Assembly (NCBI RefSeq): GCF_002090135.1
Contig: NZ_BBRL01000009.1
Location: 124,001-188,000 of the forward strand
Source: Demequina sp. NBRC 110055
Lineage (GTDB): Bacteria; Actinomycetota; Actinomycetes; Actinomycetales; Demequinaceae
Length of the DNA stretch: 64,000 bases
Direction of reading: 5' to 3'
Below are positions 1-64,000 of this stretch, piece after piece (positions within the stretch are counted from its first letter, which is position 1; each line of letters starts with the position of its first letter). The translations under genes were made by a program, and so were the position numbers. The notes below the pieces were generated by a model, which had not been told where the DNA came from, ran no database searches, and worked only from the letters and a program-made list of their open reading frames with translations.

Positions 1-1092
1 GGAGGCACCTAGTCCCGCCATGGCGACGGCCAGCAGGATCATCGCGGGCCAGAAGATTCCCTCCCAGCCCGGTGCGGCCGTGTGGTCCACGCCCTCCATC
101 ACCAGCACCACGACGCCGAACATCACCGCGAAGGCGCCGAAGGTGGTGATGGCGCGCGCGATTGCCACGCCATGGCGATGCACGTGCGCGACGGGTCCCG
201 AGAAGAGTGACACCAGGATGGTTCCCACCGCCCCGGCGGCGGTCAACGCCCCCACCGTGAGCGAACCTCCACCCACCACCGTCGCACCGAGCGCGGGGAA
301 CAGCACATAGGGGCGACCGAAGGTCATCGCCACGACGTCAACGATGAAACTCATCCTGATGTTGGGGCTACGTCGCAGGAACCCTGCCCCCTCGCGGAGC
401 ATGCCCCACCCCGCCTCCACCTGACGCCCCAGGCGCGGCAGCGCAGGCAAGGTCCACACGCCCAGGAAGCCCGCCGTGAACAGGATCGCGTCGATCGCGA
501 ACGTCCATGCGAGACCGACCGACGAGGCCATCACGCCCGCAAGCGCCGGCCCGAGCGTTAGCGTCGCGCCAAACGCGATGCCGTTGAGCGCGGTGGCACG
601 CGACACCAGGTGTGGCGCGAGGATGCGCCCCACGACCGAGCCGCGGGTCGCGCTCGAGATGGTGGACGCGACCGCGTTGAGGGTCGTCACCACATAGAAC
701 GGCCACACGGGTGCGTGGCCACCGTCGGCATGACGCGCGACGTCCCAGGCCGCGAGCGCAACAAGAGCGAGCGTCGAGGACCATGCCACGAGCGACGAGG
801 CAATGAGTAGCCGGCGGCGGTCAAAGACGTCGGCGAGGACACCTCCCCACAACCCGGCCACGATCATGGGCAGCAGGGCGATGCCGCCCACGAGCCCCAC
901 GGCGAACGTGGACGAGGTGATCTCGTAGATCTGCAGGCCGACCGCGACGACCGTCATCTGAGCGCCGATACCCGCGACGGCGCCGCCAATCCACAGCCGC
1001 GCGAACGCGGGCGACTCCTTCAACGGCGCGAGATCGACCAGGCGCCGCCGACGCGCTGGCGGTGCGGCCGTGCCCGGCTCCTCGTGACTCAC
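1..1092 (-). CDS. MFS transporter, EntS-like (partial)
   Basis: This is a multi-pass membrane protein of the major facilitator superfamily, probably a drug or siderophore exporter. Translation from the GTG gives a basic N-terminal tail, then hydrophobic helices and the loop LADVFDRRRLL, matching the conserved MFS motif A between helices 2 and 3. The C terminus is cut by the window edge, so only 364 codons are visible of the usual 400-430. The GTG was chosen because TAGACT lies exactly 6 nt upstream, as in other leaderless genes here. It is transcribed divergently from the lipoprotein gene. Substrate is unknown; MFS membership is secure. Confidence 0.85.
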   Translation of the reverse strand, partial: MSHEEPGTAAPPARRRRLVDLAPLKESPAFARLWIGGAVAGIGAQMTVVAVGLQIYEITSSTFAVGLVGGIALLPMIVAGLWGGVLADVFDRRRLLIASSLVAWSSTLALVALAAWDVARHADGGHAPVWPFYVVTTLNAVASTISSATRGSVVGRILAPHLVSRATALNGIAFGATLTLGPALAGVMASSVGLAWTFAIDAILFTAGFLGVWTLPALPRLGRQVEAGWGMLREGAGFLRRSPNIRMSFIVDVVAMTFGRPYVLFPALGATVVGGGSLTVGALTAAGAVGTILVSLFSGPVAHVHRHGVAIARAITTFGAFAVMFGVVVLVMEGVDHTAAPGWEGIFWPAMILLAVAMAGLGAS

Positions 1093-1098
1093 CGCGGC

Positions 1099-1104
1099 AG
1101 TCTA
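1099..1104 (-). promoter_or_regulatory. Putative -10 element for the leaderless MFS gene
   Basis: On the minus strand TAGACT is followed by 6 nt and then the GTG start. No ribosome binding site is present. The spacing would put the transcript start at the start codon. Confidence 0.5.
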
Positions 1105-1219
1105 CGGGCGAGCACGTGACAGCGCGGCCGCGAGGTTCTAGCCTCGAGTCACCGGGCGAGGGGGACCCGGCGTAGGCGGGCCGCGGCCGACCCGCCTGCG
1201 GAGTTGAGGGGAGGTCGGC

Positions 1220-1867
1220 GTGCACCATGTTTCTCATCACGCGCGGGCCCGTCACGGCGCGTGGGCCAGCGGCGTCGTCATGGCACTGATGCTGTCCGGC
1301 TGCCTCTCCGGGCCGGGCACCTTCGAGCCACCCGCCCTTCCCACCGCAGGCGCGTCCGAGACGGCGCTACCAAGGTCGGAACCCACCCCCGGCACGACGC
1401 AAGGCGGGGCGGGGGTGGCAGCCATCGCGGCATCGGCCTGCGGCCTCCTCGACGGCGCCACCCTCGCAAGCGCGACGGGGCACGCGATGGAGCCCGCCGC
1501 CACCGCGGACGACCCCGACGCGCACACCGATGCGCTGCCCACATGCAGGTGGGTGTCTGCCGACGCTCGCGACGACGCGACCCAGACTGCCGAGGTGACC
1601 GTCATGGTCGACCCCACGATCACCGACATCGGAGCGTTCGTCGAGCAGGCCACGGCCGATGCCGACGCCGACGGCCTACCCCATACCCATCTGGCCGTCG
1701 AGGGCGCGGACGTCGCCTTTGGCGGCGACGGCGATGGCTTCGCGGCGGTGGTGGTGGTCTTTGCAGGCGTGGTTCACCAGGTGATTTACTCCGCGCCGGA
1801 CGACGACGATCGTCTGCAGGTCGCCGAGCGACTCGCCGAGGAGATGGCGCAGCGCTCGCACCGATAG
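1220..1867 (+). CDS. Secreted lipoprotein, DUF3558-like
   Basis: This is a probable cell-surface lipoprotein of 215 aa. A signal peptide ends in the lipobox LMLSGC near residue 28, followed by a Pro/Thr/Ala-rich linker. The mature domain begins ACGLLDGATL and contains an ALPTCRW segment, the two-cysteine arrangement seen in actinobacterial DUF3558-type lipoproteins. The function of that family is unknown. The GTG start is preceded at good distance by GGGGAGG. It stands alone, divergent from the MFS gene and upstream of pepN. Family assignment rests on pattern only. Confidence 0.7.
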   Translation: MHHVSHHARARHGAWASGVVMALMLSGCLSGPGTFEPPALPTAGASETALPRSEPTPGTTQGGAGVAAIAASACGLLDGATLASATGHAMEPAATADDPDAHTDALPTCRWVSADARDDATQTAEVTVMVDPTITDIGAFVEQATADADADGLPHTHLAVEGADVAFGGDGDGFAAVVVVFAGVVHQVIYSAPDDDDRLQVAERLAEEMAQRSHR

Positions 1868-1950
1868 GAGCGTCGGTCCCTCGGGCTCGTTCGCTCTTGG
1901 CCAAGCCGTCCAATGCGTGCCGTTTGCGCCACGCGTGACAGAATCGCCTC

Positions 1951-4539
1951 ATGCCTGGTACTAACCTCACCCGCGCGGAGGCCGAAGCCCGCGCCGCCAT
2001 CGTCTCCACCGAGGCGTATGCAGTCGAGCTCGACCTCACCACCTCCGAGGAGACCTTCCGCTCGACGTCAACCGTCCGCTTTGGCGCCACCGCCGGCGAG
2101 ACGACCTTCATCGACCTGATCGCCCCGGCCGTCCACCGCATCGTGCTCAATGGCGAGGACCTCGACCCCGCCGAACACTTCGCGGACAGCCGCATCACGC
2201 TGCCGAACCTTGCCGAGCACAACGAACTCGTCGTCGAGGCCGAGTGCGCGTACATGAACACCGGCGAGGGCCTGCACCGCTTTGTGGACCCTGAGGATGG
2301 CGAGGTCTACCTCTACAGCCAGTTCGAGGTGGCCGACACGCGCCGCATGTACGCCGTGTTCGAGCAGCCCGACCTCAAGGCCACGTTTCAGTTCACGGTG
2401 ACCGCACCCGAGCACTGGCACGTGCTGAGCAACAACCCCGGCACGTTCTCCCCCGTCGACGGCACCATCACGATCGCCGACGTCGAGCGCGGCAAGGTCC
2501 GCTGGGAGTTCACCGAGACGGTGAAGCTGCCGTGCTACGTCACCGCCCTCGTCGCAGGCCCGTACCACGAGGTCCAGGGGACGGTGCAGTCCCGCAAGGG
2601 CGAGCTGCGCGCGAACGTGTACTGCCGCGCCGCTCTCGCCCCGTACCTCGACGCGGACGTGATCCTCGACGACACCCAGCAGGGCTTCACGTTCTACGAG
2701 GACAAGTTTCAGTACGACTACCCGTTCGAGAAGTACGACCAGATCTTCGTGCCCGAGTTCAACGCGGGCGCCATGGAGAACGCGGGCTGTGTCACGTTCC
2801 TCGAGGACTACGTGTTCCGCTCCAAGCCGCCGCAGGCCCGTGTCGAGCGCCGCACCGTCACCGTGCTGCACGAGCTCGCCCACATGTGGTTCGGCGACCT
2901 CGTCACCATGAAGTGGTGGAACGACTTGTGGCTGAACGAGTCGTTCGCCGAGTACGCCTCGACGGTGGCGACCGTCGAGACCACGAAGTGGAAGAACAAC
3001 TGGGTCACCTTCAACGCCCTCGAGAAGACCTGGGCGGCGCGTCAGGACCAGCTCCCGAGCACGCACCCGATCATGGCGGACATCAAGGACCTCGAGGACG
3101 TCGAGGTCAACTTTGACGGCATCACGTACGCCAAGGGCGCCTCGGTGCTGCGCCAGCTCGCCGCGTGGGTGGGCCAGGACGAGTTCTTCGCCGGCGTCGC
3201 CGAGTACTTCCGCAAGCACCACCACTCGAACACCACCCTGCGCGACCTGCTCGTCGAGCTCGAGGCCACCAGCGGCCGCGACCTGTCCGGCTGGTCGGAG
3301 GTGTGGCTCGAGAAGGCCGGCATCACGACGCTGCGTCCCGAGATCGAGCTGGACTCGAACGACGACATCGCGGCCTTCGCGGTGCTGCAGGAGGTGCCCG
3401 AGGAGTGGCCCACGCAGCGTCCGCACCGTCTCGGCATCGGCGGCTATGACGTCGTCGTCGACGACAAGGGTGTGACGCGCCTGGAGCAGTCCATGCACGT
3501 CGAGATCGACGTGCGCGGCGAGCGCACCGACGTCGCGGAGCTGGTCGGCAAGCACCGCCCCGCGCTGATCCTGGTGAACGACGGCGACCTCGCCTACGCC
3601 AAGGTGCGCCTGGACGACCAGTCCCTCGCGACCGCCGTCGAGCACGTGGGCGCCTTCACCGACCCGCTGGCCCGCTCGATGGTGCTGACCGCCGCGTGGG
3701 ACATGACTCGCGACGGAGAGATGCCGGCACGCCAGTACATCGACCTGGTGCTGAAGAACATCGGCCGTGAGACCGAGTCGACGACGGTGATGGTGCTGCT
3801 GCGTCAGCTCACCACCACGCTCGCGCTCTACGTCCACCCCGCTCACGAGGAGGACGCCGCTCAGCACGTCGCCGAGCAGCTGTGGAAGCTCGCGATCGAG
3901 GCGATTGCAGGCTCCGACAACCAGCTGCAGTTTGTGCGCGCGTTCGCCGCGCACGCCCAGTCCGACCTGCACCTGGACAACCTCCAGGGCCTCATCGACG
4001 AGAAGCTCCACCTGGAGGGCCTCGAGATCGACAAGGACCTGCAGTGGGACCTGCTCATCGGCCTGGTCGCCGGCGGTCGTGCCGGCGAGGTGGCCATCGA
4101 GCTGCAGCTCGCGAAGGACGGCTCGGCCTCGGGCCAGCGTCGCGCCGCTCACGCGCGTGCGGCGATCCCCACCGCCGAGGGCAAGCGCGCCACCTGGAAT
4201 GCACTCGTCAACGCCGAGAAGGACATGCCGAACGCGCTGCAGTATGAGGCGACCGCAGGCTTCACGCACGTGCACGACCTCGCACTGCTTGAGCCCTACG
4301 TCGACGAGTACTTCGCGTCCGTGCGTCGGATCTACGCGGACAAGACCAACGAGATCGCCACCAACCTCATCGAGGGCCTCTACCCCACCGAACTCGCGGG
4401 CCGCGTCGCGGACCTGCAGGACAAGGCGGACCAGTGGCTCGAGGCGAACGCGGACGCGCACGACGCGCTGAAGCGGCTCATCGTCGAGGGTCGCGACGGC
4501 GTGCGCCGGGCCCTGGCGAACCAGGAGCGCGACTACTAA
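1951..4539 (+). CDS. pepN: Aminopeptidase N (M1 family), copy 1
   Basis: This cytoplasmic zinc metallopeptidase removes N-terminal residues from peptides. The 862-aa product has the usual actinobacterial PepN length. The substrate-recognition motif GAMEN is at about residues 273-277, and the zinc site HELAH begins near residue 307, with the downstream glutamate in WLNESFAEY. An ERAP1-like helical C-terminal domain follows. The ATG lies 6 nt after CAGAAT, a weak -10-like word, and there is no clear ribosome binding site. A strong terminator follows and a second pepN comes next, so this is a tandem paralogue pair transcribed separately. Confidence 0.96.
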   Translation: MPGTNLTRAEAEARAAIVSTEAYAVELDLTTSEETFRSTSTVRFGATAGETTFIDLIAPAVHRIVLNGEDLDPAEHFADSRITLPNLAEHNELVVEAECAYMNTGEGLHRFVDPEDGEVYLYSQFEVADTRRMYAVFEQPDLKATFQFTVTAPEHWHVLSNNPGTFSPVDGTITIADVERGKVRWEFTETVKLPCYVTALVAGPYHEVQGTVQSRKGELRANVYCRAALAPYLDADVILDDTQQGFTFYEDKFQYDYPFEKYDQIFVPEFNAGAMENAGCVTFLEDYVFRSKPPQARVERRTVTVLHELAHMWFGDLVTMKWWNDLWLNESFAEYASTVATVETTKWKNNWVTFNALEKTWAARQDQLPSTHPIMADIKDLEDVEVNFDGITYAKGASVLRQLAAWVGQDEFFAGVAEYFRKHHHSNTTLRDLLVELEATSGRDLSGWSEVWLEKAGITTLRPEIELDSNDDIAAFAVLQEVPEEWPTQRPHRLGIGGYDVVVDDKGVTRLEQSMHVEIDVRGERTDVAELVGKHRPALILVNDGDLAYAKVRLDDQSLATAVEHVGAFTDPLARSMVLTAAWDMTRDGEMPARQYIDLVLKNIGRETESTTVMVLLRQLTTTLALYVHPAHEEDAAQHVAEQLWKLAIEAIAGSDNQLQFVRAFAAHAQSDLHLDNLQGLIDEKLHLEGLEIDKDLQWDLLIGLVAGGRAGEVAIELQLAKDGSASGQRRAAHARAAIPTAEGKRATWNALVNAEKDMPNALQYEATAGFTHVHDLALLEPYVDEYFASVRRIYADKTNEIATNLIEGLYPTELAGRVADLQDKADQWLEANADAHDALKRLIVEGRDGVRRALANQERDY

Positions 4540-4551
4540 ATCGCTCGCACG

Positions 4552-4592
4552 AAGCGGCGGGGACGGCCTCCTGGCCGTCCCCGCCGCTTTTT
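4552..4592 (+). terminator. Rho-independent terminator after pepN copy 1
   Basis: A perfect 17-bp stem (4552-4568 with 4573-4589) with loop TCCT runs into a T5 tract. It is the strongest classical terminator in the window and starts 12 nt after the stop codon. Confidence 0.9.
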
Positions 4593-4596
4593 GTGC

Positions 4597-4646
4597 GGCC
4601 GATGCCGTGGCGAGCTCGCATACGAGGGCCCGCCACGGCATCGGCC
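4597..4646. repeat. Inverted repeat built from the GGCATCGGCC word
   Basis: Two perfect 16-nt arms (4597-4612 and 4631-4646) flank an 18-nt spacer. Each arm is one copy of the interspersed word CCACGGCATCGGCC in opposite orientation. The repeat lies between the pepN1 terminator and the pepN2 start and has no T tract, so it is not simply a terminator. Confidence 0.75.
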
Positions 4647-4686
4647 CGTCTCACGTCCCCGGCCGTGGCATGGGAGACTGGCCCGC

Positions 4687-7230
4687 ATGGCCACCACCCT
4701 CACGAGGGACGAGGCAACGGCGCGAGCCGCCGTGTTGTCGTCCGCCGAATACCGCGTCCATTTCGACTTCACGGGAACGGGTGACACGTTCCGGTCGACG
4801 ACGACGGTGATCTTCGACGCGGCGCGCGACTCGGCGACATTCCTCGACCTCGTCGGACGCGCCGTGAGCGTGTCGGTCAACGGCGAGGAGGCGGACGCGG
4901 CGGCCGCGCATGTGGACGACCGCCTCTACCTCGCGGGCCTTCACGGACCCACCGAGGTGGTCGTCGAGGCCGAGTGCGACTACCGCACCACCGGTCAGGG
5001 CATTCATCGTTTTGTGGACGCGGCGACGGGTGACTGGTACCTCTACAGCCAGTTCGCGACGGACGACGCCCGCGGCGCGTTCGCGGTGTTCGACCAGCCC
5101 GACATCAAGGGCACGTTCCAGTTCACCGTGACCGCGCCCGCGGCCTGGCAGGTCATCTCCAACTCCGTCCAGCCGCAGCCCGTCGACGCCGGCGACGGCG
5201 CGCTGACCTGGGAGTTTGCCCCCACCGTGCCGCTGCCGTGCTACGCCGCAGCCGTCGTGGCCGGCCCGTACGTGTACGAGGAGGCGGTGCTCCAGTCCGC
5301 GAAGGGCGAGATCCCGGCGCGCGTGTATGGGCGCCCCGAGGTCGCCGAGCACCTCGCCGCCGAGCGGCTGTTCGCGGACGTTCAGGCCGGCATCGCACTG
5401 TACGAGCGCATCTTCGCCACCGAATACCCGTACGACAGTTATGACCAGATCTACGTGCCGCAGTACAACTGGGGCGCCATGGAGAACGCCGGCTGCGTCA
5501 CCATCTCCGAGGACCGCTACCTGTTCCGCACCGAGGTGTCGGACTCCGAGCTCGAGTCGCGCACCAATGTGGTGCTGCACGAGCTCGCGCACATGTGGTT
5601 CGGCAACCTCGTCACCATGCGCTGGTGGGACGACCTGTGGCTGAACGAGTCCTTCGCGGACTTCATCGCGCACCACGCGACGGAGCAGGTCACCGAGTAC
5701 ACGGACGCGTGGGTAGCCTTCGGCGCGGGCCGCAAGTCGGTGGGCTACGTCCAGGATCAACTGCCCACGACGCACCCGGTGCTCGGTGACGTGCCCACGG
5801 TGGAAGCGGTCACCGGCACCTTCGACATGATCACGTACGCGAAGGGCGCCTCGGCGCTGCGCCAGCTCGCCGCCACTCTCGACATGCCCGTGTTCTTCGC
5901 CGGCGTCGCGGCCTACGTCCACGCCCACCACCACGGCAATGCGACCCTCGCGGACCTGTTCGCGGAGCTCGAATCGGCCTCCGGGCGCGACCTGTCCGCG
6001 TGGTCGCGCGCGTGGCTCGAGACGCCCGGCGTCACGACGCTGTCGGCACAGGTGACGACGGACGATGCCGGCGCAGTGACGTCACTCATCGTCTCTGAGG
6101 AGGTGCCCGAGGGGGCGCTGCACCACCCGCACCGGCTCGCGATCGGCGGCTACACGCTGAGCGACGAGGGGCTCACGCGCCGCTGGAAGATCGCGGCGGA
6201 CGTCGCAGGCGAGGCGACCACCATCTCCGAGGCGGTGGGCAAGGCCGCTCCCGACCTGGTGCTCGTCAACGACGGCGACCTCACCTACGCGAAGGTGCGC
6301 CTGGACGCCCGCTCGCTCGCGACCGTCGAGGCGCACATCGCCGAGCTCCACGACCCCATGGCGCAACACCTCGTCCTCGACTCGCTCTGGCACGCGTGCC
6401 GCGACGGCGTGCTACCCGCGGCCCGCTACGTGGGCGTCATCCTGGAGGCCGCGGGCACGCTCGCGAACTCCGAGGTGCTGGGCGCCCACCTCGCCCAGAT
6501 CGCGACCGCGATCCGACGCTACGCTCCCCCGGCCTCCCGCGAGGACCTGGCCGCATCGACGGCGCAACGGCTCTGGCAGCTCCTGGGCGAGGCGGCGCCT
6601 GCCTCGGACACCCAGCTGCAGTTGCTGCGCGCCTTCGCGTCCCTCGTCACCACCGATCAGCAGGCGGACATCGCAGCCCAGCTGCTGGACGGCACGGTCG
6701 CTGTCGACGGCCGCGAGATCGACTCCGAGCTCACGTGGGACCTGGTGACCGCGCTCGCCCAGGCGGGGCGCATGGACGATGCCGGCATCGACGCGCGCCT
6801 CGAGGCCGACCCGTCCAACGCCGGTCAGCGCCGCGCCGCAGGGGCGCGCGCCGCGATCGCGGGCGCCGAGGCCAAGCGGCGTGCTTGGGACTCCATCGCG
6901 CACCCGGACGGCCCGGTGCCGCCCAACGCGATCGCGTTCGCCACCGCGCTGGGCCTGGGACGCTCGCACCGTCCGGAGGACCTCGAGCCGCTCCTCGACG
7001 AAATCCTCACGAGCCTGCGCCCCATGTACGAGTCGATGGCGTCCTTCATGGCCCTGCGCGTGGCGAACTACGTGTTCCCCACGGCACTGGCGGGACGCGT
7101 TCCGGACCTTGCCGCGAGGATCGAACGGTGGCTCGCGGACAACGCCGATGCTCCGTCCACCTTGCTCAAGGCGGTCACCGAGGGGCTCGACGAGATCCGC
7201 CGCGCCGAGCGGGCGCAGCAGGCGGGGTAA
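4687..7230 (+). CDS. pepN: Aminopeptidase N (M1 family), copy 2
   Basis: This is a second cytoplasmic M1 aminopeptidase, 847 aa, clearly paralogous to the preceding gene along its whole length. GAMEN is at about residues 263-267 and HELAH near residue 298, with the third ligand in WLNESFADF. All catalytic residues are intact, so the copy should be active. The start was set at the ATG giving MATTLTRDEA, which aligns with the start of copy 1; a longer frame upstream would run through the inverted repeat. Substrate preference probably differs from copy 1, but this is inference. Confidence 0.95.
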   Translation: MATTLTRDEATARAAVLSSAEYRVHFDFTGTGDTFRSTTTVIFDAARDSATFLDLVGRAVSVSVNGEEADAAAAHVDDRLYLAGLHGPTEVVVEAECDYRTTGQGIHRFVDAATGDWYLYSQFATDDARGAFAVFDQPDIKGTFQFTVTAPAAWQVISNSVQPQPVDAGDGALTWEFAPTVPLPCYAAAVVAGPYVYEEAVLQSAKGEIPARVYGRPEVAEHLAAERLFADVQAGIALYERIFATEYPYDSYDQIYVPQYNWGAMENAGCVTISEDRYLFRTEVSDSELESRTNVVLHELAHMWFGNLVTMRWWDDLWLNESFADFIAHHATEQVTEYTDAWVAFGAGRKSVGYVQDQLPTTHPVLGDVPTVEAVTGTFDMITYAKGASALRQLAATLDMPVFFAGVAAYVHAHHHGNATLADLFAELESASGRDLSAWSRAWLETPGVTTLSAQVTTDDAGAVTSLIVSEEVPEGALHHPHRLAIGGYTLSDEGLTRRWKIAADVAGEATTISEAVGKAAPDLVLVNDGDLTYAKVRLDARSLATVEAHIAELHDPMAQHLVLDSLWHACRDGVLPAARYVGVILEAAGTLANSEVLGAHLAQIATAIRRYAPPASREDLAASTAQRLWQLLGEAAPASDTQLQLLRAFASLVTTDQQADIAAQLLDGTVAVDGREIDSELTWDLVTALAQAGRMDDAGIDARLEADPSNAGQRRAAGARAAIAGAEAKRRAWDSIAHPDGPVPPNAIAFATALGLGRSHRPEDLEPLLDEILTSLRPMYESMASFMALRVANYVFPTALAGRVPDLAARIERWLADNADAPSTLLKAVTEGLDEIRRAERAQQAG

Positions 7231-7263
7231 GCGAGGCCTTTTCCTGGGAGCCCGCGCGCCCTG

Positions 7264-7313
7264 GGAGGCATTCAGTGCCCGGTTTCGCGAAAAAACGGGC
7301 ACTGAATGGCTCC
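7264..7313. repeat. Palindromic element, REP-like, between convergent genes
   Basis: Thirteen perfect base pairs (7269-7281 with 7296-7308) are extended by GGAG/CTCC after one mismatch. The 14-nt loop contains TTTCGCGAAA, itself a palindrome. It lies between convergent pepN2 and malQ and may terminate both, but has no T tract. A related element sits at 48124-48171. Confidence 0.6.
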
Positions 7314-7391
7314 TGCCGCGCAGCGGCGGGCGCGTGGGGGCGCGGTGCGGCGCGGTGCGGGCGGGCCGTGCGGGGCGCAGCGAGCCGACGG

Positions 7392-9533
7392 TCAGGCCTG
7401 GCGGGCCGTGCGGACCGCTTCGAGGAGGCGACGTACCCGCGGGTGCTCGAAGATCTCATCCACGAGCACCGGCACCCCGTTGGCGTCGGCCAGCGGCACC
7501 TGCCAGTTGGGGTACTCCGTGTGCGTGCCGGGGTGGTTCTGCGAGCGGCGCTCGCCCACGGCATCAGTCAACGCCACGGCGGTCAGGAGCGCGGGGGTGT
7601 GCATCGCGAGGCGGTGCACACCGGCGACGAGATCCTCCTCGTTCCAGTCCTCGATCATCCAGTCGCGTGCGCGCAGGTAGGCGACCATGCGCTCGCGCTC
7701 CGCGTCGGACTGTGCGGTGACGGTCTCGATGTCGTCCAGGATCAGACCCAGCTCCTGGCGCACCGGTATGTGCTCGCCGGCAAGGTACGCCGCGGTGGGA
7801 GGAAGGTCGTGAACCGTGACGGAGACGAGGGCATCGGCGCGGTAGTGCTCGGGAGGGGTCGGGGACCCGTCCCACTGCTTCTCGAACAATGCCACCACGG
7901 TGCCGAGCAGCCCTCGCTCGTTGAGGTAGTCGGACACCCACGGCTCGAGGGTGCCCAGGTCCTCGCCGATGACGATCGCGCCGGCACGGTCGGCCTCGAG
8001 CGCGAGGATGCCGATCAGCGCCTCGTGGTCGAAGTTCACGTAGACGCCGTCGGAGGGCTCGTGCCCGGCGGGTACCCACCATTGGCGGAAGAGCCCGAGG
8101 ATGTGGTCGATGCGCAGGGCGCCGGCGTGACGCACCGCGGCGCGCACCACGTCACGGAACGGCAGGTACGCGGCGGCCTCGAGGGCGCGCGGTTGCCACG
8201 GCGGCTGGGACCACGACTGGCCGCGCTGGTTGTACATGTCCGCGGGCGCCCCCACGGCGATGCCGTCGGCCAGCACACGGCCGAGGGCCCAGGCATCGGC
8301 CCCCTCGGGGTGGACGCCCACAGCGAGGTCGGTCATCACGCCGATGCTCATGCCGGCTTCGCGCGCCACGCGCTGCGCCCGCGACAACTGCTCGTCGCAG
8401 ACCCACTGCAACCACGCATGGTAGAGCACCCGGTCGGCGTGCTCCTCGCGCCACGCGTCGACGGCTGCTGGCTGGCGCTGGGCGAGTTCCTCCGGCCACG
8501 GCACGCCGCGGTGAGCCTCCGCGATCGACGACCAGGTCGCGAAGTCCTCAAGCGCGCTTCCCTCGCGCAGGCAGAACGCCTCGAACGCCGCCTGGCGTCC
8601 CGCCGAGCGTGGCGCCGCGAAGACCTTCTCGAGCGCCGCCGCCTTCATCCGCCATACGCTGTCGCGGTCGATGCGATCCGTACTCGCGTTGGAGCGGCGC
8701 GGCCGTTCGGCCTCCCACTCAAGGACGGCACGCTGTTGGGAGGGCAGGTAGGCGACCTCGGGGATGTCCTCGATGCGGATGTACAGCGGCGACAAGAACC
8801 GGCGCGACGTCGGCAGGTACGGGGACGGTTCGATGGGGGGCACGGGCTCGGTCGCGTGCAGCGGGTTGATCTGGATGAAGTCGGCGCCGGCGGCTGCCGA
8901 GAGTGCGCCGAGGTCGGCGAGGTCGCCGAAGTCGCCGATGCCCCACGAGCGCTCCGAACGCACCGAATACAACTGGGCCGCCAGGCCCCAGGGACGCCGC
9001 GCGCGCACCTCAGAGGGCAGCGGCACATGCTCGGGCACGATCACCACATAGCCGCGGGCGCGCACGCCCGTGGTGCGCGCCTCCACACGGTGCCAGCCCA
9101 GCGGAAGGTCAGCGGGGATCTCGAACGTGGCGCGACCGATGAGGCGTGGACCGACCTGGCGAGGCTCGACGAGCACGTCACGTTGGCCGAGGTCGCGGGC
9201 CGAACCATCCTCGAGCGTGAGGGTGACCGCGGCCGGCTCGCCGTGGGTGACGTGGACGGGAAGATCCCGGTGCTGGCCTACGCGCACCACCGTCACGGGC
9301 GGCACGAGCCTGGCCCACGGCAGGTCCTCGAGAGCGGCACGCGACGCCTCGCATGCGGCGTCATCGCCGGCGGCGACGCCCATCGCCGCGAGGGCCGCAC
9401 GCACCGACGCCGTCGAGCTCGCACGCGGGTTGCCGTCCCAGCCGGTGTAGGTCAGGGACACGCCGCAGGCGCGTGCGAGGGCGGCAAGCGCCTCGCTGGG
9501 CGCCTCAGCATCGTTCAGGGGGTGCGTGTCCAC
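7392..9533 (-). CDS. malQ: 4-alpha-glucanotransferase (GH77)
   Basis: This cytoplasmic enzyme transfers alpha-1,4-glucan segments in maltodextrin and glycogen metabolism. The 713-aa product has an N-terminal beta-sandwich extension typical of actinobacterial MalQ and a GH77 catalytic barrel. Visible motifs are APADMYNQRGQSW, the nucleophile region LRIDHILGLF, and the acid/base region VIGEDLGTLE. The start was set at the GTG giving VDTHPLNDAE, preceded by GGATAGG; a much longer upstream frame is only a shadow of mscS. It is transcribed alone, convergent with pepN2 and divergent from mscS. Confidence 0.94.
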   Translation of the reverse strand: MDTHPLNDAEAPSEALAALARACGVSLTYTGWDGNPRASSTASVRAALAAMGVAAGDDAACEASRAALEDLPWARLVPPVTVVRVGQHRDLPVHVTHGEPAAVTLTLEDGSARDLGQRDVLVEPRQVGPRLIGRATFEIPADLPLGWHRVEARTTGVRARGYVVIVPEHVPLPSEVRARRPWGLAAQLYSVRSERSWGIGDFGDLADLGALSAAAGADFIQINPLHATEPVPPIEPSPYLPTSRRFLSPLYIRIEDIPEVAYLPSQQRAVLEWEAERPRRSNASTDRIDRDSVWRMKAAALEKVFAAPRSAGRQAAFEAFCLREGSALEDFATWSSIAEAHRGVPWPEELAQRQPAAVDAWREEHADRVLYHAWLQWVCDEQLSRAQRVAREAGMSIGVMTDLAVGVHPEGADAWALGRVLADGIAVGAPADMYNQRGQSWSQPPWQPRALEAAAYLPFRDVVRAAVRHAGALRIDHILGLFRQWWVPAGHEPSDGVYVNFDHEALIGILALEADRAGAIVIGEDLGTLEPWVSDYLNERGLLGTVVALFEKQWDGSPTPPEHYRADALVSVTVHDLPPTAAYLAGEHIPVRQELGLILDDIETVTAQSDAERERMVAYLRARDWMIEDWNEEDLVAGVHRLAMHTPALLTAVALTDAVGERRSQNHPGTHTEYPNWQVPLADANGVPVLVDEIFEHPRVRRLLEAVRTARQA

Positions 9534-9629
9534 GCACCTATCCTGCCAGGTTCGAGCCAGTTTTCCAGGGTGATGTTGGTCCCGTGAGCGCCGTCTGGCG
9601 GGGACGTGGTTACCCTGGGAGGCGTGTCT

Positions 9630-10757
9630 GTGATGAGCATCATTCTTGCATCCACCAATCCCGAGCCGTCCGTCAGCACCACTCCGGGTCCCGTCGAGTT
9701 GCCCAGCACCGACGAGATCTCGACCTGGTGGTCGGGGGTCGAGGACCGTGCGGGCGGCCTGCTCGCGGCCGCCATCATCGCGTTCGTCGTGTGGCTCATT
9801 GGCCACTACCTCATCAAGGCGTTCACCACGAGCATGGAGCGCGGCGCTCCCATGTCCGATCCCAAGACGCTCGCCGCCCTGAAGAAGGCGCGCATCCGCG
9901 TTCCCCAGGCGGACGAGACCGAGGCGCGGCTCGAGGCGGAGCGACGGCGCCAGCGCGCGCACACCGTCAAGAGGGTGCTGGACTCCGCGCTTGCGGTCCT
10001 CATCGTGGTGCTGCTTCTCATGACCGTGCTGAGCGTGCTCGGCGTGCCGGTGGGGCCGATGGTCGCATCCGCCGGAATCCTCGGTGTGGCGTTGGGCTTT
10101 GGCGCCCAGTCGCTCGTGAAGGACGTCCTCGCGGGCGTGTTCATGCTCATCGAGGACCAGTACGGCGTGGGCGACGTCGTGGACCTGGGCGAGGCCGCAG
10201 GTTCCGTCGAGGAGGTCGGGCTGCGCTGCACGCGGCTGCGTGCCCTGGACGGCACCGTCTGGTACATCCCCAACGGCGAGATCACGCGGGTGGGCAACAT
10301 GACCCGCCTGTGGAGCCGCGTCATGATCGAGGTGCGTTTCGCCTACGACACGGACGTCGAGGCCGCCAAGGAGGCGATGATCGACGCAGTCGCCGCGGCA
10401 TCGGCCGAGTCCGAGGCCGTCGCCGCCAACCTCCTGGGCGAGGCGGAGGTCGCGGGCATCGAGTCCCTCGAATACAACGCCGTCATGCTGCGCCTCATGT
10501 GCCAGGTGAACCCGGCCATGCAGTGGGACGTGCAGCGCGAGGTGCGCCGCGAGATGCGCCGTATTTTCGCCGAGCGCGGCATCCGCCTGGCCGTGCCGGG
10601 CGACGCCATGGTCGTCGACAGCCACGCGAAGGACACCTCGGAGCTCACGCCGCCCGACTCGCCGCGCAAGCGGGGCGCCGAGCAGCCCACCGATGAGGAC
10701 GGCAAGCCCCTGCCTCCCGACTCGGGCGACCTCGACGGTGACGGGGAATCGGACTGA
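9630..10757 (+). CDS. Small-conductance mechanosensitive channel, MscS family
   Basis: This inner-membrane channel should release solutes under hypo-osmotic shock. The protein has an N-terminal membrane segment (AAIIAFVVWLIGHYLI), a charged linker, then two hydrophobic helices, the second being the glycine/alanine-rich pore helix followed by GFGAQSLVKDVLAG. A cytoplasmic beta domain contains GTVWYIPNGEI. The tail after about residue 340 is polar and acidic. GGGAGG lies 7 nt before the GTG at 9630 and 10 nt before the ATG at 9633; either may be used. A globin gene follows after 1 nt. Confidence 0.9.
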   Translation: MMSIILASTNPEPSVSTTPGPVELPSTDEISTWWSGVEDRAGGLLAAAIIAFVVWLIGHYLIKAFTTSMERGAPMSDPKTLAALKKARIRVPQADETEARLEAERRRQRAHTVKRVLDSALAVLIVVLLLMTVLSVLGVPVGPMVASAGILGVALGFGAQSLVKDVLAGVFMLIEDQYGVGDVVDLGEAAGSVEEVGLRCTRLRALDGTVWYIPNGEITRVGNMTRLWSRVMIEVRFAYDTDVEAAKEAMIDAVAAASAESEAVAANLLGEAEVAGIESLEYNAVMLRLMCQVNPAMQWDVQREVRREMRRIFAERGIRLAVPGDAMVVDSHAKDTSELTPPDSPRKRGAEQPTDEDGKPLPPDSGDLDGDGESD

Positions 10758-10758
10758 C

Positions 10759-11211
10759 GTGACCACTCCCGGCATGAACGTGGGCTCAGGCCCCACCCAG
10801 GACGAGGGCCAGTCGTTCTTCGAGGCGATCGGCGGACACGAGACCTTCGCGCGCATCGTGCACCGCTTCTACCAAGGAGTCGCGAGCGACCCGATCCTGG
10901 GCCCCATGTATCCGTCGCACGACATGGAGGGCGCCGAGTGGCGCCTCACCGCCTTCTTGGAGCAGTACTGGGGCGGGCCCACCACCTATTCGGACCAGCG
11001 AGGCCACCCGCGACTGCGAATGCGCCATCACGGCTTCCACGTCAATCCCGAGGCACGCGACCACTGGGTCTCCCTCATGCGAGATGCCGTGGCCGAAGAA
11101 AACCTCTCCCCTCTTCACGCGGTGACGCTCATGGACTACCTCGAGCGCGCCGCTCACTCGATGATTAACACCTTCGAGCCCACGCCGGGCTCGGACGACA
11201 AGGAGAACTGA
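10759..11211 (+). CDS. glbO: Truncated hemoglobin, group II (GlbO-like)
   Basis: This small heme protein probably binds oxygen or NO or protects against reactive species; GlbO is widespread in actinobacteria. The 150-aa product carries the trHbO hallmarks FLEQYWGGPTTYS, the GHPRLRMRHH segment containing the proximal histidine, and tryptophan in RDHWVSLM. The GTG start lies 1 nt after the mscS stop; an in-frame ATG at 10774 is an alternative. It overlaps the thioesterase start by 1 nt, so mscS, glbO and tesB appear co-transcribed. Confidence 0.93.
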   Translation: MTTPGMNVGSGPTQDEGQSFFEAIGGHETFARIVHRFYQGVASDPILGPMYPSHDMEGAEWRLTAFLEQYWGGPTTYSDQRGHPRLRMRHHGFHVNPEARDHWVSLMRDAVAEENLSPLHAVTLMDYLERAAHSMINTFEPTPGSDDKEN

Positions 11212-12089
11212 TGGAGCACGTCGAGGACGTCTGGGCGGACCAGGCCGTCGCATCGGGAATGCAGGTTCTCGACCTCCGTCGGCTCGGCGACACCTCCTTC
11301 GAGGCGGACTCGCTGCCGATGCCCGGCGGCCGAGCGTACGGCGGCCAGGTGCTCGCGCAGGCTCTGCTCGCCGCAGGACACACCGTCGACGACGAGCGTC
11401 ACATGCACTCCATGCATGGCTACTTCCTCAGGCCCGGCGACGCCTCACGTCCCATCACCTTCGAGGTCGAGGTGCTGCGCGACGGACGGTCATTCTCGGC
11501 CCGGCGCACGCACGCCTTCCAGGACGACAAGCCGATCCTGTCGATGATCGCGTCCTTTCAGCTGCCACAGCCGGGCCCCGACCACCAGGTCACGATGCCT
11601 GAGGTGCCGCGTCCCGACGACGTGGTCTCGGCCCTCGACCTGCTCGCCCCGCACGAGGGCCACGCGCGTGCCGACTACTGGCTGAAGCGCACCGCCTTCG
11701 ACCTGCGCCACATCGAGGGCTCGTTGCTCTTCACGCCCGACGCGAGCCCCAAGCAATACCAGACCACCTGGGTGCGGCTGCGTCGGCCTATCGAGGCCAG
11801 TGACCTCGTCCACCGCGCGCTGCTCGCGTTCGGCTGCGACCAGGTCATGCTCGAGCCGCTACTGCGCCGCCATGGCGCGTCATGGATGACGCCCGGGCTG
11901 AACTTCGCGAGCCTCGACCACGCGATGTGGTGGCACCGCCCCGCACGCGCCGACGAGTGGCTGCTGTACATGCAGGACGCTCCCACCGCCCAGGGCGGAC
12001 GCGGTCTCGGCGGCACCTGGATCTTCTCCGAAGACGGCCGGCTCGTCGCCTCCGCCGCGCAGGAGGGCATGTTCCGCCTGCCCGAGTGA
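11211..12089 (+). CDS. tesB: Acyl-CoA thioesterase II
   Basis: This cytoplasmic enzyme hydrolyses acyl-CoA to free fatty acid and CoA. The 292-aa product is the normal TesB length with two hot-dog domains. The motif MPGGRAYGGQVLAQALLAA is at about residues 37-55. The second domain has LDHAMWWHRP and ends with SAAQEGMFRL, where family members carry catalytic Asp and Gln. It shares its first base with the glbO stop, suggesting translational coupling. No obvious functional link to the globin is visible. Confidence 0.93.
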   Translation: MEHVEDVWADQAVASGMQVLDLRRLGDTSFEADSLPMPGGRAYGGQVLAQALLAAGHTVDDERHMHSMHGYFLRPGDASRPITFEVEVLRDGRSFSARRTHAFQDDKPILSMIASFQLPQPGPDHQVTMPEVPRPDDVVSALDLLAPHEGHARADYWLKRTAFDLRHIEGSLLFTPDASPKQYQTTWVRLRRPIEASDLVHRALLAFGCDQVMLEPLLRRHGASWMTPGLNFASLDHAMWWHRPARADEWLLYMQDAPTAQGGRGLGGTWIFSEDGRLVASAAQEGMFRLPE

Positions 12090-12102
12090 GGTCGAGCCGC
12101 GC

Positions 12103-13605
12103 TCAATGCGCGGTCTCTCCTGGCGCGATCACCGCGCGGAACGTGCGCAGCAGGATCACCACATCCGTGATGAGCGACCAGTTCTCCACGTAGTACAGAT
12201 CGAGCCGGACGGCATGGGCCCAGTCCATACTGCTGCGCCCGCTGACCTGCCACAGCCCGGTAATCCCGGGGCTCGCCAACAGCCTGCGACGCTGCGATCC
12301 CGAATAGAGCGCGACCTCCTTCGCGATCTGCGGGCGCGGGCCGACGAGGCTCATCGTGCCACTCAGCACGTTGAACAGTTGCGGCAACTCGTCGAGGGAA
12401 TACTTGCGCAGGACCCGTCCCGCCGGGGTGATGCGCGGGTCATCCTTGATCTTGAACAGGGGCGTCTCGCAGGTCCCCTGAGCCTTGAGAAGGGCGGCGA
12501 GTTCCGTGTCCGCCCCCACGCGCATGGTGCGGAACTTCAGCATCTCAAAGGTGCGCCCACCCAAGCCGATGCGCTGCTGGCGGTACAGGACGGGCCCGGG
12601 CCCGGACGCCTTCACGACCAGGGCGACGGCGAGGAGCACCGGAGCCACGAGCACGATGATGCCGAGAGACACGGCGATGTCGAAACAGCGTTTCGTGAGC
12701 CTCGCCGAGCGTGTCAGGCGAGGCGTTTCGACGTGAATGAGAGGAAGACCGCAGGCGGGACGCGTACGGATGCGGGGCCCGGCGATGTCGGTGATGCTGG
12801 GCGCAAGCATGAGGTGCTGGTGGCCCGACTCGAGTGCCCAACTAATCTCCTTGACGCGTTCGGGCGCGAGCACGTCGGAGCCCGTCACCACTACCGTGTC
12901 CGCCCCCGTCGCCGCCAGCTCGCGGCGCACCTGAGCGGCGATTCCCGCGCCGTCGCCCACTGGTTCGCACAAGCCGACCACCCTGAATCCGGCTTGAGGA
13001 TTGGCGTGGAACTCGTCGCGAATGTTCCGCACCGACGATCCCGAGCCGACTAACAGCACGCGCGTGCTCCACCGCCCGTAGCGGCGCTTGCGCTTGAGCC
13101 ACGAGCGCCACCAGGCACGTTCGACCATCAGCGCCACGAACCCCAGCGGCATGGCAAGCACGAGCGCCCCTGTCAGCCCCGCCGTCGGCACAAACACGGC
13201 GATCACCGCGACCGTCGCCACCACAGTCAAGGTGGCGTCCCACAAGCGTCGGTACTCGGCCATGCCCGCGCCCGTGACCCGGTGGCTTCTCGTGTCGGCC
13301 AGGGTGATCGCCGTGAGCCACCCGGCCGCGAGCACGGCACCCGTGAGGAATGGGCGCCAGCTGGGAGCCCCCGTCAGGAGCGCCTCCCATCCCACCATGG
13401 CGGCCACCACCACCGTCGTCACGACGAGCGTGTCGGTCACGCGCAGGCGAGCGCGATAGCGGTCGCTCCACCCTGGCGCACTCACGCGCCGGGTCGAGGT
13501 CGCCGCGTCGCGAGAGGCACGCGTACCGATGAGACGCGTCAACGCCCCTGGTGAGACGGCCGTAGCCGTGCTTCTGGTTCCTTCAAGCGATTCCGTTGTC
13601 GCCAC
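12103..13605 (-). CDS. Polyprenyl-phosphate sugar-1-phosphate transferase (priming enzyme)
   Basis: This integral membrane enzyme probably starts exopolysaccharide assembly by moving a sugar-1-phosphate onto undecaprenyl phosphate. The 500-aa product has hydrophobic N-terminal helices, a CoA-binding-like domain (RVLLVGSGSSVRNI), and a C-terminal bacterial sugar transferase domain with LTKRCFDIAVS, MLKFRTM, RKYSLDELPQL and SLVGPRP. This is the WbaP/CpsE architecture. The GTG start is preceded by GGGGGGAG at 8 nt. It lies at the left end of the polysaccharide locus, upstream of no other minus-strand gene. Confidence 0.92.
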   Translation of the reverse strand: MATTESLEGTRSTATAVSPGALTRLIGTRASRDAATSTRRVSAPGWSDRYRARLRVTDTLVVTTVVVAAMVGWEALLTGAPSWRPFLTGAVLAAGWLTAITLADTRSHRVTGAGMAEYRRLWDATLTVVATVAVIAVFVPTAGLTGALVLAMPLGFVALMVERAWWRSWLKRKRRYGRWSTRVLLVGSGSSVRNIRDEFHANPQAGFRVVGLCEPVGDGAGIAAQVRRELAATGADTVVVTGSDVLAPERVKEISWALESGHQHLMLAPSITDIAGPRIRTRPACGLPLIHVETPRLTRSARLTKRCFDIAVSLGIIVLVAPVLLAVALVVKASGPGPVLYRQQRIGLGGRTFEMLKFRTMRVGADTELAALLKAQGTCETPLFKIKDDPRITPAGRVLRKYSLDELPQLFNVLSGTMSLVGPRPQIAKEVALYSGSQRRRLLASPGITGLWQVSGRSSMDWAHAVRLDLYYVENWSLITDVVILLRTFRAVIAPGETAH

Positions 13606-13675
13606 GTGAGTGACTCCCCCCGATGATGTGATCCGGTGGTGCGTGGTGTCCCCCGACATCACGCCCCGCCGGACG

Positions 13676-14902
13676 CTAGTGCTGGTGCACGGACCTCCCT
13701 GGCTCCATGCCTCGTCTCCGCGCCACAGCCCCCTGAGGCGTGGGAGACGTCGGTTCTACCGGCGGCCTGCGTCGCGCAGGAATGGCCTCGCGGTAGACGT
13801 CGGTATAGTCCCGCGCCATGCGGGACACGCTGAAGTAGTCGATGCCCTGGCGGGCGCGCCGACGCCACGTCTCGAGCAGCGCCGGGTCCCCCATGAGCGA
13901 GCGCATCGCGGCCGCCATCGCGACCGGGTCTGCCGGCGGCACGAGCATTCCCGCGGAGCCCCCGTCGAGGGCCTCCGGAATCCCACCCACCTCCGTCGCC
14001 ACCACCGCGCACCCGGCCGCGCGCGCCTCGATGATGTTGAGGCCAAAAGGCTCGGCGCGCGCGCCGGTGACGAAGATCTGAGCCTGACTCAGCTGCCGCC
14101 ATGGCGTGAGGGTCGGGCCGCAGAAATGAGCGCGGTCGGCGAGCCCGAGCGCGGTGGCGAGCGCCTCGAGATCCTCCCGGGCGGGCCCCCATCCGATGAC
14201 GTTCACGTGCCATTGCGGGAAGTCCTGCGCCACGAGCGCGAATGCACGGATGACGTCGTCGATGCCCTTGCGTCCGTGCAGTCCCGACAGGGTCACCAGG
14301 CTCGGGCGCGCGATGTCACCGATCTCGTCGACAGCGATCTCTTCGCGTGCCGACCCCACTACCCCGTTGAGCACCGTGCGGACCCGGTGCGCCGGGAACC
14401 CCCGCTCGACCAAGAGGTCGCGCTCGGCTCGGCTCACGGCGACCGTGATCCGCGCGATGCGCATCAGCCGCGAGTGCGCATCGAACGAGTTGTGCATGGT
14501 CGTCACGAGCGTCGCGCGGGCGATAAGAGCCACCACCCACCCGATCACAGTCGACGACATCATGTGCGCGTGAACGATGTCGGGGCGCACCCGCCGCGCG
14601 ACACCCGCGGTGGCAATGAACGCCCGCCACGCGCCGCGCAGCCCGGAGGCCTCGGGGATAGAGAACACGTCGACGCCGTGGCGCCGCAGCACCTCGTCGT
14701 ACGAGCCCTCACCCGCGACGAACGACACCGCATAGCCATCGCTCGCCTGCGCACAGGCAAGGTCAACCGCGACGTGCACGCTGCCGTTGCCACGCCTGGC
14801 GTGTTTCAGGTGGTGCATCACGCGCAGGGGATGCTGCCCGTCAGGGCGCGCGGCAGAACCCATACCGGCGCCGCCCACCGGTGGCGTTGACGAATCTGCC
14901 AC
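13676..14902 (-). CDS. Glycosyltransferase family 4
   Basis: This probable GT-B glycosyltransferase adds a sugar to the lipid-linked repeat unit on the cytoplasmic side. The 408-aa product begins its first Rossmann domain at LRVMHHLKHARRGNG and has a second with LVTLSGLHGRKGIDDVIRA. The donor-binding EX7E-type motif appears as EPFGLNIIEARAAG. The GTG start is preceded by a G-run at suitable spacing. It is transcribed toward the priming transferase with a 70-bp gap, so the two may form one operon. Sugar specificity cannot be read from sequence. Confidence 0.88.
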   Translation of the reverse strand: MADSSTPPVGGAGMGSAARPDGQHPLRVMHHLKHARRGNGSVHVAVDLACAQASDGYAVSFVAGEGSYDEVLRRHGVDVFSIPEASGLRGAWRAFIATAGVARRVRPDIVHAHMMSSTVIGWVVALIARATLVTTMHNSFDAHSRLMRIARITVAVSRAERDLLVERGFPAHRVRTVLNGVVGSAREEIAVDEIGDIARPSLVTLSGLHGRKGIDDVIRAFALVAQDFPQWHVNVIGWGPAREDLEALATALGLADRAHFCGPTLTPWRQLSQAQIFVTGARAEPFGLNIIEARAAGCAVVATEVGGIPEALDGGSAGMLVPPADPVAMAAAMRSLMGDPALLETWRRRARQGIDYFSVSRMARDYTDVYREAIPARRRPPVEPTSPTPQGAVARRRGMEPGRSVHQH

Positions 14903-14985
14903 GTTGGCCCCCCCGAGCCTTCTCCCCCGCCCCCCATACACGCCGTGTGACAAACCTCACAGCGAGGGGCCTGGCGTTGACACTA

Positions 14986-16356
14986 CTACGCGACGGGCTC
15001 GCGCGCAGGGGCTGGTTCATCCTGTGCCACGCCGCGCGAGCGCCGCGACCCCATCACGGGCATGGGCACCCCGTTCCGCTGCGCGACGACCGCGCGCGCC
15101 AGGATCCCGAGCCCGAGCCACAACACCCCGGAGGTATCGGACAGATCGGGACTCGAGACCACCTTGACCACGAGCGACGCCGTGAGCGCCCAGATCACCG
15201 GCGCACAGCTGGAGATCCGCGCCGCGGACAGCACCGTCGTCGCGACGGCGCCGACGAAAAGAAGCGTGCCTATGGTGCCGACGGCGCCGAGCAACGTGAA
15301 GATCAGCGACGAGGCCCTCACCGAGCCCAGTCCCATCCCCCAGCCCCAGGTTTCCAGGTACGCCTCGAACGCCAACGCATCGGCGTCGCTGCGGTCGTCG
15401 TACGAGTCCGACCCCAGCTTCTCGTCGACCTCGGAGGTGAAGGCATCGAGCAGGTCGGGCGTGAGAAAGATCGCCGCCGCGACAACCGCGAGCGCCACGC
15501 ACACGGTGAGGACCGAGACCCTCAGGCGCAGCGTGACGAGGCGCACGACGAGCGCCACGAGCGCGCACCCACCCACCACGGCTCCCGCAACGAGAAACGT
15601 GGTCGATGTCGACACGAGCCCCAAGAAAATGGCGCCCGCCACCATCGCGAGACTTCCCACCCGGGCCGGTCCCCTCACCCGCACGGCGAACGACGTGAAA
15701 TAGGCGACGGCGATCATGGACGTTGACGCGAGCGCCGACGGCTCCGAATGGATGCCCCGAAAGCGCGGCACGCCACCGGGCGCCTGCTCGATGTATCGAA
15801 ACGCCGGCGAATTGGCGAAGACGCCCTCGGGGAACGGCACCCCCGCGTGGATCGACAGGTAGCGCCACAGGGACAAGAGCACGCCAGCGGCGAGAGGTAT
15901 CGCGAGCAGACTGGTCGTCGTGGTCGTCGAGCGTGCGACAACGATCACGACGACGATGCTGAGCGCGAGATACAACAGTTGCGCCACGTTGGAGATCTCC
16001 CAACGCCCGGGCACCAGCAGCCACGCAGGATCCGTCACGGTGCGCGCGCCGGACGCCATGAACGGCGCGACGAGGACCACCAGCACCGCCCACGTGAGCA
16101 TGATCAGCAACAACCCCACGCCGGGGATACGACCCAGCGGCGGCGAGCCCGGCCGTCCGCGCCGCAGCAGCCACTGTCCGGCGAGCAACACCGCGCCGCC
16201 TGCGGCCGTCGCATAGAACGTGGGCAAGGCCTCGCCGCCGACAACCAATGCCGCCCCTGCGGGCGTGACGGCACCCACCGCGAGAGCACGCTCGTAGCGG
16301 CCGGAGATAAGCCCATACACGACGGCAATTGCTGTCGTGACCATGAGGACCGACAT
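14986..16356 (-). CDS. Wzy-like polysaccharide polymerase / O-antigen ligase-type membrane protein
   Basis: This 456-aa protein is almost entirely hydrophobic, with about eleven membrane segments. A large hydrophilic loop (about residues 180-215) contains FRYIEQAPGGVPRFRGIHSEPS. That topology and the polysaccharide context fit a Wzy polymerase, which joins repeat units at the outer membrane face. Wzy proteins are poorly conserved, so the call rests on topology and neighbours. The ATG lies 6 nt after TACCGT on the minus strand, suggesting a leaderless transcript. A Wzz-like gene is divergent. Confidence 0.7.
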   Translation of the reverse strand: MSVLMVTTAIAVVYGLISGRYERALAVGAVTPAGAALVVGGEALPTFYATAAGGAVLLAGQWLLRRGRPGSPPLGRIPGVGLLLIMLTWAVLVVLVAPFMASGARTVTDPAWLLVPGRWEISNVAQLLYLALSIVVVIVVARSTTTTTSLLAIPLAAGVLLSLWRYLSIHAGVPFPEGVFANSPAFRYIEQAPGGVPRFRGIHSEPSALASTSMIAVAYFTSFAVRVRGPARVGSLAMVAGAIFLGLVSTSTTFLVAGAVVGGCALVALVVRLVTLRLRVSVLTVCVALAVVAAAIFLTPDLLDAFTSEVDEKLGSDSYDDRSDADALAFEAYLETWGWGMGLGSVRASSLIFTLLGAVGTIGTLLFVGAVATTVLSAARISSCAPVIWALTASLVVKVVSSPDLSDTSGVLWLGLGILARAVVAQRNGVPMPVMGSRRSRGVAQDEPAPAREPVA

Positions 16357-16362
16357 AGCCGT

Positions 16363-16372
16363 ACGGTAGCGT
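16363..16372. promoter_or_regulatory. Overlapping divergent -10 elements
   Basis: Read on the minus strand, TACCGT (16363-16368) is 6 nt from the polymerase ATG. On the plus strand, TAGCGT (16367-16372) would serve the Wzz-like gene. The two hexamers overlap by 2 bp, so the promoters should compete. Confidence 0.45.
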
Positions 16373-16420
16373 GCCCCTCAGGGCTGTGGTGGGTAACCGT
16401 CTGAGGGAGGTCCAGCCGCG

Positions 16421-17026
16421 ATGGACCTGAGAGACCTATGGCGGGCGCTGAGTCGCCGATGGTGGGCGGTGCTGGGCTGCGTGGCGCTGGCGGGCGTCGC
16501 CGCGTACGGCTACCTCGCGGCGACGCCGGCCGTGTACCAGGCATCCTCCGAGATCGTGCTGATCGCGAACTCCCCCACCACCATCGGCGAGACCGCACAA
16601 GGGGTCTCCACCACCACGCAGCTCGCGGAGACCGCGGCGACCATCATCGACTCGCCTGCGCTCCTCGAGGCGGCCGCCACTGACGAGCTTTCCGCCCAGC
16701 AGCTCGCGGACATGATCTCCGTGGCGTCGCGGACGCTGACGTCGACGATCGACATCGTGGCGATGAGCGACTCCCCCGCTGCCGCGGCCCAAGCCGCCAA
16801 TGCCGCGGCCCAAGCAGCCAGGGACGAGCTGCCCGCACTGCTCGGCGCCGATGGCGAAAGTGGCGACCTGCCGCTCGCCGTGACGGTGCTACGGGAGGCC
16901 TCGGAGCCGTCGGCGCCGTTTTCGCCCGACGCCAAGGGCGTCATGGTGATCGCCGTCGCACTCGGGCTGTGCGGAGGCATCGCGGCTGCGCTCGTGATCG
17001 ACGTCCTCCGGCGCCGCCCCGCGTAG
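16421..17026 (+). CDS. Wzz/YveK-type chain-length determinant protein, kinase-free
   Basis: This 201-aa inner-membrane protein probably controls polysaccharide chain length. It begins MDLRDLWRALSRRWW, followed by a membrane helix (residues about 16-36), an extracytoplasmic alpha/beta region, and a second helix (about 170-195) ending in basic residues. That two-helix layout is the Wzz superfamily pattern. No Walker motifs or tyrosine-rich tail are present and no BY-kinase gene is adjacent. The start is supported by GAGGGAGG. It reads rightward into the glycosyltransferase operon. Confidence 0.85.
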   Translation: MDLRDLWRALSRRWWAVLGCVALAGVAAYGYLAATPAVYQASSEIVLIANSPTTIGETAQGVSTTTQLAETAATIIDSPALLEAAATDELSAQQLADMISVASRTLTSTIDIVAMSDSPAAAAQAANAAAQAARDELPALLGADGESGDLPLAVTVLREASEPSAPFSPDAKGVMVIAVALGLCGGIAAALVIDVLRRRPA

Positions 17027-17152
17027 TCACGGGCCGCGGACGCGAATCTCCGCTCGCCCGGCACCTCGCCTGACTTTGAGGTAACGTCGGCGCCAGGAGA
17101 TCACACACAACGGTGCGGCCGGGGGGCCGCGAACCGTGAGCCGGGGGGCATC

Positions 17153-17254
17153 ATGATCATCCAGGGGGGACGTGTGCCATGCGTGGCGCACAACAGGCAC
17201 GTCGTGCCGACGCGCGCTCACACGCTCGCTCACATGGCGAGGAGTGCGCCATGA
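17153..17254 (+). CDS. Possible 33-aa leader peptide
   Basis: This short frame starts with ATG after a G-run (CCGGGGGGCATC) and encodes a 33-residue basic peptide, MIIQGGRVPC and onward. Its stop overlaps the next glycosyltransferase ATG as ATGA, an arrangement that couples translation. It resembles no family I know. It may be a regulatory leader, a real small protein, or chance. Confidence 0.35.
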   Translation: MIIQGGRVPCVAHNRHVVPTRAHTLAHMARSAP

Positions 17255-18345
17255 CAGGGGTACTGGTCCACGAGTGGATTGCGCAGTCCGGCGGCAGCGA
17301 GAACGTGCTCGAGGCCATGGGGAAGGTCTACCCCGACGCCCAGATTGTGTGCCTGTGGAACGACTCGCGCGGGCGATTTGAGGACGAGCGCGTCCGCGAG
17401 ACCTGGCTCGCCCGTTCCCCCTTGCGCCGCAGTAAGGCCGCCGCGCTGCCCTTCATGCCCCTGACGTGGAGGACCCTTCGCGATCGTGACTACGAATGGG
17501 CGCTCGTGAGCTCCCACCTGTTCGCGCATCACGTCACGTTCCGCGACCCCGGAATCGATCGCCACGTGTACGTCCATACGCCCGCGCGCTACATCTGGAA
17601 TCCCGAACTCGACGCGCGCGGAGCCACCGCCCCCGCGCGGGCGATCGCGGTGGCATTCAAGGGCGTGGACCGCAGGCGCGCGCGTGAGGGCGCACAGTTC
17701 GCTGCCAACAGCGAGTTTGTGCGTCGCCGGATCGCCCGGGCCTGGGGGGTCGACGCGCGCGTGATCCACCCGCCGGTCGAGGTCACCGCAATCCAGTCGC
17801 GCTCATGGGTCGAAGAGCTGACCGACGCCGAGCGGGAGCAGTACGACTCCCTGCCCGACGCGTTCGTGCTCGGCGCGTCGCGCTTCATCCCCTACAAGCG
17901 GCTCGACCTCGTCATTCGCGCCGGAGAGATCACGCACACACCCGTCGTACTCGCCGGGCGCGGCCCCGAACGGACTCACCTCGAACGCCGTGCGGCCGAT
18001 GCCACGGTCCCGGTGACCTTCGTCCACAGCCCCAGCGACGCCTTCCTGCGCGCGCTGTATGCGAAGGCCTTGGTGTACGTGTTCCCCGCGATCGAGGACT
18101 TCGGGATTATGCCGGTCGAGGCGATGGCGGCGGGCTGCCCCGTCGTCGGTCAGTCCCTCGGCGGCACCGCCGAAAGCGTCGTGCCAGGAGCATCAGGGGC
18201 GCTCACCCGCTTCGACGATGACGACGACATCGCCCGCGCGATGAATCTCGCGCTCACCGCGAATCGCGAGGTGGTGGCCGCCCACGCCCGCGCGTACGCG
18301 CGGGAAAGGTTCAACGAGCAGATCCGTGAGTGGGTGGGGCGATGA
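17251..18345 (+). CDS. Glycosyltransferase family 4
   Basis: This 364-aa GT-B enzyme probably extends the exopolysaccharide repeat unit. The N-terminal domain begins VLVHEWIAQSGGSENVLEAM, and YVHTPARYIWNP is typical of GT4 mannosyl- or rhamnosyltransferase-like proteins. The C-terminal domain has GASRFIPYKRLDLVI and the donor motif EDFGIMPVEAMAAGCPV. The ATG was chosen over an upstream in-frame start because GAGGAG lies at the right distance. It overlaps the next gene as ATGA, starting a four-gene coupled run (17251-22311). Confidence 0.9.
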   Translation: MTGVLVHEWIAQSGGSENVLEAMGKVYPDAQIVCLWNDSRGRFEDERVRETWLARSPLRRSKAAALPFMPLTWRTLRDRDYEWALVSSHLFAHHVTFRDPGIDRHVYVHTPARYIWNPELDARGATAPARAIAVAFKGVDRRRAREGAQFAANSEFVRRRIARAWGVDARVIHPPVEVTAIQSRSWVEELTDAEREQYDSLPDAFVLGASRFIPYKRLDLVIRAGEITHTPVVLAGRGPERTHLERRAADATVPVTFVHSPSDAFLRALYAKALVYVFPAIEDFGIMPVEAMAAGCPVVGQSLGGTAESVVPGASGALTRFDDDDDIARAMNLALTANREVVAAHARAYARERFNEQIREWVGR

Positions 18346-19349
18346 GCGCGGTCGTGGTCAACGGAGCCTTCCGCTCACAACGCGTGACGGGCCAGCAGCG
18401 CTATGCCACGGAAATCGCCAACCGGCTACTGCGACGTGAGGGCGTCGTCGAGGCCCGCCCCCGCGGGAGATGGGAAGGCTCGGCGGAGCGCGAGTGGGCA
18501 TGGACCCTCGCGCGATTGCCTCGCCTTGCCGCGGGATCCACGCTCGTATCGCTGACCTCGCGAGCGCCCCTGTCGCAGGCGCAGGCGCTGGCCGTCCACG
18601 ACCTCTTCATCCTCACCCACCCCGAGTGGTACTCGCGTCGCTACATCGCGACGCATGTGCCTGTGCTGCGGGCGCAGTTGCGTCGCGCGGAGGTCATCAT
18701 TGCCGTCAGCGAACCCGCCGCCGAGGAGATCCATGCCGCGGTGGGACGCGAGGCGATCGTGGCACCCAACGCCCCGAGCGACGTGTTCAGGTCGGTACCG
18801 ACCGGCTCGATCGATCCCTATGGCCTCACGCCAGGCGACTACCTCCTCACGGTCGGCAGCCTCGACCCGCGCAAGAACCTCGACCGCCTGGCCCAGGCGT
18901 ACGGCGCGCTGGGCGACGCCACGCGCCGGACCCACCCGCTCGTCGTGGTCGGCGCGAGCGCATCGATCTACCGCGAGTCGTCCACCACATGGCCCACCGG
19001 CATGAGAGCGCTCGGATACGTTCCCGACGAGGACCTCGCGGCTCTGTACCGCCACGCGCGCGCCGTGCTCTTCCCCTCCCTCGCGGAGGGATTTGGGCTG
19101 CCGCTGGTCGAGGCTGCCGCGGCGGGCGCACGCCATGTGGTCATCTCCGACCTGGCCGTGTTCCGGTGGATCTGCGGCGACAGCGCCACCTACGTGGACC
19201 CAGGCTCGGCCGGCTCCATCACCGAGGGCCTCACCGCGGCCGTCGCGGACGATGGCCCGGCGCCCGCGGTGGATCTGACGCGCTTCACCTGGGATGGCTC
19301 CGCGTCGCGCATCGCGGACGCGCTCGGGCTGGCGAAGGTCGCAGCATGA
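18342..19349 (+). CDS. Glycosyltransferase family 4
   Basis: This 335-aa GT-B enzyme is another cytoplasmic chain-building enzyme. It has NGAFRSQRVTGQQRYATEI at the start, the nucleotide-sugar segment LTVGSLDPRKNLDRLAQAY in the middle, and the donor-binding motif FPSLAEGFGLPLVEAAAAG. It is slightly shorter than the usual 360-400 aa but shows no missing block. It overlaps both neighbours by the ATGA arrangement. Donor and acceptor are unknown. Confidence 0.89.
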   Translation: MSAVVVNGAFRSQRVTGQQRYATEIANRLLRREGVVEARPRGRWEGSAEREWAWTLARLPRLAAGSTLVSLTSRAPLSQAQALAVHDLFILTHPEWYSRRYIATHVPVLRAQLRRAEVIIAVSEPAAEEIHAAVGREAIVAPNAPSDVFRSVPTGSIDPYGLTPGDYLLTVGSLDPRKNLDRLAQAYGALGDATRRTHPLVVVGASASIYRESSTTWPTGMRALGYVPDEDLAALYRHARAVLFPSLAEGFGLPLVEAAAAGARHVVISDLAVFRWICGDSATYVDPGSAGSITEGLTAAVADDGPAPAVDLTRFTWDGSASRIADALGLAKVAA

Positions 19350-20242
19350 CGCGGTCAGGCACGACGCCACCACTGAGCAGCGCCGTCATCCTCGCCTCGG
19401 CGGGGCGCCCCGCTTTGCTTGCCCAGGCGATGGCGCACGTCGAGCACCAAAGCATGGTGCCGCGCGAGCGCATCCTGTCGGTGCCCGAGGCGTCGAGCCT
19501 GCCGGCGAGCACCGCGGGCTGGACGGTCGTCACCGGGACCACGGGCCTCGCCGCCCAACGCAATGCCGGCCTCGACGCGCTCGCCAGTGACGCGGATGTC
19601 GTCGTCTTCTTCGACGACGACGCCGTGCCGCGCGCCGACTACCTCGCCCAGGCGCTGAGTGCCTTCGCCCGCTGGCCCGACCTTGTCGGCCTGACCGGGA
19701 GGGTGCTTCTCGACGGGGCCGCGCACTCGTCCGGAGAAGTGTCGGTCGCGACGGCCGATGCCACACTCGCCCGGTCGTGGGAGGAGGCACCCGTCGGGGT
19801 GAGACACCCCCGGCGCACGCTCTACGGCTGCAACTTCGCGTATCGCCTCGCGGCGGCGCCGACGCTGCGCTTCGACGCTCGGTTACCCCTGTATTCGTGG
19901 CTTGAGGACCACGACTTTGCCCGCCGTCTCATGCGCCACGGGGCGCTCGCTGCCGTCGACGACTGTGTGGTGGTCCACCGCGGCGCGGATTCAGGAGGCC
20001 GTACCAACCATGTGCGCCTGGGCTACTCCCAGCTGATGAACCCGGTGCACCTCGCACGTTCAGGCAGCTTCCCCGCCTGGCTCGCCGGCTGGGAGATCGC
20101 CCGGCCCACAGCGAAGAACCTCGCCTATGCAGTCGCCGGGGCCCAGTCGCCGTGGCGACGCGAACGCCTGCGAGGCAACCTCATGGGCCTTGCGGATGCG
20201 CTGCGCGGACGCGACACCCCCGAACGCATTGTCGAGCTATGA
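19346..20242 (+). CDS. Glycosyltransferase family 2
   Basis: This 298-aa GT-A enzyme probably acts in the same repeat-unit assembly. It shows AVILASAGRPALLAQAM, GLAAQRNAGLDAL and the metal-binding DXD-type motif VVFFDDDAVPRADYL, followed by an acceptor region with WLEDHDFARRLMRHG. The ATG overlaps the preceding stop (ATGA), which sets the start despite a much longer open frame upstream. It also overlaps the downstream GH16 gene by 4 nt. Confidence 0.88.
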   Translation: MTRSGTTPPLSSAVILASAGRPALLAQAMAHVEHQSMVPRERILSVPEASSLPASTAGWTVVTGTTGLAAQRNAGLDALASDADVVVFFDDDAVPRADYLAQALSAFARWPDLVGLTGRVLLDGAAHSSGEVSVATADATLARSWEEAPVGVRHPRRTLYGCNFAYRLAAAPTLRFDARLPLYSWLEDHDFARRLMRHGALAAVDDCVVVHRGADSGGRTNHVRLGYSQLMNPVHLARSGSFPAWLAGWEIARPTAKNLAYAVAGAQSPWRRERLRGNLMGLADALRGRDTPERIVEL

Positions 20243-22311
20243 ACGGCGCACCGCCCGCGTACCGCCGTGGGCGCCTTACCGTCATCCTCGTTGCGGTGGT
20301 GGCCGTGCTCCTCGCCGCGGCCACGGCGGTCTGGTGGCTGGGCCGCGCAGGCCCGCCCACCGATATCGCCGTGACGGCCTCGTCCACGCTGCCTGGCACG
20401 AGCGCCCAGGCGCTCGTCGAGCGCGCACGGGCGACGCCCGCACCGTCGGTCAGTGCCGCCACCGCCCCCGTGAGGGCCACGCGTACCGCGACGTGGGCGG
20501 CCGACGGCGAGACCAGCGGCGCATGGGTGAGGCTCGCCTGGGCAGACCCGACCGCCGTCAGCCGCATCCGCATCGACGGCGCCGGCGGCTCGTATACGTC
20601 CGCCGTCGTCGAGTTTGACGACGGTAGCGCGGTCCAAGTCACGCCCGATGGCGACGGAGACGTTCTGGTCGATATCGAGCGGCGGACCGCGCGCACCGCG
20701 ACCCTGCGCTTCGCGAGCTTTGCAGCGACGGCCACGTCCGTGGGCCTGCACGCCTTCCTCATCGACGACGGCGGCGCGGAGGTGCGCCAGCCCAGTGGCG
20801 CCACGGTCACCAGTTCACGCGGCGCCGCCCCCCAAGTCGCGGATGGCGATATCGCGACGGGAGACACCGGAGCCGCGTGGGTCTCCACGGGGGCCGATGC
20901 ATGGGTCGCCTACTCGTGGGACAGCCCGGTCGCGATCTCGAGCGTCCAGGTGGCCGCCCGAGACCAGGAGTCCACCGGAGCGACCCTCCACTTTGGCGAC
21001 GGCAGCAGCGTGCCCGTCGCCGGCATCGGCCCCGCTCCTCCACCCGTCACCACGGTCGCCTTCACACCCCGCACCGTGACATCGATGCGGCTGGAGCTCG
21101 ACTCGGCCACGACGATCGTCGAGGAGTTCGTGCCGTACGGATCGGAGGCGACGCCGCCGGTATGGCCCGTCAGCGGCGGCATCGACGTCACGGCGGTCGA
21201 CGGCGCCGAGTGCTCGGCGCCACCGACTCCCGCCACTGCCTCGGCAAGCCCGCGGCTCAGCCTCGTGTGCCCCGCTGTGGGAGCACGGGTCGGCCCCGAG
21301 GCCACCATCGTGATCACCGGCCCCCCTGGACAAGTGGTCAGCGCCACAGCCTGGATCCCCGACGACTCGGGCGGAGAGACGACAGATGTAGCGGCGAGCG
21401 TCGTGGAGAGCACGGGCATCGCGACCCTCACCTTTCCCACCACGGACCTTCCCCATGGCCCCTTCGCGGTGCGCCTCGACACGCCGGGTGCCACGGCGCC
21501 GATGTACGTGCAACTGGTCAACGAGGCAGGCGAGGTCGTCACGGCCGAGTCGTCCGCGCCGCAGGGCGCGACCATGCAGTTTGTCGAGGAGTTCGACTCT
21601 CCCCTGTCGGTGACATGGGACGGTGCGGACGCGACGTATGCGGGCACCAAGCCCGCCGGCGACACGGGTTCGGAATTCGGTGAGGCCGTCTTCGTCGATC
21701 CCGCCCAAGGCAAGGAGTTACTCGCGACCGATGAGGGGTGGCTGCGCATCCGCGTCGCGCCTCTCGATGACGAGGATCCGTGGGGTTGGGATCGTCAGTT
21801 CGGCAGCGGGTTGCTGTCGTCGACATCGGTCGGAGGGGCCGGTTTTTCCGCGCAGTACGGGTATTTTGAGGCACGCATGCTGGCCCCCGCGGGCCGGGGC
21901 ACATGGCCCGCCTTCTGGATGCTCGACACCGGCAGCGCCGTGAACCCCGAGGGCCCCGCGGGCGAGGTCGATGCCGTCGAGCTGTACGGCCACAATCCCG
22001 CTGGCTCGTGCCACTCGGCTCACAACTGGCCCGAGGGCTCTGGAGACGTCACTGGCACCCCCTGTCTCGAGGACAACGGGCACGGAGACTGGGCGCTGAC
22101 TTGGCACACCTACGGCGTGCGCATCCGGCCCGGCGGGGCGGAGTACTTCATCGACGGCGACCATGTCGCGACGCAAGACGGGTTAATCCGCGACTCGCTG
22201 CCGTACTTCTTCATGATCAACCTCGCGCTTGGCGGCGGGTGGCCCGTCGCGCTCGACGGCACCGGCGGCGTCGCTGACCTCTATGTGGACTGGATTCGCG
22301 TGTCCACGTAA
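20239..22311 (+). CDS. Membrane-anchored glycoside hydrolase family 16 with discoidin-like domains
   Basis: This 690-aa protein has a single N-terminal membrane helix (about residues 13-36, VILVAVVAVLLAAATAVWWL) that acts as an anchor or uncleaved signal. Two similar beta-rich modules follow (about 70-185 and 195-300; ADGETSGAWVRLAWADPTA and ADGDIATGDTGAAWVSTGA), resembling discoidin/F5-8C-type sugar-binding domains. The C-terminal 240 residues form a GH16 lectin-fold domain with the catalytic signature EVDAVE at residues 576-581 and FFMINLALGGGWP. It probably trims or processes the polysaccharide outside the membrane. It is the last gene of the ATGA-coupled run. Confidence 0.88.
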   Translation: MNGAPPAYRRGRLTVILVAVVAVLLAAATAVWWLGRAGPPTDIAVTASSTLPGTSAQALVERARATPAPSVSAATAPVRATRTATWAADGETSGAWVRLAWADPTAVSRIRIDGAGGSYTSAVVEFDDGSAVQVTPDGDGDVLVDIERRTARTATLRFASFAATATSVGLHAFLIDDGGAEVRQPSGATVTSSRGAAPQVADGDIATGDTGAAWVSTGADAWVAYSWDSPVAISSVQVAARDQESTGATLHFGDGSSVPVAGIGPAPPPVTTVAFTPRTVTSMRLELDSATTIVEEFVPYGSEATPPVWPVSGGIDVTAVDGAECSAPPTPATASASPRLSLVCPAVGARVGPEATIVITGPPGQVVSATAWIPDDSGGETTDVAASVVESTGIATLTFPTTDLPHGPFAVRLDTPGATAPMYVQLVNEAGEVVTAESSAPQGATMQFVEEFDSPLSVTWDGADATYAGTKPAGDTGSEFGEAVFVDPAQGKELLATDEGWLRIRVAPLDDEDPWGWDRQFGSGLLSSTSVGGAGFSAQYGYFEARMLAPAGRGTWPAFWMLDTGSAVNPEGPAGEVDAVELYGHNPAGSCHSAHNWPEGSGDVTGTPCLEDNGHGDWALTWHTYGVRIRPGGAEYFIDGDHVATQDGLIRDSLPYFFMINLALGGGWPVALDGTGGVADLYVDWIRVST

Positions 22312-22312
22312 G

Positions 22313-23329
22313 TCACGCGGGCGCACCGGCGGGTACCGCGGGGGCCGCGCCCTGGCGAAACCGCGCGTCGATGAGACGGCGTGCGACGGGCATCGGCGCG
22401 AGCAACGTCGCCACCGACCACCCCGCCACGAGAACGCGAAGGCCAACCGATTCGGGACCCGGGGCAAACGGAGCCGCGAGCGCGTCACGCAGCATGCGCG
22501 CACGCGAATCCGTCGGGATGGGCCGTTCATCGGGTCTCAGGCGTTGGTGCGCGACCCTCAACTGAAGCAAGTGACGGCCGCGAAAGAGGGGACGGAGGCC
22601 GTCAGACGGGCGCCCCGCCACGTCGAGGGCGAACAGGTGGCGGCGATACGCCTGGTCAATTTGCTCACCGAAGCGTGCGTCGTCGATCAGGAGAAAGCTG
22701 CGGTTATCACCGTGCTGGCGGTAGCGCACCAACGGGGTCGGCAGGCTGACCACGTCGCCCAGAAAGGGGGCGGCGGCGAGGGTCGAGGCATCGGTATCCT
22801 CGCCGCACCGGTCCGTCAAGGGAAAAAGCTGCTCAAGGAACGATCGCGCATACGCGTTGCCCGAGCCCGGAGGGGTGGGGTACGCGGCCGTCCGTACCAT
22901 CCACCGGCGCACCTGCTGCGGCGTGGGCGGCGGGTCGAGCACGGGGAACACGCCGCCCGACGGCCTGCCATGAGCATCGATCCTCGTCATCGGGAACTGC
23001 ACTTTGCTCACGCCGTCGCGCCACGCCCGAGCAACCTCCTCAGCCACCGACGGCTCGAGCACGTCGTCCGAGTCGAGGAAGATCACCACGTCTCCCGTCG
23101 AGGCGGCGAACCCGGCGTTGCACGCCGCACGCGGGCCCGCGTTGTCCTGGAAAATCGACGTAATGCGCTCGCCGTAGGACGCGATGATGTCGCGTGAGCC
23201 GTCCGTGGAACCGTCGTCGACCACGACGACCTCGACATCGGGCCACCGGATCGCGAGGGCGCTGTCGATCGCGGCACCCACGAACGCCTCGTAGTTGTAG
23301 TTCGGCATGACCACGCTAAGTCGGCGCAT
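22313..23329 (-). CDS. Glycosyltransferase family 2
   Basis: This 338-aa GT-A enzyme begins with the textbook GT2 fold: RRLSVVMPNYNYEAFVGAAID, VVVVDDGSTDGSRDII, and the DXD motif VIFLDSDDVLEP. The ATG was chosen because GGGGGAG lies about 6 nt upstream; a longer frame from 23395 lacks a site. It converges on the GH16 gene with only 1 nt between the stops, leaving no room for a terminator. It is divergent from the flippase gene. Confidence 0.9.
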   Translation of the reverse strand: MRRLSVVMPNYNYEAFVGAAIDSALAIRWPDVEVVVVDDGSTDGSRDIIASYGERITSIFQDNAGPRAACNAGFAASTGDVVIFLDSDDVLEPSVAEEVARAWRDGVSKVQFPMTRIDAHGRPSGGVFPVLDPPPTPQQVRRWMVRTAAYPTPPGSGNAYARSFLEQLFPLTDRCGEDTDASTLAAAPFLGDVVSLPTPLVRYRQHGDNRSFLLIDDARFGEQIDQAYRRHLFALDVAGRPSDGLRPLFRGRHLLQLRVAHQRLRPDERPIPTDSRARMLRDALAAPFAPGPESVGLRVLVAGWSVATLLAPMPVARRLIDARFRQGAAPAVPAGAPA

Positions 23330-23475
23330 CGGATCTCCCCCATCACGACATGCGCGCGCGGCGAGCCCCCCCGGCGTCGCCATCACGATGCTCACAGTTT
23401 AGCGACGCCGCGCACTCGTGCGCAGGGCGAAAGGGCACCTTGGCTCTACCGATGGCATGGGCAAGCATCCTCCCC

Positions 23476-23481
23476 TACTGT
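23476..23481 (+). promoter_or_regulatory. Putative -10 element for the flippase gene
   Basis: TACTGT lies 31 nt before the flippase ATG. It fits the TAnnnT pattern seen at other promoters here and would leave a short leader containing the ribosome binding site. Confidence 0.4.
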
Positions 23482-23512
23482 GAGAAGCATCGGCCGACGG
23501 GGGGAGGCGGAG

Positions 23513-24841
23513 ATGACTGCTGTTTCCGACGCGTCTCCCGGCTACCGCCGCGCGACAGTCCTCATGACCTCCACGAGCATGCTCGTGCCACTCGGTGGGC
23601 TCGTCACCGCGCCGGTGCTCGCCCAGGGCCTTGGCGCCGCCGGTCGCGGCGAGCTCGCCGCGGCTCTCGCTCCGGCGACCCTCATGCTCGGCGTCGCCAC
23701 GCTCGGCCTGCCCGAGGCCCTCACCTTCTTCATCGCCAAACGCCCCAGCATCACGCGCCGCGCACTCGGATGGGCGACGCTCGCCACCGTCGGGCTCGGC
23801 GCTGTGAGCGTCGCACTCGTGTGGACGCTGCTGCCGTTCCTTTCGGCCGGCGACCCGGACTTGGCGCGGCTGATCCTCGTGGCGACCATCTGGAACGTGC
23901 CGGCACTCGTGGTCGCCGTGCTGCGCGGGGCGGCCACGGGGCGGCAATGGTGGGGGCTCGTCGCGTGGGAACGCATCGCGCTCACCGTTGCGCGGGTGGG
24001 CGTGCTGTTCGCGCTCCTGCTCGCAGAGCGACTCACGGTCGAGACCGCCGTGCTCGCGAGCGTCATCATGCCGGTCCTTTCGGGCCTCGTCTATGTCGCC
24101 CTTCTGCGACGCCCGCCCGCGGGAGACGACCACGAGGTCGACGATCCCCGCATCGCCGCCCCGATGTTCCGCTACGGCACCGTGGTGTGGCTCGGCAGCA
24201 TCGCGAGCATGGTGATCGGCCGGCTCGCCGGGCTGCTCATGCTTCCCATGGCGGGTGCCGAGGCACTCGGCCTGTACACGGTCGCGACCACCATCGCGGA
24301 CGTGCCTTTGGTGGTGGCCCTCGCCGTCCAGGGAACCCTCTTCGGAGTCAGCAGTCGAGCATCCGATGCCAGTCGCGTGACGGCCACCTCGCGCATCTCC
24401 CTTCTCGTCGGCCTGACCGGCGTCACCGTGATGGGAGCGAGCCTTCCGTGGTGGCTCGGCCCGCTCTTCGGCGAGGAGTTCATGGCAGCAGCGTGGCCCA
24501 CGGTGATCTTGCTGACCTCTGCCGTGGTGCTCGTTCCCGGACTGATGGCGTCCAGCGGGCTCGCGGCGTGGGGGCGGCCCGCACTGCGGTCAGCGGCCCT
24601 CGTCGCCTCTCTCGTCGTGCACCTCGCGACGTTCCTCCTCTTCGTCCCCGCATGGGGGGCCTGGGGCGCGGCGTGGTCGGGAATCGCGGGGACCACGGCG
24701 TTGACGGCAATCTCGGTCCTCGCTGGCGCACGGGTGCTCGGCGTGAGTTCCCGCGCCTTCCTTGTCCCCGGGCGCGCTGACATGATCCTGGCGAAGGACG
24801 AGGTCGCAGCGCTCCTTGAGCGCCTCACCGGCCGACGCTGA
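23513..24841 (+). CDS. Wzx-like polysaccharide flippase (MATE/oligosaccharidyl-lipid superfamily)
   Basis: This 442-aa integral membrane protein has about twelve to fourteen hydrophobic segments and the TSTSMLVPLGGLVTAPVLAQ start typical of Wzx/PST transporters. It should flip undecaprenyl-linked repeat units to the outer face of the membrane for the Wzy-like polymerase. GGGGAGGCGGAG precedes the ATG. The short C-terminal tail is charged. It is convergent with the sulfotransferase gene. Confidence 0.88.
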   Translation: MTAVSDASPGYRRATVLMTSTSMLVPLGGLVTAPVLAQGLGAAGRGELAAALAPATLMLGVATLGLPEALTFFIAKRPSITRRALGWATLATVGLGAVSVALVWTLLPFLSAGDPDLARLILVATIWNVPALVVAVLRGAATGRQWWGLVAWERIALTVARVGVLFALLLAERLTVETAVLASVIMPVLSGLVYVALLRRPPAGDDHEVDDPRIAAPMFRYGTVVWLGSIASMVIGRLAGLLMLPMAGAEALGLYTVATTIADVPLVVALAVQGTLFGVSSRASDASRVTATSRISLLVGLTGVTVMGASLPWWLGPLFGEEFMAAAWPTVILLTSAVVLVPGLMASSGLAAWGRPALRSAALVASLVVHLATFLLFVPAWGAWGAAWSGIAGTTALTAISVLAGARVLGVSSRAFLVPGRADMILAKDEVAALLERLTGRR

Positions 24842-24877
24842 CGCACGGCGAGATGCGCGCCGGCGAGAGGTCGGCGC

Positions 24878-25852
24878 TCACGCCGTGGCGGCGACGTCCT
24901 CCGTCCTCACCGCGAGCGCGCTCAGGCGCCCCCACAGGGTGCCGGCCTCGTCCTCGATGCGCCCAGCCACCTCCGCGCCCAGCCGTGCGCGCCAGGCATC
25001 GGCGACGGCGCGGCTATCGCGCTGGAGTGCATGCTGACGGTGCTGTGCGGGGTCAACCTGTGACGAGGTGCTGTCTGCGATCACCTTGCGTTCGATGCGA
25101 GGCGTCCACGTGAGGCCCAGGCGCCCAAACAGCGCACGGTACTGATCGACGGGCGCCTCGCACACGTTCTCGTGCGACATGTAGATCCAGTCCGGATGGA
25201 GGTCACGCAAGGCGAGTGCCGCGTGCGCGAAGAGCTTCCACTGAAGAATCAACGCCCCCAGGCGATCGTCGGGGTCGTGTCGATAGCGGGTGATCTCCGA
25301 CTCAAGAGGCGGGGCGAACCGATCGACGATCCCGGGCTGCCGGAGCAGCGAATCGACCTCGCACGGCCACCCCAGTTTGAGGTAACTGCTGATCATTCCC
25401 GCGGGATGACGCACCATCATCACAACGCGTGCGCCGTACTGCGCCTCGAGCCACTCCGCCGCGAAGAACGCCAGAGGGTCCTTGACGAGGGTGCGGCGCG
25501 CTCCCACGTATCGTCCTGGAGCGCGCACCGCCTCATGAACCGCAAGATGGGACGGCAACTCGCTGCGGAACCCCGTGCCCAGGCGCGCCGCCCTGGCCGT
25601 GGCACGCACGCGCGACCCCAGTCGCCCCATGTCCACGAGCGTCGCCACGTCGGCAATCGCATCGGCCGGCGCCGTGGGGTCCACGTACTGGTAGCGCTCG
25701 GAGACGCGCAATGGGTGGGGAGCCTCATCGTTGAACGGCTCGTACAGATAGAAGACCTCCGACGCCGCCCCCACCGTCGACCCGACCCACGTGGTGCCCG
25801 AGCGCGGACAGCCCGTCACCACGATGGGCGGCGCCGCTCGCCGCGCGCTCAT
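24878..25852 (-). CDS. Sulfotransferase family protein
   Basis: This 324-aa protein probably transfers sulfate from PAPS to a carbohydrate. The N-terminal 5'-phosphosulfate-binding loop is VTGCPRSGTTWVGSTVG (about residues 12-28), and the 3'-phosphate region MVRHPAGMISSYLKLGW is near residues 141-157. These are the conserved PAPS-binding motifs. Its ATG overlaps the stop of the upstream DUF6473-like gene. With that gene and the next glycosyltransferase it forms a three-gene operon (27889 to 24878), suggesting the polymer carries sulfate. Confidence 0.86.
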   Translation of the reverse strand: MSARRAAPPIVVTGCPRSGTTWVGSTVGAASEVFYLYEPFNDEAPHPLRVSERYQYVDPTAPADAIADVATLVDMGRLGSRVRATARAARLGTGFRSELPSHLAVHEAVRAPGRYVGARRTLVKDPLAFFAAEWLEAQYGARVVMMVRHPAGMISSYLKLGWPCEVDSLLRQPGIVDRFAPPLESEITRYRHDPDDRLGALILQWKLFAHAALALRDLHPDWIYMSHENVCEAPVDQYRALFGRLGLTWTPRIERKVIADSTSSQVDPAQHRQHALQRDSRAVADAWRARLGAEVAGRIEDEAGTLWGRLSALAVRTEDVAATA

Positions 25853-26844
25853 GCCCGCGCCCCAAAGCGGCGATCCGGCGCGGGTGCCGTGGACCGCGCA
25901 ACGAGGGCGCGCACCGGCTCGACCAGCGCCGCGCAGACATCCTCATGCATCTGCGGGGACGGATAGTAGGGATTATCCGTGCGCACCTCAGCGAGGTCGG
26001 GACGGTCCCTGCCGTAGTCGACGGAGATGCGCTCGCCCGTGAATCGGCTCAGGAGCGGCTGCGGTGAGCCACGGTCCGTGACGCAACGCACGTACGCGTC
26101 TGCCCACGGGCGCACCGCGCGCACCATGCTGGGGGTCACCAGCTGCGGGTAGTCGCCGAACATCGCATTGACGTCGTCGTAGCGCTGCCACCACCATGCC
26201 GCCTTCGGCGTGCGGTGAAGCCAGGTCCTGCGCTTGGAGAACCACAGCACCACGGTGGGCGCGGTGATGGCGCTCATGAGTTCGCCATAACTGTCGACCC
26301 ACGCGGTGCGCGTTTCGTCGAGCACCCTCACCACCTCACGCGGGCCCTTCACCACCCGCCATGCCTTGCGTAGTGAGCCGGGCAGCCGACGAAGATGACC
26401 GTCATGCTCGGCGAGCAGCCCCGCGTAGGCATGCGCAGCAGAAACCTGTTGGCCCGTCGTGCGGTCGGTCAGGAGTTCGAGGCCGCCGCTGGCGAAACGG
26501 CTGTTGTCCTCGCTCCGTGCAGACATCACCTGCACGACGACCGCCGCGGCACCGTTAATGAGCGGCAAGAGTTCCGGATGGCGAACGTAGAACCGTGGGC
26601 CCGCCCCGCCATAGCCGAGGTTCACGACCGGCATGCCGAGTTCGGCCTCGAGTAGTTGCGGGTACGGCTGGGTGACAAAGCACCCAAACGTCTGTGCCGC
26701 ACCCAGACACACCACGTACCGGCCGCGTTCGAGCGCCCGCGGCCGCGGTCCCCGGAACCACAGTTGCGACCCGCCATGTTGATACATCTCGTAGTCGACG
26801 ACGTCCCAGTCGCGGGCCTGATATCCCGACAAGTGATCGGCCAT
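25849..26844 (-). CDS. DUF6473-like protein
   Basis: This 331-aa soluble protein starts MADHLSGYQARDWDVVDYEM and contains HGGSQLWFRGPRPRALERGR, then VVCLGAAQTFGCFVTQPYPQ and PVVNLGYGGAGP. That order matches what I recall of DUF6473 proteins, which sit beside polysaccharide and sulfotransferase genes in other bacteria and have no known activity. The GAAQTFG and NLGYGGAG segments resemble blocks of SGNH hydrolases, so an esterase role is possible. A strong GGAGGGGAGG precedes the ATG. It lies 1 nt after the upstream stop and overlaps the sulfotransferase gene. Confidence 0.65.
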   Translation of the reverse strand: MADHLSGYQARDWDVVDYEMYQHGGSQLWFRGPRPRALERGRYVVCLGAAQTFGCFVTQPYPQLLEAELGMPVVNLGYGGAGPRFYVRHPELLPLINGAAAVVVQVMSARSEDNSRFASGGLELLTDRTTGQQVSAAHAYAGLLAEHDGHLRRLPGSLRKAWRVVKGPREVVRVLDETRTAWVDSYGELMSAITAPTVVLWFSKRRTWLHRTPKAAWWWQRYDDVNAMFGDYPQLVTPSMVRAVRPWADAYVRCVTDRGSPQPLLSRFTGERISVDYGRDRPDLAEVRTDNPYYPSPQMHEDVCAALVEPVRALVARSTAPAPDRRFGARA

Positions 26845-26845
26845 G

Positions 26846-27889
26846 TCAGTGCCTCCCCTCCGGCACGAGTACCTGCGGTTGTTGCGCGAGGAAGGCGCGA
26901 TATGCCCGCTCACACGCCGCGTCGCCAAAGAGGTCCACGGCCGTGGTGGTGAGGTCGACGTCACGCAGGGTGTTCCACCGCCGCAGCATGTCCTCGACGG
27001 CATCGGCCAACCGCGAGTCGTTTTCGAACGCCATCACGCCGTCGGCCTGGCTTGCCACCCAGTCGATGAAGGGGCTGCGGCGGGCGAGCACCATGCGCAC
27101 GCGCCCCACTCCCGCAAAGAACGCCCCGGACACGAGGTTGGCGCCTTCGCGATGCGGCAACAGCAACACATCCTGGTCGCCCAACGTGTCGAAGAACTCG
27201 GCGTCAGACAGGAACCGATCCTGAATCGCGACGTTGCCGGCCAGCCCGCGCCGCGCGACGATCTCGTGAAGCCTCGCGACGTACTCACCGTCGCCGCGCC
27301 CCGCGATGAGCAGAGGCGCGTCCGGTGGCCACACGTCGAGCACCTCGGCGAGGCGCTTGTATGGACGGATCGCGCCCATCGCCGCGAAGTGCGGTACGTC
27401 GCGGTCGTGGGGAGGGGGCGCTTCGACGGGCTCGCTGTACAGCGGGTGTGGCAGATAGTGAGCGCCATAGTGCTCGGCGAAGCTCGGGTCGTGGACCACC
27501 CTGGCATCGGCCACCCATCTCAGGAGGCGTACCGCAGCGCGTGAGAGCCAACGCAAGGAATCCTTGACGTCATGCACCTCGTGGTCGTGCACCACATGCA
27601 CGACCCGTGCGCGTGCGGTGATCAGAATTGCGGTGTAGGCAAGGAACTCGGCCAGTCCCCTGATGCTCACTCCGCGAGACTTCACGCCCACCTTGAACAC
27701 CCGGTTTTCGAGCCAATGCACCATGACGGTGTTCTCTCGCGCCCACAGCCCCCCGCATCGGCCCATGAGCACCGCTGTGAGACACAACGGACGCGGCTCG
27801 TAGCCACACCGAGCCACCATGTCGATCTGGCGCGAGATGTACGCGTTCTCCGTATTGGTGAACGGGTTCACAAAAACGATCGATTGCAT
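26846..27889 (-). CDS. Glycosyltransferase, GT-B fold
   Basis: This 347-aa protein begins SIVFVNPFTNTENAYISRQI and shows the second Rossmann domain AAMGAIRPYKRLAEVLDVWP and PLLIAGRGDGEYVARL, the GT4/GT1 pattern. The usual acidic donor motif is weak (PHREGANLVSGAFFAGVGR), so donor binding may differ. AAAGG precedes the ATG. It is the first gene of the operon with the DUF6473-like protein and sulfotransferase, and is divergent from the next glycosyltransferase. Confidence 0.82.
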   Translation of the reverse strand: MQSIVFVNPFTNTENAYISRQIDMVARCGYEPRPLCLTAVLMGRCGGLWARENTVMVHWLENRVFKVGVKSRGVSIRGLAEFLAYTAILITARARVVHVVHDHEVHDVKDSLRWLSRAAVRLLRWVADARVVHDPSFAEHYGAHYLPHPLYSEPVEAPPPHDRDVPHFAAMGAIRPYKRLAEVLDVWPPDAPLLIAGRGDGEYVARLHEIVARRGLAGNVAIQDRFLSDAEFFDTLGDQDVLLLPHREGANLVSGAFFAGVGRVRMVLARRSPFIDWVASQADGVMAFENDSRLADAVEDMLRRWNTLRDVDLTTTAVDLFGDAACERAYRAFLAQQPQVLVPEGRH

Positions 27890-28042
27890 GAGCGCCTACC
27901 TTTCGGTCCCCACCGAGGCGTCTGCGAGGCGCGGCCAACCCGCGCTCCCCCCTGCTTCACACCATAGCCACGTATCTGCCGGGAGGCGAGGGATGGCGGC
28001 GAATGCCCCCCACTCCACCCAGCGCGACGCGGACGACGCCCG

Positions 28043-28048
28043 TATGTT
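28043..28048 (+). promoter_or_regulatory. Putative -10 element for a leaderless glycosyltransferase gene
   Basis: TATGTT is followed by 6 nt and then ATG at 28055. No ribosome binding site lies upstream, so transcription may start at the A of the start codon. Confidence 0.5.
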
Positions 28049-28054
28049 GAGCGC

Positions 28055-29071
28055 ATGGGGGCACCACACGTGACGGATCCGAGGGCCGATGCCATGGCCC
28101 GCCCGCGCTGGGCTCGCCGAGCCTGGCACGACGTGCGCGAGCTTGCGCTCGCGCACGCGCGGCGAGTCGTCAAGGCGCGACAGGTGGTCCGGGTCCGAGG
28201 GAACGGCGCCCCGGAATCCGCTCGCATCGTCGCCACCTTGGTGGTCAAGGACGAGGCGCCGCGATTCCCCTTCCTACTGGAGTACTACCGGCGCGCGGGC
28301 GTGGAGCACTTCTTCGTCATCGATAATGGCTCATCCGACGGCCTTGAGGACATGCTCCGGACCTTTCCTGACGTGACGTACTTCCACGCGGACGGCGCAT
28401 ACGGCTCGTCGCGCTACGGCAACGACTGGATCAACCACGTCGCGAGCACCTACTGCGCCGGGCGGTGGGTGCTCTACATCGACGCCGATGAGTTCCTGGT
28501 CACCTCTCATACGCCGCTCGATCTGAACGCCCTCTGCGACGGGCTCGAGCGCTCCGGGCAACGCGCCCTGCACTCGGTCATGATCGACATGTATAGCGAC
28601 CGGCCCGCCTCTCTCAATGTCGTGGCGGCCGGAACGGATCCCCTCGACGTGTGCCCTCTCTATGACAGCGACGGCTACCAGGGATTCTTTGACCCCCTCA
28701 CGGGCACGACCTGGATCAAGGGCGGGGTCCGCGCGCGGCTGTTCTTCGACGATATCCATGCGGGCCCCGCCCTGAACAAGACCCCGCTGGTGCGGTGGCG
28801 CCGGTGGTACGCCTTCGTGCAGTCGGCGCATCGGCTCGCACCCTCGTCGCTCAACCGCCAACATCCACACGTGCAAGGGGCACTGCTGCACTTCAAGTTC
28901 ACCTCGACCAGCGCTGCTCGGCTCGTCGACCACAGCAACCGCGCACAGCACACGGAGGAGTACCGGGCTTACGATGGGGTGGAAGCGACCGCTTTCGTGG
29001 GCACCCGCACGGCGAGGTTCGAGTCCGCAAAGGGACTCGTCGACAAGGGCCTCATCTCCAGCCTGGAGTAG
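28055..29071 (+). CDS. Glycosyltransferase, GT2/GT92-like
   Basis: This 338-aa cytoplasmic protein has a basic N-terminal stretch and then IVATLVVKDEAPRFPFLLEYY, FFVIDNGSSDGLEDML and the acidic motif VLYIDADEFLVT. This is the PF13704-type glycosyltransferase family. A histidine near QHPHVQGALLHFKF fits the family's C-terminal region. The start is set by the -10-like word 6 nt upstream; GTG at 28070 after a G-run is an alternative. It is the right-hand boundary of the polysaccharide locus. Confidence 0.8.
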   Translation: MGAPHVTDPRADAMARPRWARRAWHDVRELALAHARRVVKARQVVRVRGNGAPESARIVATLVVKDEAPRFPFLLEYYRRAGVEHFFVIDNGSSDGLEDMLRTFPDVTYFHADGAYGSSRYGNDWINHVASTYCAGRWVLYIDADEFLVTSHTPLDLNALCDGLERSGQRALHSVMIDMYSDRPASLNVVAAGTDPLDVCPLYDSDGYQGFFDPLTGTTWIKGGVRARLFFDDIHAGPALNKTPLVRWRRWYAFVQSAHRLAPSSLNRQHPHVQGALLHFKFTSTSAARLVDHSNRAQHTEEYRAYDGVEATAFVGTRTARFESAKGLVDKGLISSLE

Positions 29072-29469
29072 GTGACACCACGCCGCGGGACAGCAGAAGA
29101 CGCGCGTCGACCCTCTCTTTACCTAATCGTTACCAAAACGGCAAGATCGCATTCCTAGCAGGAACTTTACTGAGATTTTGCCTGCGTGTCGGGACGTTAT
29201 TCCCGCCCTCGCACTTGAAGTTCGCCGCACGGCCTCGATAGCGTCAACGGGCCGTCTCGGGGTCCGCGTCAGTCACGACCGAGTCGCCAATGACCAGCCC
29301 AGGCCTCGTGGCAGCGCCGGATTTTCGGCAGCGCCCCGGGCGAGCGCGGCGGCCTCCCGATGAGGGTGCCCGCGGGCCCGTGACTGCCGTCCGACGGCTG
29401 CGAGCCCCCTCGCTTGATCGAGGCCGCAACCACGCCCCACTCTGACGCGGGGGGCAGCTGAGGAACTCA
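29072..29469 (+). promoter_or_regulatory. Gene-free leader region of the glycine-betaine operon
   Basis: This 398-nt stretch has no plausible gene. Its first third (29113-29210) is conspicuously AT-richer than the surroundings, as expected for a promoter. It contains TTTAC and GTTAC words 11 nt apart (29118-29133). The remainder is GC-rich and can fold: CAGTCACG (29270-29277) pairs perfectly with CGTGACTG (29379-29386), and CCTCG/CGAGG forms a small hairpin shortly before the gene. I recognise no known riboswitch in it. Confidence 0.5.
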
Positions 29470-30741
29470 GTGAACGACATCGCTTTGAAGGCGGATGGCC
29501 TGTACAAGGTCTTCGGCCGCAGCGCGGATGATGCCGTCAAGAAGCTGCGCGCGGGTGCGTCCCGCGACGAGCTCGGCGGCGCCACCGCGGCGGTCATCGA
29601 CGCCTCGTTCGAGGTCAAGAAGGGTGAGATCTTCGTCGTCATGGGCCTGTCCGGCTCCGGCAAGTCCACCCTCATCCGCATGCTCAATGGCCTCCACCCC
29701 CAGACCGCCGGCACCGTCGAGGTGGGAGGAGACTCCATCACCGGCGTCAGCCCCGCCAAGCTGCGCGATATTCGCCGCAAGCGCGTCTCCATGGTGTTCC
29801 AGCACTTTGCTCTGCTCCCCCACCGCACCGTGATCGACAACGTCGCGTACGGGCTCGAGATCCAGGGCATGGGCAAGAACGAGCGCCTGCAGCGCGCCGC
29901 GAAGGTCACAGAGATCGTTGGCCTGGGCGGTTGGGAGGAAAAGTATCCCTCCGAGCTCTCCGGCGGAATGCAGCAGCGCGTGGGCCTCGCACGTGCCCTG
30001 GCCGCCGACACAGACGTGTTGCTCATGGACGAGGCGTTCTCCGCACTCGACCCGCTCATCCGCCGCGAGATGCAGGACCAGCTCCTGGAGCTTCAGCAGG
30101 AGCTGGGCAAGACCATCATCTTCATCACGCACGACCTCAACGAGGCCATGTACATCGGCGACCGCATCGCCGTGATGCGTGACGGACGCATCGTCCAGAT
30201 CGGCTCGCCCGAGGACATCCTCACGAACCCCGCGAATGACTATGTCGAGCAGTTCGTGCAGGACGTCGACCGTGCCCGCGTGCTCACCGCGGAGTCCGTC
30301 ATGCGCAAGCCGCGCACGACGGTGCGCGAGGACTCGGGCCCCCATGCCGCACTGTCGGCGATGCGTGACAACGAGATCTCGGCGCTGTACGTCACCAAGC
30401 GCGACCGCACCATCGTCGGATGGGTGCGCGACCGCGACGTGATGAACCTGGTACGGAGGGGCGAGAAGTCACTCACCCCCGCGATCAAGACCGATCACGG
30501 CGCCGTGTCGAAGGACACTCCGCTCGTCGACCTGTTTATCCCGTCGCTTGAGGCCGCCCTCGCACTCGCCGTGACAGACGAGCGTGACCGCTTGGTGGGC
30601 GTCGTGCCCCGTGTCACGCTCCTGGCCGCATTGGGCGGTGAGCCTGACGCCGCGGGTTCCGCAGAGCCCGTCGTCGAGCCGCTACCTGCCGAGGTCGTCA
30701 CCAAGGTGTTGGACTCGGCCGCGACGAAGGGAGGCAACTGA
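29470..30741 (+). CDS. proV: Glycine betaine/proline ABC transporter ATPase with CBS domains
   Basis: This cytoplasmic ATPase powers uptake of glycine betaine or proline under osmotic stress. The 423-aa product has Walker A GLSGSGKST, signature LSGGMQQRVG, Walker B VLLMDEAFSALDP and the switch ITHDLNEAM. Residues from about 275 on form a CBS-domain pair (SVMRKPRTTVREDS, VRDRDVM), which in this family senses ionic strength. The GTG start is preceded by GAGGAAC. Its stop shares one base with proW. Confidence 0.95.
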   Translation: MNDIALKADGLYKVFGRSADDAVKKLRAGASRDELGGATAAVIDASFEVKKGEIFVVMGLSGSGKSTLIRMLNGLHPQTAGTVEVGGDSITGVSPAKLRDIRRKRVSMVFQHFALLPHRTVIDNVAYGLEIQGMGKNERLQRAAKVTEIVGLGGWEEKYPSELSGGMQQRVGLARALAADTDVLLMDEAFSALDPLIRREMQDQLLELQQELGKTIIFITHDLNEAMYIGDRIAVMRDGRIVQIGSPEDILTNPANDYVEQFVQDVDRARVLTAESVMRKPRTTVREDSGPHAALSAMRDNEISALYVTKRDRTIVGWVRDRDVMNLVRRGEKSLTPAIKTDHGAVSKDTPLVDLFIPSLEAALALAVTDERDRLVGVVPRVTLLAALGGEPDAAGSAEPVVEPLPAEVVTKVLDSAATKGGN

Positions 30742-31688
30742 TGGAACTCCGCATTCCCGTTGGCGACTGGATCGATTCTTTCTTCGAGTGGCTCGAGAAC
30801 ACCTTCGAGTGGCTCTTCGAGGCCTTGCGCCAACTCTTCATCTGGATGTTTGACGCCGTTGACTGGGTCTTCGCCACTCCCCCCGCGTGGGCCGTCATTG
30901 CCGTGGTCGCCATCCTCGCGCTGTTGGCGCGCGGCTGGAAGTTCGCCGTCGGCTCGATCATCGGGCTGCTGTTCATCGTCGGCGTGGACCAGTGGGACAA
31001 CGCCGTCGACTCGCTCGCCCTGGTGATCGTCGCGGCGTTCCTTGCGGTAGCGCTGTCGATCCCGCTGGGCATCTGGGCCGCACGCAACGACACCGTGTCG
31101 AAGATCGTGAAGCCGCTGATGGACTTCCTACAGACGCTCCCGGCGTTCGTCTACCTCGTGCCCGCGCTCGCCCTGTTCCGTATCGGCGTGGCACCCGGCA
31201 TCATCGCGACGCTGATCTTCGCCATGGCCCCGGGCGTTCGCCTCACCGAGTTGGGCATCCGTGGCGTGGACAAGGAAGTTGTCGAGGCAGGCGAGGCGTT
31301 CGGCGCCACTCCGCGTCGCATCCTGCGTCAGATCCAGATCCCGCTCGCCATGCCGTCCATCATGGCCGGTATCAACCAGATCATCATGCTGTCGCTGTCC
31401 ATGGTCGTCATCGCCGGCCTGGTCGGCGCAGGCGGCCTCGGTGGAGACGTCGCTCAGGCGATCTCGGCCCTCAACGTCGCTCTCGGTTTCGAGGCCGGCC
31501 TGTCGGTGGTGGTGCTCGCGATCCTGTTGGACCGCTTCACCGCCTCGTTCGGCCAAGGCATGGGCCTCTACGCCGTGTGGTCAAAGAAGCGCCGCGCCAA
31601 GAAGACCGAGCAGGAGCAGGCGCGACTCGACGCGGGTCACGAGACCGTCGGAGGCCGTCGCGCCACCGGAGTCGGCGCCGCGTCCTAA
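30741..31688 (+). CDS. proW: Glycine betaine ABC transporter permease
   Basis: This 315-aa inner-membrane protein forms the transport channel. An amphipathic N-terminal region (WIDSFFEWLENTFEWLFEAL) precedes about seven membrane helices. The ATPase-coupling loop reads VVEAGEAFGATPRRILRQIQIPLAMPS, the EAA motif of binding-protein-dependent permeases; the leading EAGEAFG matches the ProW form. Its ATG shares one base with the proV stop. Confidence 0.95.
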   Translation: MELRIPVGDWIDSFFEWLENTFEWLFEALRQLFIWMFDAVDWVFATPPAWAVIAVVAILALLARGWKFAVGSIIGLLFIVGVDQWDNAVDSLALVIVAAFLAVALSIPLGIWAARNDTVSKIVKPLMDFLQTLPAFVYLVPALALFRIGVAPGIIATLIFAMAPGVRLTELGIRGVDKEVVEAGEAFGATPRRILRQIQIPLAMPSIMAGINQIIMLSLSMVVIAGLVGAGGLGGDVAQAISALNVALGFEAGLSVVVLAILLDRFTASFGQGMGLYAVWSKKRRAKKTEQEQARLDAGHETVGGRRATGVGAAS

Positions 31689-31754
31689 CTCGACCACGGC
31701 ATCGGCCCTCGCCGCTGCCCCAACGCAAGACTTCGCGGCTGCCGCTGAGCGGCC

Positions 31755-31805
31755 GTGGGCATCCCGCCCCGCAAAGCGGGTGGGTGCTTCCCCGGCGTGA
31801 GGAGA
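31755..31805 (+). repeat. Intercistronic hairpins between permease and binding-protein genes
   Basis: The proW-proX gap contains GC-rich inverted repeats, including CCGC/GCGG arms around an AAA loop near 31770-31795. No T tract follows. Such a structure may stabilise the proX message or reduce readthrough, consistent with the higher binding-protein dose of these importers. Confidence 0.4.
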
Positions 31806-31831
31806 TCCCCATGCCGAGAAAGGAAAGACAC

Positions 31832-32755
31832 ATGTTCAAGCGCACTGGAACCGCCTTCGCGGTAGCCGCCACCGCCGGCCTCGTACTCGCCGGCTGCTCG
31901 TCCGCCGACGAGACCACCGAGGAGACCACCGACGCCGCGACCGGCGGCGCCGAGTCGACCGACGAGGCCACCGCGGGTGGCGAGCTCACCCTCGCCGTCT
32001 TCAACGGCTGGGACGAGTCGCTCGCCTCGTCGCTGCTGTGGCAGAACGTCCTCGAGGGCAAGGGTTACGACGTCTCGCTTGAGTACGCCGACCCGGCCGT
32101 CGTCTTCCAGGGTGTCGCCGACGGCGACTACGACGTGGTCACCGACGTGTGGCTGCCCCTGACGCACGCCGACTACATCGACGAGTTCGGTGGCGACATG
32201 GAGGAGCTGGGCGCCTGGTTCGACTCCGCCGCGCTCACCATCGCTGTGAACGCCGACGCTCCAGTTGACTCGCTCGAGGACCTCCCCGAGTACGTGGACG
32301 AAATGGGCGGCCGCATCGTGGGCATCGAGCCCGGCGCGGGCCTCACCGGCGCCACCGAGAAGGCCATCGAGGCCTACGGCCTGGGCGACTACGAGTTCCT
32401 GACCTCGTCGACCCCCGCCATGCTCTCGGAGCTCGACACCGCCACCTCGAACGGCGAGAACATCATCGTGACGCTGTGGGAGCCCCACTGGGCCTACGGC
32501 GCCTACGACATCAAGAACCTTGAGGACCCCCAGGGCATCATGGGTGAGGCCGAAGAGATCGTCACCTACGGTCGCACCGGCCTGACCGAGGAGTTCCCCG
32601 AGGTTGCCGAGTGGTTCGGCGGCTTCACCATGGACGCCGACCACCTGTACGACCTCGAGAACCAGCTCAACGGCGCCTCCGAGGGCGACTACGACTCGAT
32701 CGTGTCGGAGTGGGTTGCCGCGAACCAGGAGTGGGTCGACTCGCTCACCGCGTAA
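31832..32755 (+). CDS. proX: Glycine betaine-binding lipoprotein, ProX/OpuAC type
   Basis: This extracytoplasmic lipoprotein captures betaine and delivers it to ProW. The signal peptide MFKRTGTAFAVAATAGLVLAGC ends in lipobox LAGC. The mature protein (about 285 aa) shows LAVFNGWDESLASSLLWQNV, DVVTDVWLPLTHADYI, IGIEPGAGL-type and NIIVTLWEPHWAY segments, with the tryptophans that cage betaine. AGGA lies 7 nt before this ATG; an in-frame ATG at 31811 also has GGAG upstream, so either start may be used. A strong hairpin follows. Confidence 0.93.
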   Translation: MFKRTGTAFAVAATAGLVLAGCSSADETTEETTDAATGGAESTDEATAGGELTLAVFNGWDESLASSLLWQNVLEGKGYDVSLEYADPAVVFQGVADGDYDVVTDVWLPLTHADYIDEFGGDMEELGAWFDSAALTIAVNADAPVDSLEDLPEYVDEMGGRIVGIEPGAGLTGATEKAIEAYGLGDYEFLTSSTPAMLSELDTATSNGENIIVTLWEPHWAYGAYDIKNLEDPQGIMGEAEEIVTYGRTGLTEEFPEVAEWFGGFTMDADHLYDLENQLNGASEGDYDSIVSEWVAANQEWVDSLTA

Positions 32756-32782
32756 GTCACCGCGTCTCCTGACGCACACCGC

Positions 32783-32822
32783 ACAGCGCCGGCCGTGCCC
32801 TAGGTGGGGCGGCCGGCGCTGT
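32783..32822 (+). terminator. Terminator hairpin after proX
   Basis: A 13-bp perfect stem (32783-32795 with 32810-32822) with a 14-nt loop can be extended outward by CACAC/GTGTG. There is no T tract, as is common for high-GC actinobacterial terminators. Confidence 0.7.
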
Positions 32823-32863
32823 CGTGTGTGCGCGGCCGTGTGCTGGCTGCCCCGCCTCGTGGC

Positions 32864-32908
32864 GGGACATGAGGGTCGGAGATGCACGATTCTCGACCCT
32901 CATGTCCC
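32864..32908. repeat. Long perfect palindrome between convergent genes
   Basis: Two perfect 15-nt arms (32864-32878 and 32894-32908) flank a 15-nt loop. It lies between proX and the thioesterase gene, after the proX terminator. It may terminate the thioesterase transcript or be a REP-like element. Confidence 0.6.
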
Positions 32909-32939
32909 ATCAGGACACGGAGCCAACCAACGCACTCGC

Positions 32940-33440
32940 TCAGCGTCGGCGAAACTGCACTGGCGCGTCACCATAGGGCGCCCAGGCTGCCCGCTGCGCC
33001 TCGCTGAAGCGGCGTGGCCGGCCCGTCGCCGCCTCCACGAGAACCAAGGTCGTCGCGGCCCTCGCGTAGACCGTCTGCGCCTCATCGTCGGCCAGAGGCG
33101 AGCGCACCTCATAGCAAATCTCGACGCTCGCTCCCCCGAGCCGGCCAATCCACAGCTGCACGTCCAGCGGCCGCCTCTGGAAGGGTGCCGGGGCGAGGTA
33201 CTCGATCTGCTGGCTGGCGATCAACGTGTGAGTCTCGGCTCCGGGACCTCCCGACAGCACCGCCGTGGGCAAGCCGTCACCCACCTCGACGTCATCCACC
33301 GAGCCGCCCACCGCATCGTCCGCCCAAAAGACCTGGATGCGGGCCTCCTCGAGGAGCCGTAGCATCTCCGCATTGTTGACGTGCCCGTAAGCGTCGATGT
33401 CGGACCAGCGCAGGGAGATGGGGACGTGGATGCGGCTCAT
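32940..33440 (-). CDS. Acyl-CoA thioesterase, 4HBT/YbgC-like hot-dog protein
   Basis: This 166-aa cytoplasmic protein has one hot-dog domain with the 4HBT catalytic motif RWSDIDAYGHVNNAEMLRLLE at about residues 11-31, including the aspartate expected to act in thioester hydrolysis. Substrate is unknown. The ATG lies 6 nt after TAGCGT with no ribosome binding site, so a leaderless transcript is likely. It is divergent from the glyoxalase-like gene, only 39 bp apart. Confidence 0.87.
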   Translation of the reverse strand: MSRIHVPISLRWSDIDAYGHVNNAEMLRLLEEARIQVFWADDAVGGSVDDVEVGDGLPTAVLSGGPGAETHTLIASQQIEYLAPAPFQRRPLDVQLWIGRLGGASVEICYEVRSPLADDEAQTVYARAATTLVLVEAATGRPRRFSEAQRAAWAPYGDAPVQFRRR

Positions 33441-33446
33441 GCCCTC

Positions 33447-33473
33447 ACGCTAGCGGTGCGGCGGACGTAGCCT
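33447..33473. promoter_or_regulatory. Compact divergent leaderless promoters
   Basis: TAGCGT on the minus strand (33447-33452) is 6 nt from the thioesterase ATG. TAGCCT on the plus strand (33468-33473) is 6 nt from the glyoxalase-like ATG. Both promoters fit within the 39-bp gap only if each -35 region overlaps the other gene's start. Confidence 0.45.
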
Positions 33474-33479
33474 GGAGCG

Positions 33480-33863
33480 ATGGAGTTCACCGATCCTCAG
33501 GTCATCCTGTTCGTCTCGGACTGCGAGCGTGCCGCGAACTTTTACGCCGTATTCGGCTTCCGCGAGACATTCCGTGCGCCGGACGTGGCGCCGTTCAAGA
33601 TCGAGATGACCCTTGGCGGCTTCGGACTTGGCGTCGCACTGCCGCAGCCGGCCGCCGAGAGCCACGGCCTCACTCCCGTCACCGAGGGCGACCGCGCGTG
33701 CCTGACCTTCTGGACCGATGATGTCGAGGCGGCCTTTGCCGCCGCGACCGCGGCGGGAGGCACGCCACGCTCCGCGCCGCACCCATTCCGCGATGGCCTG
33801 AGCGTGGCGTTCGTGAACGACCCCGACGGTCATCCCGTGCAGCTCGTACAGCGCACCCACTGA
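33480..33863 (+). CDS. VOC/glyoxalase-family protein
   Basis: This 127-aa protein has the paired beta-alpha-beta-beta-beta fold of the vicinal oxygen chelate superfamily, with VILFVSDCERAANFYAVFGF at the start and VAFVNDPDGHPVQLVQ at the end. The DPDGHPVQLVQ strand matches the typical metal-side motif DPDGNxxEL with Gln in place of Glu. The superfamily includes glyoxalases, dioxygenases and resistance proteins, so the substrate cannot be named. It is convergent with ettA. Confidence 0.8.
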   Translation: MEFTDPQVILFVSDCERAANFYAVFGFRETFRAPDVAPFKIEMTLGGFGLGVALPQPAAESHGLTPVTEGDRACLTFWTDDVEAAFAAATAAGGTPRSAPHPFRDGLSVAFVNDPDGHPVQLVQRTH

Positions 33864-33922
33864 AACGCGAGCGCGGCGGCACCGCCGCCGGACGACCGCC
33901 AGGATCGCCGAGCACACGCACG

Positions 33923-33952
33923 GGAGCCCCCGCCGCGAACGGCGAGGGCTCC
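33923..33952. terminator. Terminator hairpin after the glyoxalase-like gene and ettA
   Basis: Twelve base pairs with one mismatch (33923-33935 with 33940-33952) close a CGAA tetraloop. It lies between convergent genes and probably serves both. Confidence 0.7.
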
Positions 33953-33969
33953 AGTGGCAGCGCCAGCGC

Positions 33970-35652
<1,683 letters not shown>

Positions 35653-35786
35653 TGCTGCTCCGTGAACTCGTGGGGCGGCGCCGCGCGGGCGCCCGAATGA
35701 ACCGCGTACCAGCCTACGCGGTCGGAGCGCCGACGGCTCCGCGCGGTCGGAGGGGACGACCGCGCGGAGCACGTCTGTCGCCGCGG

Positions 35787-36278
35787 CTACACGGACGCTG
35801 CGGCGGGCTCCTTGGCCACCTCGTCATCGAGTTCGTCGAGTCCCTCGGCCTCGCCAGGGTCGACATCCTCCGCCTTGGGCGGCGCGGGCGTCACCTCTCC
35901 ACTCGCGTCGACCGTCGCGCGCTGGAACTTCGCCGTACCTCGGGTGAGGTCGTGGCCCACGGCCGTCGCGTCGACGCGCATGGCCCACCGCGTGGCCCCG
36001 TCCGGTCCCGACCACTCCTCGGTGCGCAGGCGTCCCGTCACGACGACTGGCTGGCCCTTCTCCACCGATGACACCACCAACGCCGCCGCGTCTCGGCGCA
36101 CCCGCACGTCGAACCATTCGGTGCGGCCGTCCGCCCACTCGTTGGTCGAGGGGTTGAAGCGACGTGGGGTCTGCGCGACCCGAAACGTCGCCATGTCGGT
36201 CATGCTGCCGTCGCGACGCACCACCATCGCGGGGCTCGTCGCCGCCCACCCCGTCACCGTGATCTCCAGATCTCTCAT
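35787..36278 (-). CDS. Single-stranded DNA-binding protein, SSB-like
   Basis: This 163-aa protein has an OB-fold domain (residues 1-110): EITVTGWAATSPAMVV, TFRVAQTPRRFNP, EWFDVRVRRDAA, and GQPVVVTGRLRTEEW match the SSB core. The acidic C-terminal tail (EGLDELDDEVAKEP) lacks the usual DDDIPF-type tip, so it is probably the secondary actinobacterial SSB rather than the replicative one. GGGAGGA precedes the ATG. It lies between ettA and proC in a conserved actinobacterial gene order. Confidence 0.83.
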   Translation of the reverse strand: MRDLEITVTGWAATSPAMVVRRDGSMTDMATFRVAQTPRRFNPSTNEWADGRTEWFDVRVRRDAAALVVSSVEKGQPVVVTGRLRTEEWSGPDGATRWAMRVDATAVGHDLTRGTAKFQRATVDASGEVTPAPPKAEDVDPGEAEGLDELDDEVAKEPAAASV

Positions 36279-36458
36279 CGTGTCCTCCCATGCGCCGCAC
36301 CCTGCGGCGTCGTGTTCAGACTGGGGCGAGATCGACGACAGCGAGAGACCGTCGCCACATCTGTGGAGGGGACCGTCGATACGCGGCCCCTGGGGACGAT
36401 GCCGAGAGGCCCGCCGGGGTCGGCCACCCCGACGAACGAGAGGGCGGGTGCGTGGCCC

Positions 36459-37286
36459 CTACTTCCCCATCTCCTCGTTGCGGGCGAGCGCCGCCGCGAG
36501 GGCATCGGCCACCGTCGCGTTCAGGTCCCGCTCACCGAAGACGCGCAGCGCCTCTGCCGTCGAGCCGCCCGGGCTCGTCACCTGGCGGCGCAGTTCGGCG
36601 GCGTCATGAGGAGAGCCGTCGAGGTAGGTCATCGAGCCCAGCATCGTCGCGGTGACGACGCGGGTGGCCTGCTCCGTGGGAATCCCCAGCGAGACCGCGG
36701 CGGCCTCGAGAGCCTCGACAAAGGCATACGCGTAGGCGGGACCGGAGCCCGCCACGGCGGCAAACGCATTCACCAAGGACTCGTCCACGATCTCGATCAG
36801 GCCCGTGGGAGCGAGCAGCGAGGCGGCCGCGGCGCAGTCCGCGGGCTCGCCCGCCAGGGCAGTGACACCGCGCCCGATCGCGGTGGGCGTGTTGGGCATG
36901 GCGCGCACTACCCGAACGCCCGCACCGCGTTCACCCTCGCCGAGCGCCTCACGCATCGGCTCCAGGCGCACCCCGGCCGCAACCGAGATCACCACGGCAT
37001 CGGTTCCGAGGAGAGGCGCGATCTCCTCGCACAGTTCCACGATCTGGTACGGCTTCACGCCCAGGATCACCGCATCCGCTCCGTCGAGCGCCCACGCGGT
37101 CGCCCCCTCATCCACCGACAGCGCCCGATGCTCGACGTGAGACAGTCCCCCAGCCCACTCCGGCTCGCGCGTGCGCGTCGTGAGGCGGATGCTCTCGACG
37201 TCTCCAGCGCCTGCGAGCGACTGCGCGATGGCCCCGGCCATGTTGCCCGCGCCCAACACGGCGACGGTGCGAAGGGTCTCGGTCAT
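36459..37286 (-). CDS. proC: Pyrroline-5-carboxylate reductase
   Basis: This cytoplasmic enzyme performs the last step of proline synthesis, reducing pyrroline-5-carboxylate with NADPH. The 275-aa product has the Rossmann motif VAVLGAGNMAGAIAQSLAGAG, the central PNTPTAIGRGV block, and the C-terminal signature VAGSGPAYAYAFVEALE and VTSPGGSTAEALRVF. GAGGAG precedes the ATG, which overlaps the stop of the upstream dynamin-like gene (ATGA). Coupling of proline synthesis to GTPase genes may be incidental. Confidence 0.95.
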   Translation of the reverse strand: MTETLRTVAVLGAGNMAGAIAQSLAGAGDVESIRLTTRTREPEWAGGLSHVEHRALSVDEGATAWALDGADAVILGVKPYQIVELCEEIAPLLGTDAVVISVAAGVRLEPMREALGEGERGAGVRVVRAMPNTPTAIGRGVTALAGEPADCAAAASLLAPTGLIEIVDESLVNAFAAVAGSGPAYAYAFVEALEAAAVSLGIPTEQATRVVTATMLGSMTYLDGSPHDAAELRRQVTSPGGSTAEALRVFGERDLNATVADALAAALARNEEMGK

Positions 37287-38638
37287 GACTGCTCCTCGCC
37301 GGCCCCCGCCTCGAGCTCCGTGAGCTCGTCCAGGGCGCGGTAGGCCTGGTGGATGGTCTCGGTTGGTTCGACAACCTCGGGCGCGATCACGGCCCGCACC
37401 GCCGCGCGGCCGGCCTCGAGGGTCTTCTTGCGGGCGGCCGATGCGAGGGTCGCCTTGGCAAACAATGCTCGCCACCCTTGGGGCGGGTCGACGGAAGGCC
37501 AGGCGGCATCGGCCAGCGCCTCCTCGATGCGGGCGGCGAGGCTCGGCGCGTCGAGCACGCTCTCGGCGACGACGCGCCGCCATTGCGCGGGCAATCCGTC
37601 CGTCGCGGCGTCCACCCAGTCCAGGCGCTCGCGCTCGACGGTGGCGATCGACAAGCGCATGGGCGCCCGCTCCCCCGCGCTCGCGCCGCGCGCGACGGCG
37701 GCGGCGGACTCGGCCCTGGCGTCCACACCCGCGGCGCGCGCGAGGGCGATGACCAACTCCTCGGCATCGGGTAGCTGCGGGTCGGCGCCCTTGCTCAGCG
37801 CCCCCGCCAGGGCGCGACCGGCGGACACGAGGTCCGCGCGCACCGCCTCCGCGGCCACGGATCGCGCGGCGACGGCGCCGGCGAGCTCGGCGCGCAGGAT
37901 GTCCATACCGTGACCGGTCTTGGCACTGACGGGCATCACCGGCACCTGGGTCATGCCGTCGACGGCTAGCAGGCGCTGAAGATCGCGGGCCACCGCCCAC
38001 GCATCCTTGGTCGTGAGGCGGTCGACGTGGTTAAGGACGACGAGCGAGGGACTGCCGTGGCGAGACGCCGTCTCGAGGTACGCGGAGTGAAGCGCATGGT
38101 CGGCGTATTTCTGAGGGTCCACGACCCACAGTAGGAGGTCCGCCATCGGCACCACGCGGTCCACGACGGCACGGTTCTCGGGATTCACCGAGTCGTGGTC
38201 GGGCAGGTCCAGCAGCACCATGCCGCGTAGCTGGTCCTCGTCGGGGTCGTCCAGCTGGTCGATGCTGCGCGCCAGGCGTCGCTGCCGGTCCACGCCGAGC
38301 CAGTCGAGTAGGGCGTCTCCGCGTCCGCCCCACACCGCTGCGCTCACGGCGGAGGTGGTGGGCCGTGCGACGCCCGCGACGGCGAACTCGCGACCCAGGA
38401 TCGCGTTGAACAGCGTGGACTTGCCAGAGCCGGTACCGCCCGCGAGCGCCACGACCGTGTGCTCGACGCCCAGGGCGAGCCGCTCATCGCAGCGCTCGAT
38501 GGTCGCGGTGACCTCCGCGCGCACGGACTGAGGGATCGCATCGGATGCCCACTCCATGGAGGAACGCAGCCGCGCCACCCGTTGACGCAGCGCCTCGGCC
38601 TCGTCGGGCTGCCCGATGGCCTCGAACTGGATGCTCAC
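37283..38638 (-). CDS. Dynamin-like GTPase 2
   Basis: This 451-aa protein has Walker A GGTGSGKST at residues 67-75, a G3 region VLLDLPDHDSV and a G4 motif LNHVDRLTT, then an alpha-helical C-terminal half. The pattern fits YfjP/dynamin-like actinobacterial GTPases. Bacterial dynamins often act in pairs that remodel or repair membranes, and this gene is adjacent to a similar one. The GTG start forms a GTGA overlap with the upstream gene. A coding role in membrane remodelling is inference from the family. Confidence 0.85.
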   Translation of the reverse strand: MSIQFEAIGQPDEAEALRQRVARLRSSMEWASDAIPQSVRAEVTATIERCDERLALGVEHTVVALAGGTGSGKSTLFNAILGREFAVAGVARPTTSAVSAAVWGGRGDALLDWLGVDRQRRLARSIDQLDDPDEDQLRGMVLLDLPDHDSVNPENRAVVDRVVPMADLLLWVVDPQKYADHALHSAYLETASRHGSPSLVVLNHVDRLTTKDAWAVARDLQRLLAVDGMTQVPVMPVSAKTGHGMDILRAELAGAVAARSVAAEAVRADLVSAGRALAGALSKGADPQLPDAEELVIALARAAGVDARAESAAAVARGASAGERAPMRLSIATVERERLDWVDAATDGLPAQWRRVVAESVLDAPSLAARIEEALADAAWPSVDPPQGWRALFAKATLASAARKKTLEAGRAAVRAVIAPEVVEPTETIHQAYRALDELTELEAGAGEEQS

Positions 38639-40224
38639 AAGAGGCCCCGCAGCTCGGCGCGGCGCAGTCGCACGGTCGACGACGCCTCGGCCGTGAGGCT
38701 CGGCACATCGGTGGGCTTCATCATGTCGAGGGCCTCGCGATTGATGCAGTACCGCCTGGCCCCGGTGAGTTCGGCGCGCGCGTGGTGGATGGGGTCGGAC
38801 AGGCTGGGCGCGACCAGCACACCCAGGACCGTGCGCGCCTCCTCGACTCCCAGCGCGGCGCAGGCCATCGCGACCGCGAGCCCCTCCTCGCCCACTATCT
38901 CGGCGCCGCGCGCGGCGCCCGGAAGCCTCATCACCTGCTCGCCGCACTTGGTCACCCAGGCCCGTGCGGCATCGGCCGCCCGTCGTTCCCTGATGACGCG
39001 CGCGTCGCGGGCATCGCGCCGCGAGGCGAGCCACACGCCCGGCGACTCGTCGCCGTCCGTCAGGGTCTCGACCATCGACGTCGCGGCATCGGCCGCGGCC
39101 AGCGCAAGGACCGCCTCGACGGAGTCGAGCAGGTCCTTGTGGATCTCGTACAGCACCGCGTCGCGGCGCTCGCGCGCGTGGCGGCGCTTGGCCCAGGCCG
39201 AGTGGCGGAGCTTGTGCAGCGGTCCGCCCTCGGACGAGGCCGACTCCCACCGCGCGGACAGCGAGCCGGTGGAGATCTCGAGGTACCACTCGGCGCCGCC
39301 CTTGGCCTCGGCGTGGGCAGCACAGCGGCGCACTTCGGAGCGGACTTCGCGCGCGGCGGCGGTCTGGTCGTCCATGCGCTCGGCGAGTGTCTCGAGCCAC
39401 TCCTTGAGCGACTCGGTGGCGCCGTGCATGGTGCGCTCGACGATGGTGGCGGCCGAGGCTGCGGCGACGCCCTCGAGCCAGCGGCCCAGCCCCTCGACCA
39501 CGTCGTGGGGCAGTTCGGCGCCTCCCACCTCGTCCTCGGGGATCACGAACAGCGGCAACGACTCGAGTTGCTCCGCGGCCAGGCGCTCGACGAGTTCGCG
39601 GCGCACCTGCGCGGCGACGTCGGCGGTGACCCGATTGAGCACCATCGCGATCGACGCACCCCGCTCGGCGCCGCGGCGCAGCGCATCCCACGGCACGGCG
39701 TCGCCGTAGCGCGCGGCGGTGGTGACGAAGATCCACAGGTCGGCGGCCTCGAGCAGCTTCTCGGCGACGTCGCGGTTTTCGCCGCGCACCGAGTCCAGGT
39801 CAGGCGAGTCCACGAGCGCGAGGCCCCGCGGCACGGCGTCGGTGGCGATAACCTCGGACCCGTCGGCGACGGAGGTCAGCACCTCGGCGTCGAGCGGGTG
39901 GTGGAAGACGTGCGGCACCCGCGTGGTGGGGCGCAGGACCCCTGCCGGGGTCAGCGGCTCCCCTAGCAGGGCATTCACGACCGTGGACTTGCCCGCCCCG
40001 GTCGAACCCGCGACCACCACGACGGCAGGCGAGGCCTCCTCGCGCACGCGCGGAATGAGGTGGTGGTCGAGCTGGTCGACCATGTGCGCGACAAGCTCGC
40101 GGGTGGCCTCCGCGTCACCCAACGGGATGGGTAACTCGACACCGCCGACCACGCGGCGCGTGTCGACGAGAGCGTCGAGCAGTGCGCCGGGGTACGACCA
40201 CGTCTTGATGGGGCGGATCGACAT
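38635..40224 (-). CDS. Dynamin-like GTPase 1
   Basis: This 529-aa protein has Walker A GSTGAGKST at residues 73-81, TTRVPHVFHH as a likely switch I, and LALVDSPDLDSVRGEN as G3. The expected G4 N/TKxD reads NRVT, so guanine specificity may be weak. A long helical region (about 270-520) follows, as in dynamin-family stalks. The start ATG gives MSIRPIKTWSYPGALLDALV. It is the first gene of a four-gene run to proC, and divergent from tRNA-Arg. Confidence 0.83.
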   Translation of the reverse strand: MSIRPIKTWSYPGALLDALVDTRRVVGGVELPIPLGDAEATRELVAHMVDQLDHHLIPRVREEASPAVVVVAGSTGAGKSTVVNALLGEPLTPAGVLRPTTRVPHVFHHPLDAEVLTSVADGSEVIATDAVPRGLALVDSPDLDSVRGENRDVAEKLLEAADLWIFVTTAARYGDAVPWDALRRGAERGASIAMVLNRVTADVAAQVRRELVERLAAEQLESLPLFVIPEDEVGGAELPHDVVEGLGRWLEGVAAASAATIVERTMHGATESLKEWLETLAERMDDQTAAAREVRSEVRRCAAHAEAKGGAEWYLEISTGSLSARWESASSEGGPLHKLRHSAWAKRRHARERRDAVLYEIHKDLLDSVEAVLALAAADAATSMVETLTDGDESPGVWLASRRDARDARVIRERRAADAARAWVTKCGEQVMRLPGAARGAEIVGEEGLAVAMACAALGVEEARTVLGVLVAPSLSDPIHHARAELTGARRYCINREALDMMKPTDVPSLTAEASSTVRLRRAELRGLL

Positions 40225-40282
40225 GCCGCGCGCTACCTCCGTCCTCAGGCTTCGAACAGGCTACCGTGCCTGGTCCGCCGTC

Positions 40283-40288
40283 TATTAT
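40283..40288 (+). promoter_or_regulatory. Putative -10 element in the gap before tRNA-Arg
   Basis: TATTAT is the most AT-rich hexamer in this gap, reading toward the tRNA gene 105 nt downstream. The reverse strand could also serve the dynamin-like operon. Confidence 0.35.
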
Positions 40289-40392
40289 CGCCCGTTCCGG
40301 CCCACTCGGGTGGACGGCCAGGAACAGGGCCGATGCCGTGGCCGGCTCGCGCTTCCCACTACCCTGGTCCTGGTCGGCCTACTCGCCGCCAC

Positions 40393-41473
<1,081 letters not shown>

Positions 41474-41485
41474 CTCGGTCCCTTC

Positions 41486-43003
41486 CTACGCTTCCGGAAG
41501 GTCCGGCTGGGCGACGAGGGCCATGAGCGTGTCGGGGTTCAGGCTAGCGGCGTTGACGGTCTCTGCGACCTCCCCCTCGCGCAAGATCGCGACCCGGTCG
41601 CCCACGCGCAGGACCTCCTCGAGCTCGGCGGAGATGAACACCACCGACAGCCCGTTGTCGGCGAGCTCTCCCACCAGCCGTTGGATCTCGACCTTGGCTC
41701 CCACGTCGATGCCGCGGGTCGGCTCGTCGAGAACGATCACACGCGGACTGAGCGCGAGCAGGCGCGCGAGCATGACCTTCTGCTGATTGCCGCCCGAGAG
41801 GGTGCGCACAAGGCGGTCCGGGTCGGCGGGTTTGATGCCGAGGGCCTCAATCCACGACAACGCGAGCTCTCGCCTGCGCGCGCCGGAAATCGGGTGAAGC
41901 GCGCCCTGCTGCGCCTGGAGCGCGAGCGCGATGTTCTCCTCGACCGAGAGATCGCCGATGAGGCCCTCGGTACGCCGGTTCTCGGACGAGTACACGACCC
42001 CCAAGTTCACGGCATGTCGCGGCGAGTCGAGCCGTGCCGGCTTGCCCTCGATCCGGATGATGCCGCTGTGGGCCCGGTCGACGCCGGTAAGGACACGGGC
42101 CAACTCGGTGCGGCCCGACCCGAGGAGGCCCGCGACGCCCAGCACCTCGCCCTCGGCGATGTCCACGTCGGCATTGGTGATGCCGGGCGCTCGCGTGAGC
42201 CCCCGCGCGGACAGGATGGGGTCGGCGGGCATCTCGGGCTCGACGACATGCTCACGCGGGGCGATCTCCGCCACGTCGCGGCCCAGCATTTTCTTGACGA
42301 GGTCGATGCGCAGCAGCTCGGTCGTGAGGTACTCGCCGACGAGCGAGCCGTCCCGCAGCACGGTGATGCGGTCGCTCATCTCGTAGACCTGGTCGAGGAA
42401 GTGGCTCACGAACAAGATCGCAACGCCACGCTCCTTGAGGTCACGGATCACCCGGAACAGTTCGGCGACCTCGTCGAGGTCGAGGCTCGAGGTGGGTTCG
42501 TCGAGCACCAGCACCTTCACGTCGGTGGAGATGGCGCGGGCGATCGCGACGAGCTGCTGCACGGCCAGCGGATGACGCCCCAGCGGCGAGGCGGGGTCGA
42601 GGCTGAGGCCGAGCCCCTCCAGCACGGCGGCGGCGTCGCGGCGCATTGCGCGGTGGTCGATGACGCCGAAACGCCGTGGCTCACGCCCGAGGAAGATGTT
42701 CTCCGCTACCGAGAGGTTCTCCAGCAGGTCCACCTCTTGGTAGACGGTCGACACGCCCGCCTCCTGGGCGTCGCGCGGCCCTGAGAAGTGGCGCGCTGCA
42801 CCGTCGATGACGACGGTCCCCTCGTCGAGACGGAGCGCCCCGGTGAGCGCCTTGATGAGGGTCGACTTTCCGGCGCCGTTCTCCCCCATGAGCGAGTGCA
42901 CCTCGCCGGGGAACATCCGAAAGTCGACGCCGTCGAGCGCGGTGAAGGACCCGAAGCGCACGGTGGCGCCCGCGATCTCTACCAGCGCCGATGCCTCGTC
43001 CAC
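41486..43003 (-). CDS. Sugar ABC transporter ATPase, second copy (RbsA/YtfR type)
   Basis: This 505-aa protein contains two fused ATPase domains, as in RbsA, AraG and YtfR. The first has Walker A GENGAGKST, the Q-loop YQEVDLLENL and VLVLDEPTSSLD. The second has the degenerate loop GLLGSGRTELARVL, then LSGGNQQKVMLARLL and VIVLDEPTRGID. Such asymmetry is normal for this class. It clearly resembles the ATPase at 45182-46726, so the operon has two. The GTG start has a poor ribosome binding site. It is 89 nt downstream of yjfF and 12 nt upstream of the lacI gene. Confidence 0.88.
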   Translation of the reverse strand: MDEASALVEIAGATVRFGSFTALDGVDFRMFPGEVHSLMGENGAGKSTLIKALTGALRLDEGTVVIDGAARHFSGPRDAQEAGVSTVYQEVDLLENLSVAENIFLGREPRRFGVIDHRAMRRDAAAVLEGLGLSLDPASPLGRHPLAVQQLVAIARAISTDVKVLVLDEPTSSLDLDEVAELFRVIRDLKERGVAILFVSHFLDQVYEMSDRITVLRDGSLVGEYLTTELLRIDLVKKMLGRDVAEIAPREHVVEPEMPADPILSARGLTRAPGITNADVDIAEGEVLGVAGLLGSGRTELARVLTGVDRAHSGIIRIEGKPARLDSPRHAVNLGVVYSSENRRTEGLIGDLSVEENIALALQAQQGALHPISGARRRELALSWIEALGIKPADPDRLVRTLSGGNQQKVMLARLLALSPRVIVLDEPTRGIDVGAKVEIQRLVGELADNGLSVVFISAELEEVLRVGDRVAILREGEVAETVNAASLNPDTLMALVAQPDLPEA

Positions 43004-43092
43004 CGGGCCATCTTGGCACGGCATCGGCCGTGTGTGAGATGACCCGGGCGGACGAGGCGCGTCGGACGCCGCGTGGCGGGCGGCGCCGCTTG

Positions 43093-44109
43093 TCATGTCT
43101 GCCGGTCGGACCGGGCGACGATGGCGCGCTGCACCACGATGAACAGCAGCAGCAGGGCGCCCACGATGATGTGGGTCCAGGCCTGCTCGGCGCCCATGAA
43201 AGAGATGATGGTCGTGATGGTCGCGAACACGAACACGCCGACCATCGAGCCCAGCACGTAGCCGCGCCCACCGGTCAGCAGCGTGCCGCCGATCACCACA
43301 CAGGCGATGACGTCGAGCTCGGTGCCGATGCCGTAGCGGGGATAGCCGGCGCCCGAGTACGCCGTCAGCAGCAGACCCGCGAGCCCGCCACACAGGCCCG
43401 AGATGACGTAGACCAGCACCTTGGTGCGCGCGACCGACAGACCCATCAGCCGTGCCGACTGCTCGGAGCCGCCGATGGCATAGACCGTGCGGCCGAAGCG
43501 TGTCAGCGCCATCACGACGGCGCCGATGGCGACCACGATGAGCGCGATGATGCCGGTAGGCGTGATGTACCAGCTGCCCATCACGAAGCGCGTCTGTTGC
43601 AGCCACAGGATCGGCGGGTTCTCGACGCGGATCGACGACAGACTCACCACGTAGGCGAGTCCGCGCCCGAGGAACAGGCCGGCGAGCGAGGCGATGAACG
43701 GCTGCACGTTGAAGTACTGCACGAGCACTCCGATGAGCGTGCCGATCGCGGCACCGCCGGCGAGCATGACCGGTACCACGATCCACACCGGGATACCGCT
43801 GGCGAGCATCGACGCCCCAAGGATGCCTGTGAATGCCATCACGGAGCCCACCGACAGGTCGATACCGCCTGTGACAATCACGAAGGTCATACCCACCGCG
43901 AGGACCAGCAAGTAGGCGTGGTCGAGCAGGAGCGCCGACAGGTTGCCTGGTGTGAGGAAGTTGCCGAACTCGACCTGTGCGCCGGCGAGCAGCACGATCA
44001 GGATCGCGATCGCGGCGAGCGTGGGCAGCACCGATGCGCGGCGAGCCGCGAAGGTACGCATGCGGTCCATGGACGAGGCCTTCGGGGCCTCGGTGACGAC
44101 GGCGGTCAT
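43093..44109 (-). CDS. yjfF: Sugar ABC transporter permease YjfF type
   Basis: This 338-aa inner-membrane protein of the BPD_transp_2 family forms half of the channel. It has about eight to ten helices and the conserved VAVGMTFVIVTGGIDLSVGSVMAFTG-type segment. A sequence of that kind in both permeases fits the YtfT/YjfF pair for galactofuranose. The ATG overlaps the stop of the upstream permease (ATGA). Confidence 0.92.
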   Translation of the reverse strand: MTAVVTEAPKASSMDRMRTFAARRASVLPTLAAIAILIVLLAGAQVEFGNFLTPGNLSALLLDHAYLLVLAVGMTFVIVTGGIDLSVGSVMAFTGILGASMLASGIPVWIVVPVMLAGGAAIGTLIGVLVQYFNVQPFIASLAGLFLGRGLAYVVSLSSIRVENPPILWLQQTRFVMGSWYITPTGIIALIVVAIGAVVMALTRFGRTVYAIGGSEQSARLMGLSVARTKVLVYVISGLCGGLAGLLLTAYSGAGYPRYGIGTELDVIACVVIGGTLLTGGRGYVLGSMVGVFVFATITTIISFMGAEQAWTHIIVGALLLLFIVVQRAIVARSDRQT

Positions 44110-45185
44110 GCCGCCACCTCCTCACGCTTCTTGGCGGCCGATGCCGCACCTGGCCCCGTAGGAGGCTCGCCTCCCGAGGGGGTACGGCGCATGCGGGCCG
44201 ATGCCGCACGTCCCCACGCGTGCACGCGCGGCGACTGCACGAGCACCACGATGACGACGACGACCGCAAAGAACACGGGGCTCTGGGCCGGCGGGACGCC
44301 GAAGAACTGGATGGTCTTGTCGAGCGTGGTCACCGTGAGCACGCCGATGACGGTGCCGGCGATCGAGAACTTGCCGCCCATCAGGCTGGTGCCGCCGAGG
44401 ACGACGGCGAGGATCGCGTAGAGCTCGATGAGGTAGCCCGCATTGTTGGAGTCCGCCGCCATCGTGTTGGAGGCGTTGATGATGCCAGCCACGCCAGCGA
44501 GCAGGCCCGACACCATGTAGGCAGACAGGATGATGCCGCGCGAGCGCACGCCGGCTAGTCGCGAGGCCTCGGGGTTGATGCCCACGGACTCGGTGAGCAT
44601 CCCCAGCGCCGTGCGGCGCTCGACGAGCGCCACGATCGCGACGACGGCGACCCAGATGAAGAACGCGACGGGTAGCAGGATGAGGTAGCCGTTGGACAGG
44701 AATTTGTACGGCGCGCTCGTCACGGTGGTGATCGCGCCGCCGGTGATCAGCAGCGCCACGCCGCGCCCCGCGAGCATCAGCACCAAAGTGGCGATGATGG
44801 GCTGAATGCCCAGCACCGAGACGAGGAAGCCGTTCCAGGCGCCCAGCACGAGCGCCACCAGCACGGCCACCACGATGGCGACCGTCACGGTGCCGAGGCT
44901 GCCGGGATCGGGGGAATCGGCGATGATCGTGAGCGACACTGCGCCCGAGACCGCCATCACGGCGCCGACCGAGAGGTCGATGCCGCGGGTCGCGATCACG
45001 AGCGTCATCCCGAGCGCGACAAGCATGAGCGGTGCGCTCTCGCGCAGGATCGTCACGGGGTTGCCGTAAAGGTCACCGTCGCGCATGGTGACCTTCGCGA
45101 AGTTGGGGTTCGCGATGACGTTGACCACGACGAGCGTGACCAGGGCCGCGACGGGCCAGAACAGGCGATGCTTCAGGAGGGTCAT
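44106..45185 (-). CDS. ytfT: Sugar ABC transporter permease YtfT type
   Basis: This 359-aa inner-membrane protein is the partner permease. It shows PNFAKVTMRDGDLYGNPVTI, ALGMTLVIATRGIDLSVGAV and a polar tail of about 30 residues. It overlaps the ATPase gene upstream and the second permease downstream by ATGA, indicating coupled translation. Galactofuranose-type specificity is inferred from the whole gene set and binding protein. Confidence 0.92.
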   Translation of the reverse strand: MTLLKHRLFWPVAALVTLVVVNVIANPNFAKVTMRDGDLYGNPVTILRESAPLMLVALGMTLVIATRGIDLSVGAVMAVSGAVSLTIIADSPDPGSLGTVTVAIVVAVLVALVLGAWNGFLVSVLGIQPIIATLVLMLAGRGVALLITGGAITTVTSAPYKFLSNGYLILLPVAFFIWVAVVAIVALVERRTALGMLTESVGINPEASRLAGVRSRGIILSAYMVSGLLAGVAGIINASNTMAADSNNAGYLIELYAILAVVLGGTSLMGGKFSIAGTVIGVLTVTTLDKTIQFFGVPPAQSPVFFAVVVVIVVLVQSPRVHAWGRAASARMRRTPSGGEPPTGPGAASAAKKREEVAA

Positions 45186-46726
45186 CGCGTCGCGCTCCTT
45201 TCGGTGTGGCCGGCATTGGCGATGTAGTCGACGAGTCCGTCGAGGTCGACCTCGGTGGGGTCGAGCTCGCCGATCTTGCGCCGGTCGCGCAGGACCACGA
45301 GGCGCTGGGTGATGCGCAGCACCTCCTCGAGTTCGGAGGAGATGAAGACGACGGAGAGCCCCTCGGCGGCGAGCTGCGCCACCTTGCGCTGGATGTCGGC
45401 CTTCGCTCCCACGTCGATGCCGCGCGTGGGTTCGTCGAGGATCAGCAGGCGCGGCTGCATGGCCAGCCAGCGGGCCAGCAGCACCTTCTGCTGGTTGCCG
45501 CCCGACAGGGTGCCGATGGGCACCGTCGGGTCGGCGGGGCGCACCCCGAGCGCCTCCATGTATTCGGCGACGATCGCGTCCTGCTCGGTCTTGCTCAGGC
45601 GACGCATCCAGCCACGCTGAGCCTGGACGCCCAGGATCATGTTCTCGGCCACGGACAACTCCGCGACCACGCCCTCGGCGCGACGGTTCTCGGAGGAGAA
45701 GGCGATGCCGCGGTCGATGGCGTGGCGAGGCGCATGCATTTTGGCCCGCTCGCCGGCGACGGAAATCTGTCCGGCATCGGCCTTATCCGCGCCGTACAGG
45801 AGGCGCACCAGTTCGGTGCGGCCGGAACCCAAAAGGCCGGCGATGCCGACGACCTCTCCCTCGAAAACGTCGAGATCGGCGGGCTCGAGGACGCCCTTGC
45901 GGCCGACCCCCTCGGCGCTCAGAACCGGCGTGCCGGCGCGGTCGATGGTGCGCTCGGCGGCGCCCGACAGCGCGGAGAGCTCATCGAGTTCGCGCCCGAT
46001 CATCGCGGTGACCAGGGCCTCGCGCGGCAGGTCCTCGACGAGGTACTCGCCGATGAGGGCGCCGTTACGCAGCACCGTGATGCGGTCCGAGATCTCGTAG
46101 ACCTGCTCAAGGAAGTGGGAGACGAACAGGATGGCGACGCCGCGCTCGCGCAGGGAGCGGATGACCGCGAAAAGCTGATCGACCTCGCCACGGTCAAGGC
46201 TTGAGGTGGGCTCGTCGAGGATCAACACCTTGGCGTCGAGCACCATGGCACGGCTGATGGCGACCAGCTGCTGGATGGCGATCGAGTGGCTGGCGAGCGG
46301 CGAGCGGGTGTCGAGGTCGAGGCCCAGGCTGGCCAGGTGGCGGGCCGCGTCACGGTGGACGGCGTTCCAGTCGATACCCAGAAGCCCCCGCGGTTCGTGG
46401 CCGAGCATGACGTTCTCGCCCACCGACAGGTTCGCGCACAGGTTGACCTCTTGGTACACGGTCGAGATGCCGGCGGCCTGAGCATCGGCGGTCGAGCTGA
46501 AGTCGCGCTGTTCGTCCGCAACCTCGATCGTGCCGGCGTCGATCGCGTAGACGCCGGTGAGGGCCTTGATGAGGGTCGACTTTCCCGCGCCGTTCTCGCC
46601 CATCAGCGAGTGAACCTCGCCGGGGCGCAAGAAGAAGTCGACGCCGTCGAGGGCGAGGACGCCAGGAAAGGCAATGGTGATGCCGCGCATCGAGACGAGC
46701 GGCCGGACGTCGGTGTCCACGGTCAT
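45182..46726 (-). CDS. ytfR: Sugar ABC transporter ATPase, first copy (YtfR type)
   Basis: This 514-aa tandem ATPase powers the importer. The first domain has Walker A GENGAGKST, YQEVNLCANL and VLILDEPTSSLD; the second has GLLGSGRTELVRLL, LSGGNQQKVLLARWL and LLILDEPTRGID. The SSENRRAEG element in the second half is typical of the class. It follows the binding-protein gene after a strong hairpin and overlaps the YtfT-like permease gene by 4 nt. Confidence 0.93.
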   Translation of the reverse strand: MTVDTDVRPLVSMRGITIAFPGVLALDGVDFFLRPGEVHSLMGENGAGKSTLIKALTGVYAIDAGTIEVADEQRDFSSTADAQAAGISTVYQEVNLCANLSVGENVMLGHEPRGLLGIDWNAVHRDAARHLASLGLDLDTRSPLASHSIAIQQLVAISRAMVLDAKVLILDEPTSSLDRGEVDQLFAVIRSLRERGVAILFVSHFLEQVYEISDRITVLRNGALIGEYLVEDLPREALVTAMIGRELDELSALSGAAERTIDRAGTPVLSAEGVGRKGVLEPADLDVFEGEVVGIAGLLGSGRTELVRLLYGADKADAGQISVAGERAKMHAPRHAIDRGIAFSSENRRAEGVVAELSVAENMILGVQAQRGWMRRLSKTEQDAIVAEYMEALGVRPADPTVPIGTLSGGNQQKVLLARWLAMQPRLLILDEPTRGIDVGAKADIQRKVAQLAAEGLSVVFISSELEEVLRITQRLVVLRDRRKIGELDPTEVDLDGLVDYIANAGHTERSATR

Positions 46727-46770
46727 ATCGGTGAGACCTCTGAGTCGAGCACGTGATGTGCGAGGGTGGC

Positions 46771-46806
46771 GCTGCCGCCGGGAGGACCGTTCCTCCCGGC
46801 GGCAGC
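46771..46806 (-). terminator. Attenuating hairpin between ytfQ-like and ATPase genes
   Basis: A perfect 16-bp stem (46771-46786 with 46791-46806) closes loop CCGT. It has no T tract. Placed after the binding-protein gene, it probably lowers downstream expression or protects the upstream message. Confidence 0.7.
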
Positions 46807-46840
46807 GGTGACTGCTGTTCCTACTGTGGCCTAGATCGGC

Positions 46841-47875
46841 TTAGTAGGGTCGCGAGTCGATGACCTCGGCGGCGGCGGCCTGGTCGAAGGCCTGGTCCTC
46901 CACGTAGTAGGCCTTGTCGACTTCCTCGCCGGCCAGCACCTTCTTCACGAGATCCGCGGCCTGGTCACCCAGCAGCGGGTTGCACTCGACGATGTAGTTG
47001 ATCTTGCCGTCGACGAGCGCCTGCATGCCGTCCTTGACCGCGTCGATGGTGATGATTTTGATGTCCTCACCGGGGACCGCACCGGCGGCCTCGATGGCTT
47101 CGATGGCACCCAGACCCATGTCGTCGTTGTGCGCGAACACCAGGTCGATACCGTCGACGCCGTAGTTGGCGATGTAGCCCTCCATGACGGACTTGCCACC
47201 GTCACGAGTGAAGTCACCGGTCTGCGAGTCGATGGTCTCGATCATCGTGCCCTCGATCGCGGACGAGAACCCCGCCGCGCGGTCGTTGGCGGGGGCCGAA
47301 CCGGTGGTGCCTTCGAGCACCACCATCTTGGTCTCGGTGTCGCCGTACTGCTCCGCGGCCCACTCGCCGGCCTTCACACCCTCGGCCTCGAAGTCGAGAC
47401 CGACCCAGCTGGAGTAGAGGTCCTCCGACGCGGACACGGTGCGGTCCTCGAGGATGACGGGGATCTCGGCCGAGGCGGCTTCCTGGAGCACGTCGTCCCA
47501 GCCGTCTTCCACGACCGGGGCGATGACGATCGCATCGACGCCCTGGTTGATGAAGTTGCGGACGGCGGAGATCTGCGCCGCGGGGTCGTTGTCCGCGGCG
47601 TTGAAGATCAGCTCAAAGCCGTTCTCCTCCGAGAATGCGGCCTGCATGGACTCGGTGTTAGCCGAGCGCCATCCCGACTCGGCGCCGGTCTGCGCGAAGC
47701 CGACGGTGATGACGTCCGACGCCGCCTCGTCGCCGCCGCCCGCCTCGGTCGTGGTCTCCTCGGTGGACTCCCCCGTGGAGTCGTCGGTGGTGGTGCCCGT
47801 CTCGGTGGTGCACCCGGCCATCGTCAGGGCCGCGACCCCGGCGAGGGCAAACGTGGACAGGAAACGCTTCTTCAT
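46841..47875 (-). CDS. ytfQ: Sugar-binding lipoprotein, YtfQ-like
   Basis: This 344-aa extracytoplasmic lipoprotein captures the sugar. The signal peptide ends in lipobox TMAGC, followed by a long Thr/Glu-rich linker. The mature domain starts ITVGFAQTGAESGWRSANTE, which matches E. coli YtfQ (galactofuranose-binding) closely, and has FAHNDDMGLGAIEAIEAAG and KIITIDAVKDGMQALVDGKI. The ATG is preceded by GAGG. It is the first gene of the operon, transcribed from the operator-containing promoter at 47959-47989. Confidence 0.93.
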   Translation of the reverse strand: MKKRFLSTFALAGVAALTMAGCTTETGTTTDDSTGESTEETTTEAGGGDEAASDVITVGFAQTGAESGWRSANTESMQAAFSEENGFELIFNAADNDPAAQISAVRNFINQGVDAIVIAPVVEDGWDDVLQEAASAEIPVILEDRTVSASEDLYSSWVGLDFEAEGVKAGEWAAEQYGDTETKMVVLEGTTGSAPANDRAAGFSSAIEGTMIETIDSQTGDFTRDGGKSVMEGYIANYGVDGIDLVFAHNDDMGLGAIEAIEAAGAVPGEDIKIITIDAVKDGMQALVDGKINYIVECNPLLGDQAADLVKKVLAGEEVDKAYYVEDQAFDQAAAAEVIDSRPY

Positions 47876-47898
47876 GCCTAGAACCTCCTCGTTCTGTC

Positions 47899-47950
47899 CC
47901 GGCGTCAGCGCCGGAAGGCTGGTGATATCCCCGGCACCGTCAGCGGTGCC
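47899..47950 (-). repeat. Two hairpins with TCAG loops in the ytfQ leader
   Basis: CCGGCG-TCAG-CGCCGG (47899-47914) and GGCACCG-TCAG-CGGTGCC (47933-47950) sit in the 5' leader of ytfQ. Both have perfect stems and the same tetraloop on the plus strand. Confidence 0.5.
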
Positions 47951-47958
47951 GCACTTGG

Positions 47959-47989
47959 ATGATAGCGCTCACATTGTGAGCGTTCACAA
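47959..47989 (-). promoter_or_regulatory. Promoter of the sugar importer operon
   Basis: On the minus strand TTGTGA (47984-47989) and TATCAT (47959-47964) are separated by 19 nt, slightly long. TATCAT is a good -10. The operator palindrome lies between the two hexamers. Confidence 0.55.
47966..47982. promoter_or_regulatory. LacI-family operator
   Basis: CGCTCACA-T-TGTGAGCG is a perfect palindrome with 8-bp arms around one base. A second overlapping inverted repeat, TTGTGA-GCGT-TCACAA, extends to 47989. Its position inside the promoter implies repression, most likely by the product of 40427-41473. Confidence 0.75.
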
Positions 47990-48123
47990 GACCTTTCTCA
48001 TCACGATTACGTAACGGTGGCGCGGGTGGCGGCAGGTAAATGTCCCCATTTGCGCCACTTCCGAGCCCGGAAATGTGAGGGTTCACCTTGCGGGCGCCCC
48101 GCCACAACGCGAGGACCTCCCAG

Positions 48124-48171
48124 GAGCCATCTGGGCCCCGGTTTCGGCGAAAAGCGAGCACCAGGTGGCTC
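48124..48171. repeat. Palindromic element related to 7264-7313
   Basis: Arms GAGCCATCTGG and CCAGGTGGCTC pair over 11 bp with one G-T wobble. The interior carries CCCGGTTTCGGCGAAAA, nearly identical to CCCGGTTTCGCGAAAA in the element at 7264-7313. Confidence 0.5.
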
Positions 48172-48185
48172 TCAGGGCCCACCGG

Positions 48186-48225
48186 CGCCCCATCCGGTCA
48201 GCGCCCCATGAGGTCAGCGCCCCAC
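48186..48225 (+). repeat. 16-nt tandem repeat, about 2.5 copies
   Basis: GCGCCCCATCCGGTCA (48186-48201) is followed directly by GCGCCCCATGAGGTCA (48202-48217) and then a partial GCGCCCCA. It lies in the 417-nt gap between ytfQ and the old yellow enzyme gene; the rest of that gap holds the operator, the hairpins and the palindrome listed separately. Confidence 0.55.
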
Positions 48226-48292
48226 CCCGGGAATCCCGCACACCCGGCGTAGCGTTGAGACCACGCCCCACACCGCATCGAGAAAGACCGTC

Positions 48293-49384
48293 ATGCCCGC
48301 GTCTGCACTGTTCACCCCCTTCACCCTGCGCTCCACCACCTTCCGCAATCGGCTGTGGACCGCCCCCATGTGCCAGTACTCGGTGGAAAAGCGCGACGGC
48401 GTGCCCACGGACTGGCACCTCGCACACCTGGGCGGCATCGCCCGCGGCGGCGCGGGACTCGTCGTGGCCGAGGCCACCGCCGTGACCCCCGAGGGCCGCA
48501 TCACGCCGTGGGACACCGGCATCTGGAACGACGAGCAGCGTGACGCGTGGGCCCGCATCGTCACCTTCATGCACGCGCAGGGGGCCAAGGCCGGCATCCA
48601 GCTCGCGCACGCGGGCCGCAAGGCGTCGACCCATCGCGCCTGGTCCGGACACGGCCCCGTGGGCCACGACGACGGCGGCTGGACGCCCCTTGCCCCCTCC
48701 ACGCTCGCCTTCGACGGCCTCGCAGACCCCACGCCGATGAGCCAGGACCAGATTGCCGATGCCGTGGTCGCCTTCGGCCAGGCCGCGCGCCGCGCGCTCG
48801 ACGCCGGCTTCGAGGTGCTCGAGGTGCACGCCGCGCACGGCTACCTGCTTCATGAGTTCCTCTCCCCCCTCAGCAACGACCGCACGGATGACTACGGCGG
48901 CTCGCTCGAGAACCGCGCCCGATTCCTGCTCGAGGTGGTGCGGGAGGTGCGCCGCGAGGCCGGCGAGGACGTCGCGATCTTCGTGCGCCTGTCCGCGACG
49001 GACTGGAAGGAGCCGATCGGCTGGACGCTCGAGGACACCGTCACGGTCTCGGCATGGGCTAAGGAGGCCGGAGCCGACCTCATCGACGTCTCGAGCGGCG
49101 GCAATATCGCCGACGCCCGCATCTCCGTGGGCCCCAACTATCAGGTGCCCTTTGCCGAGGCGGTCCGCGAGCGCGCCGACATTCCCGTGAGCGCCGTTGG
49201 CCTCATCGTCGAGCCAGAGCAGGCCGAGGAGATCGTCGCGAGCGGCAAGGCCGATGCCGTGATGGCGGGCCGCGAGTTCCTGCGTGACCCCCACTTCGCC
49301 CTGCGCGCCGCGCACGAGTTGGGCGCCGACGTGGACTACTGGCCGGCGCAGTACGCGCGCGGCACCTTCGCGGCGCGGCCGTAA
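48293..49384 (+). CDS. namA: NADH:flavin oxidoreductase, old yellow enzyme family (YqjM/NamA-like)
   Basis: This 363-aa FMN enzyme probably reduces electrophilic alkenes with NADPH. Its TIM barrel starts LFTPFTLRSTTFRNRLWTAPMCQYS, which matches B. subtilis YqjM, including the cysteine next to FMN. QLAHAGRKAS and the active-site LEVHAAHGYLLHEFLSPLSN segments are present. It is about 25 residues longer than YqjM. A TAGCGT hexamer about 40 nt upstream may be its -10; the ribosome binding site is weak. Confidence 0.92.
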   Translation: MPASALFTPFTLRSTTFRNRLWTAPMCQYSVEKRDGVPTDWHLAHLGGIARGGAGLVVAEATAVTPEGRITPWDTGIWNDEQRDAWARIVTFMHAQGAKAGIQLAHAGRKASTHRAWSGHGPVGHDDGGWTPLAPSTLAFDGLADPTPMSQDQIADAVVAFGQAARRALDAGFEVLEVHAAHGYLLHEFLSPLSNDRTDDYGGSLENRARFLLEVVREVRREAGEDVAIFVRLSATDWKEPIGWTLEDTVTVSAWAKEAGADLIDVSSGGNIADARISVGPNYQVPFAEAVRERADIPVSAVGLIVEPEQAEEIVASGKADAVMAGREFLRDPHFALRAAHELGADVDYWPAQYARGTFAARP

Positions 49385-49470
49385 CGAGCGCACCTGGGAC
49401 CGCTCTCAGGAACCCGGGCGCCGCCACGATCGTTGGCCTGGCAGAACGCCCGATCCGAAGGAGTATCCCC

Positions 49471-49971
49471 ATGCGTGCCCGTGTCACCGCCTCTGCCGTC
49501 ACCGCCCTCGTCGTGTCAGCCGGCACGCTGACGGGATGCTCGAGCGAGGGCATCGGCGGCGCGGTCGGCGAGATCGCCCGCGACTCGGCGCAGCAGGCCG
49601 TCGAGGATGCGACCGGCGGCGACGTGTCGCTGAACTTCGGCGAGGGCGCCACGCTCCCCAGCGACTGGCCCACAGCGGTACCGGTGCCCGAGGGTGAGCT
49701 GAGCGCGGCGGCCGTCACCGGCTCGGGTTGGACCGTGGCCACCACTGGCCCCTCACTCGAGATGACGGACTACGCCGCCGCTCTCGAGGAGGCCGGCTTC
49801 ACCGAGTCCCGTGGCGGCTCGGTGGCCGATGCCGCCAGCGGTGCCCGCTACAGCGACGGCGACTACCGGGTCGACATCGCCTGGGCGGGCGAGCCCGGCG
49901 GCGACACCGGCCTGCTCACCGTGGTGGTGGCCGGTGCGAGCGTCGACCCCTCGGCCTCCCCCAGCGCCTGA
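49471..49971 (+). CDS. Small secreted lipoprotein of unknown function
   Basis: This 166-aa protein has a signal peptide ending in lipobox GTLTGC (cysteine at about residue 23). The mature region is acidic and small-residue rich, with VSLNFGEGATLPSDWPTAVP, a helix DYAAALEEAGF, and a final beta strand VDIAWAGEPGGDTGLLTVVV. I recognise no family. GAAGGAG precedes the ATG. It is followed directly by a 21-bp palindrome and a convergent ABC gene. Confidence 0.8.
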   Translation: MRARVTASAVTALVVSAGTLTGCSSEGIGGAVGEIARDSAQQAVEDATGGDVSLNFGEGATLPSDWPTAVPVPEGELSAAAVTGSGWTVATTGPSLEMTDYAAALEEAGFTESRGGSVADAASGARYSDGDYRVDIAWAGEPGGDTGLLTVVVAGASVDPSASPSA

Positions 49972-49975
49972 CACA

Positions 49976-50020
49976 AGTGAGGGGCCGATGCGATGGTGAC
50001 CATCGCATCGGCCCCTCACT
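49976..50020. terminator. Very long perfect palindrome, bidirectional terminator
   Basis: A 21-bp perfect stem (49976-49996 with 50000-50020) closes a 3-nt loop. It is centred between convergent genes and contains the word GCATCGGCC in both orientations. There is no T tract. Confidence 0.75.
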
Positions 50021-50025
50021 ATGTC

Positions 50026-50790
50026 TTAAGCCGACTTGGGAGTGGCGCGGCGCAGAAACAGGAAGCCGACGACCGCGCTGACGACCGTCAGCGGCAGTGT
50101 CCACGCGACGAGCGCCGCGGGCGAGGTCGTGACGAAGAACTGGCCGACGTCTCCCCACGACTCGGTAGTCGTGATCACCCACGCGGCCCCGATGAGTACC
50201 GCCGCAAGGCCGATGAAGAATGCGTACAGGCCGTACGCCTTCCACCGCACCCAGACGGTCGCGACGGCGGCTCCGAGGAAGAAGAACAGCAGCATGAGGC
50301 CGAAGTACGCGAACCACAGGACCGCGAGCGGCTCGTCGTACATCCCGTACGGGGCGAAGAACGCTGCGTCCATGCCCCACCCGTCCGTGGCGGACTCGAT
50401 CGCGGCCAGCACGGTGAGCCCCGTCGCGTACAGCAGCGACAGGAGAACGAAATACAGGGCGCTGCCCAGGTAGAAGTCGCGGCGCGTGACCGCGAAACCC
50501 AGCGCAAACGGGAAAGTCAGGTTCATGGTCTGCACCGCCACGACCATCATGAACACGATGATCCAGGAGATACCGCCGCTGTATTGGAAGGCGCCCGCCT
50601 CGAGGTTCTCCATGCCCCCGGCGGCCTGCACCACCATCAGCCAGATGGCGAGGTTGCCCGCGAACACGATGAACGTGATGAGCCACGGCAGGACCAGTGT
50701 GGGCATCGGGTTGGCGACGTGGAGTCGCACCACGTTCCAGATGCGGGTGGGCGCGGGAGCGACGTGGCGCTCGTGAGCGACGGCGGTCAT
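50026..50790 (-). CDS. ABC transporter permease-like membrane protein
   Basis: This 254-aa integral membrane protein has about six membrane helices (LVLPWLITFIVFAGNLAIWL; LAVLWFAYFGLMLLFFFLGA; LYAFFIGLAAVLIGAAWVI). It has no ATPase motifs. Its ATG overlaps the adjacent ATPase stop (ATGA), so it should be that ATPase's membrane partner. The substrate is unknown; YtrA-linked ABC pairs often respond to cell-wall-active agents. Confidence 0.75.
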   Translation of the reverse strand: MTAVAHERHVAPAPTRIWNVVRLHVANPMPTLVLPWLITFIVFAGNLAIWLMVVQAAGGMENLEAGAFQYSGGISWIIVFMMVVAVQTMNLTFPFALGFAVTRRDFYLGSALYFVLLSLLYATGLTVLAAIESATDGWGMDAAFFAPYGMYDEPLAVLWFAYFGLMLLFFFLGAAVATVWVRWKAYGLYAFFIGLAAVLIGAAWVITTTESWGDVGQFFVTTSPAALVAWTLPLTVVSAVVGFLFLRRATPKSA

Positions 50791-51674
50791 GCCGACACCT
50801 CCTCGGTGAGAGTTCCACCCGTACGGCGGACGATGAGTTCTTGAAGGGAGACCGGGGTTGCTTCCAGTCCGGCCGATGCCGCGGCTCGCTTGTCCTCGGC
50901 GCTTAGGCCCGCGACGGTCACCGAGGCGATGCCGCCGATGGTGGAGCGGTCGAGCACCTCGCGGTGCGCGGAGAACGCGTCGACATCGGACGCCTTCCCG
51001 ACGAGAGTGGTGGCCGAGCCGCGCAACTCCTCGGCGTCGGCGTTGATAAGAAGCCGGCCGTTGTCGATCACGAGGACGCGCTGAAGGAGCGCGGCCGCCT
51101 CGTCGATCAGGTGGGTCGACAGCACGATGGTGCGGGGGTGCTCCGCGTAGTCCTCGAGGAGCAGGTCGTAGAAGCGGCGGCGAGCGACGGCGTCGAGACC
51201 CGCGTAGGGCTCGTCGAGGAACGTCAGCTCGGCCCGCGAGGCGATGCCGACGATGGCGCCGATGGCGCTGCGCTGGCCGCGCGAGAGCTTCTTGATCTTG
51301 CGATCCATAGGGGCCCCGAAGGCCTCGACCAGGTGCTGTGCGAGGTCCTCGTCCCAGTGCGGGAAGAACCGCGGCGCGACACGGAGTACGTGCTTGCCCT
51401 GGAAGTCGTCGGGGTAGACCTGCGACTCCTTAATGAAGCAGGTGCGGCCCACGGCGCGGGCGTTCTCCACGGGGCGCTCGCCGAAGATCTTCACGTCGCC
51501 ACGGGTGGCGAAGTCCTGTCCGGTGAGCAGCTGCATGAGGGTGGTCTTGCCGGCGCCATTGCGGCCCAGCAGGCCGTGGATGCCGCCCTGTTCGAGTGAG
51601 AACGAGACGTCGTCGACGGCGGTGACCTTGCCGAAGCGTTTGGTGAGGCCGGCGGCCTCGACGATGGCGGTCAT
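50787..51674 (-). CDS. ABC transporter ATPase
   Basis: This 295-aa cytoplasmic ATPase has Walker A GRNGAGKTT, Q-loop region CFIKESQVYP, Walker B LTFLDEPYAGLD and switch LSTHLID. The signature is degenerate: LSRGQRSAI replaces LSGGQ. The C-terminal third resembles BcrA/YtrB-type regulatory domains. The ATG overlaps the upstream GntR gene stop (ATGA), and its own end overlaps the membrane partner, giving a three-gene operon. Confidence 0.9.
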   Translation of the reverse strand: MTAIVEAAGLTKRFGKVTAVDDVSFSLEQGGIHGLLGRNGAGKTTLMQLLTGQDFATRGDVKIFGERPVENARAVGRTCFIKESQVYPDDFQGKHVLRVAPRFFPHWDEDLAQHLVEAFGAPMDRKIKKLSRGQRSAIGAIVGIASRAELTFLDEPYAGLDAVARRRFYDLLLEDYAEHPRTIVLSTHLIDEAAALLQRVLVIDNGRLLINADAEELRGSATTLVGKASDVDAFSAHREVLDRSTIGGIASVTVAGLSAEDKRAAASAGLEATPVSLQELIVRRTGGTLTEEVSA

Positions 51675-52027
51675 CGGTTCATCTCCTTGGCGATCATGTC
51701 GGTGAGTTCTGAGGACGTCAGGCCGAGCCCGCGGGCCCGGTCGACGAGGGGACGCACGTGAGCGTCGGCGAATTCGGAGCGGCGCTGGTCGAGCAGTCGC
51801 GCCCTGGCACCCTCGGCCACGAACATCCCGATCCCGCGGCGCTTGTACAGCACGCCGGCGTCGACCAAGAGGTTCACCCCCTTGAGCGCGGTGGCCGGGT
51901 TGATGCGGTGGAAGGCGGCGAGCGCGTTGATGGACGGCACCTGGGTCTCCTCCCCCAGCGAGCCGTCGAGGATCTCCCCCTCGAGCTGCTGAGCGATCTG
52001 CAGGAAGATCGGCTGACCGTCGTCCAC
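51671..52027 (-). CDS. GntR-family regulator, YtrA subfamily
   Basis: This 118-aa repressor has a winged helix-turn-helix (IFLQIAQQLEGEILDGSLGEET through INPATALKGVNLLVDAGVLYKRRGIGMFV) and a short C-terminal dimerisation region of about 45 residues, the YtrA form. It probably represses its own operon. The GTG start follows GGAGG at 7 nt. An 8-bp palindrome lies immediately upstream at 52051-52070. Confidence 0.9.
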   Translation of the reverse strand: MDDGQPIFLQIAQQLEGEILDGSLGEETQVPSINALAAFHRINPATALKGVNLLVDAGVLYKRRGIGMFVAEGARARLLDQRRSEFADAHVRPLVDRARGLGLTSSELTDMIAKEMNR

Positions 52028-52050
52028 GCCGCCACCTCCGGGTTCATTGG

Positions 52051-52075
52051 TTAGTTACTTGTGTAACTAAGTAAC
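52051..52075. promoter_or_regulatory. YtrA-type operator
   Basis: TTAGTTAC-TTGT-GTAACTAA is a perfect 8-bp palindrome (52051-52070). A second overlapping one, GTTACTT with AAGTAAC, extends to 52075. The site is very AT-rich for this genome and is 24 nt upstream of the GntR start, so autoregulation is likely. Confidence 0.75.
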
Positions 52076-52179
52076 CACGTCGGCGGAGCTTCGTCAACAC
52101 TTTGCAGCCGATGCCGTGGCTAGCAGGCACGATGCTCGCCTCGGTACGTGCACGGCGTGGGAATGTCGGGACCTGGCCG

Positions 52180-52185
52180 TAAGGT
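52180..52185 (+). promoter_or_regulatory. Putative -10 element for leaderless orn
   Basis: TAAGGT is followed by 7 nt and then the orn ATG, with no ribosome binding site. Confidence 0.55.
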
Positions 52186-52192
52186 GTGAGGC

Positions 52193-52834
52193 ATGGCTGA
52201 CACACCCCTCGTCTGGATCGACTGCGAGATGACCGGGCTCGATCCCGTGAACGATGCGCTGATCGAGGTCGCGTGCCTCGTCACCGACTCCGAGCTCAAC
52301 ATCCTGGGCGACGGCGTGCAGGTGGTCATCAAGCCGTCCGCCGAGGCCCTCGCGGGCATGAACGACTTCGTGCGCGACATGCACACCTCGTCGGGCCTGC
52401 TGCCCGAGCTTGAACACGGCACCACCATGGAGGACGCCCAGGCCCAGGTGCTTGCCTACATCGCGAAGCACGCGCCGGTCGCCGGCAAGTCGCCCCTCGC
52501 GGGCAACACCGTCGGCATGGACCGCATCTTCCTCGCGCGCGACATGCCCGACGTCACCGCCTACCTCCACTACCGCGTGGTCGACGTATCGTCCATCAAG
52601 GAACTGGTGCGCCGCTGGTACCCGCGCGTGTTCTTCAACGCCCCCGCCAAGACCGGTGGACACCGCGCCTTGGGCGACATCCGCGACTCCATTACCGAAC
52701 TGCGCTACTACCGCCAGACGGTGCTCGCGGAGCTGCCGGGCCCCGACTCGGACACGGCCGCTGCTGCCGCAGCTCGTGTCACCGAACGCCAGACGGGAGA
52801 ATCCGGCACGCAGACGGAGACGGCGACCGCCTAG
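52193..52834 (+). CDS. orn: Oligoribonuclease
   Basis: This 3'-5' exonuclease degrades 2-5-nt RNA fragments and pGpG. The 213-aa product contains the DEDDh set: WIDCEMTGLD (Asp, Glu), GNTVGMDRIFL (Asp) and HRALGDIRDSITELRYYR (His, Asp). A proline/threonine-rich C-terminal extension of about 25 residues is added to the usual 180. It is apparently transcribed alone from a leaderless promoter and is followed by tRNA-His. Confidence 0.95.
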   Translation: MADTPLVWIDCEMTGLDPVNDALIEVACLVTDSELNILGDGVQVVIKPSAEALAGMNDFVRDMHTSSGLLPELEHGTTMEDAQAQVLAYIAKHAPVAGKSPLAGNTVGMDRIFLARDMPDVTAYLHYRVVDVSSIKELVRRWYPRVFFNAPAKTGGHRALGDIRDSITELRYYRQTVLAELPGPDSDTAAAAAARVTERQTGESGTQTETATA

Positions 52835-52885
52835 AGGCCGCACCTGTGCACCACACGGGCGTCGCGAGCAGGGCCGCGGACACGG

Positions 52886-52891
52886 TATGAT
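52886..52891 (+). promoter_or_regulatory. Putative -10 element of tRNA-His
   Basis: TATGAT lies 30 nt before the tRNA, a typical spacing for a short 5' leader. Confidence 0.5.
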
Positions 52892-52921
52892 CGTCGTCGG
52901 TCCTGATTCAGGCGCCGAATG

Positions 52922-52997
52922 GTGGCTATAGCTCAGCTGGTAGAGCACCGCGTTGTGGTCGCGGGGGCCGCGGGTTCAAGTCCCGTTAGCCACCCCA
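52922..52997 (+). tRNA. tRNA-His (GTG anticodon)
   Basis: A complete cloverleaf has acceptor GTGGCTA/TAGCCAC, D arm GCTC/GAGC, anticodon loop TTGTGGT and T arm GCGGG TTCAAGT CCCGT. The position before the first base is G and the discriminator is C, matching the G-1:C73 identity pair of tRNA-His. CCA is encoded. Confidence 0.96.
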
Positions 52998-53003
52998 TCT
53001 CGC

Positions 53004-53039
53004 AAGGCCCCCGGGGGACACCCGGGGGCCTTCGCTTTT
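53004..53039 (+). terminator. Terminator after tRNA-His
   Basis: A 12-bp perfect stem (53004-53015 with 53021-53032) closes a 5-nt loop and is followed by CGCTTTTG, a short T tract. Confidence 0.85.
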
Positions 53040-53118
53040 GACCCAAGGCCTTGCCTCGTTGCGCGCGCACGCGGGTACCCTGGAGCGTCGCGTGACCCGC
53101 CCCGTCAGGAGGATCAGA

Positions 53119-53874
53119 ATGCTCGCAGCGCTCACCGGCGCCGGACTCTCGGCCGCCGCGGGCCTCAACGCCTTCATCCCGTTGCTCGTCGTCGGACTGT
53201 TCGCGCGCTTCACCGACTTCATCGTGCTGCCGGACCATTTGTTGTGGCTCGAGTCGTGGCCCATGATCATCGCCTCCGCGGTGTTCCTCGCGCTCGAACT
53301 CGTCGTCGACAAGATCCCCGGCGTCGATCATGTCAACGACCTCATCCAGACGGCCATCCGGCCGCTCGTGGGCGGCGTGATCTTCGCGGCCACCGCCGCC
53401 GCGACTGCCGTCGACTCGTCGACGTTCTGGCAGGACAATCCGCTGGTCGCGGGGCTGGTGGGTGCGGTGCTGACCCTCGCCGTTCACGTCGGCAAGGCCG
53501 CCTCTCGCCCGGCGGTCAACGCGACGACGGGCGGCACAGGAGCGCCGCTCGCATCCTTCGCTGAGGACGCCATCTCGCTCACGCTGTGTTTGGTCGCGAT
53601 CTTTGTGCCGATCCTCGTCGTGGTGGTGTTCATCGTCATCGGCGTCGCGATCTACCGCATCGTCACGAGCGGTCGACGGCGCCGCCGCCACCGCGAGATG
53701 CGCCAGGCACAGGAACGGCTCGAACGTGAGGAGCAGGAGGCCGAGGGCGGCGTCGTCGCGTGGTGGCGCTCCAAGTGGCGCGAGCCTCGCCTCACGCCCC
53801 GGCGAGGCGAGGCGCAATCGCCGTCCCAGCCGTCGGCCGAGTCGCCCGAGGTGCCGGCACCGCGCGAGCCTTAG
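53119..53874 (+). CDS. DUF4126 family membrane protein
   Basis: This 251-aa protein has about five membrane helices. It begins MLAALTGAGLSAAAGLNAFIPLL, the DUF4126 signature, and includes LLWLESWPMIIASAVFLALELVVDK and VDSSTFWQDNP. A charged C-terminal tail of about 70 residues is predicted cytoplasmic. The family has no known function. AGGAGGA lies 6 nt before the ATG. It is convergent with the osmolyte ATPase gene. Confidence 0.83.
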   Translation: MLAALTGAGLSAAAGLNAFIPLLVVGLFARFTDFIVLPDHLLWLESWPMIIASAVFLALELVVDKIPGVDHVNDLIQTAIRPLVGGVIFAATAAATAVDSSTFWQDNPLVAGLVGAVLTLAVHVGKAASRPAVNATTGGTGAPLASFAEDAISLTLCLVAIFVPILVVVVFIVIGVAIYRIVTSGRRRRRHREMRQAQERLEREEQEAEGGVVAWWRSKWREPRLTPRRGEAQSPSQPSAESPEVPAPREP

Positions 53875-53898
53875 TCCGCGAGTCTTAGCAAGCGAGCC

Positions 53899-54651
53899 CT
53901 AGCCCGCCACCGTGCCGAAGTCCGCGAGGAAGTCGGCCACAAAGTCGTTTGCGGGAGCCTCGGTCACCTCGTCGGGCGTGCCGAGTTGCTCCAGCTCGCC
54001 ACCCTTGGACAGCACGGCGAGGCGGTCGCCAAGGATCACGGCCTCACGCATGTCGTGTGTGACCATCATGACGGTGAGTCCCAGCTGACGCTGCAGCTCG
54101 AGGAACTCCTGCTGGAGGCGGCGTCGCCCCTGCGGGTCCACGGCGCCGAACGGCTCGTCCATGAGCATCACGGGCGGCTCGACCGCGAGCGCGCGGGCCA
54201 CGCCCACACGCTGACGCTCACCCCCGGACAGCTCGTGCGGGTAGCGATTCCCGTACGTCGCGTGCGGCAGGCCCACCAGGTCGAGGAGCTCCTCGACCCG
54301 CGCGCGGGTGCGGTCCTTGTCCCACTTCAGGAGCCCCGGCACCGTGGCGACGTTTTGCGCGACGGTGCGGTGGGGGAACAGCCCCACGTGCTGAATGACG
54401 TAGCCGATGGACCGGCGCAGCTTCACCGGATCCTGACTCATCACGTCGGCGCCGTCGACAGTGATGATGCCGCCGCTGGGCTCCACCAGCCGGTTGACCA
54501 TCCGCAGTGTGGTCGACTTCCCGCAGCCCGACGGGCCGACCAGGCACAGCACCTCCCCCGGCGTCACGGTCAGGCTCAGGTCCCCCACCGCGACGGTGCC
54601 GTCGGGGTACTCCTTGCGCACGTGATCGAAGGCGATGCCGGCGTGATCCAT
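53899..54651 (-). CDS. Osmolyte (choline/betaine) ABC transporter ATPase, OpuCA-like
   Basis: This 250-aa cytoplasmic ATPase has Walker A GPSGCGKST (about residues 39-47), signature LSGGERQRVG, Walker B VMLMDEPFGAVDP and switch VTHDMREA. It lacks the CBS tail of the ProV protein at 29470. VIQHVGLFPHRTVAQNV fits the OpuCA/ProV class. It is divergent from its likely permease genes, starting 95 bp away. The ATG lies 6 nt after TAACGT, so it is probably leaderless. Confidence 0.92.
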   Translation of the reverse strand: MDHAGIAFDHVRKEYPDGTVAVGDLSLTVTPGEVLCLVGPSGCGKSTTLRMVNRLVEPSGGIITVDGADVMSQDPVKLRRSIGYVIQHVGLFPHRTVAQNVATVPGLLKWDKDRTRARVEELLDLVGLPHATYGNRYPHELSGGERQRVGVARALAVEPPVMLMDEPFGAVDPQGRRRLQQEFLELQRQLGLTVMMVTHDMREAVILGDRLAVLSKGGELEQLGTPDEVTEAPANDFVADFLADFGTVAG

Positions 54652-54657
54652 CCCGCC

Positions 54658-54740
54658 ACGTTATCGCGAAGCGTCACCCAGCCACGGCATCGGCCCTCGT
54701 CAGCGCGCGTCACCGACCACGAAGGTCGACCCTGTACGGT
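54658..54740. promoter_or_regulatory. Divergent leaderless promoters of the OpuC-type importer
   Basis: TAACGT on the minus strand (54658-54663) is 6 nt from the ATPase ATG. TACGGT on the plus strand (54735-54740) is 6 nt from the first permease ATG. A copy of CCACGGCATCGGCC lies between them (54686-54695 core). Confidence 0.5.
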
Positions 54741-54746
54741 CGTGGC

Positions 54747-55409
54747 ATGGACGCCGTGCCCAACCCGTGGTTCTCGTGGGACTACGTCGAGCGCAACTGG
54801 AGCGAGGTCTCCGAGCAGCTGGTGATTCACACCACGCTGACGCTGCAGGCGATCCTCATCGCGTTCGTGATCGCCTTCCCCCTCGCCGTCGTCGCGCGGC
54901 GCATCCCGCGACTCGCCGGCCCCATCATGGGCGTCTCTGGCGTGCTCTACACCATTCCGTCGTTCGCGCTCTTTGGCCTCCTGGCGCCCTTCACGGGCAT
55001 CGGCCGCACCACGGTGCTGATCGGACTCGTGGCCTACGCGCTGCTCGTGCTCGTGCGCAACATCGTGGTGGGGCTCCAGGGCGTGGACCGCGACGTGGTC
55101 GATGCGGCGCGCGGGCTGGGCTACACCCCGGCGCGCATGCTGTTCCAGGTGGAACTTCCCAACGCCCTGCCGTCCATCATCGCGGGGCTGAGGATCGCGA
55201 CTGTCTCCACCGTCGCACTCGTCACGGTCGGTGTGGTGGTCGGCTATGGCGGGCTGGGCCAGCTCATGTTCCGCGGCCTGCAGTCCGACTACCGCGCACA
55301 GATCATGACGGCCACCCTGCTGTGCCTGGCGCTCGCGCTGGTCCTCGACCTGCTGCTCGCGCTTGCGGGGCGGATGGCTACCCCGTGGCTGCGCAGGAGG
55401 GCGTCATGA
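54747..55409 (+). CDS. Osmolyte ABC transporter permease, OpuCB-like
   Basis: This 220-aa inner-membrane permease has about five to six helices. The coupling loop reads VVDAARGLGYTPARMLFQVELPNALPS, the EAA motif. VSGVLYTIPSFALFGLLAPF matches the OpuCB/YehW class. The leaderless ATG was chosen; a longer in-frame extension upstream would overlap the ATPase gene. It overlaps the second permease by 4 nt. Confidence 0.93.
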   Translation: MDAVPNPWFSWDYVERNWSEVSEQLVIHTTLTLQAILIAFVIAFPLAVVARRIPRLAGPIMGVSGVLYTIPSFALFGLLAPFTGIGRTTVLIGLVAYALLVLVRNIVVGLQGVDRDVVDAARGLGYTPARMLFQVELPNALPSIIAGLRIATVSTVALVTVGVVVGYGGLGQLMFRGLQSDYRAQIMTATLLCLALALVLDLLLALAGRMATPWLRRRAS

Positions 55410-56137
55410 GCCTCATCACCGACGCGTGGGACTACCTCACCACGTGGGAGAACTGGACCGGCGCCAACGGCCTGACCACCGCCACGTTCGACGGCGGCTG
55501 GCGCTTCGCCCAGGACTCGATCATCGCGCTCACCCTCGAGCACCTGTGGATGTCGTTTGCCGCGGTCTCGCTCGCGATCCTCGTCGCGCTGCCGCTGGGG
55601 CTGTTCCTGGGCCACGTGCGCCGCGGCGGCGCCACCACGGTGGTCGTGTCCAACGTGACGCGGGCCATGCCCACGCTGGCGCTGCTCACGCTGTTCGCGG
55701 CCTCGGCCATCGGCTACGGCAACACGGCCGTCATCCTCGCCGCGGCGATCTTCGCCTTCCCGCCCATCCTCACCAACGCCTACACCGGCATGGCCGATGT
55801 CGACCCCGACATCCGTGAGGCGGCCGTGGGCCAGGGCCTCACCCCTCGCCAGGTGGCCCTACGCGTGGAACTGCCGCTCGCGATCCCGCTCATCGCCGCG
55901 GGCCTGCGCACCTCGACCGTGCAGACGGTGGCAACGGTGCCGCTCGCGGCGCTCGTGGCCGGCGGCGGCCTGGGCGTCATCGTGAACACCGGACTCGCGA
56001 CCCAGCGCTACGGACAGGTGCTCGCTGGCGCCATCATCATCGCCGCGCTCGCGCTCACTATCGACTTCGTCATGAGCCGGCTGCAGCGCGCCGTCACCCC
56101 CGCACCCCTGCGCGAGGCGGCGGCGACCGCGGCGTAG
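55406..56137 (+). CDS. Osmolyte ABC transporter permease, OpuCD-like
   Basis: This 243-aa protein is the second permease, with a similar fold and EAA loop IREAAVGQGLTPRQVALRVELPLAIP. An N-terminal soluble segment of about 45 residues precedes the first helix. RAMPTLALLTLFAAS is the conserved helix-3 region. The ATG forms an ATGA overlap with the first permease. The binding-protein gene follows after 199 nt. Confidence 0.93.
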   Translation: MSLITDAWDYLTTWENWTGANGLTTATFDGGWRFAQDSIIALTLEHLWMSFAAVSLAILVALPLGLFLGHVRRGGATTVVVSNVTRAMPTLALLTLFAASAIGYGNTAVILAAAIFAFPPILTNAYTGMADVDPDIREAAVGQGLTPRQVALRVELPLAIPLIAAGLRTSTVQTVATVPLAALVAGGGLGVIVNTGLATQRYGQVLAGAIIIAALALTIDFVMSRLQRAVTPAPLREAAATAA

Positions 56138-56336
56138 AGCCACACACCCAACCGGTCGCGGTCAGCCCCACCCATCCACGGCCGCTGGCGCGACGAACAT
56201 ACGGCGCCAGCCACCGCATCGGCCCTCCGCCTCGCACCGAGCGCGCCGCCCGCTTATGGTGGAAAGGTCCTGGTGGGAACAGAATCGGCGGCGCCTGGGT
56301 TGGTGAGGTTGTCCGTCCCCAATACGAGGAGCATCG

Positions 56337-57368
56337 ATGCACACCCGTCCGTACACCTTGCGTCCGTACACGCTGGCCGCCCTGGCCGTCGCCTCGCTGG
56401 CGCTGACCGCCTGTAGCTCGGGCGGAACCGACGAGGAAAGCCCCACGGCGGGCACCTCCGACGCCCCCGCCACGTCGGAGTCCGCGACCGCAGGCACCGG
56501 CGCCACCGCGCAGGAGTGCCTGCCCGTGCCCGGCGAGCAGCTCGTGGTCCTCGAGGACGACATGATGCTGCAGAACTCCGACAACATCATCCCCGCGCTG
56601 AACGCCGACGCCGCGAGCCAGGACGTCCTCGACGTGCTCGCCGCCGTCTCCGGCGCCCTCGATACCCCCACGCTCATCGAGCTGAACAAGTCCGTCGACA
56701 TCGACCGCCAGACCTCCGAGGAGGTCGCCGAGGCGTGGGTCGAGCAGGCCGCCCTCGACATCGCCGAGTCCGGCGACGGCTCCCTCACCATCGGCGCCGC
56801 GAACTTCTCCGAGAACATCACGCTCGCGGAGATTTACGCCGACGCCCTCGACATGGCCGGCTACGACACTGAGGTGCGCGAGATCGGCAACCGCGAGACG
56901 TACCTCCCGGCGCTCGAGTCCGGCGAGATCGACATCGTGCCCGAGTACGCCGCCACGTTCACCGAGTTCCTCGAGGGCGACGTGGAGACCGCCGTCGCGT
57001 CCGGCGACATCACCGAGACGGTCGCGGCGCTCGAGCCGCTGGCCGAGGAGCGTGGCCTGGTGGTCGGCGAGCCCGCCGAGGCTCAGGACCAGAACGCCTT
57101 CGCCGTCACCCAGGGCTTTGTGGACCAGTACGGCGTGACCACCCTGTCGCAGCTGGCCGAGTCCTGCGGAGGCATCGTCCTGGGCGGTCCCCCGGAGTGC
57201 CCCGAGCGCCCGTTCTGCCAGCCCGGTCTGGAAGACACCTATGGCATCGAGGTCGCGGAGTTCCGCTCGCTCGACGCCGGCGGCCCGCTGACGAAGAACG
57301 CCATCACCACCGGCGAGATCGCGCTCGGCCTGGTGTTCTCCTCCGACGGAGCGCTCGCCACGAGCTGA
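56337..57368 (+). CDS. Circularly permuted osmolyte-binding lipoprotein, OpuBC/OpuCC type
   Basis: This 343-aa lipoprotein (lipobox LALTAC, cysteine about residue 26) binds the solute for the two permeases upstream. Its mature part is permuted. Residues 61-140 carry QLVVLEDDMMLQNSDNIIPAL and DTPTLIELNKSVDIDRQ, which in OpuBC-type proteins form the C terminus. Residues 148-343 carry the family's N-terminal start, LTIGAANFSENITLAEIYAD, through LGGPPECPERPFCQPGL to the final GLVFSSDGALATS, where the family normally continues into VLEDD. The C-terminal segment is thus moved to the front. Both lobes appear complete, so binding should be preserved. Confidence 0.9.
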   Translation: MHTRPYTLRPYTLAALAVASLALTACSSGGTDEESPTAGTSDAPATSESATAGTGATAQECLPVPGEQLVVLEDDMMLQNSDNIIPALNADAASQDVLDVLAAVSGALDTPTLIELNKSVDIDRQTSEEVAEAWVEQAALDIAESGDGSLTIGAANFSENITLAEIYADALDMAGYDTEVREIGNRETYLPALESGEIDIVPEYAATFTEFLEGDVETAVASGDITETVAALEPLAEERGLVVGEPAEAQDQNAFAVTQGFVDQYGVTTLSQLAESCGGIVLGGPPECPERPFCQPGLEDTYGIEVAEFRSLDAGGPLTKNAITTGEIALGLVFSSDGALATS

Positions 57369-57392
57369 CGGCTCCCCGAGAGACCGTCCCAC

Positions 57393-57429
57393 GAAGGCCC
57401 GACCGCCGCTGAGAGGTGGTCGGGTCTTC
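57393..57429. terminator. Terminator hairpin between binding-protein and tetR genes
   Basis: A 12-bp stem with one G-T pair (57393-57404 with 57418-57429) closes a 13-nt loop between convergent genes. Confidence 0.7.
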
Positions 57430-57467
57430 GCGTGTCTGGAGCGGCTCACGCGTGGTGCCGCGCCGGG

Positions 57468-58037
57468 CTAGTGGCGCGGCAGGCCGGTGACGGCCGATGC
57501 CGCGGCGAGGAACGACTCCACCACCCGGTCGGCGCCGTCAAGGTAGCCGCCCACGAGCGCGGCGTCGCGCAGCAGCACCAACTGTGCGGCGGCGCCCGCG
57601 GGGTCCTGGACGCCCGCAGCCTCAGCGGCCTGCTCGAGGCTCTGGCGGAACCACGCGCGGTGGGCGTCGATCAGTTCCCTCACCTCCGATGCCGGATCCG
57701 GGTACTCCGCAGCCGCGTTGATGAACGGGCATCCGCGCGTGTGACGCTGCGCGATGTCCTGGGCGATCGCGAGCACCGCGAGACCGAGCTGCTCCTCGGG
57801 TGGTGCCGCAGCGGCCTGCGCGGCGAGTGAGCGAATCCCGGCGTCCTCGCCTCTCAGGTACGCGAGCACGAGCCCCTCCTTGCCCGCGAAGTGGCGGTAC
57901 AAGGTGGCACGGGGCACGCGCGCCTCGGTCACAATGCGGTCCACACCGACCGCGTGGATTCCCTCGTCATAGAACAGGGCCGATGCCGTCGCGAGCAGCC
58001 GCTCACGCGGGCTCTCGCTGGGGCTGGGCGGGGTCAT
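57468..58037 (-). CDS. TetR-family regulator
   Basis: This 189-aa repressor has an N-terminal helix-turn-helix (ERLLATASALFYDEGIHAVGVDRIV and VPRATLYRHFAGKEGLVLAYL) and a C-terminal ligand domain with GCPFINAAAEYPDPASEVRELI, the pattern of the TetR group that often controls divergent hydrolases. The ATG at 58037 was chosen because TAGCAT lies 7 nt upstream; ATG at 58046 is an alternative. Two matching palindromes at 58052 and 58173 suggest it represses itself and the hydrolase gene. Confidence 0.9.
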   Translation of the reverse strand: MTPPSPSESPRERLLATASALFYDEGIHAVGVDRIVTEARVPRATLYRHFAGKEGLVLAYLRGEDAGIRSLAAQAAAAPPEEQLGLAVLAIAQDIAQRHTRGCPFINAAAEYPDPASEVRELIDAHRAWFRQSLEQAAEAAGVQDPAGAAAQLVLLRDAALVGGYLDGADRVVESFLAAASAVTGLPRH

Positions 58038-58044
58038 GGTTGCC

Positions 58045-58050
58045 ATGCTA
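58045..58050 (-). promoter_or_regulatory. Putative -10 element for leaderless tetR
   Basis: TAGCAT on the minus strand is 7 nt from the tetR ATG and abuts the operator at 58052. Confidence 0.5.
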
Positions 58051-58051
58051 G

Positions 58052-58067
58052 TGGAACGTTCGTTCTC
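58052..58067. promoter_or_regulatory. TetR operator 1
   Basis: The site TGGAACGTTCGTTCTC matches 14 of 16 positions of the reverse complement of operator 2. It lies directly upstream of the tetR -10, so bound repressor would block that promoter. Confidence 0.65.
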
Positions 58068-58172
58068 TCCGAGGTATGCCGCGGCGTCGTCGTGCACGTC
58101 CGTCTAGCCAGGTAAAGACCCATTCTCGGAACCTACACCGAGAAAGTGCGGAGAGTGCGGAATGAACAAGGT

Positions 58173-58188
58173 GAGAACGAACGTTCTC
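58173..58188. promoter_or_regulatory. TetR operator 2
   Basis: GAGAACG-AA-CGTTCTC is a perfect 7-bp palindrome with a 2-nt centre. It lies 91 nt before the hydrolase start. Confidence 0.65.
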
Positions 58189-58278
58189 CCTCATGTCCAG
58201 GTCAACCGATCCGGACATCAGGGGCCAGAAAGGCCCACCCCGGGACCGTCCGGCCCCCGACAGCAAAGGATCACCGCC

Positions 58279-59136
58279 ATGACCACCATCACCACCCGCG
58301 AGGCCCGCCAGATCTCTGCCGCGAACGCCTCCGGCCGCCCCACTGCCCTCCTTGTCCACGGCCTGTGGCTCCTCGCCGAAAGCTGGGACGCCTGGCGCGA
58401 GCACCTCGAGGACGCCGGCTACGCCGTCGTCGTCGCCGAATGGCCCGCCGAGGTCGCAGATGTGGAGGCCGCCCGCCGCGACCCGTCCTTCTTCGCCGGC
58501 GTCGGCGTCGGCGAGGTCACCGACCACCTCGCCGAGGTCGCCGCCGCCCTGGCCGTGAAGCCGCTGCTCATCGGCCACTCCTTCGGCGGCCTGCTGGTCC
58601 AGCGCGTCGCCGACCGCGGCCTTGCGGCAGCCACCGTCGCGATCGACCCGGCCCCGTTCAAGGGCGTGCTGCCCCTGCCGCTGACGACCCTGAAGGCGTC
58701 GTTCCCTGTGCTGGGCAACCCGGCCAACCGCACGCGCACCGTCACCCTCACCTTCGACGAGTTCCGCTACGGCTTCGCCAACGCGACCACCGAGGACGAG
58801 GCTCGCGCCCTGTACGAGGCCCACCACATCGCCGCCCCCGGCCGCCCGCTGTTCCAGGCGGCGACGGCGAACTTCAACCCGAAGGCGGCCACACGGATCG
58901 ACGTGAAGAACCCCGAGCGCGGCCCGCTGCTGGTGATCTCCGGCGAGAAGGACACCATCGTCCCCCGCGCCATCGCCCACGCCGCGTACCGCCTGCAGTC
59001 GCGCAACGCGGCGGTCACCGAGTTTGTCGAGATCGAGGGTCGCGGCCACTCCCTCACCATCGACTCAGGTTGGGTCGAGGTCGCCGATGCCGCCCTCGCC
59101 TTCGCCGCCCAGCACGTCCCGCAGCCCGTCGCCTAA
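58279..59136 (+). CDS. Alpha/beta hydrolase
   Basis: This 285-aa cytoplasmic enzyme has an oxyanion-side LLVHGLWLLAESW, nucleophile elbow GHSFGG, acid loop ISGEKDTIVP and histidine motif GRGHSLT, so the Ser-Asp-His triad is complete. The likely substrates are esters or lactones; the specific one is unknown. The ATG follows AAAGGA by about 9 nt and gives the family start; a longer in-frame start at 58162 would run over operator 2. It is controlled from the shared region with tetR. Confidence 0.88.
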   Translation: MTTITTREARQISAANASGRPTALLVHGLWLLAESWDAWREHLEDAGYAVVVAEWPAEVADVEAARRDPSFFAGVGVGEVTDHLAEVAAALAVKPLLIGHSFGGLLVQRVADRGLAAATVAIDPAPFKGVLPLPLTTLKASFPVLGNPANRTRTVTLTFDEFRYGFANATTEDEARALYEAHHIAAPGRPLFQAATANFNPKAATRIDVKNPERGPLLVISGEKDTIVPRAIAHAAYRLQSRNAAVTEFVEIEGRGHSLTIDSGWVEVADAALAFAAQHVPQPVA

Positions 59137-59144
59137 GCGATACA

Positions 59145-59183
59145 CGTCGGGCCCGGTCCTCACTGAGAGGGCCGGGCCCGACG
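59145..59183 (+). terminator. Terminator hairpin after the hydrolase gene
   Basis: A perfect 12-bp stem (59145-59156 with 59172-59183) closes a 15-nt loop. Confidence 0.7.
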
Positions 59184-59193
59184 CATCCCCGGC

Positions 59194-59199
59194 TACCGT
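59194..59199 (+). promoter_or_regulatory. Putative -10 element for a leaderless kinase-like gene
   Basis: TACCGT is 7 nt from the GTG start with no ribosome binding site. Confidence 0.5.
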
Positions 59200-59206
59200 G
59201 GGTAGC

Positions 59207-59941
59207 GTGCGCGACGGCGAACCTCTCATGGGCGGCAACATGGGCGACGTGCGGCGTATGGGCGACCTCGTCGAGCGGCCCGCGGGCGAGTGGACTCCCG
59301 CCGTCCACCGCCTGTTGCGCCACCTCTCGGCGCGGGGCATCGCGGACATTCCCCTTCCGGTGGCTACCGACGGCGAGCGGGAAACCGTGACCTTCGTTGA
59401 CGGCGAGGTCCCTGCGTATCCGATGCCACGGTGGATCTGGACGGAGGAGGCCCTCGAGTCCTCGGCGACGCTGCTGCGCCGCCTTCACGACGCGACGGTG
59501 GGCGCGGACCAGGAGGGCCCGTGGCGCTCCCCCGTCCGCGAGCCCGCCGAGGTGATCTGCCACCAGGACTTCGCCCCGTACAACCTCGTGTTCCGCGACG
59601 GTGTGGCCGTGGGGGTCATCGACTGGGACTTTGCCGTGCCGGGCCCGCGCGTCTGGGATCTCGCGTACCTCGCGTATCGCATCGTTCCCCTGACAACCGA
59701 GGACATGGGCGACGGCCTCGACAGCGCCGCCCGCTCCCGCCGTCTTGCCGCCTTGCTCCACGCCTACGGCACTGACGTTGCTGCGGCGGAAGTCCTCGCG
59801 GTCGTCGTCGAGCGACTTGAGGCACTGGCGGAGTTCTCGGATCGGATGGCCGCTGAGTTAGAGCGGGCCGAGCTCGCCGACCATGCCGCGCTCTACCGGC
59901 GCGACGCGACCGTTCTTCGCATGAGCCTCGATGCCTCGTGA
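59207..59941 (+). CDS. Aminoglycoside phosphotransferase (APH)-family kinase
   Basis: This 244-aa protein has the APH catalytic loop ICHQDFAPYNLVF (His, Asp, Asn) and the metal-binding IDWDFAVPGPRVWDLAYLAY. The N-terminal lobe is short, with no clear glycine-rich loop. The family phosphorylates aminoglycosides, choline, ethanolamine, sugars or other small molecules; resistance should not be assumed. The GTG start is set by the leaderless -10. Confidence 0.85.
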   Translation: MRDGEPLMGGNMGDVRRMGDLVERPAGEWTPAVHRLLRHLSARGIADIPLPVATDGERETVTFVDGEVPAYPMPRWIWTEEALESSATLLRRLHDATVGADQEGPWRSPVREPAEVICHQDFAPYNLVFRDGVAVGVIDWDFAVPGPRVWDLAYLAYRIVPLTTEDMGDGLDSAARSRRLAALLHAYGTDVAAAEVLAVVVERLEALAEFSDRMAAELERAELADHAALYRRDATVLRMSLDAS

Positions 59942-59964
59942 GGCGGGCCCGGGCACCGCGACGG

Positions 59965-60876
59965 TCAGAAATCCACCGATTGCAGGTATGAGAGTCCTGC
60001 CACCGTGGGGCCGAAGGGGTCGAATCCGCGATCGTCGATCGGATCGCGCTCGACCACATAGAACTCCACGTCGTCGCCGGCCGCGGCGAAGACCGCGGGG
60101 AAGTCGACCGTGCCCTCTCCCACCGTCGTGATCGACCCGTCTTCTGCCATGTCCTTCACATGGAGCAGTGGGATCCGGTCACGGTGCTCGGCGACGAGAA
60201 CGCTGGGGTCGACTCCCGCGGCCGCAGCCCAATACAGGTCGAGCTCGAACACGACGTTGTCAGGCTCCGTGTACTCGACGAGGATGTCGAACGCCGTCTG
60301 GTCGCCGTCGACCTCGGCGAACTCCCAGTCATGAAGGTGGACGAGGAAGGTCAGCCCCTGGTCGCGCGCGGACTTTCCCAGCTGGTCGATGCGCTCGGCA
60401 AAGGCGACCCACTCATCGCGCGTGGCGAGGTCGCGGGGGGTCTCCCCCGCGCCGACGAACTCGGTCCCGAGCGTCAGGGCGGTGTCGATCTGGTCGGCCC
60501 ACTGAACGTCGGACGTCGCCGCCGTGACGGACGTGTGCAGCGCGCTGACCTTGAGTCCGTGCGAGTCCAGCAGACCCCGATACTCCTGGTCGTCGAGGCC
60601 GTGGAAGCCCGCGTAGTCGACGACCTCGACGTAGCGGTATCCCGCGTCGGACAACGAGGCGAGGACCTCGTCCTGACGGGCACGAGTCTCCGCGTCCTCG
60701 CCGAAGCCGATGTAGTAGAAGAAGTTGAACAACTGGGCGCTGATCTGGTCATCGGCGATGACCGATGCCTCCCGCGCCTCGCCCTCGGGCCGCGCGAGCA
60801 TCCAGGCAGCCGGGAGCGCACAAGCAATGACGATCGTGCTCGCCAGAAGTGTCTGGCGCCGAGTCATCCGATTCAT
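59965..60876 (-). CDS. Exported sugar phosphate isomerase/epimerase-like TIM-barrel protein
   Basis: This 303-aa protein has an N-terminal twin-arginine-type signal MNRMTRRQTLLAST followed by a hydrophobic helix, then a xylose-isomerase-like TIM barrel. VEVVDYAGFHGLD, FLVHLHDWEF, NVVFELDLYWAAAAG and PLLHVKDMAEDG contain the His, Glu and Asp expected of the metal site. The family is usually cytoplasmic, but exported members exist. The substrate is likely a sugar. It is convergent with the kinase-like gene and lies left of a gene-free gap. Confidence 0.82.
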   Translation of the reverse strand: MNRMTRRQTLLASTIVIACALPAAWMLARPEGEAREASVIADDQISAQLFNFFYYIGFGEDAETRARQDEVLASLSDAGYRYVEVVDYAGFHGLDDQEYRGLLDSHGLKVSALHTSVTAATSDVQWADQIDTALTLGTEFVGAGETPRDLATRDEWVAFAERIDQLGKSARDQGLTFLVHLHDWEFAEVDGDQTAFDILVEYTEPDNVVFELDLYWAAAAGVDPSVLVAEHRDRIPLLHVKDMAEDGSITTVGEGTVDFPAVFAAAGDDVEFYVVERDPIDDRGFDPFGPTVAGLSYLQSVDF

Positions 60877-61008
60877 GGCGTGCTGTCACTCCTCTCGGCG
60901 ACTGCGGGCCCATGCCCACGCCACCGCCTCCGACACCCTAGGCCACGAGGACCCGGAGCCCAGGCGTGCCTCCCCCGTCACCCCGCCGCTACCTCGTCCC
61001 CTACATCC

Positions 61009-61094
61009 CAGCCCGTCGATTCGACGATCGACGGGCTGCACTGCCGATTTCTGCGCTCCAGCCCGTCGATGCCACGATCGATGTGCTGGAGCGC
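61009..61094. repeat. Two tandem palindromes, 51 bp apart
   Basis: Palindrome A (61009-61038) has perfect 12-bp arms CAGCCCGTCGAT/ATCGACGGGCTG. Palindrome B (61053-61094) has an 18-bp stem with one mismatch and one wobble and repeats CAGCCCGTCGAT. They lie in the 279-nt gap between the TIM-barrel gene and tRNA-Lys; the rest of that gap shows no gene. Confidence 0.65.
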
Positions 61095-61119
61095 TAATCA
61101 GACCGGCCCAGAAACAGAA

Positions 61120-61149
61120 AAGGCCCGGATCCTTGCGGACCCGGGCCTT
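61120..61149 (-). terminator. Terminator of tRNA-Lys
   Basis: AAGGCCCGG pairs with CCGGGCCTT (9 bp plus 3 after a mismatch) around loop TTGC. On the minus strand it is followed by a T-rich stretch. Confidence 0.8.
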
Positions 61150-61155
61150 CACTCG

Positions 61156-61228
<73 letters not shown>

Positions 61229-61257
61229 ATGCACGCCGCTGCGCGGTGCGAGAAATA

Positions 61258-61263
61258 ACTATA
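61258..61263 (-). promoter_or_regulatory. Putative -10 element of tRNA-Lys
   Basis: TATAGT on the minus strand is about 30 nt before the tRNA, with TTTCGC 18 nt further upstream as a weak -35. Confidence 0.5.
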
Positions 61264-61315
61264 GCAAGAGTTCTCCCGGTTGCGAAATCCACTCCGCGAC
61301 GTCAGGGGGCGCCGG

Positions 61316-61321
61316 TACCGT
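61316..61321 (+). promoter_or_regulatory. Putative -10 element for leaderless bcp
   Basis: TACCGT is 6 nt from the bcp ATG with no ribosome binding site. Confidence 0.5.
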
Positions 61322-61327
61322 GGACTC

Positions 61328-61801
61328 ATGAGCGACAACCGTCTGACTGCGGGCGACACTGCCCCCGAGTTCACCGCGACCACCGACCAGGGCACCTTCT
61401 CCCTGGCAGACCAGCGCGGCAAGCACGTCATCCTGTACTTCTACCCTGCGGCCATGACGCCCGGGTGCACCACCGAGGCGTGCGACTTCCGCGACTCCCT
61501 CGACGCGCTCCAGGCGAAGGGCTACGAGGTGGTCGGCATCTCGAAGGACACCCCCGAGAAGCTCGCCGAGTTCCGCGAGTCCGAGGGCCTCACCTTCACC
61601 CTCGTGTCCGACGGGGACAAGGCGATCCAGGAGGCGTACGGCGCGTGGGGCGAGAAGCTCAACTACGGCAAGACCGTCGTGGGCTCCATCCGTTCGACCG
61701 TCGTCGTCGACCCCGAGGGCAAGGTCGAACTCGCGCTGTACAACGTCAAGGCCACCGGTCACGTGGCGCGCGTGCGCCGCGAACTGGGCGTCGACGCCTA
61801 A
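61328..61801 (+). CDS. bcp: Thioredoxin-dependent peroxiredoxin, Bcp/PrxQ type
   Basis: This 157-aa cytoplasmic enzyme reduces peroxides. It has VILYFYPAAMTPGCTTEACDF, where the first cysteine is the peroxidatic one and the second, five residues later, is the resolving cysteine of the Bcp/PrxQ class. The N-terminal APEFTATTDQGTFSL is conserved. A threonine-rich metal-free fold is expected. The leaderless ATG is chosen over an upstream start. It is followed by tRNA-Leu and the convergent thioredoxin gene. Confidence 0.95.
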   Translation: MSDNRLTAGDTAPEFTATTDQGTFSLADQRGKHVILYFYPAAMTPGCTTEACDFRDSLDALQAKGYEVVGISKDTPEKLAEFRESEGLTFTLVSDGDKAIQEAYGAWGEKLNYGKTVVGSIRSTVVVDPEGKVELALYNVKATGHVARVRRELGVDA

Positions 61802-61843
61802 TTACGACGGACGGCCGATGCGGGGGTTGCCCAACAATCCCCG

Positions 61844-61849
61844 TATCCT
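61844..61849 (+). promoter_or_regulatory. Putative -10 element of tRNA-Leu
   Basis: TATCCT lies 9 nt before the tRNA-Leu start, leaving almost no leader. Confidence 0.45.
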
Positions 61850-61858
61850 GGGTGCCGC

Positions 61859-61943
<85 letters not shown>

Positions 61944-62007
61944 CACAGCACGCGGCCCCGGCCGCCTACCCGATCAAGCGGGAGGCGTCCGGGGCCGTGT
62001 GTGTGAA
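61944..62007. terminator. Bidirectional terminator between tRNA-Leu and trxA
   Basis: CGGCCCCGG pairs with CCGGGGCCG and CGCCT with AGGCG, then CCCG with CGGG, making a long branched-free hairpin between convergent genes. Confidence 0.7.
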
Positions 62008-62015
62008 GGCTGTGC

Positions 62016-62378
62016 TTAGGCCTGCTGCTCGGCGAGCTTCTGGCGAACCTCGTCCATGTCGAGGTCGGCGACGGCGTCGACGACCTGCTTGAGCTGCGGG
62101 GCGGGCAGCGCGCCGGCCTGCTGGAACACCAGGATGCCGTCGCGGAAGGCCATGAGGGTCGGGATCGCGGTCACGCCGAACTGGGCACCCAGCGCCTGCT
62201 CTGCCTCGGTGTCGACCTTGCCGTGCACCACGGCGGGGTTCTCGTCGGATGACGCCTCGTAGATGGGGGCGAAACGCTTACAAGGTCCGCACCAGTCGGC
62301 CCAGAAGTCGACCAGGACGATGCCCTCCTTCGTCACGGTCTCCTCGAAGGTCTCGGTGGTCAGATCAACGGTTGCCAT
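62016..62378 (-). CDS. trxA: Thioredoxin
   Basis: This 120-aa redox protein reduces disulfides. It has VDFWADWCGPCKRFAP with the catalytic CGPC and the cis-proline segment TAIPTLMAFRDG. It is about 10 residues longer than classical thioredoxin, with an alanine/glutamine-rich tail. AAAGGAAG precedes the ATG. It lies close to bcp, whose peroxidase cycle needs thioredoxin, which suggests a shared redox role. Confidence 0.95.
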   Translation of the reverse strand: MATVDLTTETFEETVTKEGIVLVDFWADWCGPCKRFAPIYEASSDENPAVVHGKVDTEAEQALGAQFGVTAIPTLMAFRDGILVFQQAGALPAPQLKQVVDAVADLDMDEVRQKLAEQQA

Positions 62379-62511
62379 GGGGCTTCCTTTCTTGTGTTGC
62401 TCCCCTGGATCGCCTGGGAGAACACATACACCCCTGGCGCTATTCCACTACCTTGCCATGTGTCGGCGCGCGCGTGGACCAGACCCCGCCGGAGCGGGTA
62501 CAAAGGACGGC

Positions 62512-63054
62512 ATGACGGATATGGCGGAGCTGCCCCCCGAACCCTCCGGATGGCTCAGCGATCGTGAACTTCAGCACGTGCGCGGCGAGTTGCCGATGGT
62601 CTACGTGAACGTGGTCCCGGTGCGGGTCGACGCGAGCGGTGAGGTCACCGAGGTGGGCCTGCTGCTGCGGGCCGACGACGACGCGATCTCGCGCGCCCTC
62701 ATCGCGGGCCGGGTGCTGTACCACGAGCGCATCCGCGACGCGCTGATCCGCAACATCGAGAAGGACCTGGGCGGTGTCGCGCTCCCGCGGCTTCCCGCGA
62801 ACCCCACGCCGTTCGCGGTGGCGGAGTACTTCCCTACGAAGGGCATCACGCCGTTCCACGACACCCGCCAGCATGCCGTCGCGATGGCGTACATCGTGCC
62901 GGTGGACGGCGACTGCGAGCCCAGCCAGAATGCGCTCGACATCGTGTGGCTCACCCCCGAGGAGGCCGCGAGCGAGGACGTCGCCTCCGACATGCTCGGC
63001 GGCCAGCACACGCTGCTGCGTCAGGCGCTCGCACACTGCGGCCTGCTGCAGTAA
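62512..63054 (+). CDS. DUF4916 (NUDIX-like) protein
   Basis: This 180-aa protein matches the actinobacterial DUF4916 family, with YVNVVPVRVDASGEVTEVGLLLR, GRVLYHERIRDALIRNIEKDLG, PFAVAEYFPTKG and DIVWLTPEEAASEDVA in order. The fold is NUDIX-related, but I see no complete NUDIX catalytic box (GX5EX7REUXEEXGU), so hydrolase activity is uncertain. AAAGGA precedes the ATG at 62512; the weak TACAAA is an alternative promoter cue. It is convergent with mug. Confidence 0.8.
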   Translation: MTDMAELPPEPSGWLSDRELQHVRGELPMVYVNVVPVRVDASGEVTEVGLLLRADDDAISRALIAGRVLYHERIRDALIRNIEKDLGGVALPRLPANPTPFAVAEYFPTKGITPFHDTRQHAVAMAYIVPVDGDCEPSQNALDIVWLTPEEAASEDVASDMLGGQHTLLRQALAHCGLLQ

Positions 63055-63055
63055 T

Positions 63056-63580
63056 TCAGCCGATCAGCCGCGCGGCCTCAGCCCACCACTCGAGCCTGCT
63101 CGCGCGGCCGTCGTAGGAGGCGCGTCCCTGATTGCGCCCGGACGGGCTCGGCAGCACGACCACCCTCGCGCCCGCAAAGGTCCAATTTTGCACGCCAAGC
63201 CCCGGCGGCCGTTCACCCAGGTATCGCGCGGCGGCCTTGCCCGCCTCCTTGGAGGTAAAGGCGATCCAGGCGGGCCGATGCACCGTCACCTTCGCCTCCA
63301 GCCCTTCGGCGTCGTACGGCAGGCCCTTGTCATGGGACTGAGCCATGGTCTTGACGAGGTCCGTGAGGCCGATGCCGTACTCGGCCACCCGATCATCGTC
63401 ACCCGGGGTGAGCGGCTCGGGGACGAATCCGGCCTCGTACAGCAGGCTCCAGAAGCGGTTGCCCGGGCCCGCGTAGTAGTGCCCTCGCGACGCCGAGACC
63501 AGGCCGGGAGCGGTGCCGCAGAAGACCACCCTCAGCCCCGGAACCAGGCGATCGGGCAGGACCGGGCCGGCCACGGCCAT
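63056..63580 (-). CDS. mug: G/U mismatch-specific DNA glycosylase
   Basis: This 174-aa base-excision repair enzyme removes uracil or related bases opposite guanine. It has LRVVFCGTAPGLVSASRGHYYAGPGNRFW, matching the Mug active-site loop, and VVVLPSPSGRNQGRASYDGR in the family's substrate-pocket region. The ATG lies 2 nt after the rdgB stop, so the two are co-transcribed. Confidence 0.92.
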   Translation of the reverse strand: MAVAGPVLPDRLVPGLRVVFCGTAPGLVSASRGHYYAGPGNRFWSLLYEAGFVPEPLTPGDDDRVAEYGIGLTDLVKTMAQSHDKGLPYDAEGLEAKVTVHRPAWIAFTSKEAGKAAARYLGERPPGLGVQNWTFAGARVVVLPSPSGRNQGRASYDGRASRLEWWAEAARLIG

Positions 63581-63582
63581 TG

Positions 63583-64000
63583 TTAGTGAGCGAGCAGCGC
63601 CGCCACGTGAGGCGCGAGCGCACGGAAGGCGGCGCCTCGGTGGGACACCGCGTTCTTGGTCGCGGCGTCGAGCTCCGCGTTGGACAGCGTCTGCCCCTCG
63701 CCCACAAAAATCGGGTCGTAGCCGAAGCCTTGCTCGCCGCGCGGCTCGCGCAGCAAGGTGCCGGGCTGGCGGCCCTCGCACACGATCTCCTCACCGGCGG
63801 GCGTCACGAGAACGGCCGCACACACGAAGGCGGCGCCCCGGTGCTCGTCGGGGATGTCGGCCATCTGCGCGAGCAAGAGGTCAAGGTTGGCCTGGTCCGC
63901 GCCGTGCTGGCCCGACCACAGCGCCGAGAAGATACCCGGCGCGCCGCCCATGATGTCCACGGCGATGCCCGAGTCGTCCGCGATCGCGGGCAGTCCGCTC
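63583..64000 (-). CDS. rdgB: dITP/XTP pyrophosphatase RdgB/HAM1 (partial)
   Basis: This enzyme removes non-canonical purine nucleotides such as dITP and XTP before they enter DNA. The visible 138 residues include SGLPAIADDSGIAVDIMGGAPG with the metal- and substrate-binding DDSG, and TLSNAELDAATKNAVSHRGAAFRAL, the family's C-terminal region. The N terminus (about 60 residues) is beyond the right edge. It is upstream of mug in the same operon, a pairing of pool cleaning with base repair. Confidence 0.93.
   Translation of the reverse strand, partial: SGLPAIADDSGIAVDIMGGAPGIFSALWSGQHGADQANLDLLLAQMADIPDEHRGAAFVCAAVLVTPAGEEIVCEGRQPGTLLREPRGEQGFGYDPIFVGEGQTLSNAELDAATKNAVSHRGAAFRALAPHVAALLAH

Follow-up and report, generated by a model that had tools for sequence, protein, structure and literature searches.

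Positions 56337–57368 (+ strand) of the 64 000-nucleotide stretch of DNA analysed here (the window) encode a 343-aa solute-binding lipoprotein with an OpuAC domain, which the initial annotation took for a natural circular permutation of an OpuBC/OpuCC-type binding protein. Is the domain complete, with its two ends exchanged, and if so, how often and by what route could such an exchange have come about? The coordinates and reading frame of the gene proved correct. For the description of chain order we named four blocks, A (residues 148–279), B (280–307), C (308–343) and D (61–140), which follow one another as A-B-C-D in canonical proteins. The window protein reads D-A-B-C, an order that we call P1; relatives that read B-C-D-A and C-D-A-B are designated P2 and P3 respectively.

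A complete OpuAC domain in swapped order

We compared the protein with the OpuAC profile (PF04069), which the whole chain matched with 131.2 bits (gathering cut-off 21.2), the match falling in two stretches. Block D (56517–56756, +), the ∼80 residues at the N-terminal end of the domain, matched profile positions 187–257 when searched alone (E 5.6e-10, 39.7 bits), and these positions are the canonical C-terminal end. Residues 148–343 alone matched positions 2–184 (E 1.6e-27), that is, the rest of the family in its normal order. Both assignments had been proposed in the initial annotation, and together they account for nearly all of the 257 profile columns. At the genome level the 187–257 match again lay upstream of the 2–184 match on one strand, and not in the canonical domain order.

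In a search with a 271-column HMM of canonical order, columns 197–269 were matched (E 4e-22), followed by columns 3–196 (E 7e-75). This places the cut at 196|197, with no block lost or doubled, and bears out the earlier statement that all sequence elements are present. The same HMM delimits a seam linker (residues 141–147; 56757–56777, +) between the former C and N termini of the domain. Behind it, profile matches place block A (56778–57173, +), the canonical N-terminal part, then block B (57174–57257, +), at whose start the P2 relatives are cut, and block C (57258–57365, +), which begins at the P3 cut of relatives and ends at the P1 cut.

When the protein was aligned with A. fulgidus ProX, residues 150–314 fell on ProX 8–172 and residues 69–138 on 201–271; single solved sequences match the moved segment weakly, though at the right position (A. 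fulgidus ProX: 14.2 bits, independent E 0.23). Chance similarity was rejected on the E-values of the separate-segment and canonical-HMM matches. A six-frame scan of 55901–58200 found neither a second copy of the tail segment, whether at the protein's own C terminus or elsewhere near the gene, nor a remnant of it, and returned one chance match (E 6) apart from the two genuine matches; each half is present once, and their order is swapped. Profile matches, structure prediction and phylogeny thus support the conclusion that the window protein is a natural circular permutant and that its cut differs from the one already known. Orthology with OpuBC or OpuCC, by contrast, found no support: the sole NCBIfam family matched was OsmF, at 60.1 bits far below its cut-off of 400.

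Two further features of the window concern the same sequence or the same family. An open frame of 451 aa (56094–57449, −) runs antisense to the binding-protein gene and is probably a by-product of high GC content. The genome's only other PF04069 match is an OpuA-type binding protein with its OpuAC domain in canonical order (31805–32755, +).

The permutant is predicted to keep the fold

An AlphaFold2 model, for which the input was 52 rows (the window protein and 51 of 80 named loci), had a pLDDT of 93.9 and a pTM of 0.89; its top Foldseek match was A. fulgidus ProX (E 7.3e-8). In VIA-align, canonical ProX, YehZ, OpuBC, EgtU and their kin (4ne4, 3mam, 4wep, 3r6u and EgtU entries among them) aligned only within model positions 85–283, corresponding to A-B-C, with Z-scores of 11.5–14.6, whereas B. 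subtilis OpuAC (2b4l) aligned over positions 1–215, corresponding to D-A, with the best VIA score of all (Z 16.9). Such complementary partial matches are expected of a permutation with another cut, and the model that the initial annotation had called for is therefore in line with its reading. The permutant is predicted to keep the fold of the family.

The P1 cut lies between strands 330–334 and 69–71 of the model. Referred to the same strands, the P2 cut immediately precedes strand 280–284, and strand 306–311 begins at about the P3 cut. From the type II binding-protein fold we infer that all three cuts lie in lobe II. The join had earlier been placed in the loop between the last strands of the second lobe; its position between two strands agrees with the model, and its assignment to that lobe follows if the type II fold applies.

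P1 and other permuted orders among relatives

P1 is no lone oddity, and other permuted orders exist in the same family. The order sought in related genomes was found, as a colinear P1 match, in at least 39 of 297 genomes of the order sample, including all 23 of the window's genus (its own genome among them), in at least 15 of the 296 genomes of the class sample and in at least 2 of the 396 of the phylum sample; permutant counts in these three samples are lower bounds among the matches listed. A sample of close relatives gave P1 in 22 of 25 genomes of the genus, again with the window's own included. Within that sample, genome G007 has P1 in contig pieces, G005 (85% complete) has a canonical-order relative, L032, instead, and G009 showed a match to the signal peptide only and none to the domain.

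A scan of named genomes found 504 stretches, 430 of which were relatives, and the best 80 were kept. Each of these 80 matched a 292-residue P1 query from residue 8 or earlier to residue 286 or later. They include Sanguibacter, Actinotalea, Promicromonospora, Cellulomonas, Demequina, Luteimicrobium, Myceligenerans, Micromonospora, Georgenia, Isoptericola and other genera, and one locus lies on a complete chromosome (NZ_CP045529.1). The closest of the 51 named rows compared was that of Demequina sediminicola (77%), and the window probably comes from a Demequina. Against five congeners dN/dS was about 0.03–0.31, well under 1, which indicates purifying selection on the P1 gene. One P1 locus, L160 (73% to the query), comes from a metagenome bin titled ‘Proteobacteria bacterium’, through either transfer or mislabelling of the bin. 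A divergent P1 protein without the cysteines that correspond to 288 and 294 is encoded at L150 (G089:C1:2525500-2528900), and its genome carries a canonical copy (L248) as well.

Orthologues in Actinomycetota are cut at two other loops, giving P2 and P3. The phylum sample (396 genomes) held P2 in at least 12 genomes (the one in G369 being ended by its contig) and P3 in at least 3. Further P2 proteins were found in the class sample (L283 and L284, the latter in a one-contig genome) and in another search (L148 and L149). P2 proteins align with A. fulgidus ProX over 134–273 and then 5–133, a clean cut, which corresponds to profile columns 130|131; the P1 cut of the window protein comes 66 profile columns later. 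Identity between orthologues of different order reaches about 70% (P2 L073 against canonical L053). At L148:270-2552 (−, in G693) and L149:627-2705 (+, in G759) an OpuAC domain in P2 order precedes PG_binding_1 and Polysacc_deac_1 domains; a putative cell-wall deacetylase would here carry a solute-binding domain.

The first classification gave 48 P1, 15 P2 and 3 P3 proteins, one of the ‘P2’ (L028) being a contig fragment of a P1 gene. The later total was 130 distinct P1, 90 canonical, 16 P2 and 4 ‘P3’; the cysteine counts below use the earlier 119, 69, 14 and 4. True P3 proteins number three (L060, L063 and L145), since the fourth, L154, is a P1 gene ended by its contig that was filed as P3 in the cysteine, pocket and seam counts.

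Operon slot, binding pocket and a new cysteine pair

The protein begins with a signal peptide and lipobox (LTAC, with Cys26 as the lipid-anchor cysteine; 56337–56414, +), followed by a low-complexity linker (residues 27–60; 56415–56516, +), both recognized in the sequence. The lipobox rule, set up for this analysis, was satisfied by 114 of 119 P1 proteins. Upstream in the same operon are two ABC permease genes with BPD_transp_1 matches (54747–55409, +, E 3.4e-18, and 55427–56137, +, E 1.7e-21), and a ProV-like ABC ATPase gene is oriented divergently (53899–54651, −; best NCBIfam match TIGR01186, 297.6 bits, below the cut-off of 326.6). The lipobox and the adjoining permease and ATPase genes fit an ABC importer with a lipoprotein receptor.

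Relatives of every block order keep the gene succession permease–permease–binding protein. A permease lies upstream of the binding protein in 111 of 120 P1, 36 of 40 canonical, 6 of 6 P2 and 5 of 5 P3 locus records, counts that leave out loci L078–L157 and include duplicate records, the five P3 records being three genes. A divergent ATPase, as at the window, also occurs at L244 and L245 (both P3) and at L246 (canonical).

On the pocket side, Tyr204 is present in 68/69 canonical, 119/119 P1, 13/14 P2 and 2/4 P3 proteins, Phe taking its place in the other two P3 rows. The figures for Arg186 are 63/69, 119/119, 14/14 and 3/4, and for Arg291 59/69, 119/119, 8/14 and 4/4, in the same sequence of orders; the P3 set of four in the pocket and cysteine counts includes the contig-ended P1 protein L154. 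Of the aromatic cage of ProX, which we take to consist of Tyr63, Tyr111, Tyr190 and Tyr214, Tyr63 is kept as Tyr204, Tyr111 corresponds to Asn253 and Tyr214 to Ser81, and Tyr190 falls outside the alignment; these correspondences point to no particular ligand.

Two cysteines are invariant in P1. Cys61 (56517–56519, +), just before the moved segment, and Cys277 (57165–57167, +), just before block B, are both present in all 119 P1 proteins. At the column of residue 277, cysteine occurs in 0/69 canonical and 0/14 P2 proteins, and L154 is the sole member of the P3 set to have it there; a cysteine within two columns is found in a single canonical protein (L033). Cys288 and Cys294 (ECPERPFC; 57198–57218, +) are also found in 58/69 canonical and 13/14 P2 proteins. 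They have been lost together in two of the 119 P1 proteins, both of which keep 61 and 277. Such joint keeping and loss fits two disulfides, 61–277 and 288–294, and the candidate pair Cys61–Cys277 is probably a new disulfide in P1, at the new tethered terminus.

How many permutations?

Before trees were built, all rows were rearranged to one common block order. The trees leave out L028, L144, L154 and 25 further P1 rows, the careful tree additionally 16 long-branch or distant rows (L145, L148 and L149 among them), and they held no row for B. subtilis OpuAC. Canonical order was taken as ancestral because it is common to archaeal ProX, OpuBC, YehZ and EgtU. In a quick tree of 107 rows there were seven changes among the four orders (one for P1, four for P2, two for P3), and a 65-row tree likewise gave seven. 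In the careful tree (91 rows) P1 forms a single clade (100/95), to which the canonical proteins L027, L029, L064, L069 and L077 are joined at 100/97; P1 is thus one clade nested among canonical-order orthologues. Strongly supported branches force P2 into three places (bootstrap range 3–3), and the two P3 rows of this tree form one clade. The tree may also contain reversals to canonical order.

The AU test rejected a single clade for the 11 P2 rows that the careful tree contains (p 0.00096) and for the three P3 rows (p 1.2e-7). It did not reject a union of the two larger P2 groups (L073, L079–L082 with L083, L138–L141; p 0.33), nor the placement of L113 with L148 and L149 (p 0.257). The AU tests support at least five changes of order, a figure whose P2 part is affected by a seam motif that P2 proteins share. 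The phylogeny supports a single origin of P1, two origins of P3 and no fewer than two of P2, provided that P2 did not acquire its front half by transfer.

The shared motif, [ILV]AS before an LVLGGPPE-like stretch at the new N terminus, occurs in 13 of the 14 readable P2 proteins (for example L073, L138, L113 and L284). AS stands at the same place in 8 of 64 readable canonical proteins, six times as [ILV]AS; the pattern was readable in 14 of 16 P2 and 64 of 91 canonical proteins. This seam could reflect shared descent, recombination or constraint. P2 might have arisen once, its B-C front half having then spread by transfer and recombination, in which case there were fewer independent permutations than the tree suggests. 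Agreeing with this, a single P2 clade is not rejected on the B-C block alone (66 columns; p 0.38), a block that also splits P1 and P3. On the D-A block (60 rows, 13 of them P2, with L283 and L284 added), however, the AU test strongly rejects P2 monophyly (lnL difference 162). In addition, AS is present in canonical proteins that include L123, the closest relative of L113, the D-A seam linkers differ among P2 groups, and L148 and L149 lack the motif (L149, which was not pattern-readable, as judged by eye). We therefore regard a single origin of P2 as possible but rather unlikely.

Origin of the permuted order

With the block order and completeness of the protein, its confident predicted fold, its place beside two permeases, purifying selection and the descent of P1 as one clade in hand, we propose, with a probability of roughly 86%, that the gene encodes the lipid-anchored binding protein of an osmoprotectant-type ABC importer with D placed before A-B-C, that the permutants arose via fused tandem copies, and that the protein still binds solute, its tether having moved to lobe II and being stapled by Cys61–Cys277. 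The most likely route would start from a tandem duplication and continue with fusion of the copies and trimming downstream of the old signal peptide. Once the two copies of the binding-protein gene had fused, copy 1 would have lost its opening portion next to the signal peptide, and copy 2 its closing portion. The lipid-anchored receptor would continue to hand its small solute to the two permeases, binding and delivery being kept. The lipid tether would now enter at lobe II rather than at the start of lobe I, and in P1 the disulfide would staple this new entry point.

Tandem precursors exist. At L238 (G538:C3:53500-58500) two adjacent canonical binding-protein genes lie behind one permease pair, and at L287 (G921:C48:33500-36500) two canonical genes stand in tandem in the same frame with one in-frame stop between them, the second being divergent. 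Both were rejected as fusions, since they are tandem whole genes. Domain tables of the ORFs of the classed loci showed no fused or partly duplicated intermediate and no ORF with a block present twice, so it is the tandem genes that point to the duplication route. By eye, several P2 D-A seam linkers resemble the Gly/Ser-rich linker behind the lipid cysteine of canonical relatives.

An alternative route is fission and fusion, in which two once-separate genes are joined in another order, a textbook route to circular permutation according to the available text of PMC3320104. No split genes stood out in the classed loci, whereas tandem whole-gene copies did; this is a weak point, and it leaves fission and fusion improbable. 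Even less can be said for P1 being the B. subtilis OpuAC permutation, inherited by or transferred into Actinomycetota. OpuAC is a permutant of the same superfamily and gave the model its best VIA score, but its order differs and, in trees without an OpuAC row, the sister group of P1 consists of canonical actinobacterial proteins; the different cut refutes such inheritance for P1, and we see hardly any chance for it. That the swapped order stems from faulty assembly or annotation, or marks a relic in decay, might be suggested by the two congeners with a canonical-order relative (G005) or no domain match (G009). It is at odds with the occurrence of P1 in 23 of 23 and 22 of 25 genomes of the genus in the two samples, with the near-full-length colinear matches of all 80 loci kept, one of them on a complete chromosome, with the dN/dS values and with an intact signal peptide and operon, and we consider its probability negligible.

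We further raise, tentatively and with slightly less belief than doubt, the idea that one operon slot in Actinomycetota is a hot spot for permutation. The chain would have been reopened at three successive loops, seven or more independent times, each time moving the anchor from lobe I to lobe II with pocket and operon much the same, and with a disulfide pinning the terminus in P1. If so, membrane tethering would be the selective reason for the change in chain order.

Comparison with known systems

Most known natural circular permutations link remote pairs of proteins between which the path can no longer be traced. The nearest known case, B. subtilis OpuAC (2b4l, 2b4m, 3chg, 5nxx), is likewise a naturally permuted OpuAC-domain protein. 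Its order was read via the canonical protein at 31805–32755, residues 165–287 of which align with chain positions 8–130 and residues 58–160 with 164–266. It is B-C-D-A, the P2 order, cut before block B at 130|131, whereas the window protein is D-A-B-C, cut at 196|197; the earlier claim that the join differs from the known one holds. The precedent then named, L. lactis OpuA against ProX, has to be replaced by B. subtilis OpuAC: L. lactis OpuAC (3l6g) is canonical and colinear with the 31805–32755 protein, and was rejected as a permuted precedent on that alignment. A text search for ‘permut’ gave no match in the available text of its paper (PMC2861598).

The closest solved relative by sequence is A. 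fulgidus ProX (1sw1, 1sw2, 3mam; E 1.8e-15), with which both segments align; they do so in swapped order because ProX is canonical, and two of its tyrosines, 111 and 214, are replaced in the window protein. OpuBC and OpuCC of B. subtilis, YehZ/OsmF of E. coli and EgtUC share the fold over A-B-C and the kind of importer but, unlike the window protein, have canonical order. Outside this family, Tp0684 (MglB-2) of Treponema pallidum is naturally permuted and lipid-anchored, and the available text has its authors propose a reason connected with tethering (PMC4990184); it belongs to another class of binding protein (Type I/Cluster B) and, as far as that text goes, has another cut. CPSARST identified circular permutation among the glycine betaine-binding proteins 2b4l, 1r9l and 1sw1 (PMC2395249), in what the accessible part presents as a structure-level comparison of remote proteins, without an actinobacterial family or the P1 or P3 cut. 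DNA methyltransferases, a different protein, are described in the available part of PMC3320104 as a family with documented permutation intermediates; in the present family, the orders differ within one orthologous operon slot.

Permuted binding proteins were thus already known from B. subtilis OpuAC, CPSARST and Tp0684. Among the papers that searches of the open-licence PMC literature brought up, none describes, as far as the available texts show, permuted actinobacterial OpuAC-family proteins, the P1 and P3 cuts or repeated permutation in one slot, so that these cuts and the repetition appear to be new. Comparisons that depend on chain order detect only part of such proteins, which matters for annotation, and permuted binding proteins may be usable as sensor scaffolds. 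Orthologues of canonical and permuted order, as much as about 70% identical, occupy the same operon position, so that the origin and the order of steps become open to direct test, as do the effects of moving the lipid tether and of gaining the new cysteine pair. Set beside the remote pairs known elsewhere, the family offers a natural experiment in which the chain, rearranged at several points, has changed its order and kept its predicted fold.
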